The position numbers were made by a program, and so were the translations under genes. The notes below the pieces were generated by a model. The model was not told the origin of the DNA. It made no database searches and was given only the letters and a program-made list of their open reading frames with translations. Positions 1-36,461 of a DNA stretch of 36,461 bases are shown in pieces. Origin of the DNA: Thermus igniterrae ATCC 700962. GTDB lineage: Bacteria > Deinococcota > Deinococci > Deinococcales > Thermaceae. Each line of letters starts with the position of its first letter. The first letter of the stretch is position 1. The stretch is from positions 1-36,461 of the forward strand of contig NZ_AQWU01000052.1 of NCBI RefSeq assembly GCF_000376265.1, written 5' to 3'.

Positions 1-141
1 GGCCTCTGGCCCCTCCTGGACCTGGACCTGGCCTTGGGGGAGGGCACGGGGGCGGTCCTGGCCATGCCCCTCCTGCGGGCCGCGGCCCGCATCCTCCACA
101 TGGCCACCTTTGCCGAGGCCGGGGTTTCCGGCCCTATTTAG
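1..141 (+). CDS. cobT: CobT, 3' end only (nicotinate-nucleotide:dimethylbenzimidazole phosphoribosyltransferase)
   Basis: Frame 1 is open from the window edge to a TAG at 139-141 and encodes the last 46 residues of a protein. The residues [21 protein letters not shown] followed by [10 protein letters not shown] are the characteristic C-terminal end of CobT, which transfers phosphoribose from nicotinate mononucleotide to 5,6-dimethylbenzimidazole to give alpha-ribazole phosphate for the lower ligand of cobalamin. The gene starts outside the window. It is followed after 4 bases by cobS, the next enzyme of nucleotide loop assembly, so the two are co-transcribed. The identification rests on a short piece but agrees with the neighbours. 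Confidence 0.85.
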
Positions 142-145
142 GCCC

Positions 146-844
146 ATGCTCCGCCTCCTGCGGCTGGCCCTGGCCCTCCTCACCGTTTTCCCCTTAGCCC
201 CCAAGGAAGCCTCTTTGGAGGACTTCCCCCGGAGCACGGCCTTCTTCCCCCTGGTGGGCTACCTCCTGGGCCTCCCCCTGGCCCTCCTGGCCCTCCTGCC
301 CCTTCCCGAGGGGCTTCTGGCCGCCCTCCTTTTGGCCCTCCTCCTGGGCCTCACGGGCTTTCTCCACCTGGATGGCCTCCTGGACGCTGCCGATGCCCTC
401 TTGGGCGCAAGGCCCCGGGAGGAGCGGCTCCGCATCCTCAAGGACCCCCACCTGGGCCCCTTCGCCTTCGGCGTGGGGGGGGTCTACCTCCTCCTCCTCT
501 GGCAGGGGCTGGCCCTGGCCCTGGACCCCCTCTTCCTCCTCCTCCTTCCCGGCTTTGGCCGCTTCGCCTGCCTCCCCTTCCTGCGGCGCTACCCCCTTTT
601 GGGTCCGGGCATGGCCGCCCTCATACGGGGGGGCCCTCTCCTCCTCCCCTCCCTCCTGGCCCTGCCCTTTTTCCTCCTCTTTCCCCTGCCCGCCCTCCTC
701 GGCCTCCTGGCCGCCTACGGCGTGGCCCGGCTGGCCCTGGCCCGCCTGGGGGGGCTAAACGGGGACATCCTGGGGGCCATGATCGCCCTGGGGGAGCTGG
801 CCGCCCTGCTAGGCTACGCTCTATGGAGGCACCTAGGCGGGTAA
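146..844 (+). CDS. cobS: CobS, adenosylcobinamide-GDP ribazoletransferase
   Basis: A 232-residue, extremely Leu-rich integral membrane protein with about six hydrophobic segments. CobS joins adenosylcobinamide-GDP to alpha-ribazole (phosphate) in the inner membrane, the last assembly step of the nucleotide loop of B12. Family marks include LTVFPL near the N-terminus, the acidic [14 protein letters not shown] segment (about residues 80-95) and [15 protein letters not shown] just after it, which are the conserved cytoplasmic loop of the family. The ATG at 146 is preferred over the in-frame ATG at 110 because the latter lies inside cobT and the 146 start gives the usual N-terminus (MLRLLRLAL). 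Length is normal for the family (about 240-250). The end overlaps the following adenosyltransferase by 22 bases, so translation is coupled. Confidence 0.93.
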
Positions 845-1386
845 GGCCCTACGGGAAACCTGAGGGGGAGCGGCGGGGCCTCCTCCTGGTCTACACCGGG
901 GAGGGCAAGGGGAAGAGCACCGCGGCCTTCGGCCTGGCCCTCCGGGCCCACGGGCGGGGGCTGAGGGTGCGCGTCTTCCAGTTCCTCAAGCACCAGGGGG
1001 CCCGCTTTGGGGAGCACCGGGCCCTGGAGGCCCTGGGCATCCCCATAGAGGGCCTGGGGGACGGGTTTACCTGGAGAAGCCGGGACCTGGAGGCCTCGGC
1101 CCAGCTGGCCCGGGAGGGGTGGGAGCGGGCCAAGGAGGCCCTCCTCTCCGGGGCGTGGGACCTCCTGGTGCTGGACGAGGCCACCTACCCCTTGCGCTAC
1201 GGCTGGATTGCCCTCGAGGACTTCCTGGGAGCCCTCAGGGCCCGCCCCCGGCATGTGCACGTGGTGGTGACGGGAAGGGGTGCCCCCGAGGCCCTCTTGG
1301 AGCTGGCGGACACGGTGACGGAGATGCGCAAGCTCAAGCACGCCTTTGACCAGGGAGTCCCCGCCCAGCGGGGCATTGAGCACTGA
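823..1386 (+). CDS. cobO: Cob(I)yrinic acid a,c-diamide adenosyltransferase (CobA/BtuR/CobO family)
   Basis: A 187-residue cytosolic enzyme that adenosylates the cobalt of Co(I) corrinoids with ATP. The P-loop variant GEGKGKST at about residues 27-34 is diagnostic for the CobA/BtuR family; [15 protein letters not shown] (about 115-130) carries the Walker B-like acidic residues, and [22 protein letters not shown] near the C-terminus is the usual family end. The start at 823 lies inside the end of cobS and the stop overlaps the start of the next ORF (TGATG), so it is part of one tightly coupled cob operon. Symbol usage differs between species (cobA, btuR, cobO); the function is secure. The PduO and EutT type adenosyltransferases are unrelated in sequence and are excluded. 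Confidence 0.93.
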
Positions 1387-1712
1387 TGCGCTATCCCATC
1401 ACCCCCGATGGGCGCTACTTCGTGGCCAAGGGGAGGCTCTGGCGTTGCACGGACCCAAGCCTCCCCCCGGAGGAACGAACACGCTGGGTGAAGGCCCTGA
1501 TGCAGGCCCGGCGGGCGGTGCGGGAGGCCAAAAGGCGGGGGGACCTCGAGGCCCTTAAGGAAGCCCGCCGGCGGGTGGACGAGGCCAAGCGGGCCCTGGG
1601 GGAGCGGGGGCCCCCCTGGTGGGGGAAGGGGCCGGACTACACGGGGAAGCGGGTGGAAAACACCCCCTATCGGGACGGGTACCTTAGCCTGAGGAAGGAT
1701 GCGGATCCCTAG
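1386..1712 (+). CDS. Conserved hypothetical small basic protein in the cob operon
   Basis: A 108-residue soluble protein of unknown function. It begins [20 protein letters not shown], continues with a charged, probably helical stretch (residues 30-80, rich in Arg, Lys, Glu and Ala, possibly a short coiled coil), and ends with GPPWWGKGPDYTGKR and NTPYRDGYLSLR. From memory, proteins with this pattern (a Trp-Arg-Cys motif, an ARRAV helix, then a Trp-Trp pair) occur as uncharacterised proteins in diverse bacteria, so it is a real family rather than a chance ORF. The start ATG overlaps the preceding stop (TGATG) and the end overlaps cobB by 14 bases, so it is translated as part of the cob operon. 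Whether it acts in B12 metabolism is unknown. Confidence 0.75.
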   Translation: MRYPITPDGRYFVAKGRLWRCTDPSLPPEERTRWVKALMQARRAVREAKRRGDLEALKEARRRVDEAKRALGERGPPWWGKGPDYTGKRVENTPYRDGYLSLRKDADP

Positions 1713-3027
1713 GCTCCTCCTGGCCGCCCCCCACTCGGGGGCGGGGAAGACCACGGTGGCCCTGGCCCTCCTCCAGCGCCTGCGGGCCCTGGGCCTAAGG
1801 GTCCAGCCCTTCAAGGTGGGCCCCGACTACATAGACCCCACCCATCTGGAGCGGGCCGCGGGCCGGAGGCCCTACAACCTGGATGGCTTCTTCCTCAGCG
1901 AGGAGGGCCTGCTCTCCCTCTTCCAACACGGGGCCCGGGGGGCGGACCTGGCCCTGGTGGAGGGGGTCATGGGCCTCTTTGACGGCAAGGACCCCCTGGG
2001 GCGGGTGGGCTCCACCGCCCAGGTGGCCGTCCTCCTCCGGGCCCCCGTGGTCCTGGTGGTGGATGCCTGGGGCATGGCGGGTTCCATTGCCCCCTTGGTC
2101 CAGGGTTTCCGGGGCTTCCGCCCCGGGGTGGAGGTGGTGGGGGTGGTGGCCAACCGGGTGGGCTCGGAGCGCCACGCGGAGGTTCTGCAGGAGGCCCTTT
2201 CTGCCATCGGCCTTCCCCTCCTGGGTTGGCTCCCCCGGGACCCCACCCTGGAGGTGCCCGAGCGGCACCTGGGCCTGGTGCTGGCCGGGGAGGTGGAACC
2301 TCCCCTGGAGGCCTTAGGGCAGGCTGGGGCGTGGGACCTGGAGGCCCTTCTCCGGCTGGCGGAGGAAGCCCCGCCCCTGCCCTCCGTCCCTCCCTTCCTG
2401 CCCGAGCCCCGCCCTTCCCGGGTGCGCATCGCCTACGCCTGGGACCAGGCCTTCCGCTTCTACTACCCCGAGGCCCTGGAGCTCCTCGAGGCCCTGGGGG
2501 CCGAGCTCATCCCCTTCAGCCCCCTGCACGATGAGGCCCTCCCCCAGGCTCAGGGCCTCCTCCTGGGGGGCGGCTACCCCGAGCTCTTGGCCCGGGAGCT
2601 CTCGGAGAACCGCGCCATGCGGGAGGCCATTCGCGGTTTCCCCGGGCCCGTGGTGGCCGAGTGCGGGGGGTACATGTACCTGGCCCAGGGCCTTTGGGTA
2701 GGGGAGGCTTTTTACCCCATGGCGGGGCGGGTCCCCGGGGAGGCCCGCATGGCGGAAAGGCCTGTGCTGGGCTACCGGGAGGTGGTGGCCCTGCGGGATG
2801 GCCCTGTGGCCAGGAAAGGCGAGGTCTATAGGGGCCACGAGTTCCACTACGCCCACCTACCCCCCTCCCCAAGCCCCGCCTGGCGGCAGGCCGGTGGGGA
2901 AGAGGTGGAGGGGTACACGGACGGCCGGGTCCTGGCCAGCTTCATCCACCTCTACCTACCCGCCCAGCCCCAGGGAGCAAGGAGGTTTCTGGCCCTGGCT
3001 GAGCGGGCTGGGTTTGGAAGGCTCTGA
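1699..3027 (+). CDS. cobB: Cobyrinic acid a,c-diamide synthase, CobB/CbiA type
   Basis: A 442-residue glutamine-dependent amidase that converts the a and c carboxylates of cobyrinic (or hydrogenobyrinic) acid to amides using ATP and glutamine. The N-terminal dethiobiotin-synthetase-like domain has a P-loop, APHSGAGKTTVAL (residues 9-21), followed by VGPDYIDPTHL and LVEGVMGLFDG. The C-terminal half is a class I glutamine amidotransferase-like domain with the catalytic Cys in AECGGYMYLAQG (about residues 325-336) and a late GHEFHYAHL segment. Length fits CbiA/CobB (about 430-460). It is the last gene of the + strand cob operon here. CobQ/CbiP (cobyric acid synthase) was considered, but that family is longer and lacks the PDYIDP pattern. 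Confidence 0.93.
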   Translation: MRIPRLLLAAPHSGAGKTTVALALLQRLRALGLRVQPFKVGPDYIDPTHLERAAGRRPYNLDGFFLSEEGLLSLFQHGARGADLALVEGVMGLFDGKDPLGRVGSTAQVAVLLRAPVVLVVDAWGMAGSIAPLVQGFRGFRPGVEVVGVVANRVGSERHAEVLQEALSAIGLPLLGWLPRDPTLEVPERHLGLVLAGEVEPPLEALGQAGAWDLEALLRLAEEAPPLPSVPPFLPEPRPSRVRIAYAWDQAFRFYYPEALELLEALGAELIPFSPLHDEALPQAQGLLLGGGYPELLARELSENRAMREAIRGFPGPVVAECGGYMYLAQGLWVGEAFYPMAGRVPGEARMAERPVLGYREVVALRDGPVARKGEVYRGHEFHYAHLPPSPSPAWRQAGGEEVEGYTDGRVLASFIHLYLPAQPQGARRFLALAERAGFGRL

Positions 3028-3091
3028 TCTCCCGTAGCGGGCCCTCCGCTTGGGGGTGCCTGCTCTGCGGGCCCATTCAGAGGGGTGCGCC

Positions 3092-3120
3092 TTGACCCCA
3101 GGCCCAACCTGTGGTACCCT
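3092..3120 (+). promoter_or_regulatory. Probable sigma-A promoter of the riboswitch leader
   Basis: A TTGACC (3092-3097) and a TACCCT (3115-3120) are separated by exactly 17 bases, a fair match to the vegetative TTGACA-N17-TATAAT pattern. Transcription would start near 3127, just ahead of the cobalamin riboswitch. The predicted 5' end would open with an 11-bp hairpin (arms 3126-3136 and 3145-3155, one G-U pair). Assignment is by pattern only. Confidence 0.55.
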
Positions 3121-3155
3121 CTCCTCCAGGACGCCCAACACTTAGGGTGTCCTGG

Positions 3156-3300
3156 CCGCGATGCCAGGCCGACAGGTCTGGACGCCCCGCTGAGGGGCGG
3201 TGGGGGAAGTCCGGTGAAAGTCCGGCGCTGTCCCGCAACGGTAACGGGCCCCGTGCCCGAAGCCCGAGTACCCGCTTCGCGGTCATGCCCCGTAGCCCTC
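3156..3300 (+). promoter_or_regulatory. Cobalamin (adenosylcobalamin) riboswitch
   Basis: The 420-base gap between cobB and the next gene contains the conserved cobalamin riboswitch core. GGGGGAAGTCCGGTGAAAGT at 3201-3220 is the GGGAA..CCGGTG..AATCCGG element; it is followed by a CGCTGTCCCGCAACGGTAAC-like stretch (the conserved CCCGCAACxGTAA element), and then by AAGCCCGAGTACCCGC at 3260-3275, which fits the B12 box (AGYCMGGAGACCTGCC). The limits are approximate. About 145 bases of expression platform follow, with a hairpin GACCCGGG-TACG-CCTGGGTC (3366-3385, one G-U pair) but no clear U-tract, so translational control of the thioesterase RBS or an unseen terminator are both possible. By analogy with other genomes it should repress the downstream B12-independent enzymes when B12 is plentiful. 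Confidence 0.92.
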
Positions 3301-3447
3301 GAGGCAAGGGTGAAGGTGGTGATGCCTGTGGGACCTTGATTTGCTTCTTTCCCAGAAAAATCGCAGACCCGGGTACGCCTGGGTCCGGAGACTTAGGCTC
3401 TAGGCCCGTCTGATTGCGCTCTGAAGGCGCGATGAGGGAGGTTTAAC

Positions 3448-3834
3448 GTGCGGGAGACCCGCATGGTCTACCCCGTTTTTCCTGGGGAAAGCAACCACTA
3501 CGGAACCCTTTTCGGCGGCACCGCCATGGCCTGGATGGATCAGGCGGCCTTTGTGGCTGCCACCCGGCATGCCCGGCGCAAGGTGGTCACGGTGCACTCG
3601 GACGCGGTGGACTTTCGGCGGCCTGTGCCCGTGGGCTCCATCGTGGAGCTGGTGGCCCGGGTGGTGGAGGTGGGGCGCACCTCCATGCGGGTGGAGGTGG
3701 AAATGTGGGTGGAGCCCGTGGAGGAGGGCAAGGAGCCCTACTTGGCGGCGCGGGGCGGCTTCGTGCTGGTGGCCCTGGACCCCATGGGGCGGCCGACCCC
3801 CGTCCCCCCTTTGGAGGGCGGCCATGCAGGTTAG
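3448..3834 (+). CDS. Hotdog-fold acyl-CoA thioesterase (YciA/BACH type)
   Basis: A 128-residue protein with the single hotdog domain of the acyl-CoA hydrolase family. NHYGTLFGGTAMAWMDQAAFVAA (residues 13-35) is the signature of YciA/BACH thioesterases, with the catalytic Asp in the MDQAA motif; VTVHSDAVDFRRPVPVGS is the second conserved block. Substrate range cannot be read from sequence. The start is GTG at 3448, supported by a GGGAGG ribosome site six bases upstream; no ATG lies nearby. It is the first gene after the cobalamin riboswitch and its end overlaps the metE remnant by 11 bases. Why a thioesterase should be B12-regulated is not obvious; it may simply ride in the operon. Confidence 0.88.
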   Translation: MRETRMVYPVFPGESNHYGTLFGGTAMAWMDQAAFVAATRHARRKVVTVHSDAVDFRRPVPVGSIVELVARVVEVGRTSMRVEVEMWVEPVEEGKEPYLAARGGFVLVALDPMGRPTPVPPLEGGHAG

Positions 3835-4394
3835 GACCCTGGCCTACGGCCTTCCCCGGCTGGGGCCCAACCGGGAGTACAAGAGCCTGCTGGAGGGCTT
3901 CTGGGGGGGACGGATGGACCGGGAGGCCTTCCTGCAGGGCCTGGAGAGCCTGGAGGCCCTGCGGCTTGCGGCCTACGGGGCCCATGTGGACTTCTACCCC
4001 GTGGGGGAGATGAGCCTTTACGACCCCCTCCTGGATCTGGCGGTCATGGTCGGGGTCTACCCCGTGGACCCCCAGGACCTCGAGGCCTACTACCGCCTGC
4101 CCCTGCGCAAGTGGTTTGTCCAGCGCACCGGCCGCCCGTCAGGATCCCCGCTTCCTCGAGGCCCTCTCCGACCTGGAGGTGGACGTAGGACCGGGGGCCT
4201 TCGACGTCCACACCCCTCTCCTCCTCACCCCCGGGGAAATCCAGGCTCGTCTCCAGGCCTATGCCCAACACATCCCCCCTCGCCGCCTTTGGGTCAACCC
4301 CGACTGCGGGCTCAAGACCCGGCGCTGGGAGGAGGTGGCCGCGGCCCGGGCCCTGCGGGCCCAATGGGAGGGAAGGGATGCTGAGGGAGCCTAG
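3824..4394 (+). pseudogene. metE: metE remnant (cobalamin-independent methionine synthase), internally deleted and frameshifted
   Basis: The first ~105 codons (frame of ATG 3824) match the start of MetE: LAYGLPRLGPNREYKSLLEGFW, then HVDFYPVGEMSLYDPLLDLA, ending near LRKWF, which aligns with the TKWF region of the intact enzyme. At about 4120-4130 the match jumps in another frame (+1) to the extreme C-terminus: FLEALSDLEVDVGPGAFDVHTPL and RRLWVNPDCGLKTRRW, ending at TAG 4392-4394. Roughly 550 of about 750 residues are gone, including three of the four zinc/homocysteine ligands; only the last Cys (in NPDCGLKTR) remains. The enzyme normally makes methionine from homocysteine and methyl-tetrahydrofolate triglutamate without B12, so its place behind a B12 riboswitch is classical. 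It cannot be functional. The tail overlaps nrdB by 17 bases. Confidence 0.92.
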
Positions 4395-5346
4395 GTCCCA
4401 CTACCGGCCCTACCAGTACCCCGGGTTCCTCCGCTTCCGGGACGCCATCCGCCACAGCTACTGGGTGCACACGGAGTTCAGCTTCGCCGCCGACCTCCAG
4501 GACTACGCCCTTTCGGGGGAGGAGGTCCGTTCCCTGGTGCGCCGGGCCCTTTTGGCCATCGCCCAGGTGGAGCTCTCCGTGAAGCTCTTCTGGGCCCGGG
4601 TTTATGAGGTCTTCCCCAAGCCCGAGGTGGCCGAGGTGGGCATGACCTTTGCGGAAAGCGAGGTACGCCACGCCAACGCCTACGCCCACCTTCTGGACCT
4701 CCTTTCCCTGGAAGCCCTATTTCCCAAAGCCCTGGAGGAACCAGCCCTGAAGGACCGGCAACACCTCCTCTCCCAGGTGCTCCAGCGCTCCCGCCAGCAG
4801 GAACCCAGGGACTACGCCATGGCCCTCCTCCTCTTCTCCGCCTTCACCGAGCACATCTCCCTCTTCTCCCAGTTCTACGCCCTCATGGCCCTGAACCGCA
4901 GGGAAGGCCTCTTCAAGGGCATCTCCAACGCCATAGAGGCCACCAGCAAGGAGGAGAACATCCACGGGCTCTTCGGGGTGGAGCTTTTGCGCCTCTGGCG
5001 GGAGGAGGAGCCCCACCTCTTCGGCCAGGCCTTCGCCGAGGAGGCCCTGCGCTTTGCCCAGGAGTTCTATCGGGCCGAGGAGGCCCTCCTGGAATGGATT
5101 TTCGCCGGGGGGGAGCCCAAGGCGGTGGGCTTCGCTGAGACCCGGGAATTTCTTAAGAGCCGCTACAACCAAGTTCTGGCCCTCCACGGGCTACCCGAGC
5201 CCTTTCGGGTGGACAGTGACCTCCTCAGGGACACGGAGTGGTTCCAGCTGGAACTCCTGGCCGACAAGGAGGTGGACTTCTTCAACAAGCGGAGCGTGGC
5301 CTATGCCCGCAGGGTGCAGGGCTACGATCCGGAGGACCTTTTCTAG
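4378..5346 (+). CDS. nrdB: Class I ribonucleotide reductase, small (radical-generating) subunit NrdB
   Basis: A 322-residue ferritin-like protein that houses the dimetal site and initiates the radical used by NrdA for NDP reduction. Candidate metal ligands follow the R2 pattern: E65 (in QVELSVKLFW), E95 and H98 (in SEVRHANAY), E158 (in FTEHISLF), E193 and H196 (in KEENIHGLFG). Y102, four residues after H98, occupies the position of the radical tyrosine, so a tyrosyl-radical enzyme is likely rather than a Phe-bearing class Ic. The first ligand is Glu instead of the Asp of E. coli. The ATG at 4378 is preferred: a GGGAGGGAAGG site precedes it, whereas the longer in-frame extension runs over the metE remnant. 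It overlaps that remnant and is followed nine bases later by nrdA. Confidence 0.92.
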   Translation: MLREPRSHYRPYQYPGFLRFRDAIRHSYWVHTEFSFAADLQDYALSGEEVRSLVRRALLAIAQVELSVKLFWARVYEVFPKPEVAEVGMTFAESEVRHANAYAHLLDLLSLEALFPKALEEPALKDRQHLLSQVLQRSRQQEPRDYAMALLLFSAFTEHISLFSQFYALMALNRREGLFKGISNAIEATSKEENIHGLFGVELLRLWREEEPHLFGQAFAEEALRFAQEFYRAEEALLEWIFAGGEPKAVGFAETREFLKSRYNQVLALHGLPEPFRVDSDLLRDTEWFQLELLADKEVDFFNKRSVAYARRVQGYDPEDLF

Positions 5347-5354
5347 GGGGAAGC

Positions 5355-7028
5355 ATGCTTCGCACGAAGGAGCGCACATACCAACCCTGGTACTGGGTTA
5401 ACGAGTGGACGCGGCTCTACATGCGTCGGGGCTACCTCCTCCCCGGGGTGACGGTGGAGGAGCGGGTGCGGCAGATCGCCGACCGGGCCGAGGCCCTCAC
5501 GGGGATCGAGGGTTTCTCCCAGAAGTTCCAGGCTTACATGGCCCGGGGGTGGTACTCCCTGGCCACCCCCATCTGGGCCAACTACGGTCTCAGGCGGGGC
5601 CTGCCCATCTCCTGCTACGGTACCTACGTGGAGGATGACACCGCCTCCATCCTGAAGGCGGTGGCGGAGATCGGCATGATGAGCAAGCAGGGTGGGGGCA
5701 CTTCCGTCTACCTGGGGTCCCTCAGGCCCCGGGGAGCCCCCATCCGGGACAACGGGGAGAGCAACGGCTCCTATGCCTTCGCCTCCCTCTTTGACCGGGT
5801 TATAGAGGTCTTCAACCAGGGCTCTACCCGCCGGGGCCAGTGCGCCGCCTACCTCCCCATAGAGCACCCGGACTTCTGGGAGTGGCTCCGCATACAGCGG
5901 GAGAACTCGGAGGTCCAGTCCCTCTTCTGGGGGGTTTCCGTGGGGGATGAGTGGCTTGAGGCCATGGTGGCTGGGGACCGGGAGAAGCGGGAGCGCTGGG
6001 CGGCGGTTTTGAAGAGTCGGGCGGAGGTGGGCATTCCCTACCTCTTCTTCCGGGACAACGCCAACCGCCAGGCCCCTGAGGTGTTCAAGCGGCTCGGGAA
6101 GACCATTTGGGCCAGCAACCTCTGCACCGAGATCATGCTCCCTTCGGATCCCGAGGAAAGCTTTGTCTGTTGCCTCTCCTCCCTCAACCTCCTCCACTTT
6201 GACGAGTGGAAGGACACCGATGCGGTGGAGACCCTTACCATCTTCCTGGACTCCGTCCTGGACGACTTCATAGCGAAGGCGGAAGGCATCCCCTACCTGG
6301 AGCGAGCCGTGCGCTTTGCCCGGCGCTACCGGGCCATTGGGATCGGAGTTTTGGGCTGGCACAGCTACCTACAGTCCAAGGGAATTCCCTTGGAGAGCAC
6401 GGAGGCCCTCCTTCTCAACAACCTCATTTTTAAGACCATCCGAGAAAAGGCAGAGCTGGCCTCCAGATGGCTCAGGGAGCGCCACCCCGAGGACGAGCTG
6501 GCCGAGGTCATGGAGCGGCGCAACGCCACCCTGCTGGCGGTGGCCCCCACCAAGTCCAGCGCCTTCATCCTGGGCCAGGTCTCCCCCTCCGTAGAGCCCT
6601 ACATGAGCAACTACTACCTCAAGGACCTGCAGAAGGCCCGGGTGCCCTTCAAGAACCCCTTTCTGGAGGAGCTCCTTCGGGAAAAGGGCAAAGATGAGGA
6701 AAAGGTGTGGCAAAGCATCCTGGAGCATAACGGCTCCGTGCAGCACCTGGACTTCCTCAGCGAGGAGGAGAAGGCGGTCTTCAAGACCTTCGCCGAGGTT
6801 TCCCAAAAGACCCTGGTGAACCTGGCGGCGGGGCGGCAGCGGTACATTGACCAGGGCCAGTCCCTGAACCTGGTGATTCACCCGGAGGCCCCACCCAAGG
6901 ATGTGAACGAGCTCGTTCTCCACGCCTGGCGCTCGGGGCTTAAGGCCCTCTACTACCAGTTCAGCCAGAGTGCGGCCCAGGCCTACAGCCGCGACCTCCT
7001 CCTTTCCTGCCGGGCCTGTGAAGGGTAG
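5355..7028 (+). CDS. nrdA: Class I ribonucleotide reductase, large catalytic subunit NrdA (short form, no ATP cone)
   Basis: A 557-residue catalytic subunit that reduces ribonucleoside diphosphates to deoxyribonucleotides with NrdB. Active-site residues are visible: C87 in LPISCYGTYV, the N255-x-C257-x-E259 trio in SNLCTEIML (radical cysteine finger loop), and C272/C273 in FVCCLSSLNL. The YY pair in LKALYYQFSQ is the radical-transfer pair, and C552-x2-C555 at the extreme C-terminus (SCRACEG) is the redox shuttle for thioredoxin or glutaredoxin. The protein is about 200 residues shorter than typical NrdA (about 760) and starts close to the catalytic barrel, so the N-terminal ATP-cone used for overall activity control is absent. 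The ATG at 5355 follows GGGGGAAGC; an upstream in-frame extension only overlaps nrdB. Confidence 0.92.
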   Translation: MLRTKERTYQPWYWVNEWTRLYMRRGYLLPGVTVEERVRQIADRAEALTGIEGFSQKFQAYMARGWYSLATPIWANYGLRRGLPISCYGTYVEDDTASILKAVAEIGMMSKQGGGTSVYLGSLRPRGAPIRDNGESNGSYAFASLFDRVIEVFNQGSTRRGQCAAYLPIEHPDFWEWLRIQRENSEVQSLFWGVSVGDEWLEAMVAGDREKRERWAAVLKSRAEVGIPYLFFRDNANRQAPEVFKRLGKTIWASNLCTEIMLPSDPEESFVCCLSSLNLLHFDEWKDTDAVETLTIFLDSVLDDFIAKAEGIPYLERAVRFARRYRAIGIGVLGWHSYLQSKGIPLESTEALLLNNLIFKTIREKAELASRWLRERHPEDELAEVMERRNATLLAVAPTKSSAFILGQVSPSVEPYMSNYYLKDLQKARVPFKNPFLEELLREKGKDEEKVWQSILEHNGSVQHLDFLSEEEKAVFKTFAEVSQKTLVNLAAGRQRYIDQGQSLNLVIHPEAPPKDVNELVLHAWRSGLKALYYQFSQSAAQAYSRDLLLSCRACEG

Positions 7029-7081
7029 GCCGCGGGTCGGGCCCGGGTTTTGTCAGGGAAGCTAGGGTTTGGGGCTAGTAG

Positions 7082-7110
7082 GGGCCCCAGGCAAGGGCCT
7101 GGGGCCCTTT
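7082..7110 (+). terminator. Rho-independent-type terminator after nrdA
   Basis: A perfect 11-bp inverted repeat, GGGCCCCAGGC (7082-7092) and GCCTGGGGCCC (7097-7107), encloses an AAGG loop and is followed by TTTCGG. It lies 54 bases after the nrdA stop and is the natural end of the riboswitch operon. The T-tract is short, as is common in Thermus. Confidence 0.72.
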
Positions 7111-7125
7111 CGGGAGCCCTGGAGC

Positions 7126-7626
7126 ATGCTGATGGGGCAGAAAGCTGCTAGTCCCATAATTGGGAATTGGGCCTTGCAGGAGCGATGGAAGGCCTATAAG
7201 AGGCGCAAGACGGTGGGCTTCTACGGGCAAAAGCGCCATCTGCTGAAGGTACGAGCCTAGCTACTCCAGTACAAGGGCATCCACCAGGACCCGAACGTTT
7301 TGGGCCTTGCCCACTCCCATGCGGCCAAGGGAGTGCTGGATGCGGGCTGAGCGCAGTTTCTGGCCATCCTCGCCTACAAAGCGGAGGCTCACCGCGTAAG
7401 CGGTAGCGTTCTGGCTGGTAGGCAGGTCATCGGATTTGACCCTAGGCGCATGAGCCAGGGCTACTCCGTATGCAGCCACTAGGATAAGAGGCCTCTATGA
7501 ATCAGGGAGTACGCCTGCTCCGGGTGTGGGACGCCCTTTCACCGGGATGTGGCCGCGGTGGGAAATGTCCTGGCAAGGGTTCAGGCGGAGCCTTCGGCTA
7601 TGGGCTCGGCGCTGGCCGCTCCCTAA
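7126..7626 (+). pseudogene. TnpB/OrfB remnant (IS200/IS605 or IS607 family), internally deleted with in-frame stops
   Basis: One continuous frame carries pieces of TnpB in the right order. GNWALQERWKAYKRRKTVGF (encoded from 7168) is the TnpB N-terminal YNWAL..R..AY pattern. A TAG follows at 7258-7260; then comes IHQDPNVLGLAHSHAAKGVLDAG-stop-AQFLAILAYKAE, matching the EDLNVKGM...LAKSI.DAGWGQF..ILEYKA region, and FDPRRMSQGYSVCSH, matching VDPRYTSQTCSRCGH. Finally CSGCGTPFHRDVAAVGNVLARV (Cys codons from 7516) is the zinc ribbon and third RuvC motif. Stops lie at 7258, 7348, 7480, 7498 and 7624. About 200 central residues, including the first RuvC Asp, are missing, and the catalytic Glu has become Gln. 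The gene is dead. Ends of the element are not identified. Confidence 0.85.
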
Positions 7627-7700
7627 TGACCGAGAAGCCTCGGGCTGAAGCTCGAGGAGTCGTCACGGAATCGCTAGAGCAGCATAGATAAAATCACCGT

Positions 7701-10700
7701 ATGGAAGCCCATGGTCGCTTGGCTCAAGCCTTGAAGCTCTTTGCCGATGCCATGAAGCCTTTCCTCTTGGAAACGCTAAAGCACGCCCATGGGGAGGGGC
7801 GGGGCTGGGTGGAGGCCTATCTGGCTTCCTTGAGTGAAAGCCGTCGCGAGCTGGTTCTGGAAGAAATGAAGCGGGGCCGGTTAGCCGAGGAAACCTTGGA
7901 CCTAAACCACTTTAAGGACATCATGTTGGGACAAAAAGAAGTCCTTCGGGAACGCTTTGGCCGCAACTACAACCGGGCCGTTACCTGGGCCGATGAGATC
8001 AGCGAGGTACGCAACAAGTGGGCTCACCAGGAGTTCATTCCCGAAGAGGATGTAAACCGCGCCATGGACAACATGGTCCGGCTCCTGAAGCTCATTGGGG
8101 CTGAGGAGACGGCCCTTCAGGTTCGGGGTTTGATGGCGGAATTCGTACCCAAGGCCTCTCAAGGAGGCTTACCCCCTTGGTGGAAGCTGGCCCAACCCGA
8201 TGAGGCCATACGGCGAGGAGATTTTGACGAGAATACCTTTGCCGCCAAGCTGGACGACGTGGTGGCCGGTTGGGCTCCTGCAGAATACCAGGAGGCCCGG
8301 CGGTTTTTCCAAAAGACTTATCTCACCCGTGAGCTCAAGGCTATCCTCAAGGACACCCTGCGGCGGATTGTGGGGTTGGGTGGCGAAGCAGTGGTGCAGC
8401 TCCGCACCCCTTTCGGCGGCGGCAAGACCCATGCCCTTATCGCCCTTTACCATCTGTTTCGGGCTCCTGAGGATCTCCTGGGGTTGGCCGAGGTCCGGGC
8501 CCTTGTGGAGGAATCTGGTGTGGGTGAAGTGCCCCAAGCACGGGTGGCGGTGCTGGTGGGTACGGCCCTTTCGGCCCAGGGACGCAAAGTGGACGGACTT
8601 CATCTTCGCACCCTTTGGGGGGAGCTGGCCTATGGCCTTGGGGGTAAGGCCGGCTATGAGTGGCTTCGGACTGCAGATGAAGCCCTGACCTCTCCCGGCA
8701 AGCAGGCTCTGGCCGAGTTTCTAAAGGCCCATAGCCCTGCCCTCATCCTCATGGACGAGATTCTGGTTTATCAGGTTAAAGCCGCTTCGGTGAGGGTAGG
8801 GGAGACCACCCTTCAGGCCCAGACCTTTGCCTTTTTGCAGGAACTGAGCGAGGTGGTGGGTAGCCTGCCCCAGGTGGCCCTGGTCACCACTTTTCCCGAG
8901 TCCCACCTGGAGTACTACGATCACCACGAGGCTCCCCAGGTTTTTGCCCGCCTGGAGAAGATCTTTGGCCGGGTCCAGGCGGTGCGCATGCCGGTGCAAG
9001 GGGAGGAGATTTATGAGGTCCTTCGGAGGCGGTTGTTTGAGCAGATAGACGGCGAAGGGGCCAAGAGGGTGGTGGCTGCCTACATGGAAACCTACGAGGC
9101 CTACAGGAATGAGCTGCCCCCAGAGGTGCGTAGCGGAGAATATGCCCGCAAGATGCTCAAGGCTTTTCCCTTTCACCCCCAGTTGGTGGATGTGCTTTAT
9201 GAGCGCTGGGGCACACTACAGAACTTTCAGCGTACCCGGGGAGTGCTGCGCCTTTTGGCCCGGGTGGTGGAGGCCGAGTACCTAAACCCTGGGGCCCGGC
9301 CCCTCATTGGGCTAGGGGATGTGGCCCTGGCCAACCCGGACCTGCGGGCCACGGTGGATAGCGTTTTGGGCGAGGCCAATTGGGAGTCGGTGCTGGCCTC
9401 CGACATCATCCCCCCCGATGGCAAGGCCTACCGGTTGGATCGGGAGCAGGGGGGTGAGTACGCCCGTCACCGCTTGGCTCAGTCCTTGGCCACCGCCATC
9501 TTCATGTACTCCCATTCCGGCGGGGCCCAACAAGGTGCCACCCGCCCCCAGCTCAACCTGGCTCTGACTTACCCTGAAGGGATCACGCCCCTTCTGGTTG
9601 GGGACGCCTTGGGTCACCTGGAAAAGCGGCTTTACTACCTTTACGCCAACGGGGGATGGTCCTTTAAAGCCCAGCCCAATCTGAATGCGGTGCTGGCCGA
9701 CCGGATGGCCCAGGTGCGGGAGGAGGCCATTGAGGAACGTATTCGGGTTCAGGTGGAGGAGGTGGTGGGTAAGGGGCCTTTTAGGGTGTACGTCTGGCCC
9801 CAAGACCACCGGGAGGTGCCAGACCAGCCCCACCTTAAGCTAATCCTCCTGGGACCTGAAGCCTTCCATGACGACCAGGCGGCTTTGGAACGCACCTACC
9901 GGATGCTTCAGGACAACCACGCCTCTGGGCCAAGAATTTACAAGAATACCACCCTTTACCTGGCCATGGCTCGGGCTCCCTACCTGCGGGCCCAGGAGGC
10001 TGCCCGCAAGCTTTTGGCCCTCGAGGACATCCATGCCGACCGGGGCCTCATACTTTCCGAAGACCAGAGGGCCGAGCTGGCCCTTCGCCTCAAAGAGGCC
10101 CGTGAGGCCCTACCGGCCCTGGTCAAGGCCAGCTACACAGGAATGCTGGAACCCATGGACGCTAAGGGGAGCTACCGCTTCTTTGACCTCTCCCCCCATG
10201 CCAAAACCCAACCCACCCTCCAGGAGGCGGTGGAGAAGGTCCTGAGGGACGAGGACCACCTCTTAAGCCGTCTGGATCCTACGTATTTGCTCCAAAGCGG
10301 GCTCTGGCCTGAGGGTGAACCCTATCTGAGTCTGAGGGATTTGCGGGAGCATTTCCTGCGCCTACCCCACCTTCCCTTTTTAGAAAAAGAAGAGGCTTTG
10401 AAGGAGGCCGTGGTGCAGGGGGTGCGCATCCATCTCTTTGAACTTGGGGTAAGACGGGATGGGGGGTTTGCCCAGGTCTGGGATGCGCAGAACCCCCCTC
10501 GTCCGGAAGAGGTCTTTTTTAGCGAGGCTTACCTGCTGGCGAGGCCTGGGGTTCTGCCCAGGCCTGAGGCTACCCAAGCCAAAGAGCCCCAGCCTTCTCC
10601 CGTTCCCCAGGTGGTAGGGAAACCAGCTCCAACGCCCCCGCCTTCCCCACGCCTCAAGGTGAGACAGGTTCGGGTTGTTCTGGACCCCTTGGAGCTTAAG

Positions 10701-10877
10701 CGGGTTCCCATCCTGGTGGACCTGGCTAAAGCCCTCCAGGACGCTGGGGGCCAGGTGCGGTTGCGGGTGGAGGTTTGGGCGGAAAACCCCACTGGTTTGA
10801 ACGAAACCCTTCTCTCTACCTCTGCACGGGAAATCCTGGACCAGTACGGATTTGACTACACTTGGGAGGAGGAGTAA
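7701..10877 (+). CDS. HEPN + DUF499 P-loop ATPase, defence-operon ATPase subunit
   Basis: A 1058-residue protein with an N-terminal Swt1/HEPN-like helical domain (about 1-150) and a DUF499-type AAA ATPase body. The HEPN motif R104-N-K-W-A-H109 in SEVRNKWAHQEF fits the R-x4-H ribonuclease signature. The P-loop is P237-FGGGKT243; Walker B is ILMDEILVY (about D351-E352). DUF499 features continue (TTFPESHLEYYD, FPFHPQLVDVLYERW, QRTRGVLRLLARV). Residues about 930-970 form a Pro-rich linker before a small C-terminal domain (about 975-1058). ATPases of this family sit beside DUF1156 methylases in defence islands. The ATG at 7701 is used; no good Shine-Dalgarno is seen, and an AT-rich TAGATAAAAT lies about 12-20 bases upstream and could be a -10 region. 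The helicase gene follows three bases after its stop. Specific function is inferred from the family and operon. Confidence 0.85.
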   Translation: MEAHGRLAQALKLFADAMKPFLLETLKHAHGEGRGWVEAYLASLSESRRELVLEEMKRGRLAEETLDLNHFKDIMLGQKEVLRERFGRNYNRAVTWADEISEVRNKWAHQEFIPEEDVNRAMDNMVRLLKLIGAEETALQVRGLMAEFVPKASQGGLPPWWKLAQPDEAIRRGDFDENTFAAKLDDVVAGWAPAEYQEARRFFQKTYLTRELKAILKDTLRRIVGLGGEAVVQLRTPFGGGKTHALIALYHLFRAPEDLLGLAEVRALVEESGVGEVPQARVAVLVGTALSAQGRKVDGLHLRTLWGELAYGLGGKAGYEWLRTADEALTSPGKQALAEFLKAHSPALILMDEILVYQVKAASVRVGETTLQAQTFAFLQELSEVVGSLPQVALVTTFPESHLEYYDHHEAPQVFARLEKIFGRVQAVRMPVQGEEIYEVLRRRLFEQIDGEGAKRVVAAYMETYEAYRNELPPEVRSGEYARKMLKAFPFHPQLVDVLYERWGTLQNFQRTRGVLRLLARVVEAEYLNPGARPLIGLGDVALANPDLRATVDSVLGEANWESVLASDIIPPDGKAYRLDREQGGEYARHRLAQSLATAIFMYSHSGGAQQGATRPQLNLALTYPEGITPLLVGDALGHLEKRLYYLYANGGWSFKAQPNLNAVLADRMAQVREEAIEERIRVQVEEVVGKGPFRVYVWPQDHREVPDQPHLKLILLGPEAFHDDQAALERTYRMLQDNHASGPRIYKNTTLYLAMARAPYLRAQEAARKLLALEDIHADRGLILSEDQRAELALRLKEAREALPALVKASYTGMLEPMDAKGSYRFFDLSPHAKTQPTLQEAVEKVLRDEDHLLSRLDPTYLLQSGLWPEGEPYLSLRDLREHFLRLPHLPFLEKEEALKEAVVQGVRIHLFELGVRRDGGFAQVWDAQNPPRPEEVFFSEAYLLARPGVLPRPEATQAKEPQPSPVPQVVGKPAPTPPPSPRLKVRQVRVVLDPLELKRVPILVDLAKALQDAGGQVRLRVEVWAENPTGLNETLLSTSAREILDQYGFDYTWEEE

Positions 10878-10880
10878 GCC

Positions 10881-13800
10881 GTGGATGGGCAGGCCCTTTT
10901 GGACCAGGTGGTGGAAGCTCCCTTCTGGCCCGAACCGGTGCGGGTCTTGCGGATTGATCCCGAGGGGGGCCGCTTCCACCTGGTAGCTGAAGGGCTGGAA
11001 AGCCAAAAGGTTTACCGTCTCCTTCTAGACGAGGAGAAGGTGGCCCAGCTTCTGGGGAGCCTCGGGGCCAAGGCGCCCCCCTTCGCGGGGGATGGCGAGC
11101 TCCTGGCTCTGGGGGTGGAAGCCCGGCGCATCCGGCTTGGCTACCTCTTTGACCCCTTCTTTGCCGTTTCGGCCAGCCGCATAGACCCCCTGCCCCACCA
11201 GCTCGAGGCCGTGTATGGGGTCCTCCTCAAGAAGCCCCGGGTGCGCTTTCTCCTGGCCGACGACCCTGGCGCGGGCAAGACCATCATGGCTGGGCTTCTC
11301 CTGAAGGAGCTCAAGTACCGCGGGGTGGTTTCCCGAACCCTCGTCGTGGTGCCGGCCAACCTTACCGACCAGTGGCGCCGGGAGCTCAAGGAGAAGTTCG
11401 GGGAAACCTTTGAGGTGATGAACCGCGAGGGGGTGGGGGCCCTGTACGGGGAAAACCCTTGGCTCAGGCGTAGCCAGGTCATCACCAGCCTTGACTTTGC
11501 CAAGCGGGAGGAAAACCTCCGCCTCTTGGAGCAGGCCCACTGGGACCTGGTGGTGGTGGACGAGGCCCACAAGCTTTCAGCCACCCGGTATGGCCTGGAG
11601 GTGAAGAAATCCCAGCGTTACCGCCTGGGCGAGGTCCTCTCCCGCCAGAGCACCCACATGCTCTTCCTCACCGCCACCCCCCACCAGGGGGACGAGGAGA
11701 AGTTCCGTCTCCTTCTGGACCTTCTGGAACCCCAGCTTTTCGCCAACACGGCCCTTCTGCAGGAAGCCGCCCAGAGGGGGGAGAACCCCATCCTGCTCCG
11801 CCGCCTCAAGGAGGACATGACCGATTTTGAGGGCAAGCCCCTTTTCCCGCCCCGCTACGTGCATACCTTGGCCTTCCGGCTCTCCCCCAGCGAGGAGATG
11901 CTCTACCAGGAGGTGAGTGATTACGTGGCGCGGCACTTCAGGCGGGCCTGGGACCAGGGGCGGCGCAATGTGGGCTTGGCCATGGCGGTCTTGCAGCGGC
12001 GGCTGGCCAGCAGCACCTACGCCATAGCCCAAAGCCTGGAGAACCGCCGGAAGCGGCTGGCTGCTTTGCGGGAGCAGGTGCTTAAGCTACAGGAAAACTC
12101 CCAAGGCGAGCTTGGCGAGGAGGAGCTGGAGGAGCTGCCCGAGGCGGAGCGCTGGAAGCTGGAGGACGAGCTGGTCGAGCGCCTTACCCTGGCCCGGAAC
12201 TTGCCCGAGCTGGAGGAGGAGCTGGCCCAGCTCGAGGCCCTGGCCAAGAAAGCCCGAACCCTGGCCCGGTTGGAGGACGACCGCAAGCTGCAAAAGCTTC
12301 TTGAGGTGCTACATAGCCTCCAGGGGGAAAAGCTACTGGTTTTTACCGAGCACAAGGCCACGCTGGAGTTTTTGGTGGGGGTCCTACGGAAGCGGGGCTA
12401 TGCTGTGACCTCCATGGACGGCTCCATGAGCCTCGAGGAGCGGGTCCAGCGGGAGCGGGAGTTCCGCGATAGGGCCCAGGTCATGGTGGCCACGGAGGCC
12501 GCGGGGGAGGGTATCAACCTGCAGTTTTGCGCAGTGATGGTCAACTACGACCTCCCCTGGAACCCCACCCGCCTGGAGCAACGCATGGGCCGGGTACACC
12601 GCTACGGTCAGCGCTACGACGTGCACGTCTACAACCTGGTGGCGGAGAACACCCGCGAGGGCAAGGTGCTCCAGGTGGTGCTGGACAAGCTGGAGGCCAT
12701 GCGGGCTCAGATGGGCTCGGACCGGGTCTACGACGTGGTGGGAGAACTTCTGGCGGACGTGAACCTCGAGGACCTAATCCTGGCCCACCTGGCTGGCCGC
12801 AAAACCCTGGAGGAGATCCGGGCCATGGTGGAGGCCCGGCTTTCCCCTGAGCGGCTGGAGTTCATCCGCAGGGTTACCCTCGAGGCCCTGGCCAAGAGGG
12901 AGCTGGACCTTTCCCGCCTTCGCCAGGAAAAAGCCCGTTCGGAGGAGCACCGCCTGCAGCCCGAGTACATCCAGCGCTTCTTCGTGCGGGCCTTGGGCCG
13001 CCTGGGGGGGAGTGTCCAGCGGCGAGGGGATGGCCTGTTCCGGGTGAGCGTGCCTCACCACCTCCTGCGCAAGCAGCCTGGGGTATTGGTCCGGGAGTAT
13101 CCCCGGGTTGTCTTTGACCCCAGGGCCCGCCTCGAGGCGGAACTTATCGCCCCGGGCCACCCCCTCTTTGACCAGGTACTGGAAGAGATTCTGGCTCAGT
13201 CGGCCCCGGTTCTGCGCCAGGGTGCTACCTTCCTCTATGACGGTGAGCGGGAAGGAGTGCTGGGCTACCTGGAGCTGGCCGTAGTGGATGGACTGGGCCA
13301 GACAGTAGCCCGGCGCCTTTTCGCTCTCCTGATGGACGGGGAAAGGGTCTGGCAGGTACCTCCCGAGCTTTTGGTGGATGCCGAGCCCACCATACCTCCC
13401 CAACATCCTCTGCCTTCCCCCAAGGAGGTGGAAGGAAGGTTCCTTGAATGGGCTTACCAGCACCTTGTGGATGCTTTTTTTCAAAGCGTGCTGGCGGAGC
13501 GGACCCAGGAGGTGGAGATCCGGCGCAAATATGCGCAAAAGAGCCTGGAGTTTCTCATTGCCGAATCCGCCAAAAAGCTCACGGAGTACAAGTTAAAAGG
13601 AGACGAGGCCATGCGCCTCGCCATCCAGCAGGAGGAGCGCCGCTTAAGGGAGCTGGAGGAGCGGCAAAGAACCCTGGAAATGGATCTGAAAAAAGCCCTA
13701 TCCCTGAACCCTGAACCCGCTCAGGTGGTAGCCCTGGCCTACCTGTACCCCCGTTCCCTGGGTTTACCCGACGAAGAAGACCCTGAGGTGCGCCAGCGCG

Positions 13801-14153
13801 TGGAGGAAGCGGCCATGCAGGTGGCCATGGCCTACGAGCGCAAGGAGGGGCGGAACCCGGTAGATGTGAGCCAGGAGAACCTGGGCTATGACCTTCGGTC
13901 TGAGGGGCGCTTTATAGAGGTCAAAGGCCGGGCCGGGGTGGGGCCGGTGGTGCTCACCCCCAACGAGTGGATTGCCGCCCGGCGGCTTGGGGCCCGGTAC
14001 TGGCTTTACATCGTGACGGGGGCCCTCACCAGTCCACGCCTGCACTTGATCCAAGACCCGGCGGCCAGGCTCAAGCCGGGGGAGGAGGTGCAGGTGGTGC
14101 GGTATGTGGTAGACCAGGAGGAGTGGCAGCGACATGCGGAGGTTGTTAGATGA
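10881..14153 (+). CDS. SNF2-type helicase with C-terminal DUF3883 (DISARM DrmD-like)
   Basis: A 1090-residue superfamily 2 helicase/translocase. Motif I is DDPGAGKTIMAGLLLKEL (about 126-143), motif II is VVVDEAHKLS (DEAH about 227-230), motif III is LFLTATPHQGDEEKF. A charged helical insert (about 395-470, many Glu, Leu, Arg and Lys) separates the two RecA lobes; the second lobe has LLVFTEHKATLEFL, VATEAAGEGINLQF and RLEQRMGRVHRYGQ (about 485-580). The C-terminus (about 985-1060) has the DUF3883 pattern NLGYDLRS..RFIEVKGRAG..V.LTPNEW, which resembles a restriction-endonuclease-like fold. The order helicase then DUF3883 is that of DrmD of class 1 DISARM. The start is GTG at 10881 behind a GGAGGAG site overlapping the upstream stop; the end shares ATGA with the methylase, so all three are coupled. 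Confidence 0.9.
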   Translation: MDGQALLDQVVEAPFWPEPVRVLRIDPEGGRFHLVAEGLESQKVYRLLLDEEKVAQLLGSLGAKAPPFAGDGELLALGVEARRIRLGYLFDPFFAVSASRIDPLPHQLEAVYGVLLKKPRVRFLLADDPGAGKTIMAGLLLKELKYRGVVSRTLVVVPANLTDQWRRELKEKFGETFEVMNREGVGALYGENPWLRRSQVITSLDFAKREENLRLLEQAHWDLVVVDEAHKLSATRYGLEVKKSQRYRLGEVLSRQSTHMLFLTATPHQGDEEKFRLLLDLLEPQLFANTALLQEAAQRGENPILLRRLKEDMTDFEGKPLFPPRYVHTLAFRLSPSEEMLYQEVSDYVARHFRRAWDQGRRNVGLAMAVLQRRLASSTYAIAQSLENRRKRLAALREQVLKLQENSQGELGEEELEELPEAERWKLEDELVERLTLARNLPELEEELAQLEALAKKARTLARLEDDRKLQKLLEVLHSLQGEKLLVFTEHKATLEFLVGVLRKRGYAVTSMDGSMSLEERVQREREFRDRAQVMVATEAAGEGINLQFCAVMVNYDLPWNPTRLEQRMGRVHRYGQRYDVHVYNLVAENTREGKVLQVVLDKLEAMRAQMGSDRVYDVVGELLADVNLEDLILAHLAGRKTLEEIRAMVEARLSPERLEFIRRVTLEALAKRELDLSRLRQEKARSEEHRLQPEYIQRFFVRALGRLGGSVQRRGDGLFRVSVPHHLLRKQPGVLVREYPRVVFDPRARLEAELIAPGHPLFDQVLEEILAQSAPVLRQGATFLYDGEREGVLGYLELAVVDGLGQTVARRLFALLMDGERVWQVPPELLVDAEPTIPPQHPLPSPKEVEGRFLEWAYQHLVDAFFQSVLAERTQEVEIRRKYAQKSLEFLIAESAKKLTEYKLKGDEAMRLAIQQEERRLRELEERQRTLEMDLKKALSLNPEPAQVVALAYLYPRSLGLPDEEDPEVRQRVEEAAMQVAMAYERKEGRNPVDVSQENLGYDLRSEGRFIEVKGRAGVGPVVLTPNEWIAARRLGARYWLYIVTGALTSPRLHLIQDPAARLKPGEEVQVVRYVVDQEEWQRHAEVVR

Positions 14154-16912
14154 GTTCTCTTAAAACTATGAACCCTGAGCGCCGCCTAATAGAACATCGT
14201 CTACCCCTCAAGGAAATCTCGGAAGCCTCGGCCCGGGAAAAGTCCATCCGCCACGGGCATATCTCCACCCTGCACATCTGGTGGGCCCGGCGCCCGCTGG
14301 CGGCAAGCCGGGCCGCGGTGTTTGCCACGCTGGTGCCCGACACCGACGAGAACTACGAGCTGGTTAAGAGGATTGTTCCCTGGGAGGCAGTTAAAGACGG
14401 CAACAACCCGGACATCCTGGAAGCCCGCCGTAGGGTGCTGGAGGCCAATGGCGGCCAGCCTCCCAGGGTGCTGGACCCCTTTGCCGGGGGTGGAGCCATT
14501 CCCCTCGAGGCCCTGCGCCTGGGTTGCGAGACCTACGCCCTGGACCTGAACCCCGTGGCCTACCTGATTCTGAAGGCTACCCTCGAGTACCCCCAGAAGT
14601 ACGGCCAGCCCGAAAGCCGTCCCGTGCCGGAGTACATCCGGCAAAGGGATAGGGAAGCCTGGTCTCAGGAAAAGCAGAGGCCCCTCCTTTCTGGAGAGGG
14701 GGAGTGGGTGCAGTCCTACCGCAAGAACCCCCTGGCCACCGAGGTGCGCTACTGGGGCGAGTGGGTGCTGGAGCGGGCCAGGGCCGAGCTGGCCGAGTTT
14801 TATCCCCAAGACCCCGATGGCAAGACCCCCGTGGCCTACCTCTGGGCCCGCACCGTTACCTGCACCAACCCCGCCTGCCGCGCCGAGGTGCCCCTGGTGC
14901 GCCAGTGGTGGCTGGCCAAGAAGGACAAAAAGCGCATTGCCCTAAGGCCGCTGGTCAATGAGGCCACCAAGACCATCTCCTTTGCGGTGGAGGAGGTGGG
15001 AAAGGGCGAGGAGTGGCCAGAAAAGGGCACCATTGAGCGGGGTGATGCCACCTGCTTGGTTTGTGGTTCGGCGATTCCTTCATCCGAGATCCAGCATCAG
15101 GCTAGAGAAAAACGGTGGAAAGAGCGACTTTTGGCGGTCATTCTGGGTAGCCAGGATGAAAACGGTAAGACATACCGACCAGCCACATCAGATGATGAGG
15201 CTTCTTTTGAAAAAGCCAGGTTGAAGCTGGATGAGCTCAAGCATGGGGAGAATCTATTTAGCGAGCTTCCTTTGATTCCCGATGAGCCCATTCCTTACGA
15301 GCCTCGAGCCTTCACGCCTTGTATCTATGGTTTTGAGCAATGGGGCCAGCTCTTCAACCCCCGCCAGGCCCTGGCCCTGGTCACCTTTGCCAAGTGGGTG
15401 CGCGAGGCCCATGCCGAGATGTTGCGGCGGGGGATGGAGGAGGAGTGGGCTCGAGGGGTGGCGACATACTTGGCTTTCAGCTTAGACAAGGTTGTTGACT
15501 ATTGTTCTTCTTTGTGTCGCTGGGGCAATGATGATGAAGGTGTTACAAACACCTTTGGTAGACAAGCGCTTCCCATGGTTTGGGATTATGCCGAAACTAA
15601 TCCGATAGGTCTACTTACCGGCAGCTATTCATGGGCACTGGTGTACGAAGTCAAGGTAATTGAACATGTTAGTGGATGGGAGGGGCCTTGTACTGCCCAC
15701 CGCTCCACTGCCACCCGCCTTCCCTTCCCAGACGGCTTCTTTGACGCCATCATCACCGACCCCCCCTACTACGACGCCGTGCCCTATGCCGACCTTTCGG
15801 ATTTCTTCTACGTTTGGCTCAAGCGCACGGTGGGCCACCTTTACCCCGAGCACTTCCGCACCCCCCTCACCCCCAAAAGCCAGGAAGCGGTGCAGAACCC
15901 GGTGCGCCACGGGGGCGACAACCAAAAGGCCAAGCAGTTCTTTGAGGACATGATGCGCCAGGCCTTCCAGGAGATGCACCGGGTGCTCAAGCCCGGGGGC
16001 GAGGCCACCATCGTATTCGCCCACAAGAGCACCGAGGCCTGGGAGACCCTCATCAGCGCCCTCATCCGGGCGGGGTTTCAGGTACAAACTTCCTGGCCGT
16101 TGCATACAGAAAGTAGGGGTCGATTGAGAGCACATAAAGCCGCGGCGCTGGCCTCTTCCACCTTCCTGAACTGCACCAAGCGCTCGGGGGGTGGCGTCGG
16201 CTTCTTCGCCGATGTGCGCCGCGAGATGCAAGAGGCCATCCGCCCCCGGCTTCAGGAGTTCTGGGAGGCGGGCATTCGCGGGGCCGACTTCTTCATGTCG
16301 GCCATTGGGCCGGGGCTGGAGGCCTACAGCCGCTACGACCTGGTCAAGCGGGCCGATGGCCGCCAGGTGGGGGTGGGCGAGTTTCTGGACGAGGTGCGCC
16401 GCATCGTGCTGGAGTTTGCCCTGGAGCAGGTTTTGGGGGCAAAGGCCATGGGCGGGGTGGACGGGCCCACCCAGTTTGCCCTCCTGGCCCTCTGGGCCTA
16501 TGGCACCGAGCTTCCTTCCGACGAGGCCCGCAAGCTGGCCCAGAGCGTGGGGGTAGAGCTTGCTGAGCTCGGTAGCCTGGTGCAGCAAAAGGGGGAGAAG
16601 ACCTTTGTGCGCCTTTCCGCCGAGCGGGCCAAGGATAAGCGCTTGGGAAGGCCAGCAGAGGGCCCCGCGTCCGGCCAGGAGCGTGTGCCCATGATAGACG
16701 CCCTCCACCGCACCCTGCTCCTCCGCCGCGAGGGCAAACAGGCCATAGCCGACTACCTGGAGGAGGTGGGCTACCTGGAAAGCGAGGTGTTTTGGCAGGT
16801 GGCCCAAGCCCTGGCGGAGGTCCTCGAGGGCACTGAGGAAAGCCGCGCTCTCAAGGAACTTCTGGCGGTGCGCCAGGGGTTGCCCAAGCCTGGGAGGTCG
16901 CGGCTTTTCTAG
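14150..16912 (+). CDS. DUF1156-containing DNA methyltransferase
   Basis: A 920-residue methylase. The N-terminus (about 10-65) is DUF1156: RRLIEHRLPLKEISEASAREK followed by HISTLHIWWARRPLAASRAA. The SAM-binding motif I is DPFAGGGAIPLEALRLG (about 109-125) and the catalytic motif is TDPPYYDAVPYADLSDFF (about 536-553), as in amino (N6-adenine or N4-cytosine) methylases. Two Cys pairs, CTNPAC (about 237-242) and CLVC (about 300-303), probably bind zinc. It would mark host DNA, with the helicase and ATPase as partners; target sequence unknown. Base composition is patchy: 15481-15660 is 45% G+C by hand count (81 of 180) against 62% in 15721-15780, and 15061-15180 is about 51%. The ATG at 14150 overlaps the helicase stop. 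Orphan-methylase function is possible but less likely given the operon. Confidence 0.88.
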   Translation: MSSLKTMNPERRLIEHRLPLKEISEASAREKSIRHGHISTLHIWWARRPLAASRAAVFATLVPDTDENYELVKRIVPWEAVKDGNNPDILEARRRVLEANGGQPPRVLDPFAGGGAIPLEALRLGCETYALDLNPVAYLILKATLEYPQKYGQPESRPVPEYIRQRDREAWSQEKQRPLLSGEGEWVQSYRKNPLATEVRYWGEWVLERARAELAEFYPQDPDGKTPVAYLWARTVTCTNPACRAEVPLVRQWWLAKKDKKRIALRPLVNEATKTISFAVEEVGKGEEWPEKGTIERGDATCLVCGSAIPSSEIQHQAREKRWKERLLAVILGSQDENGKTYRPATSDDEASFEKARLKLDELKHGENLFSELPLIPDEPIPYEPRAFTPCIYGFEQWGQLFNPRQALALVTFAKWVREAHAEMLRRGMEEEWARGVATYLAFSLDKVVDYCSSLCRWGNDDEGVTNTFGRQALPMVWDYAETNPIGLLTGSYSWALVYEVKVIEHVSGWEGPCTAHRSTATRLPFPDGFFDAIITDPPYYDAVPYADLSDFFYVWLKRTVGHLYPEHFRTPLTPKSQEAVQNPVRHGGDNQKAKQFFEDMMRQAFQEMHRVLKPGGEATIVFAHKSTEAWETLISALIRAGFQVQTSWPLHTESRGRLRAHKAAALASSTFLNCTKRSGGGVGFFADVRREMQEAIRPRLQEFWEAGIRGADFFMSAIGPGLEAYSRYDLVKRADGRQVGVGEFLDEVRRIVLEFALEQVLGAKAMGGVDGPTQFALLALWAYGTELPSDEARKLAQSVGVELAELGSLVQQKGEKTFVRLSAERAKDKRLGRPAEGPASGQERVPMIDALHRTLLLRREGKQAIADYLEEVGYLESEVFWQVAQALAEVLEGTEESRALKELLAVRQGLPKPGRSRLF

Positions 16913-16990
16913 GGGGTGAACTTTGCGGAGACCACGCTCACAAGCCGTTTTAATCGTGAAATTTTTAACAAAAGGCTGACCACCCGAACC

Positions 16991-18931
16991 CTAAGGGTAA
17001 AGCTCCCGCACCTCCCCCTCCAGAGCCTCCAGCTCCACCACCGGCAGGCGGCACACCCCCTGCCGGCAGAGGTAGGCCCTGCCGGGCTCCCGGCCCTCGA
17101 GGGCCGGCAAGGCCCCCGCCGGCCCCACGACCAGCTGGGTGAGGGGAAGGTACATCCCCTTGGCGCCCTCGAGGAGAGGGGAGGGAAGGGGCAGGGCCAG
17201 CTCAGAGCCCTCCCGGAGGAGCCGCCGCACCAGGAGGAAGCCCGGCAGGGCATGGGGGTAGCGCTCCAGCCAAAGGGCGCTCCCCTCCAGAAGGGCCTCC
17301 GCCCTCTGCCGGTAGTCCCCGCCGAAGATGGCCCCCAGACGCCAGAAGGCCTCCGCCAGGGCGCTGGCCCCAGAGGGGACCGCCCCCTCCTCCACCTCCC
17401 GGGCGGGCAGGGGCAGGGAGGGAGCCTCCCCCGTGCCGAAGGCCTCCCAGGCGGCCTCGGCCAGGCGCCTGGCCCAGTCCAGGTAGGGCCACTCGTGGGT
17501 GGCGGTGTAGAGCTCCAAAAGGGCCAGGGCGGTGAAGCTCTGGTCAGCCAGGAAGGCCTCCTGGCCGAGCCTTCCCTCCCGCCAGGCATGGCGCACCAGC
17601 CCGTCCCGCCACATCCCCCGGAGGAGGAACTGGGCCCCCCTGCGGGCCGCCTCCAGGTACCGCCTTTCCCCCAGCAGCCTCCCCGCCTCGGCCAGGGCCC
17701 GCACCGCCAGGGCCGAGGTGTCCGCCAGCACCTTGTCGTCCAGGGCCGGGGGCACCCGCCGCCTGCGGGCAGCCAGGAGCCGCCCCCGCACCGCCTCGCG
17801 CCAGGGGGCAAACCCCTCCCCCAGGGCCTCCCGCACGGCCTCCTCCCCCCAGGCGGTGAGGACGCTCCTTTCCCCCAGGTCCGGCCCCAGGGCAAAAAAG
17901 CGCTGGGCCAGGGGAAAAGCTTCCCCCAAAACGGCCCTTAGCTCGGCCTCCGTCCAGGTGTAGTACCGCCCCTCCTCCCCTTCGCTTTCCGCGTCCAGGG
18001 CGGTGTAGAAGCCCCCCTCCCGGTGCTGCATGGAGAGGAGCCAGTCCAGGGTCTCCCGGGCCACCCGCAGGAAGAGTCCCTCACGGAAGAGCTGGTAGGC
18101 TCCCAGGTAGACCCGGGCCAGCAGGGCGTTGTCGTAGAGCATCTTCTCAAAGTGGGGCACACGCCAGAAGCGATCGGTGGCGTAGCGGTGGAAGCCCCCG
18201 CCCACCTGGTCGTAGATGCCCCCCAGGGCCATGCCCCGGAGCGTGGGGCGCAACAGCTCCCCGGCCCCCTCCACCCCCCGCCAGGCCAGGGCCAGGAGGT
18301 AGAGGAGGAGGGGGCCCTGGGGGAACTTGGGGGCGGGGAGGAAACCGCCCCACTGGGGGTCAAAGGTACGCCGGAGAGCCTCCAGGGCCTTTTCCTCCGC
18401 CTCCTCCGGCACGGGACCCGGGGGCGGGGTGAGGCTCCGCCAGAGGGCCTTAGCCAGGCCTTCGGCCTCCCGCTCCAAGGCCTCCCGCTCCTCCCGCCAG
18501 GCCCGGGCCACGGCCTTGAGGACCCGCAGGAAGCCGGGGAGGCCGTTCCGGTCCTCCTTAGGGAAGTAGGTGCCGCCGAAGAAGGGCTTGCCCTCGGGGG
18601 TGAGGAAGAGGCTCATGGGCCATCCCCCCTGGCCGGTGAGGCTCTGGAGGGCCCGCATGTAGGCGGCGTCCACGTCGGGCCGCTCCTCCCGGTCCACCTT
18701 CACCGGCACGAAGTGGGCGTTGAGGAGGGCGGCCACCTCGAGGTCCTGAAAGCTCTCCCGGTGCATCACGTGGCACCAGTGGCAGGCGCTGTAGCCCACG
18801 GAGAGGAAGAGGGGCTTGTCCTCCTCCCTGGCCTTGCGGAAGGCCTCCTCCCCGAAGGGGTACCAGTCCACGGGGTCCTGGGCGTGGGCCAGGAGGTAGG
18901 GGCTCAGGGCGTCTTTGAGGCGGTTGGCCAT
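16991..18931 (-). CDS. DUF255 thioredoxin-fold protein (YyaL / SPATA20 family)
   Basis: A 646-residue cytosolic protein. The N-terminal domain (about 1-160) is the DUF255 thioredoxin-like fold, with the C50-H-W-C53-H motif in [14 protein letters not shown] and [18 protein letters not shown], then [25 protein letters not shown]. The rest is an (alpha/alpha)6-barrel-like region of the kind found in glycosidase/epimerase relatives ([46 protein letters not shown]). The family is widely conserved but its substrate is unknown. It is convergent with the defence operon, separated by 78 bases holding an AT-rich patch (16960-16980), and divergent from nadC. On its own strand a TAGCCT lies seven bases before the ATG, so a leaderless transcript is possible. 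Confidence 0.9.
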
Positions 18932-18977
18932 CCCCCTAAGGCTAGCCCGCCCCCCTTTTGCCGGGACCCATCCTCCT

Positions 18978-18983
18978 TACAAT
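18978..18983 (+). promoter_or_regulatory. -10 element TACAAT of a leaderless nadC promoter
   Basis: TACAAT ends seven bases before the nadC ATG at 18991, so transcription would start on or next to the A of the start codon. No Shine-Dalgarno precedes this ATG, in keeping with the leaderless mRNAs common in Thermus. A convincing -35 is not seen. Confidence 0.55.
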
Positions 18984-18990
18984 GGGGGGC

Positions 18991-19827
18991 ATGGTGCCGG
19001 CGGTGGACGAGCCGACCCTCAGGGCCTGGCTTCAGGAGGACCTGGGGCCGGGCGACCTGACCAGCCTCCTCACCGTGCCCGAGGGGCTACAGGGGGAGGC
19101 CCTGATCCTGGCCAAGGAGGAGGGCGTGGTGGCCGGCCTGCCCCTGGCGGAGCGGGTCTTCCGCCTGGCGGACCCCCGCGTGGGCTTCACCCCCCTGGTG
19201 GCCGAGGGGGCCCGGGTGGCCCGGGGGGAGGCCCTGGCCCGGCTGGAGGGCCCCCTGCGGGGCATCCTGGCGGGGGAGAGGCTGGCCCTGAACCTCCTGC
19301 AGCGGCTTTCCGGCATCGCCACCCTCACCCGGGCCTATGTGGAGGCCCTGGAGGGCACGAAGACCCGGGTCCTGGACACCCGCAAGACCACCCCCGGCCT
19401 CAGGGCCCTGGAGAAGTACGCGGTGCGGGTGGGGGGCGGGCAGAACCACCGCTTCGGCCTCTTTGACGGCATCCTCATCAAGGAGAACCACGTGCGGGCC
19501 GCAGGGGGTGTGGGGGAGGCGGTGCGCCGGGCCAAGGCCGGGGCCCCCCACTACCTCAAGGTGGAGGTGGAGGTGACGAGCCTCGAGGAGCTGGAGGAGG
19601 CCCTGGCCGCGGGGGCCGACCTCATCCTCCTGGACAACTTTCCCCTCGAGGCCCTCCGGGAGGCGGTGGCCCGGGTGGGGGGGAGGGTGCCCCTGGAGGC
19701 CAGCGGCAACATGACCCTGGAGCGGGCCCGCCTGGCGGCGGAGGCGGGGGTGGACTACGTGAGCGTGGGGGCCCTCACCCACTCCGCCAGGGCCCTGGAC
19801 CTCTCCCTCCTGGTGGTGGCGCCATGA
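18991..19827 (+). CDS. nadC: NadC, nicotinate-nucleotide pyrophosphorylase (carboxylating)
   Basis: A 278-residue quinolinate phosphoribosyltransferase that turns quinolinate and PRPP into nicotinate mononucleotide, CO2 and pyrophosphate, the third step of de novo NAD synthesis. Markers: [10 protein letters not shown] near the N-terminus, [59 protein letters not shown] (substrate-binding Arg, Lys and His residues), ADLILLDNF and [21 protein letters not shown]. Length is typical. The ATG at 18991 is preferred to the upstream TTG (18958) and ATG (18982) starts because of the -10 element placed for leaderless transcription. It is the first gene of the nad operon but is separated from nadA by a toxin-antitoxin pair. 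Confidence 0.95.
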
Positions 19828-19853
19828 TGGCAGAACCTGCTACCATGATGGTA
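19821..19853 (+). promoter_or_regulatory. Double palindromic operator of the toxin-antitoxin operon
   Basis: Two odd palindromes with the same core CCATGATGG: GCCATGATGGC (19821-19831) and TACCATGATGGTA (19841-19853). Their centres are exactly 21 bases apart, two turns of B-DNA, which suits cooperative binding of ribbon-helix-helix dimers on one face. The first covers the nadC stop codon and the second touches the antitoxin ATG. TACCAT (19841-19846) also sits six bases ahead of that ATG and could be the -10 of a leaderless antitoxin mRNA. Autoregulation by the antitoxin or toxin-antitoxin complex is inferred. Confidence 0.6.
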
Positions 19854-20107
19854 TGGTGCGCACCCAGGTCCAGCTCACGGAGGAGCAGGCAGCCCGCCTC
19901 AAGCGCCTGGCCCAGGAGGAGGGGGTCTCCCAGGCGGAGTTGGTGCGGCGGGCGGTGGAGCGCTTTTTGCAGGAGGAGGCCAACGGGGGCTTTGCCGAGC
20001 GGGCCCGCCGGGCCCTGGCGGCCGTGGGACGGTTTGCCTCGGGGGAGAAGGACGTGAGCCAGGCCCACGACCGCTACCTGGAGGAGGCCTTTGGCGGTCT
20101 TCGTTGA
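19853..20107 (+). CDS. Ribbon-helix-helix antitoxin (CopG/VapB-like)
   Basis: An 84-residue protein whose first 45 residues form a ribbon-helix-helix DNA-binding domain: RTQVQLTEEQAARLKRLAQ, then GVSQAELVRRAVERFL. The C-terminal tail (about 46-84) would wrap the toxin. It overlaps the PIN-domain gene by 17 bases, the usual order for a VapB-VapC pair. Upstream lie two palindromes that fit autoregulation. It lies between nadC and nadA in the same orientation, 25 bases after nadC. The role as antitoxin is inferred from the RHH-PIN pairing. Confidence 0.82.
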   Translation: MVRTQVQLTEEQAARLKRLAQEEGVSQAELVRRAVERFLQEEANGGFAERARRALAAVGRFASGEKDVSQAHDRYLEEAFGGLR

Positions 20108-20486
20108 CACCTCGGCCCTCTACGCCCTCCTGGACCGGGACGACGAGAAGCACCCCGAGGCGGCGGAGACCTTGAGAAGGCTTCTGGCGGACCAGGAGCG
20201 CCTCCTTACCCACACCTACGTGGTGGTGGAAAGCGCCGCCCTGGTGCAGCGGCGCCTGGGGCCGGAGGCGGTCCGGGCCCTTTGCGGCGACCTCCTGGGG
20301 GTGGTGCGCACCCTGCCCGTGGACGAGGCCCTCCACCAGGAGGCCCTCACCGCCCTTCTGGCCTCGGGCCGCAAGGACGTGAGCCTGGTGGACTGGACGA
20401 GCTTTCTCTTCATGCGCCGGCACGGCCTGAGGAAGGCCTTTGCCTTTGACGCCCACTTTTGGGAACAGGGCTTTGCCCAAGCTTAG
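20091..20486 (+). CDS. PIN-domain toxin (VapC-like ribonuclease)
   Basis: A 131-residue PIN-domain protein, expected to be a metal-dependent RNase that cuts tRNA or rRNA when free of its antitoxin. The acidic residues expected in the active site are present: D6 in VFVDTSALYALLD, an early Glu in VVVESAALV (about 47), D (about 100) in SLVDWTSFLFM, and D (about 119) in FAFDAHFWEQGF. The start is TTG at 20091, preceded by a GAGGAGG site four bases upstream inside the antitoxin gene; no ATG gives a complete PIN fold. It ends four bases before nadA. All acidic positions look intact, so the toxin is probably active. A non-TA housekeeping PIN role is less likely given the RHH partner. Confidence 0.82.
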   Translation: MAVFVDTSALYALLDRDDEKHPEAAETLRRLLADQERLLTHTYVVVESAALVQRRLGPEAVRALCGDLLGVVRTLPVDEALHQEALTALLASGRKDVSLVDWTSFLFMRRHGLRKAFAFDAHFWEQGFAQA

Positions 20487-20490
20487 AAGC

Positions 20491-21414
20491 ATGGACAAGA
20501 AGGAACTCACCCAAGCCATAGCCCAGCTCAAGGCGGAACGGCAGGCGGTCATCCTGGCCCACTCCTACCAGCTTCCCGAGGTGCAGGAGGTGGCGGACTT
20601 CGTGGGGGATTCCCTGGGCCTGGCCCGGGAGGCAGAGCGCACCAGGGCCAAGGTGATCGTCTTCGCCGGGGTGCACTTCATGGCGGAGACCGCGGCCATC
20701 CTCAACCCGGAGAAGACCGTGCTTCTGCCCGACCTCGAGGCCGGCTGCTCCCTGGCCGATAGCATCCGCCCCGAGGACGTCCTGGCCTGGAAGGAGGCCC
20801 ACCCCGAGGGGATTGTGGTGGCCTACGTGAACACCAAAGCGGAGGTGAAGGCCCTGGCGGACGTGTGCGTGACCAGCGCCAACGCGGTGGAGGTGGTGGC
20901 CCGCCTCCCCCAGGACCGGCCCATCTTCTTCGTGCCCGACATGTTCCTGGGGGCCCACGTGGCCCGGATGACGGGCAGGCGGCTGGACCTCTTCCCCGGG
21001 GAGTGCCACGTGCACGCGGGCATCCGGGAGGAGCACCTGAAGGCCCTCCTGGAGACCCACCCGGAGGCGGAGTTCCTCATCCACCCCGAGTGCGGTTGCG
21101 GCACGGGCTGCCTCTACCTGAAGCCCGACGCCAAGATGCTCTCCACCGAGGGCATGGTGCGCCACGCCAAGCGCTCCGAGGCCAGGGAGTTCGTGGTGGC
21201 CACGGAGGTGGGCATCCTCCACCGCCTCAGCAAGGAGGCCCCGGGCAAGACCTTCATCCCGGTGAAGCCCGAGGCGGTCTGCCAGTACATGAAGCGGATT
21301 ACCCTGGAAAAGGTCTACCTCTCCCTCAAGGAGATGCGCCACGTGGTCCGGGTGCCCGAGGAGGTGGCCCGGCGGGCGCGGCGGGCCCTGGAGGCCATGG
21401 TGGCGGTGGGCTGA
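20491..21414 (+). CDS. nadA: NadA, quinolinate synthase
   Basis: A 307-residue [4Fe-4S] enzyme that condenses iminoaspartate with dihydroxyacetone phosphate to quinolinate. The three expected cluster cysteines are C86 (EAGCSLAD), C172 (PGECHVHAGI) and C264 (AVCQYMKRITLE). Other family marks are AHSYQLPEVQEVADFVGDS, VAYVNTKAEVKALADVCVTS and FVPDMFLGAHV. The extra Cys-rich block HPECGCGTGCLYL is present in a subset of NadA proteins. The ATG at 20491 is chosen; the longer in-frame ORF only overlaps the toxin. It starts four bases after the PIN toxin stop and overlaps nadB by the TGATG junction. Confidence 0.95.
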   Translation: MDKKELTQAIAQLKAERQAVILAHSYQLPEVQEVADFVGDSLGLAREAERTRAKVIVFAGVHFMAETAAILNPEKTVLLPDLEAGCSLADSIRPEDVLAWKEAHPEGIVVAYVNTKAEVKALADVCVTSANAVEVVARLPQDRPIFFVPDMFLGAHVARMTGRRLDLFPGECHVHAGIREEHLKALLETHPEAEFLIHPECGCGTGCLYLKPDAKMLSTEGMVRHAKRSEAREFVVATEVGILHRLSKEAPGKTFIPVKPEAVCQYMKRITLEKVYLSLKEMRHVVRVPEEVARRARRALEAMVAVG

Positions 21415-22904
21415 TGCGCACCCTGGAAGCCGACCTCCTCGTTCTTGGGGCGGGGGTGGCGGGGGTCTACGCCGCCCTGGCCGCGGAGGCCCAGGGGGCC
21501 AGGGTCCTCCTCCTCTCCAAAGACCCCCTGCCTTCCGGCTCCACCCCCTGGGCCCAGGGGGGGGTGGCCTTCCCCCTGGACGAGGCGGACCTCGAGGCCC
21601 ACCTGGAGGACACCCTGCGGGCGGGAAGGGGCCTGGTGGAGCCCGAGGTGGCCCGCGCCCTCCTGGAGGAGGCCCCCCGGCATCTGGAAAGGCTCCTTTC
21701 CTGGGGGCTTCCCTTCCACCCCGAGCCCACCCGGGAAGGGGGGCACTCCCGCGCCCGGGTGCGCCACCTGGGAGGGGACCAAAGCGGCCTCCTCCTCCTC
21801 CGGGGCCTCCTGGCCCGCCTGAGGAGCCCGGTGCTGGAGGGGTACATGGCGGCAAGCCTCCTCCTTTCGGGGGAGCGGGTGGCGGGGGTGCTGGCCTTGG
21901 GGCCTGGGGGCCCCCTCCTGGTGCGGGCCGGGGCGGTCCTCCTGGCCACGGGCGGGCTGGGGCGGCTCTTCCCCGTGACCACCAACCCCCCTGGGGCCAC
22001 GGGGGACGGGATGGCCCTGGCCTTCCGGGCGGGGGCCATCCTGCGGGACCTGGAGTTCGTCCAGTTCCACCCCACGGCCCTGCCCAACGGGAGCCTGGTG
22101 AGCGAGGCCTGCCGCGGGGAGGGGGCCATCCTCCTCAACGCCCGGGGGGAGCGCTTCATGCCCCGCTACGACCCCCTGGGGGAGCTGGCCCCCCGGGACG
22201 TGGTGGCCCGGGCGGTTTTCTGGGAGGGGGAGCGCACGGGGGGCGTCTACCTGGACCTCCGGCCCATCCCCCACCTGGAGGCCCGCTTCCCCACGGTGGT
22301 GGCCGCGGCCCGGGCCCTGGGGTACGAACCCCTAAAGGAGCCCCTGCCCGTGGCCCCTGCCGCCCACTACGCCATGGGCGGGGTGCGGACCGACCCCTGG
22401 GGGTTCACCGGGGTCCCGGGGCTCTACGCCGCGGGGGAGGTGGCCTCCACCGGCCTCCACGGGGCCAACCGCCTGGCCTCCAACAGCCTCCTGGAGGGCC
22501 TGGTCATGGGGGAGCGGGCGGCTTTGGCCGCCCTGGCGCACCTGGCCCATCCCCCAGGGCCCAGGCCCCTTCCCGCCCTCACCCTGGACCCCGGGCTTCT
22601 CCCCGCCCTGCGGGGGTGGATGGGCCGGGCCGCCGGGGTGGTGCGCCGGAAGGAGACCCTGGCGGAGGCCCTGGCCTTTGCCCAGGACCTACCCCTGAAG
22701 GAGGTCCCCCCAGAGGCGGCGGGGCGGGAGGCCCTGGAGGCGGGAAACCTGGCCCTTTTGGCCAGGCTTCTCCTCTCCATGGCCCTCCTGCGGGAGGAAA
22801 GCCGCGGGGCCCACTTCCGCGAAGACTTCCCGGAGGAGGCCCCCGAGGCCTACCACCTCGAGGCCCAAGGGGAAAGCCTGGTCAAGGTTCCCGTGGGGGT
22901 ATAA
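21414..22904 (+). CDS. nadB: NadB, L-aspartate oxidase
   Basis: A 496-residue FAD flavoprotein that oxidises L-aspartate to iminoaspartate, the first step of de novo NAD synthesis; the product is passed to NadA. The N-terminal dinucleotide fold is LVLGAGVAGVYAALAAEAQG (about 9-28), followed by STPWAQGGVAFPLD, the succinate-dehydrogenase-type block EFVQFHPTALP, RGEGAILLNARGERFMPRYDP, and the FAD C-terminal motif YAAGEVASTGLHGANRLASNSLLEG. The ATG at 21414 shares bases with the nadA stop. The last codons contain the TATAAT of the next gene's promoter. Confidence 0.95.
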   Translation: MRTLEADLLVLGAGVAGVYAALAAEAQGARVLLLSKDPLPSGSTPWAQGGVAFPLDEADLEAHLEDTLRAGRGLVEPEVARALLEEAPRHLERLLSWGLPFHPEPTREGGHSRARVRHLGGDQSGLLLLRGLLARLRSPVLEGYMAASLLLSGERVAGVLALGPGGPLLVRAGAVLLATGGLGRLFPVTTNPPGATGDGMALAFRAGAILRDLEFVQFHPTALPNGSLVSEACRGEGAILLNARGERFMPRYDPLGELAPRDVVARAVFWEGERTGGVYLDLRPIPHLEARFPTVVAAARALGYEPLKEPLPVAPAAHYAMGGVRTDPWGFTGVPGLYAAGEVASTGLHGANRLASNSLLEGLVMGERAALAALAHLAHPPGPRPLPALTLDPGLLPALRGWMGRAAGVVRRKETLAEALAFAQDLPLKEVPPEAAGREALEAGNLALLARLLLSMALLREESRGAHFREDFPEEAPEAYHLEAQGESLVKVPVGV

Positions 22905-22905
22905 T
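22900..22905 (+). promoter_or_regulatory. -10 element TATAAT of a separate bacterioferritin promoter
   Basis: A consensus TATAAT overlaps the nadB stop codon, 17 bases ahead of the bfr ATG, with a GGGAGGAGG ribosome site between them. A -35 is not clear (TGGTCA at 22879-22884 has 15-base spacing). It suggests bfr can be transcribed apart from the nad operon. Confidence 0.5.
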
Positions 22906-22921
22906 TGGGAGGAGGTTTCCT

Positions 22922-23398
22922 ATGAAAGGCCACCCCGAGGTGATCCAGAGCCTGCAGGAAAGGCTTTCCGAGGAGCTTGCCGCCATCTTGCAGTACATGG
23001 TGCACGCGGAGATGGCGGAGAACTGGGGCTTCAAGGCCCTGGCCCGCCACCTCAAGGCCCACGCCATCACCGAGATGCGCCACGCGGAGAAGCACATTGA
23101 ACGCATCCTCTTCCTGGAAGGCTTCCCCGAGGTCGCCCGCATTGGGGAGATCCGTATCGGCAAGACGGTGGAGGAGATCCTCTTCCGCGACTACGAGGGG
23201 GAGCTGGCCGCGGTGAAGGGGTACAACGAGACCATGAACCTGGCCCAGGCCCTGGGAGACAACGGCACGCGGGACATGGTGGCGGAGATCCTCAAGGACG
23301 AGGAGGCCCATGTGGACTGGCTGGAGAGCCAGCGGGAACTGAAGGAGCAGATGGGCCTGGCCAACTACCTGCAGTACCTGGCGGGGGAGGCCTCTTAG
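22922..23398 (+). CDS. bfr: Bacterioferritin
   Basis: A 158-residue ferritin-like protein that oxidises Fe(II) and stores iron in a 24-subunit cage. Every key residue lines up by number with E. coli Bfr: ferroxidase ligands E18, E51, H54, E94, E127 and H130, the nearby Y25, and the heme-bridging M52 in TEMRHAEKHIERILFLEG. It ends LANYLQYLAGEAS. The ATG at 22922 follows a strong GGGAGGAGG site. It lies 17 bases after nadB and converges with the HxlR regulator, whose stop overlaps its own by four bases. The heme-binding Met separates it from Dps and rubrerythrin. Confidence 0.95.
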   Translation: MKGHPEVIQSLQERLSEELAAILQYMVHAEMAENWGFKALARHLKAHAITEMRHAEKHIERILFLEGFPEVARIGEIRIGKTVEEILFRDYEGELAAVKGYNETMNLAQALGDNGTRDMVAEILKDEEAHVDWLESQRELKEQMGLANYLQYLAGEAS

Positions 23399-23718
23399 CC
23401 CACGGGGGCCTTGAGGTTCTTGCGGGCCCAGCGGTCTATGGCGGCGATCACCGCCTCCAGCTCCCGCCCTGCCTCGGTGAGGCTGTAGCGGGTGCGGGGG
23501 GGCATGTAGGACTCCACCCGCTTCTCCACCACCCCCAGGCCCACCAGGTGTTCCAAGCGCTGGGATAGGGTGGCGGGGTTCACCCCCCCGATGGCCCGGG
23601 AAAGCTCGTTGAAGCCCTTAGGCCCCTCCAGGAGAGCGCGGATGATGTGCAGGGTCCACTTCTCCTGGAGGAGGTTTAAGGCCTCATAGACCGGGCAGAA
23701 GGCCTCGGGCTCGGCCAT
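23395..23718 (-). CDS. HxlR-family transcriptional regulator
   Basis: A 107-residue winged helix-turn-helix regulator of the HxlR type. The pattern FCPVYEALNLLQEKWTLHIIRALL, FNELSRAIGGVNPATLSQRLEHL (recognition helix) and VVEKRVESYMPPRTRYSLTEAGREL is diagnostic. C8, in the N-terminal CPV motif, is the position that senses oxidants or electrophiles in some family members. It starts 15 bases after the paaZ stop on the same strand, so it is likely the last gene of the paa operon. Targets are unknown. Confidence 0.9.
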   Translation of the reverse strand: MAEPEAFCPVYEALNLLQEKWTLHIIRALLEGPKGFNELSRAIGGVNPATLSQRLEHLVGLGVVEKRVESYMPPRTRYSLTEAGRELEAVIAAIDRWARKNLKAPVG

Positions 23719-23733
23719 ACCCCCATGGTACCA

Positions 23734-25725
23734 CTACCCCCTGCGGGCCACCAGGGTGAGGAGGGTGTAGCTGGCCACCGTTTTGCCCTCCTGGTTGCGC
23801 ACCTCGGCCGCCCACTCCACCACCCCCGTTTTCTCATCCCGGGGGCGCTTGCGCCGCACCGTGAGCTGTACCTCCAGGGTATCCCCCGCCCCCACGGGCT
23901 CGGTGAAGCGCAGGCCCTCGAGGCCGTAGTTGGCCAGCACCGGGCCTGGGGCCGGGTCCACGAAGAGGCCCGCGGCCGCGGAGAGGACGAAGTAGCCGTG
24001 GGCCACCCGCCGGCCGAAGAGGCTCTGCCGGGCGGCGATCTCGTCGGTATGGGCGTAGAAGTGGTCCCAGGAAAGGTGGGCGAAGAGGGCGATGTCCGCC
24101 TCCGTGAGCGTGCGGCGGTGGGTGCGGAGGGTCTCTCCCACCTCCAGGTCCTCAAAGTACTTGCGGAAGGGGTGGAGAGCGGCGGGTTTCTCTGCCCCCT
24201 TGGCGTACTCCCCGGTGAGGGCCTGGAGGGTGAGGGGGTCCGCCTGGAGGGCCAGGCGGGCCAGGTGCCGCCGTACGGCCAGCATTCCCCCCAGCTCCTC
24301 CCCGCCCCCGGCCCGCCCCGGCCCCCCGTGGAGGAGGCGGGGCAGGGGGGAGCCGTGGCCGGTGGAGGCGTGGGCGTTGCGCCGGTTGAGCACGTGGAGC
24401 CGGCCCACCTCCCCCGCCAGGCCCTGGAGCCAGAAGCGGGCCTCCTCGGGGTCGGGGGTGGCCACGGTGGCCACCAGCATCCCGCCCCCCAGGCGCACCA
24501 GGCGGAGGGCTTCCTGGGGTGTGCGGTAGGGGAAGAAGGTGGCCACGGGGCCGAAGGCCTCCACCTGGTGGAGGGCGGGCTTCCCGGGGTCCTCTGCCAG
24601 GAGGAGGGTAGGGGGGAAGAAGGCCCCGTCGTCCCGGCCGGGGTGGCGCCAGTGGACCCGGGCCCCCGCCTCCAGGAGGGCGGCCACCGCCGCCTCCACC
24701 TCCTCCTTCTGCTCCCTGGAGGCCAAGGGCCCTAGGTCCACCCCTTCCTCCCGCGGGTCCCCCAGGCGCAGGGCCTCCAGCCTTGCCCGCACCGCCTCCA
24801 GGAGGGGCGAAAGGCGCTCCTCGGGGGCGAAGACCCGGCGGATGGCGGTGCAACGTTGCCCCGTCTTAATGGTGAGCTCCTGGGCGATCTCCTCCGCCAG
24901 CCTTTCAAGCTCCTCCGCTCCGGCCTCGAGGCCCAGGAGGGCGGCATTTAAGGAGTCCGTCTCCCCGTTGAAGAGGGCGCCCCCTTCCAGGAAGGCGGGG
25001 TGGCGCCGCAGGCGGTCCGCGGTGGCCTTGGAGCCCGTAAAGTACACGCTGTCCCGGTGGTCCAGGGCGTCCAGGGCCTTCCCCAGGCTTCCCGCCACGA
25101 ACTGAAGGCTGCCTTCGGGCAGGAGGCCCGACTCCAGCATGAGGCGCACCAGGGCCTCGGCCACGTGGGCCGTGGGGGTGGCCGCCTTGGCCAGGGTGGG
25201 CACCCCGGCCAAGAAGGCGGGGGCGAACTTCTCCAATAGCCCCCAGACGGGGAAGTTGAAGGCGTTGATCTGCAGGGTGATCCCCCCCTTGGGGCCCAGG
25301 AGGTGGCGCCCTTGGAAGGAGGCGTCCTTGGCCAGGAGGAGGTTTTCCTCCTCGGGGAGGAGGTTCCCCTCGGGCAGGTTCCGGGCTAAGGAGCTGTAGG
25401 CAAAGAGCACCCCGATGCCCCCGTCCACGTCGTACCAGGCGTCCCGCCGGGTGCCCCCGGTGGTGGCGTAGAGGCGGTAGAGCTCCTCCTTGCGCTCGGA
25501 GAGGTACTGGGCCAGGGCCCTCAGCCTTCGCCCCCGCTCAGGGAAGCCCAGGGCCAGAAGGGCCCTCCCCCCCACCTCCCGCCCCCAGGCCACCGCCTCC
25601 TCCAGGGGAAGCCCCTCGGCGCTCACGTACCCCAGAACCTCCCCCGTGGCCGCGTCCCGCACGGCCACCCCTTCCCCTTGGCCCTCCTGCCATCGCCCCA
25701 GGAGGTAGCTCTGGACTTTTCGCAA
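23734..25725 (-). CDS. paaZ: PaaZ, oxepin-CoA hydrolase / 3-oxo-5,6-dehydrosuberyl-CoA semialdehyde dehydrogenase
   Basis: A 663-residue fusion that opens the oxepin-CoA ring and oxidises the resulting aldehyde in phenylacetate catabolism. The N-terminal aldehyde dehydrogenase domain (about 1-515) has INAFNFPVWG (153-162), the glutamate E255 in FNGETDSLN and the catalytic C292 in KTGQRCTAIRRV. The C-terminal MaoC-type hydratase domain (about 525-663) has SWDHFYAHTDEIAA and FGRRVAHGYFVLS, with the Asp and His of R-specific hydratases. Both active sites look intact. The start is TTG at 25725 behind AAAGGGGGT, 14 bases after paaD; no ATG serves. Length fits E. coli PaaZ (681). Confidence 0.94.
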   Translation of the reverse strand: MRKVQSYLLGRWQEGQGEGVAVRDAATGEVLGYVSAEGLPLEEAVAWGREVGGRALLALGFPERGRRLRALAQYLSERKEELYRLYATTGGTRRDAWYDVDGGIGVLFAYSSLARNLPEGNLLPEEENLLLAKDASFQGRHLLGPKGGITLQINAFNFPVWGLLEKFAPAFLAGVPTLAKAATPTAHVAEALVRLMLESGLLPEGSLQFVAGSLGKALDALDHRDSVYFTGSKATADRLRRHPAFLEGGALFNGETDSLNAALLGLEAGAEELERLAEEIAQELTIKTGQRCTAIRRVFAPEERLSPLLEAVRARLEALRLGDPREEGVDLGPLASREQKEEVEAAVAALLEAGARVHWRHPGRDDGAFFPPTLLLAEDPGKPALHQVEAFGPVATFFPYRTPQEALRLVRLGGGMLVATVATPDPEEARFWLQGLAGEVGRLHVLNRRNAHASTGHGSPLPRLLHGGPGRAGGGEELGGMLAVRRHLARLALQADPLTLQALTGEYAKGAEKPAALHPFRKYFEDLEVGETLRTHRRTLTEADIALFAHLSWDHFYAHTDEIAARQSLFGRRVAHGYFVLSAAAGLFVDPAPGPVLANYGLEGLRFTEPVGAGDTLEVQLTVRRKRPRDEKTGVVEWAAEVRNQEGKTVASYTLLTLVARRG

Positions 25726-25739
25726 GGTAGACCCCCTTT

Positions 25740-26195
25740 CTAGACGGTTTTGAAGGCTTCAAAGGCCTCGCCGCAGGCCTGGCACTGGTAGAGCATCTTG
25801 CACAGGGTAGCCCCGAAGGCGTTTTTGAGGACCACCCGCGGGCTTCCGCACCGGGGGCAGCTGGGGCTGGCCTCGGCCATGGGCAGGGGGAGGGGTGGGG
25901 CGATGCCGTAGCCCAGGAGCTTCTCCCTGGCCCCCGGGGCCATGTCCTCCGTGCTCCAGGGGGTCCTGGCCTCCACCACCTCCACCTCCTCCGCCCCCGC
26001 CGCCTGGAGGGCCTTGGCGATCTCCTCCCGGATGAGCCTGAGGGCGGGGCAGCCGGAGAAGGTGGGGCGGAAGCGGACCCGGACCCTTTTGCCCTCCACT
26101 TCCACCCCCAGGACCATCCCCATCTCCACGATGTTGAGCACGGGGATCTCGGGGTCTTTCACCCCCTTCAGGGCCTCCCAGTAGCGGGCTACCAC
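25740..26195 (-). CDS. paaD: PaaD, phenylacetyl-CoA epoxidase subunit / Fe-S assembly-type protein
   Basis: A 151-residue protein with an N-terminal MIP18/DUF59 domain (VKDPEIPVLNIVEMGMVLGVEV, then FSGCPALRLIREEIAKAL) and a C-terminal zinc-ribbon-like region with CPRCGSPRVVLKNAFGATLC and YQCQACGEAF (four CxxC-type cysteine sets). PaaD is needed for an active PaaABCE epoxidase, probably for cofactor maturation. The start is taken as GTG at 26195, which has a GGAGG seven bases upstream and overlaps the paaC stop by seven bases; an in-frame ATG at 26216 would add seven residues and is the alternative. Confidence 0.9.
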   Translation of the reverse strand: MVARYWEALKGVKDPEIPVLNIVEMGMVLGVEVEGKRVRVRFRPTFSGCPALRLIREEIAKALQAAGAEEVEVVEARTPWSTEDMAPGAREKLLGYGIAPPLPLPMAEASPSCPRCGSPRVVLKNAFGATLCKMLYQCQACGEAFEAFKTV

Positions 26196-26950
26196 GCCTT
26201 GGCCTCCGGGTCCCATCGGGCCACCGACTGCATCTCCGCCAGGAGGGACCACAGGTACTCCGTGTGCTCCTGGCGGCTTTTGGGCACGTACCCTCCCTCA
26301 GGGGGGCGGAGCCCCACCCGCCGCAGGAAGCCTCCCACGGCCTCGAGGTAGGCCCCTTCCAGGGCCTTAGGCTCGGGGACCAGCCCGGCCTCCACCAGGG
26401 CCTCCTCCCCGGGCAGGGGCTGGAAGAGCTGGCGGGCGTAGGGGAAGAGGGTCTCCAGGGCCTCCTGGGCCCGGCGGTGGGACTCCTCCGTGCCCTGGGC
26501 CAGCCGCTCCACCCAGAGGGCGGAATGCTTGAGGTGGAAGCGCTCCTCCCGGTGGGCCCGGGCCGCGGCCTCCGCCAGGGGGGCGTAGGCGCTCTTCTGG
26601 GCCTCCTTGAGCCACATCTCCTCGTAGGCGTCAAAGAGGTACTGGCGCACCATGGTGAAGGCCCAGTCCCCCTTGGGAAGCTCCACCAACACGGCGTTCT
26701 GGTACTCCAGGGGGTCGCGGAGGAAGACCAGGCGGTCGGGGTCGGAGCCGTCCAGTTCCCCCCTAAGCTCCAGCCACATCTTGGCGTGGCCCAGCTCGTC
26801 CTGGGCCAGGTTGGCGATGGCGATGTCCTCCTCCAGGATGGGGGCATGCCCCACCCACTCGGAAAGCCGCTGGGCCAGGACCACCTCGTCGTCGGCCAGG
26901 GCGGTGAGCCTGGCCAGAAGGGCCTCCTTCAGGTACGGGTCCAGGTTCAT
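26189..26950 (-). CDS. paaC: PaaC, phenylacetyl-CoA epoxidase structural subunit
   Basis: A 253-residue ferritin-like helical protein that pairs with PaaA to form the epoxidase core. Markers are [30 protein letters not shown] and [21 protein letters not shown], followed by [20 protein letters not shown]. In the E. coli complex PaaC is a structural, non-catalytic paralogue of PaaA. The ATG at 26950 overlaps the paaB stop (ATGA); the longer open frame upstream merely shadows paaB. Its 3' end overlaps paaD. Confidence 0.94.
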
Positions 26951-27465
26951 TCCTCCACCCCCTTGGCGCTGATGAGGCCGTAGTAGCTCTGGAGGCGGTA
27001 GGTCTTTTCCTTGGCCGGGGCGAACCAGCTTTCTACCACCTCCTCCTTGGGCTCGGTCCCCACCACCACGCGCTCCGGCACCGCCCAGAAGGCCACCCCC
27101 TGGGCCTGGAGGAGGGCTTGCCCTACGGCCTCCCCGGGGCTTCTCGCCGGGAAGCGGCCCACCAGGTCGCCGTAGACCATGCTCCGCCGGTGGCTCCGCT
27201 TGGCGAAGACCCAGTAGGCCTCCTCCTCCCCCAGGGGGCCCTCCAGGGCCTTGGGGTCCCTGAGCCCCTCCTGGGTCACGTGGAAGAAGGCCTCCGCCGG
27301 GGCCACAAAAAGGGCGTAGGCGGCGGGCCGGCGCACGAAGACGTGGCGGGCGATGAGGAGGGCGTGCTCGGGGTCGGCGGCGTGCACGGAGCCCACCATC
27401 TGGGGCGGGCTCGCCGGGGTGTCCTGCTTGATCACCTCGTACCGGGGCCACTCCGTTCCCCACAT
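26947..27465 (-). CDS. paaB: PaaB, phenylacetyl-CoA epoxidase subunit
   Basis: A 172-residue small subunit that bridges the PaaAC heterodimers. Typical blocks are [36 protein letters not shown] and the C-terminal [12 protein letters not shown]-type segment (about 83-95). It is longer than the ~95-residue E. coli PaaB; the second half (about 100-172) includes [18 protein letters not shown] and [15 protein letters not shown]. That extended form is one I associate with Thermus and Deinococcus. It starts nine bases after the paaA stop with an AGGAGGGG site. Confidence 0.9.
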
Positions 27466-27474
27466 AGGCCCCTC

Positions 27475-28446
27475 CTAATCCGCGGCCTGGGCCAGCTGGC
27501 GCCGGCCGTAGGCCTCCAGGGCCTCCCGCACCCAGCGCCCCTCCTCGTGGGCCTTGCGGCGGGCCTCGAGGCGGTGCCGGTTCATGGGGCCCTCCCCGGA
27601 GATCACCTTCCAGAACTCGTCCCAGGGGATGGGGCCGTGGACCCAGTTGCCCGTCTTCTCGTCGTAGCGGAGCTGGGGGTCCGGGGGCACCAGGCCTGCC
27701 TCCAGGAGCTCGGGCACGTGCTCATTGAGGAATTCCTGGCGGATCTGGTCGTTGGTCTTGGTCTTGATGCCCCAGCGCAGGAGCAGGGGGGTGTGGGGGG
27801 AGTCGCTGTCGTGGGGGCCGGCCATCATCAGGGTGGGCCACCACCAGCGGTTCAGGGCGTCCTGGACCATGCGCCGCTGCTTGGGGGAGCCCTTGGCGTA
27901 GAGGAGGACGGCCTCCTTGCCCTGCTTGTGGTGGAAGGTCTCCTCGGCGCAGATGCGCACCATGGCCCGGGAGTAGGGGCCGTAGGAGCACTGGGCCAGC
28001 ATGGTCTGGTTCTTGATGGCCATCCCATCCACCAGCCAGCCGATGATGCCCACGTCCGCCCAGGTGAGCGTGGGGTAGTTGAAGATGTTGGAGTACTTGG
28101 CCCTGCCCTCCAGGAGGGCGGCCACCATCTCCTCCCGGGTCACCCCCAGGGTCTCGGCGGCGTGGTAGAGGTACTGGCCGTGGCCGGCCTCGTCCTGCAC
28201 CTTGGCCAGGAGGATGAGCTTGCGCCGCAGGGAGGGGGCCCGGGGAATCCAGGCCCCTTCGGGAAGCATCCCCACCCACTCGCTGTGGGCGTGCTGGGAG
28301 ATCATGCGCACCAGTTGGCGCCGGTACTCCGCGGGCATCCAGTCTCCGGGCTCAATCTTCTCCCCCCGGGCGATCCGGGCCTCAAACTCCTGCAGCCGCT
28401 CCCCGTAATCGGGGTCCTCCGGGTAGCCGATCCTAAGCCGCACCAT
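27475..28446 (-). CDS. paaA: PaaA, phenylacetyl-CoA 1,2-epoxidase catalytic subunit
   Basis: A 323-residue di-iron oxygenase subunit that inserts oxygen into phenylacetyl-CoA to give the ring 1,2-epoxide. Iron ligand motifs are visible: E86-x2-H89 in [11 protein letters not shown] and E169-x2-H172 in [11 protein letters not shown], with E56 in [11 protein letters not shown]. Length fits the family (about 310-330). The ATG at 28446 is preferred to the one at 28470 because GGAGGG lies directly upstream; the gene then overlaps the end of the TetR gene by 14 bases. No paaE reductase or paaK ligase gene is present in the window. Confidence 0.94.
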
Positions 28447-29017
28447 CCTGCCCTCCTTCCTGCACGCCAAGGGCCCTCAGGAGAAGCCCGGCGTACATTT
28501 CCGAAAGTTCTTCCAGGGAAAGCGCTCCCTCCGGGCGGTACCACTGGTAGGTCCAGTTGAGGGCGGAGAGGACGAAAAGGGTGGCCAGGCGCACGTTCTC
28601 CACCCGGAAGACGCCCTTTTCCACCCCTTCCTGGATCACCGCCTGCACCCCCTCCTCATAGCGGCGCCGCAGGGCCTTGGCCTCCTCCAGGAGGGGAGGG
28701 GAGAGGTGCTTCCACTCGTGGAAGAAGACCGTGGCCCGGGGAAGTTCCTGGGCGATGACCCCAAGGTGCCCCCGCACTAAGGCGCGGAGCCGGGCCACGG
28801 GGTCCCCCGGGGGGAGGGCCTCGAGGACCCCCAGGAAGCGGGCCGCCGCCTGGCGCACCACCTCCAGAAGGAGCTCTTCCTTGGAGGCGATGTGGGCGTA
28901 GAGGCTTCCCCCCTGGAGGTTCAGGTGTCTGGCCAGCTCCCGCATGCTGGTGGCGTGGTAGCCCCGCTGGCTGAAGAGGTGGCCCGCCACGTGGAGGATT
29001 TCGTCCCGGCGCTCCAT
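28433..29017 (-). CDS. paaR: TetR-family repressor of the paa operon (PaaR)
   Basis: A 194-residue TetR-type regulator. The N-terminal HTH is [49 protein letters not shown] in overlapping blocks (about residues 1-50); the C-terminal domain binds the effector. It is the first gene of the paa operon and overlaps paaA by 14 bases. A palindromic operator covers its start region, so it is autoregulated together with the operon. In T. thermophilus HB8 a TetR protein named PaaR is released by phenylacetyl-CoA (recalled from the literature), which fits this context. Confidence 0.88.
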
Positions 29018-29019
29018 GG

Positions 29020-29033
29020 CTAACGGTCGTTTG
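29020..29033 (-). promoter_or_regulatory. PaaR operator (palindrome)
   Basis: CTAACGGTCGTTTG matches, at every fixed position, the pseudo-palindrome CNAACGNNCGTTNG that I recall as the PaaR consensus of Thermus thermophilus. It lies three bases before the paaR ATG and just downstream of the -10, so bound repressor would block transcription initiation. Confidence 0.75.
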
Positions 29034-29035
29034 TT

Positions 29036-29064
29036 AGGTTAACACGGCGGGAGGGAAGGGACAA
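29036..29064 (-). promoter_or_regulatory. Promoter of the paa operon
   Basis: On the minus strand TTGTCC (29064-29059) and TAACCT (29041-29036) are 17 bases apart. The start of transcription would fall inside the PaaR operator at about 29029-29031, leaving a leader of only about a dozen bases before the ATG. The match to consensus is moderate. Confidence 0.5.
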
Positions 29065-29089
29065 GTGTCCCGCATCACCTTTCCCGGGC

Positions 29090-30010
29090 CTAGAGGTCGG
29101 GAAGCCTCAGGGCAGCCTCCTTAAGGCGCTCGCGGGAGGCGTGGAGGTAGATCTGCGTGGTGGCGATGGACTCGTGGCCCAGAAGGTCCTTGACCGCGTC
29201 CAGCTCTGCCCCTCCTTCCACCAGCAAGGTGGCGTAAGCATGGCGGAGCTTGTGGGGGGTGAAGCGCCTGGGGTCCAAACCGGCGCGGAAGGCGGCCTGG
29301 CGAAACTTGGCCTCCACCCAACGCACCGAGGGTACCCGCCCCCGGCGCTTGCCCCGGGAGAAAGTGAATATACTCACATTACCCTGGGGAGGCCCCAGTT
29401 CCAGGAGGACCTCCTGGGCCGTCCTGGAAAGGGGCACCAGGCGTTCCTTGTTGCCCTTGCCCACCACCCGCACGGCCACCGGCAGGCTCCCCTCGAGGAC
29501 CACGTTCCGCCCCTTGAGGGAAAGGGCCTCGGAGATGCGCAGGCCCGTGCCGTAAAGCAGGCGGGCCAGGGCGCTGAGGAGCTTGGCCTCCTTTTCCTCG
29601 GCGAAGGCCGCAAAGAAGCGCCGGAGCTCCTCGGGGTTGGGGTGCAGGGGCAGCCGGCGCCCCGTCTTGGGCCGGCCGATGCCCTCCGTGGGGTCCTGGA
29701 CCTCCTGGCCCTCCACCTGGGCCAGGTAGCGGTAGTAGCCCCGGAGGGCAGCCAAAAACCCCTGGACCCGCCTGGGGGCCCAGCGCTCCTCCAGGAGGAG
29801 GGCCCGCACCGCCTCGGGGCTTGGGGAGAGGGCGTTGGCCTCCAGGAAGCGGAACCAGAGGCGGAGGTCCTGGAGGTAGCGGCGCACCCCCCGGGGGGAG
29901 TGGCCCCGCTCCAGGAGGAGGTACTCCGCGTAGGGGGCCAGGGGGAGGAGGGCCTTGTCGGGCCTCCTGATGCCGATGGTTTTCCAAAGAACCTCCCGGG
30001 CCGGATCCAT
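29090..30010 (-). CDS. Tyrosine recombinase (XerC/XerD-like)
   Basis: A 306-residue site-specific recombinase with an N-terminal SAM-like DNA-binding domain (about 20-110) and a C-terminal catalytic domain. The catalytic set is complete: R158 (GTGLRISEAL), K185 (GKGNKER), H253 and R256 (TPHKLRHAYATLL), H279 (LLGHESIATT) and the nucleophile Y288 (TQIYLHAS). It could be the host XerC/D that resolves chromosome dimers or an integrase; no attachment site or phage gene is nearby, so a Xer role is favoured. A TATAAT six bases before the ATG implies a leaderless transcript. Confidence 0.9.
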   Translation of the reverse strand: MDPAREVLWKTIGIRRPDKALLPLAPYAEYLLLERGHSPRGVRRYLQDLRLWFRFLEANALSPSPEAVRALLLEERWAPRRVQGFLAALRGYYRYLAQVEGQEVQDPTEGIGRPKTGRRLPLHPNPEELRRFFAAFAEEKEAKLLSALARLLYGTGLRISEALSLKGRNVVLEGSLPVAVRVVGKGNKERLVPLSRTAQEVLLELGPPQGNVSIFTFSRGKRRGRVPSVRWVEAKFRQAAFRAGLDPRRFTPHKLRHAYATLLVEGGAELDAVKDLLGHESIATTQIYLHASRERLKEAALRLPDL

Positions 30011-30016
30011 GGGGGG

Positions 30017-30022
30017 ATTATA
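30017..30022 (-). promoter_or_regulatory. -10 element TATAAT of a leaderless recombinase promoter
   Basis: Perfect TATAAT on the minus strand, six bases before the ATG of the tyrosine recombinase; transcription would begin on the start codon. No recognisable -35. Confidence 0.55.
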
Positions 30023-30194
30023 TGGGACGGAGGGGGGGCCCGCCCTTCCTGGCGGTCACTCCCTTCCTTTCCCTAGCTGAGTTTCCGGGGACATGCTCCT
30101 GCAGCCTGGCGGCCTGAGGGGGAACAGCAGGGCGTTTTCTGGTTCTAGGGGTTGGGCCTCGAGGCCGGCCTGACCTTGCCCTTTTGCCCTGTCC

Positions 30195-30413
30195 ATGCGG
30201 ACTTCTGAGCCATGGAGTCCGAACTTGTTTTGTTCGCGAAAGCTACCTTTCGCGAAGATTTTTAAACCCTCAAAAAGAACTGAAACCCTCCCGTTGGAGT
30301 TGGAGGATGTCCTCGCCGCCGTGCTGGAGGTGGATGGAACCATCAGCGTGGTACCCCGGGGGGAACCCCAGACCAAGCGGCTACGCCAGGTGCGTTCCAG
30401 CCGAAACCGCTAG
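30195..30413 (+). pseudogene. Probable 3' fragment of a DUF421 (YetF/YcaP-type) membrane protein gene
   Basis: Only the last ~45 codons of a 72-codon frame look like protein: LPLELEDVLAAVLEVDGTISVVPRGE resembles the C-terminal end of DUF421 proteins (a pattern like VRLAVLE.DG.LSVIP). The membrane segments and the rest of that family's ~200 residues are absent. The upstream part of the frame spans hairpin DNA and is unlikely to be translated. I treat it as a decayed remnant; the surrounding 30011-30416 stretch (about 400 bases) holds no intact gene. A small intact gene is the alternative. Confidence 0.42.
30233..30263 (+). terminator. Perfect 10-bp hairpin followed by five T's
   Basis: TTCGCGAAAG (30233-30242) and CTTTCGCGAA (30247-30256) enclose CTAC and are followed by GATTTTT, the form of a rho-independent terminator on the + strand. 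No intact + gene lies upstream within the window, so it may be left over from a lost gene, or be a protein-binding palindrome. Confidence 0.5.
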
Positions 30414-30416
30414 TCC

Positions 30417-31358
30417 CTACGGGGGCGGGGCGAACAGCTCGTTTTTGCGGACGAAGGCCTCCATGAAGCGCCCTAGGAGGGCTATCTGGCTCCGGTGGGC
30501 CCGGAGGGCCTCCTGCTTCGTTGCCACCTCCCCCGGGGAAAGGTCCAGGCGCTCCCAGGCCAGATGCCGTCCCCGGGGCGGGGGCTCCAGGTAAAGCCCG
30601 GGGTGTAGCCCCTTGGGCAGGGGCCACTCCAGCCCCCCGTGCACCATGTAAAACCGCAGGCGGGAAAGCCAGCCGCGCTCCCCTAAAAGCCGCAGGGCCA
30701 TGTAGGCCGTGGCCCGGTGGTCCCTATGGGCGTCCTCCGGGGCCGGGGCCACCACCACCTCGGGGCGCACCTGGTCCAGGATTGCCCGCAGATCGGCCTC
30801 CCAGGCTGCGCCGGTGTAAGGGGCCTCCGGGTGGAAGGTCCCGGAGTAGGCTACCCGGTCCAGGAGGGTGGCCTTGGAATGGTAGGGAATGTAAAAGTTT
30901 TCCAGAAACATGGCCAGAAGCCCCCGGTCAGGGTAACCCAGGAAGAAGAGGTGGTCCGGGGGCACCCCCAGGCGGCGGGCTGCTTCCTGGGCTTCCCCCA
31001 GGCGACGCTGAGCCAGCTGCCGCAGGTCCTCCGGCCTGGGGCGCAGGGTACGGTCTAGAAGGGCAGCATCCCACTGGAAGCCATCTCCCAGGGTCATCCA
31101 GGCGATGTAAACTTCTCCGCCCGAGGCTAGAACCCGCTGGATAAGGCCGCCTGCGGCCAGGACCTCGTCGTCGGGGTGGGGGGCGAGGACCAGAACCCGC
31201 CCCCCCAGGGGGCCGGCGTAAGGGGGAAGCCGCCCCACCTGGCCCCGGTAGTACCAGGCGTATGCCCCTTGGACCAGCCCAGGGGCGTTGACGAAGAGAA
31301 AGGCCCCCAGCAACGCCAAGACCCCGAGCCACAGCCCCATCCGCCCCACAGGGGCCAT
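30417..31358 (-). CDS. PIG-L / LmbE family deacetylase with N-terminal membrane anchor
   Basis: A 313-residue protein with a single N-terminal hydrophobic helix (MGLWLGVLALLGAFLFVNAP, about residues 7-26) and a zinc-dependent PIG-L deacetylase domain outside the membrane. The metal motif is LAPHPDDEVLAAGGLI (about 55-70), and a second His motif is PEDAHRDHRATAYMAL. The family removes acetyl groups from N-acetylglucosaminyl conjugates; the actual substrate here (envelope glycan, glycolipid or other) is unknown. The ATG at 31358 is chosen because it gives a short cytoplasmic tail before the anchor; the longer open frame overlaps the divergent permease gene. Confidence 0.87.
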   Translation of the reverse strand: MAPVGRMGLWLGVLALLGAFLFVNAPGLVQGAYAWYYRGQVGRLPPYAGPLGGRVLVLAPHPDDEVLAAGGLIQRVLASGGEVYIAWMTLGDGFQWDAALLDRTLRPRPEDLRQLAQRRLGEAQEAARRLGVPPDHLFFLGYPDRGLLAMFLENFYIPYHSKATLLDRVAYSGTFHPEAPYTGAAWEADLRAILDQVRPEVVVAPAPEDAHRDHRATAYMALRLLGERGWLSRLRFYMVHGGLEWPLPKGLHPGLYLEPPPRGRHLAWERLDLSPGEVATKQEALRAHRSQIALLGRFMEAFVRKNELFAPPP

Positions 31359-31407
31359 CCTACCGGAAGCCTTCTGGGTGGGCTGGTATTCTGGTCCGAA
31401 GGCAGCG

Positions 31408-33081
31408 ATGATCTTGCCTGGAAGCCCCCTACGGCCCAACCGCTTTGACCTCTTGGCCTTAGCCCTGGCCTTGGGCTTCCTGGCCCTTTTGCTCAGGGCT
31501 TCCCAAGAGGTGAGCGGTCCTTTCCAGCCTACCCCCATCGCCCTGGACCCCCGCCTCCTCCCGGAGTACGCCCTGCGCACTGCCTTCCGTATGGGGCTTG
31601 CCCTCCTCCTCTCCTTGGCCTTTACCCTTATCTACGCTCCCCTAGCGGCCAAGACCCGGCTGGAGCCCTTTTTGGTGGCCCTCCTGGACATCCTGCAGTC
31701 GGTGCCCATCCTGGGGTTTCTGGCGGCCACCGCCGGGGCCTTCGCCGCCCTTTTCCCGGGGAGGGCCCTGGGGTACGAGCTGGCGGCGGTCTTTGCCGTC
31801 TTCACCTCCCAGGCCTGGAACATGGCCTTCAGCTTTTACCAGTCCCTGAAGACCCTGCCCCAGGAGCTGGAGGAGGCCGCCACCCTCTTCCGCTTAAGCC
31901 CCTGGCAGCGCTTCTTCCGCCTGGAGCTCCCCTTCGCCCTGCCGGGGCTGGTGTGGAACGCCATGATGTCCATGTCTGGGGGCTGGTTCTTTGTGGTGGC
32001 CTCCGAGGCCATCGCCGTGGGCAAGACCCAGGTGGAGCTCCCCGGGATTGGCGCCTACCTGGCCACGGCCATTGCCCGGGGGAACCTGGGGGCGCTCCTC
32101 GAGGCCGCCCTGGCCATGTTCGTGGTCATCCTCCTCTACGACCAGCTCCTCTTCCGCCCCCTGGTGGCCTGGAGCGAACGGTTTAAGTACGAGGACCGCC
32201 CAGGCCCCCAGCCCCCCAGGAGCTGGCTTCTGGACCTCCTGCGGCGCACCCGGGTCCTACGCCAGGCCTCCGAGGCTGCCTCCGCCTGGGCCCTCGAGGC
32301 CCTCTGGTGGCTGGAGGGAAGGAAGCCCAGATGGCATCTCTCCTTTCCCCCGAAGCTCCTCCTTCTTCCCCTGGGCCTGGGGATGGGGGCGGGTCTTTGG
32401 AGCCTATGGCATCTCCTGGCTCCCTTGGGCCTAGGAGAGGTGGCCCGGGTCTTCTACCTGGGCTTTCTCACCTTCCTGCGGGTCATGGGCATCCTCCTCC
32501 TGGCGGCCCTGGTCTGGGTGCCGGCAGGCATCCTCCTCGGCCTGAGGCCCCGTCTGGCCCAGCGGGTGCAGCCCCTCCTGCAGTTTCTGGCCGCCTTTCC
32601 CGCCAACCTCCTCTACCCCTTCTTCGCCTTCCTCCTCCTGCGCTACCGCCTTTCCCTGGAGGTCTTCGCCGCTTTCCTCATGGTCCTCGGCACCCAGTGG
32701 TACATTCTCTTCAACGCCGTGGCCGGGAGCATGGCCCTGCCCGAGGACCTGAAGGAGGCGGCCCGAAGCTTCGGCCTGAGGGGGGTCGTCCTGTGGCGCA
32801 GGCTGCTCTTGCCCGGCACCTTCCCCTACTTGGTCACGGGGCTCCTTACCGCCAGCGGGGGGACCTGGAACGCGGCCATCGTGGCCGAGGTGGTGCAGTG
32901 GGGGTCCACCACCCTGGAGGCCACGGGGCTCGGCAGCTACCTGGCCCACTGGGCCCTGACGGAGGGGCAAGGCCCCCATCTCCTCCTGGGCATTGCCGTC
33001 ATGAGCCTTTACGTTTTGGTCCTGAACCGCCTCCTCTGGCGGCGGCTTTACCGCCTGGCGGAGGCGCGGTTTCGCCTATAA
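31408..33081 (+). CDS. ABC transporter permease, two fused BPD-type membrane domains
   Basis: A 557-residue membrane protein with two copies of a nitrate/sulfonate/taurine-type permease domain (about residues 50-265 and 330-550). Each has the cytoplasmic EAA loop for contact with the ATPase: LPQELEEAATLFRLSPWQRF..LELP (about 150-175) and LPEDLKEAARSFGLRGVVLWRRLLLP (about 445-470). Normal family members have one domain and dimerise, so here a single chain supplies both. The ATG at 31408 gives a short N-terminus before the first membrane helix. It is nine bases upstream of the ATPase gene. No substrate-binding protein is encoded nearby, so the substrate cannot be named. Confidence 0.9.
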   Translation: MILPGSPLRPNRFDLLALALALGFLALLLRASQEVSGPFQPTPIALDPRLLPEYALRTAFRMGLALLLSLAFTLIYAPLAAKTRLEPFLVALLDILQSVPILGFLAATAGAFAALFPGRALGYELAAVFAVFTSQAWNMAFSFYQSLKTLPQELEEAATLFRLSPWQRFFRLELPFALPGLVWNAMMSMSGGWFFVVASEAIAVGKTQVELPGIGAYLATAIARGNLGALLEAALAMFVVILLYDQLLFRPLVAWSERFKYEDRPGPQPPRSWLLDLLRRTRVLRQASEAASAWALEALWWLEGRKPRWHLSFPPKLLLLPLGLGMGAGLWSLWHLLAPLGLGEVARVFYLGFLTFLRVMGILLLAALVWVPAGILLGLRPRLAQRVQPLLQFLAAFPANLLYPFFAFLLLRYRLSLEVFAAFLMVLGTQWYILFNAVAGSMALPEDLKEAARSFGLRGVVLWRRLLLPGTFPYLVTGLLTASGGTWNAAIVAEVVQWGSTTLEATGLGSYLAHWALTEGQGPHLLLGIAVMSLYVLVLNRLLWRRLYRLAEARFRL

Positions 33082-33090
33082 GGGGAAGCC

Positions 33091-34371
33091 ATGTTGCTGG
33101 AAGCGAGGGACGTGGCCAAGGCCTACCGGGCGGGGGAACAGGCCTACCCCGTGCTGGGCGGGGTCAACCTGGCCCTGCGGGAGGGGGAGATCGTGGCCCT
33201 TTTGGGGCGTTCCGGAGGGGGGAAGAGCACCCTGTTGCGCATCCTGGCGGGCCTCATCCCCCCAGACACGGGAGAGGTGCGCTTCCGGGGGCGGAAGGTG
33301 GAGGGACCGGTGGCGGGGATGGCCATGGTCTTCCAGACCTTTGCCCTCTTCCCCTGGCTCACGGTGCTGGAGAACGTGGCCCTGGGCCTCGAGGCCCGCG
33401 GGGTGCCCAGGAAGGAGCGCCTCCGCAAAGCCCAGGAGGCTATCGCCCTCATCGGCCTCCGGGGGTTTGCGGAGGCCCTCCCCAAGGAGCTCTCCGGAGG
33501 CATGAAGCAGCGGGTGGGCTTCGCCCGGGCCCTGGTGGTGGAGCCCGAAGTTCTCCTCCTGGACGAGGCCTTCTCCGCCCTGGACCCCCTCACCGCCGAG
33601 GGGCTAAGGGGGGACTTCCTGGACCTGTGGCAGGCGGGGCGGCTCTCCACCCGGGCGGTCCTGATGGTCACCCACAACATTGAAGAGGCGGTGGCCATGG
33701 CCGACCGGGCCCTGATCCTCCAGGGAAGCCCAGCCCGCATCGGGCAGGAGATCCCCATCCCCCTCCCTCACCCCCGCGACCCCAACGACCCCCGGTTCCG
33801 CGCCCTGGTGGACGCCATCTACGAGGCCCTCACCCTGCGGGAAGCGGTGGAGAGGCGGTTGGAGGCCGAGCTTCTGCGCCTGCCCCAGGCCCCGGTGGGG
33901 GCCCTGCTGAGCCTGGCGGAGGCCATCGCCCGTCTGGGGGGACAGGCTGACCTGCCCCTTCTGGCCCAGGAGGAGGGCCTCGAGGTAGACGACCTCTTCC
34001 CCCTCCTGGAGGCCCTGGAGCTTTTGGGCTTTGCCCGGGTGGAGAAGGGGGACGTAGCCCTCACCCCCGCGGGCCTAGCCTGGGCGGAGGCCCCCTTAGA
34101 GGGGCAGAAGGTGATGTTCGCCGAGCACCTCCTGCGCCGGGTGCCCCTGCTCGCCTGGCTCCACCAGGACCTTCTTTGGCGTAAGCGCCTCCCCGAGGAG
34201 GTGGTCCTGGCCCGCCTCGAGGGCCACCTGCCCGAACCCGAGGCCAGGCGGGTATTCGCCGTAATCCGCGAGTGGGGCCGTTATGCGGGCCTTCTGGGCT
34301 ACGATGAGCGAAGCCGGGTGCTGTACCTGCCAGAAGCCCCCAACGAGGATGAGGCTAGCCGTGGAGCTTAG
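33091..34371 (+). CDS. ABC transporter ATP-binding protein with C-terminal AAA-associated domain
   Basis: A 426-residue ATPase that powers the fused permease encoded just upstream. Walker A is GRSGGGKST (39-47), the signature is LSGGMKQR (134-141), Walker B is VLLLDEAFSALD (154-165), with a switch His in LMVTHNIEEAVAMADR. This nucleotide-binding domain is of the nitrate/sulfonate/taurine family. The C-terminal ~170 residues (about 260-426) are an added helical, winged-helix-like region (EALELLGFARVEKGDVALTPAGLAWAEA) seen in ABC ATPases annotated as AAA-associated; it may have a regulatory role. An AGGGGAAGCC stretch precedes the ATG. Confidence 0.9.
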   Translation: MLLEARDVAKAYRAGEQAYPVLGGVNLALREGEIVALLGRSGGGKSTLLRILAGLIPPDTGEVRFRGRKVEGPVAGMAMVFQTFALFPWLTVLENVALGLEARGVPRKERLRKAQEAIALIGLRGFAEALPKELSGGMKQRVGFARALVVEPEVLLLDEAFSALDPLTAEGLRGDFLDLWQAGRLSTRAVLMVTHNIEEAVAMADRALILQGSPARIGQEIPIPLPHPRDPNDPRFRALVDAIYEALTLREAVERRLEAELLRLPQAPVGALLSLAEAIARLGGQADLPLLAQEEGLEVDDLFPLLEALELLGFARVEKGDVALTPAGLAWAEAPLEGQKVMFAEHLLRRVPLLAWLHQDLLWRKRLPEEVVLARLEGHLPEPEARRVFAVIREWGRYAGLLGYDERSRVLYLPEAPNEDEASRGA

Positions 34372-34467
34372 CCTTGGAAGGTGTATTCTCCTTTACCATG
34401 ATGCCCCTTGCGCACTGGGTACCTTCTGCCCCCGGAGGGCCTCGGAAAGAAGCCCCCCCAAGCGCCT

Positions 34468-36207
34468 ATGAAGCCTGAACCGCACACCGAAGAAGGACGC
34501 TACCCCTGGTGGCAGGTCCTCTGCCTCACGGGGGTAGACCTCTTTTCCTCCCTAGGGTACCAGCCGGGAATCGCCCTCCTGGCGGCTGGCTTTCTCTCCC
34601 CCCTGGCCAACCTGGCCCTGGTCCTCTTTGGCCTCCTGGCTGTCTACCCCGTCTACCGCCGGGTGGCGGAGGAAAGCCCTCATGGGGAAGGCTCCATCGG
34701 CCTCCTCACCCGGCTTCTCCCAGGGTGGCGGGGGAAACTGCTGGTCCTGGTGGTGCTGGGGTTCATGGCCACCGATTTCGTCCTCACCATTACCCTATCC
34801 GCCGCTGACGCCGCCGTGCACTTTCTGGGCAACCCCCTGGCCCCCGCCTGGCTCCAAGGGCACCAGGTGGGCCTCACCCTCTTCCTGGTAGGCCTCTTGG
34901 GCCTGGTCTTCTACCTGGGCTTCCGCGAGGCCATCCGCCTGGCGGTACCCATTGCCTTGGGCTACCTCTCCCTCAATGCCGTCATTCTCCTGGCCGCTTT
35001 GTCCCATCTCCGGCCAGAGCACCTGGAGGGCTGGTGGCGGCGGCTCCTCGCCAGCCATCCAGACCCCATGGGCCTTCTCCTGGCCATCGCTTTGGCTTTC
35101 CCCAAGCTGGCCCTGGGGCTTTCCGGGTATGAAACGGGGGTGTCGGTGATGCCCCTCATCCGGGGCGGACCCCAGGACACCCCAGCGCGCCCCGTAGGCC
35201 GCATCCGAGGAGCCCACCGCCTCCTCTTGGCCGCTGCCTTGGTCATGGGGGTTTTTCTCCTGGGGGCAGGGTTCGCCACCACCCTCCTCATTCCGCCCGC
35301 CCTTTGGTCCAGCGAGGAGGTCTCCGGGAGGGCCTTGAGCTTCCTGGCCCACCGGTATCTGGGAGAGGGGTTTGGTGGCCTCTACGACCTCTTTTCCATC
35401 GTCATCCTCTGGTTCGCCGGGGCCAGCGCCATGGCCGGCCTCCTCACCATCGTTCCCCGGTACCTGCCCCGCTTCGGCATGGCCCCGGAGTGGGCCCGAA
35501 GGCGGCGCCCCATGGTCCTTTTCTTCACCGGGGTGGCCTTTGCCCTCACCCTCATCTTCCGGGCGGAGGTGGAGGCCCAGGCCGCCGCCTACGCCACGGG
35601 CGTCCTGGTGGTCATGACCTCGGCCGCCTTAGCGGCAACCCTCGTTGCGGCGCAGGAGAAAAAACCTGGAGGCGACTACTACCGCTTTCTCCTTCCCGTT
35701 TTCCTCTATGTGCTGGTGGCCAACGTGCTGGAACGGCCCGATGGGGTGAAGATCGCAGCCTTTTTCATCGCGGCCACCCTCTTTTTTTCCCTCCTCTCCC
35801 GCACCCTGCGCTCCTTTGAGTTAAGAGTGGAAGGCTTCCAGCTGGACGAGATGGCGGAGCGCTTCGTGAGTGAGATGACCGCCCAGGAGGCCCCCATCCG
35901 TCTGGTGGCCCACCGGCCGGAGCGAGGGCGGCGTTGGGTCTACTGGGAGAAGGAGCTCCGCATCCGCGAGGCCACCCACATCCCCCCCGGGGACCCCATC
36001 TACTTCGTGGAGGTTTTCGTGCAAGACCCCTCGGAGTTCACCACCCGGGCCCGGGTCTGGGGCGTGGAGCACCCTGAGGCCAGGGTGTTTCGCATTCTGG
36101 GCACCGCTGCCCCCAACACCCTGGCCGCCTTCCTCCTCTACCTGAGGGACCGGACGGGGCGGAAGCCCCACATCTACTTCCAGTGGTCTGATAAGAAATC
36201 CCCCTAG
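34468..36207 (+). CDS. APC-superfamily permease (amino-acid transporter-like) with C-terminal cytoplasmic domain
   Basis: A 579-residue membrane protein with about 11-12 hydrophobic segments (about residues 15-455), starting WWQVLCLTGVDLFSSLGYQPGIALLAAG, the APC-type broken first helix, followed by ESPHGEGSIGLLTRLLPGW and a helix with FPKLALGLSGYETGVSVMP. The last ~120 residues (LRSFELRVEGFQLDEMAERFV onwards) are a soluble domain. The substrate is not predictable; amino acids or K+ are options. The ATG at 34468 is used because it gives the family-like N-terminus; there is no clear Shine-Dalgarno, and a TTG at 34408 would add 20 residues. A 97-base gap separates it from the ABC genes, with a TATTCT at 34384 as possible -10. 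Confidence 0.8.
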   Translation: MKPEPHTEEGRYPWWQVLCLTGVDLFSSLGYQPGIALLAAGFLSPLANLALVLFGLLAVYPVYRRVAEESPHGEGSIGLLTRLLPGWRGKLLVLVVLGFMATDFVLTITLSAADAAVHFLGNPLAPAWLQGHQVGLTLFLVGLLGLVFYLGFREAIRLAVPIALGYLSLNAVILLAALSHLRPEHLEGWWRRLLASHPDPMGLLLAIALAFPKLALGLSGYETGVSVMPLIRGGPQDTPARPVGRIRGAHRLLLAAALVMGVFLLGAGFATTLLIPPALWSSEEVSGRALSFLAHRYLGEGFGGLYDLFSIVILWFAGASAMAGLLTIVPRYLPRFGMAPEWARRRRPMVLFFTGVAFALTLIFRAEVEAQAAAYATGVLVVMTSAALAATLVAAQEKKPGGDYYRFLLPVFLYVLVANVLERPDGVKIAAFFIAATLFFSLLSRTLRSFELRVEGFQLDEMAERFVSEMTAQEAPIRLVAHRPERGRRWVYWEKELRIREATHIPPGDPIYFVEVFVQDPSEFTTRARVWGVEHPEARVFRILGTAAPNTLAAFLLYLRDRTGRKPHIYFQWSDKKSP

Positions 36208-36217
36208 TCCTCTCCCG

Positions 36218-36223
36218 TAGAAT
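36218..36223 (+). promoter_or_regulatory. -10 element TAGAAT of the transposase gene
   Basis: TAGAAT six bases before the transposase ATG at 36230, again placed for a leaderless mRNA. No -35 is evident. Confidence 0.4.
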
Positions 36224-36229
36224 GGGGCC

Positions 36230-36461
36230 ATGGACCTCGCCAAACACCAACGCCGCCCCCGGCTGCAACTCAAGCTGCAGCATCACCCGGATAACCTTCA
36301 CGCCCTGTACCGGGAAAGCCAAGACCCCATAGAACGCTCCCGCTGGCACGCCCTCTGGCTCCTCGCCACCGGCCACCCCATCCCAAAAGTCGCCCAAACC
36401 CTGGGCTACTCCACCCGCTGGGTCCGGGACACCCTCCACCGCTACAACCAAGGCAAGCCCA
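36230..36461 (+). mobile_element. IS630-type transposase, 5' part (runs off the window)
   Basis: An open frame of 77 codons from ATG 36230 to the window edge. It carries a helix-turn-helix region: PIERSRWHALWLLATGHPIPKVAQTLGYSTRWVRDTLHRYNQG (in overlapping blocks), the usual N-terminal domain of IS630/Tc1-type transposases of Thermus. The catalytic DDE domain lies beyond the window, so completeness cannot be judged. The left inverted repeat should lie in the short stretch 36208-36229 but was not identified. Confidence 0.75.

Follow-up and report, generated by a model that had tools for sequence, protein, structure and literature searches.

A complete Hma-type, BREX-related operon in Thermus igniterrae with a permuted gene order and an empty cassette slot

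Background

Three adjoining genes on a contig of the thermophile Thermus igniterrae ATCC 700962 (NZ_AQWU01000052.1) encode an ATPase, a helicase and a methylase, and the locus raises the question of whether they form a defence system of a known kind, how such a system would work and how it came to its present position. The stretch of DNA analysed here, 36,461 nucleotides of a 2.2 Mb genome, is referred to as the window. An original prediction, made from the letters alone, had read the genes as a coupled defence operon of the Hma kind without drmA/B/C, gained by transfer.

Hma systems were named from their helicase, methylase and ATPase (Payne et al. 2021, PMC8565338). An arrangement of HEPN-DUF499 and SNF2-DUF3883 proteins with restriction-modification (R-M) functions, the Ava_2192-type operon, was presented in 2013 (PMC3710099). 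Hma-type systems have been renamed DUF499-centred BREX-related (BR) systems, the Type-1 domain set of which is that of the window, and HEPN-fused DUF499 was recorded in 1370 taxa and a helicase-fused nuclease in 79% (PMC12839542).

Results and discussion

Identity of the operon

The operon (7701-16912, forward strand) consists of three intact, co-oriented open reading frames (Table 1), with a 3-base gap (TAA-gcc-GTG) between hmaC and hmaA and a 4-base overlap (ATGA) between hmaA and hmaB. The coupling of the genes was thus as predicted, and the predicted domains were recovered by Pfam: HEPN_Swt1 (1e-17) and DUF499 (4e-29) in HmaC, SNF2-rel_dom (9e-23), Helicase_C (4e-27) and NOV_C, or DUF3883 (1e-20), in HmaA, and DUF1156 (4e-24) in HmaB. 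The profile search against PADLOC that had been proposed as a check returned HmaC, HmaA and HmaB as the top models of the three proteins (E 1e-152 to 1e-201), which bears out the name Hma. HmaA matched PDLC00659 at 5.8e-201 (profile positions 65-1131 of 1176), HmaB matched PDLC00661 at 5.8e-154 and HmaC matched PDLC00662 at 1.6e-152 (positions 3-769 of 941). The genes also occur together in sister loci, in agreement with the expected linkage, and drmA/B/C are absent as stated, the operon being limited to three genes between unrelated flanks (ribonucleotide reductase on one side, a DUF255 protein on the other).

With HmaA, HmaB and HmaC all present in one operon, and with a DUF499 protein of BrxC-like core, an N-terminal HEPN domain, a helicase-fused nuclease domain and a DUF1156 methylase recognised by sequence and model, the operon is a complete Hma system, equivalent to the Type-1 BR system of PMC12839542. 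It is therefore an already described kind of system, and its novelty lies in details drawn from its relatives.

Table 1. Features of the operon and its 5' edge (positions in the window)
Feature	Position	Strand	Description
TnpB relic	7170-7667	+	IS200/IS605 orfB-type, degenerate, internally deleted; from DNA matches and three-frame reading
Putative -10 element	7689-7694	+	TAAAAT, 6 nt before hmaC ATG
hmaC	7701-10877	+	1058 aa, ATG start; Swt1-type HEPN, BrxC-like AAA+ ATPase (predicted fold), C-terminal region
hmaA	10881-14153	+	1090 aa, GTG start; SNF2 helicase, C-terminal NOV_C/DUF3883 putative nuclease domain
hmaA-hmaB junction	14150-14153	+	ATGA overlap; slot empty in the window
hmaB	14150-16912	+	920 aa, ATG start; DUF1156 amino-methyltransferase (predicted)
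HmaB hypervariable patch	15470-15724	+	aa 441-525, between motifs I and IV, just before DPPY

Domain architecture of HmaC and HmaA

HmaC begins with a HEPN domain (aa 1-146, RNxxxH with R104 and H109), followed by an ATPase (aa 158-656) with GGGKTH at 239-244 and an acidic pair, D352 and E353; all of these residues are conserved in an alignment of 14 sequences. A sequence search for solved relatives of HmaC found none. The best solved match of its AlphaFold2 model (mean pLDDT 81) was BrxC (Foldseek E 8.9e-5), and VIA-align placed the model on BrxC 9zll with Z 17.0 over 428 residues (rmsd 4.5) and on BrxC 9zdx with Z 15.7, with ORC/Cdc6 lower at 12.6. Since residues 158-656 of the model fall on BrxC from its residue 1 onward, HmaC reads, at the level of predicted structure, as a HEPN domain set ahead of a BrxC-like ATPase. 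The family is said to carry a C-terminal RRM-fold domain on the ATPase (PMC12839542), and aa 989-1056 of the model form a strand-helix-helix-strand pattern at a pLDDT of about 50, a low-confidence prediction. The HEPN domain of HmaC may have a regulatory role instead of acting as an effector.

HmaA carries the motifs GAGKT (130-134) and DEAH (227-230) and ends in the NOV_C domain (aa 974-1057) with D1004, E1013 and K1015, and these motifs and residues are invariant in an alignment of 11 homologues. From knowledge of the family and from the conserved D, E and K, we take NOV_C to be a PD-(D/E)XK nuclease; the C-terminus of HmaA is accordingly described here as a putative nuclease of this class with intact catalytic residues. 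PADLOC models also relate HmaA to the BrxHI and BrxHII helicases. Antiphage activity of a Halomonas Snf2-nuclease is reported by a study cited in PMC12839542.

A hypervariable patch in the methylase

HmaB contains motif I (DPFxGGG, 109-115) and motif IV (DPPY, 537-540) with Cys pairs in between, and both motifs are invariant in an alignment of 11 sequences. A sequence search for its solved relatives gave a weak partial match only and Foldseek by itself returned just generic methyltransferases; the predicted core aligns with Trm11/TrmN amino-methyltransferases at Z 16. The ATGA start of hmaB at 14150 has a good Shine-Dalgarno sequence (GGAGG) and adds six residues which the relatives are without, the homologous start of their genes being at 14168 in the window.

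Compared with the closest copy, that of a Meiothermus (L057), the patch listed in Table 1 is 65% and then 39% identical, between flanking 40-aa blocks of 98-100% identity, and part of it is modelled at a pLDDT of about 40-50. By position and variability we propose it as the target-recognition region, and because it differs even from the closest copy, the target of HmaB has probably changed with respect to that copy. Methylases of Type-1 BR systems have DUF1156 at the N-terminus and carry an internal insert for target recognition, a layout with which the DUF1156 match and the place of the patch between motifs I and IV agree. BREX specificity resides in PglX. By this analogy, and because the closest relative has a divergent HmaB patch but no such difference in HmaA, target specificity would most likely sit in HmaB.

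The copies also record recombination. HmaA of the window is 94% identical to that of L057 (dS 0.37), HmaB 88% and HmaC 80% (dS 1.15). From about aa 300 to 860, HmaC of L057 is 97% identical to that of another copy, L059 (dS about 0.2), whereas both of its ends resemble the window copy; judged by these identities HmaC is a recombinant mosaic. Despite this common core, the HmaB proteins of L057 and L059 have 58% identity over aa 441-480. The HmaC core was rejected as the carrier of sequence specificity: it is unlikely to set the target because the shared core is not paired with the same HmaB patch. Based on seven sequences, we infer that HmaB sets the target and that HmaC is interchangeable in this respect. 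Two copies in which HmaA is almost unchanged but the HmaB patch differs offer a means to establish which subunit sets specificity.

Relatives and gene order

Distant DUF1156 proteins are encoded in 15 of 27 Thermus genomes and distant HmaC proteins in 12 of the 27 (own genome counted in). The best HmaB among the other Thermus is 44% identical, and this Hma subtype is absent from the other sampled members of the genus. Its close relatives are found in Calidithermus chliarophilus, Meiothermus rufus, M. hypogaeus and two more Meiothermus-group genomes. In the HmaC tree the six Thermaceae copies group at a support of 1.0, with an A-B-C-ordered locus from the same order (L100) as sister. All six have the gene order C-A-B, that of M. 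hypogaeus being pieced together from L059 (C-A) and L024 (A then B), whereas A-B-C is the order in all other Type-1-like loci in which it can be read (plasmids, viral contigs, Deinococcota), in a limited sample not corrected for relatedness. More distant, Type-2-like loci form a separate group with the order C-B-A.

The genome itself contains a second, distant Hma set, with hmaA on contig C38 (L099, 434-3823) and hmaB and hmaC on contig C42 (L063, 7221-14788), where a Mutator-family transposase gene adjoins hmaB; the split may reflect disruption or an assembly break. The final 271 bases of the window (36191-36461) match the start of contig C38 at 100% identity, either as a repeat or as a contig overlap. 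Methylases related to HmaB (26-29% identity) are also encoded by the Sulfolobus viruses STSV1 and STSV2 (AJ783769, JQ287645), where they possibly protect viral DNA.

A cassette slot between hmaA and hmaB

The junction between hmaA and hmaB is empty in the window and in L057, which has a gap of 31 bases. In Calidithermus (L022, 8232-9929) and M. rufus (L023, 8230-9928) a slot of ~1.77 kb holds DarTG (DarT: Pfam 1e-61, PADLOC 4.8e-73; DarG 5.9e-130, scored on L023), the DarT of which is 57% identical to that of Thermus phage phiMa. In two further loci (L024, 5226-9933; L056, 8730-13425) a slot of ~4.8 kb holds PsyrT, PsyrA and an AlbA_2/HATPase_c_4 protein (PsyrT 1.5e-238, PsyrA 2.3e-59, scored on L024). 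These comparisons indicate that toxin-antitoxin (TA) modules are swapped into and out of a single slot within the operons of the clade. Among 36 loci in which hmaA and hmaB could both be read, 26 have a gap of more than 300 bases. This number is a ceiling for insertions, since a few of these stretches contain split pieces of hmaA; NYN, PIN, Fic or Septu-like genes occupy the gap in other loci.

A type I R-M system is guarded by the toxin PrrC. By analogy, the slot may be a docking site in which DarTG or PsyrTA would be co-regulated with and restrained by the Hma complex and freed upon phage block, a tentative idea that we regard as doubtful. If it were true, the window would represent the stripped state, with the HmaC-fused HEPN domain as sole guard. 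Sister copies in which one backbone has an empty slot, DarTG or PsyrTA constitute natural experiments on whether such modules depend on the host system.

Embedding of modules in Hma is already known, for example for Septu, from the 'guilt by embedding' work (Payne 2024, as cited in PMC12255303), and the main text of PMC12839542 makes no mention of DarT, RecQ or DprA. No description of the C-A-B order or of the cassette swaps was found in the literature searched. What the present analysis adds is the C-A-B order, the exchange of TA cassettes among the sister copies, the variable patch of the methylase and the predicted BrxC-like structure of HmaC.

In the A-B-C operons of Thermus, the gap between hmaB and hmaC often contains a TA pair and a conserved ~186-aa HTH protein (L065, 3619-4985; L073, 9517-10503; L075, 7158-8924), the C-terminus of which resembles SecB on visual inspection; together these genes may form a toxin-antitoxin-chaperone module.

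Acquisition, insertion site and expression

DNA homology to the Meiothermus copy L057 extends over 7688-16912 (84% over 9.3 kb) and ends at the hmaB stop, with no flank included. Because the operon alone is homologous and the subtype is missing in other sampled Thermus, horizontal gain is supported, although the arguments first offered for it, G+C content and a transposon relic, are not its main support. G+C is indeed lower in the operon (0.56-0.65) than just downstream (0.69-0.75), but it is no sharp marker since the drop already begins upstream, at ~5 kb, within the ribonucleotide reductase genes. The relic at the 5' edge is real and matches two separated parts of multi-copy Thermaceae elements; in one copy of these elements, L170, a TnpB-like reading frame of 385 aa is intact. 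As a vehicle of the operon the relic was set aside, its position being just beyond the 5' end of the shared unit.

In another Thermus (G025, L081), ~11 kb of unrelated genes (cytochrome c, CHAD, a solute-binding protein) lie between the two flanks that border the operon here, and the insertion site is therefore variable. No clean empty site was found among the Thermus examined, the flanks being mostly on different contigs or far apart. The ribonucleotide reductase genes upstream of the operon encode the alpha (NrdE-prime) and beta subunits (5238-7028 and 4261-5346) and are not beside the DUF255 gene in most other sampled Thermus.

The TAAAAT box falls within the left end of the DNA shared with L057. 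Five copies (the window, L055, L056, L057 and L058) have TANAAT-N6-ATG or a close approximation to it, and this -10-like box suggests leaderless transcription of hmaC. Promoter and terminator scans returned nothing beyond shuffled sequence.

Proposed mechanism and alternatives

We consider it likely that the complete Hma/Type-1 BR system acts as an R-M-like defence. HmaB would methylate adenine at a specific site and so mark self DNA; HmaC, the BrxC-like AAA+ ATPase, would assemble on DNA with HmaB and HmaA; and at unmodified sites HmaA, as a SNF2 translocase with a terminal NOV_C nuclease, would cut or degrade the invading DNA. Should restriction fail, the HEPN domain at the N-terminus of HmaC may serve as a second-line RNase that shuts down the cell.

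A non-cleaving, BREX-like exclusion, in which unmethylated DNA is recognised and phage replication blocked with NOV_C a vestigial domain, accords with the BrxC-like fold of HmaC and with the kinship of HmaA to BREX helicases; yet a vestigial domain would hardly need a D/E/K set invariant in 11 homologues and the operon is without PglZ or BrxL, so that we judge this unlikely. Slightly less likely again is a system working mainly by abortive infection, with the HEPN RNase as principal effector and the methylase and helicase as sensors. Residues R104 and H109 are invariant in 14 of 14 sequences and HEPN toxins are known within R-M operons (PMC3710099), but the nuclease domain is equally conserved, and HEPN appears dispensable for the system because many Type-1 BR taxa are without it (PMC12839542).

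That the island is silent or decayed and has no present function is very improbable: it was apparently gained horizontally and adjoins a transposon relic, but its three long frames and motifs are intact, its -10-like box is conserved, and dN (0.032) is far below dS (0.37) between the two closest hmaA copies, those of the window and L057. A class 1 DISARM degenerated by loss of drmA/B/C is barely credible, as HmaA matches DrmD (2.4e-148) less well than the HmaA model, the three-gene set is found again in plasmids, in viral contigs and in other Deinococcota, and DUF499 is, to our knowledge, not a DISARM component.

The operon contributes a thermophilic example of a HEPN-type Hma/Type-1 BR system that is complete and, to all appearances, intact. 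Its heat-stable proteins would suit structural work, since sequence searches returned no closely related solved structure for either the ATPase or the methylase.

Comparison with known systems

Class 1 DISARM resembles the operon in combining a SNF2 helicase of the DrmD kind with an adenine methylase, but the operon is without DrmA, DrmB and DrmC. DISARM was rejected because the HmaA model is the better one and HmaA scores 369.9 against the NCBIfam DrmD equivalog cut-off of 610, and the cut-offs of the other NCBIfam DUF499 and DUF1156 antiphage models were not reached either. Type 3 BREX (BrxC, BrxXI, BrxHII, PglZ) shares with the window the BrxC-like fold predicted for HmaC, and its methylase and helicase are related (PMC12839542). 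In contrast, the window has no PglZ, BrxA or BrxB, its nuclease is fused to the helicase, and a HEPN domain is present. BREX membership was rejected, there being neither PglZ nor any further gene in the operon and the immediate flanks being unrelated metabolic genes.

The DarTG2 module within an E. coli type I R-M operon (PMC12255303) finds a counterpart in the four sister loci with a TA module between genes of a restriction operon, with the differences that the host operon here is Hma, that the slot lies between hmaA and hmaB, and that it is empty in the window. The Hma system as modelled by PADLOC is represented by all three of its genes; the window differs in its C-A-B order from the A-B-C order of the other Type-1 Hma loci examined, and the N-terminal HEPN domain of its HmaC is not covered by the match to the PADLOC model. 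With Type-1 BR and Ava_2192-type systems the window shares the HEPN-DUF499 ATPase, the SNF2 helicase with its C-terminal putative restriction endonuclease domain and the predicted DUF1156 N6-methylase, and it is set apart from them by its gene order, its empty hmaA-hmaB junction and its place in a Thermaceae clade.
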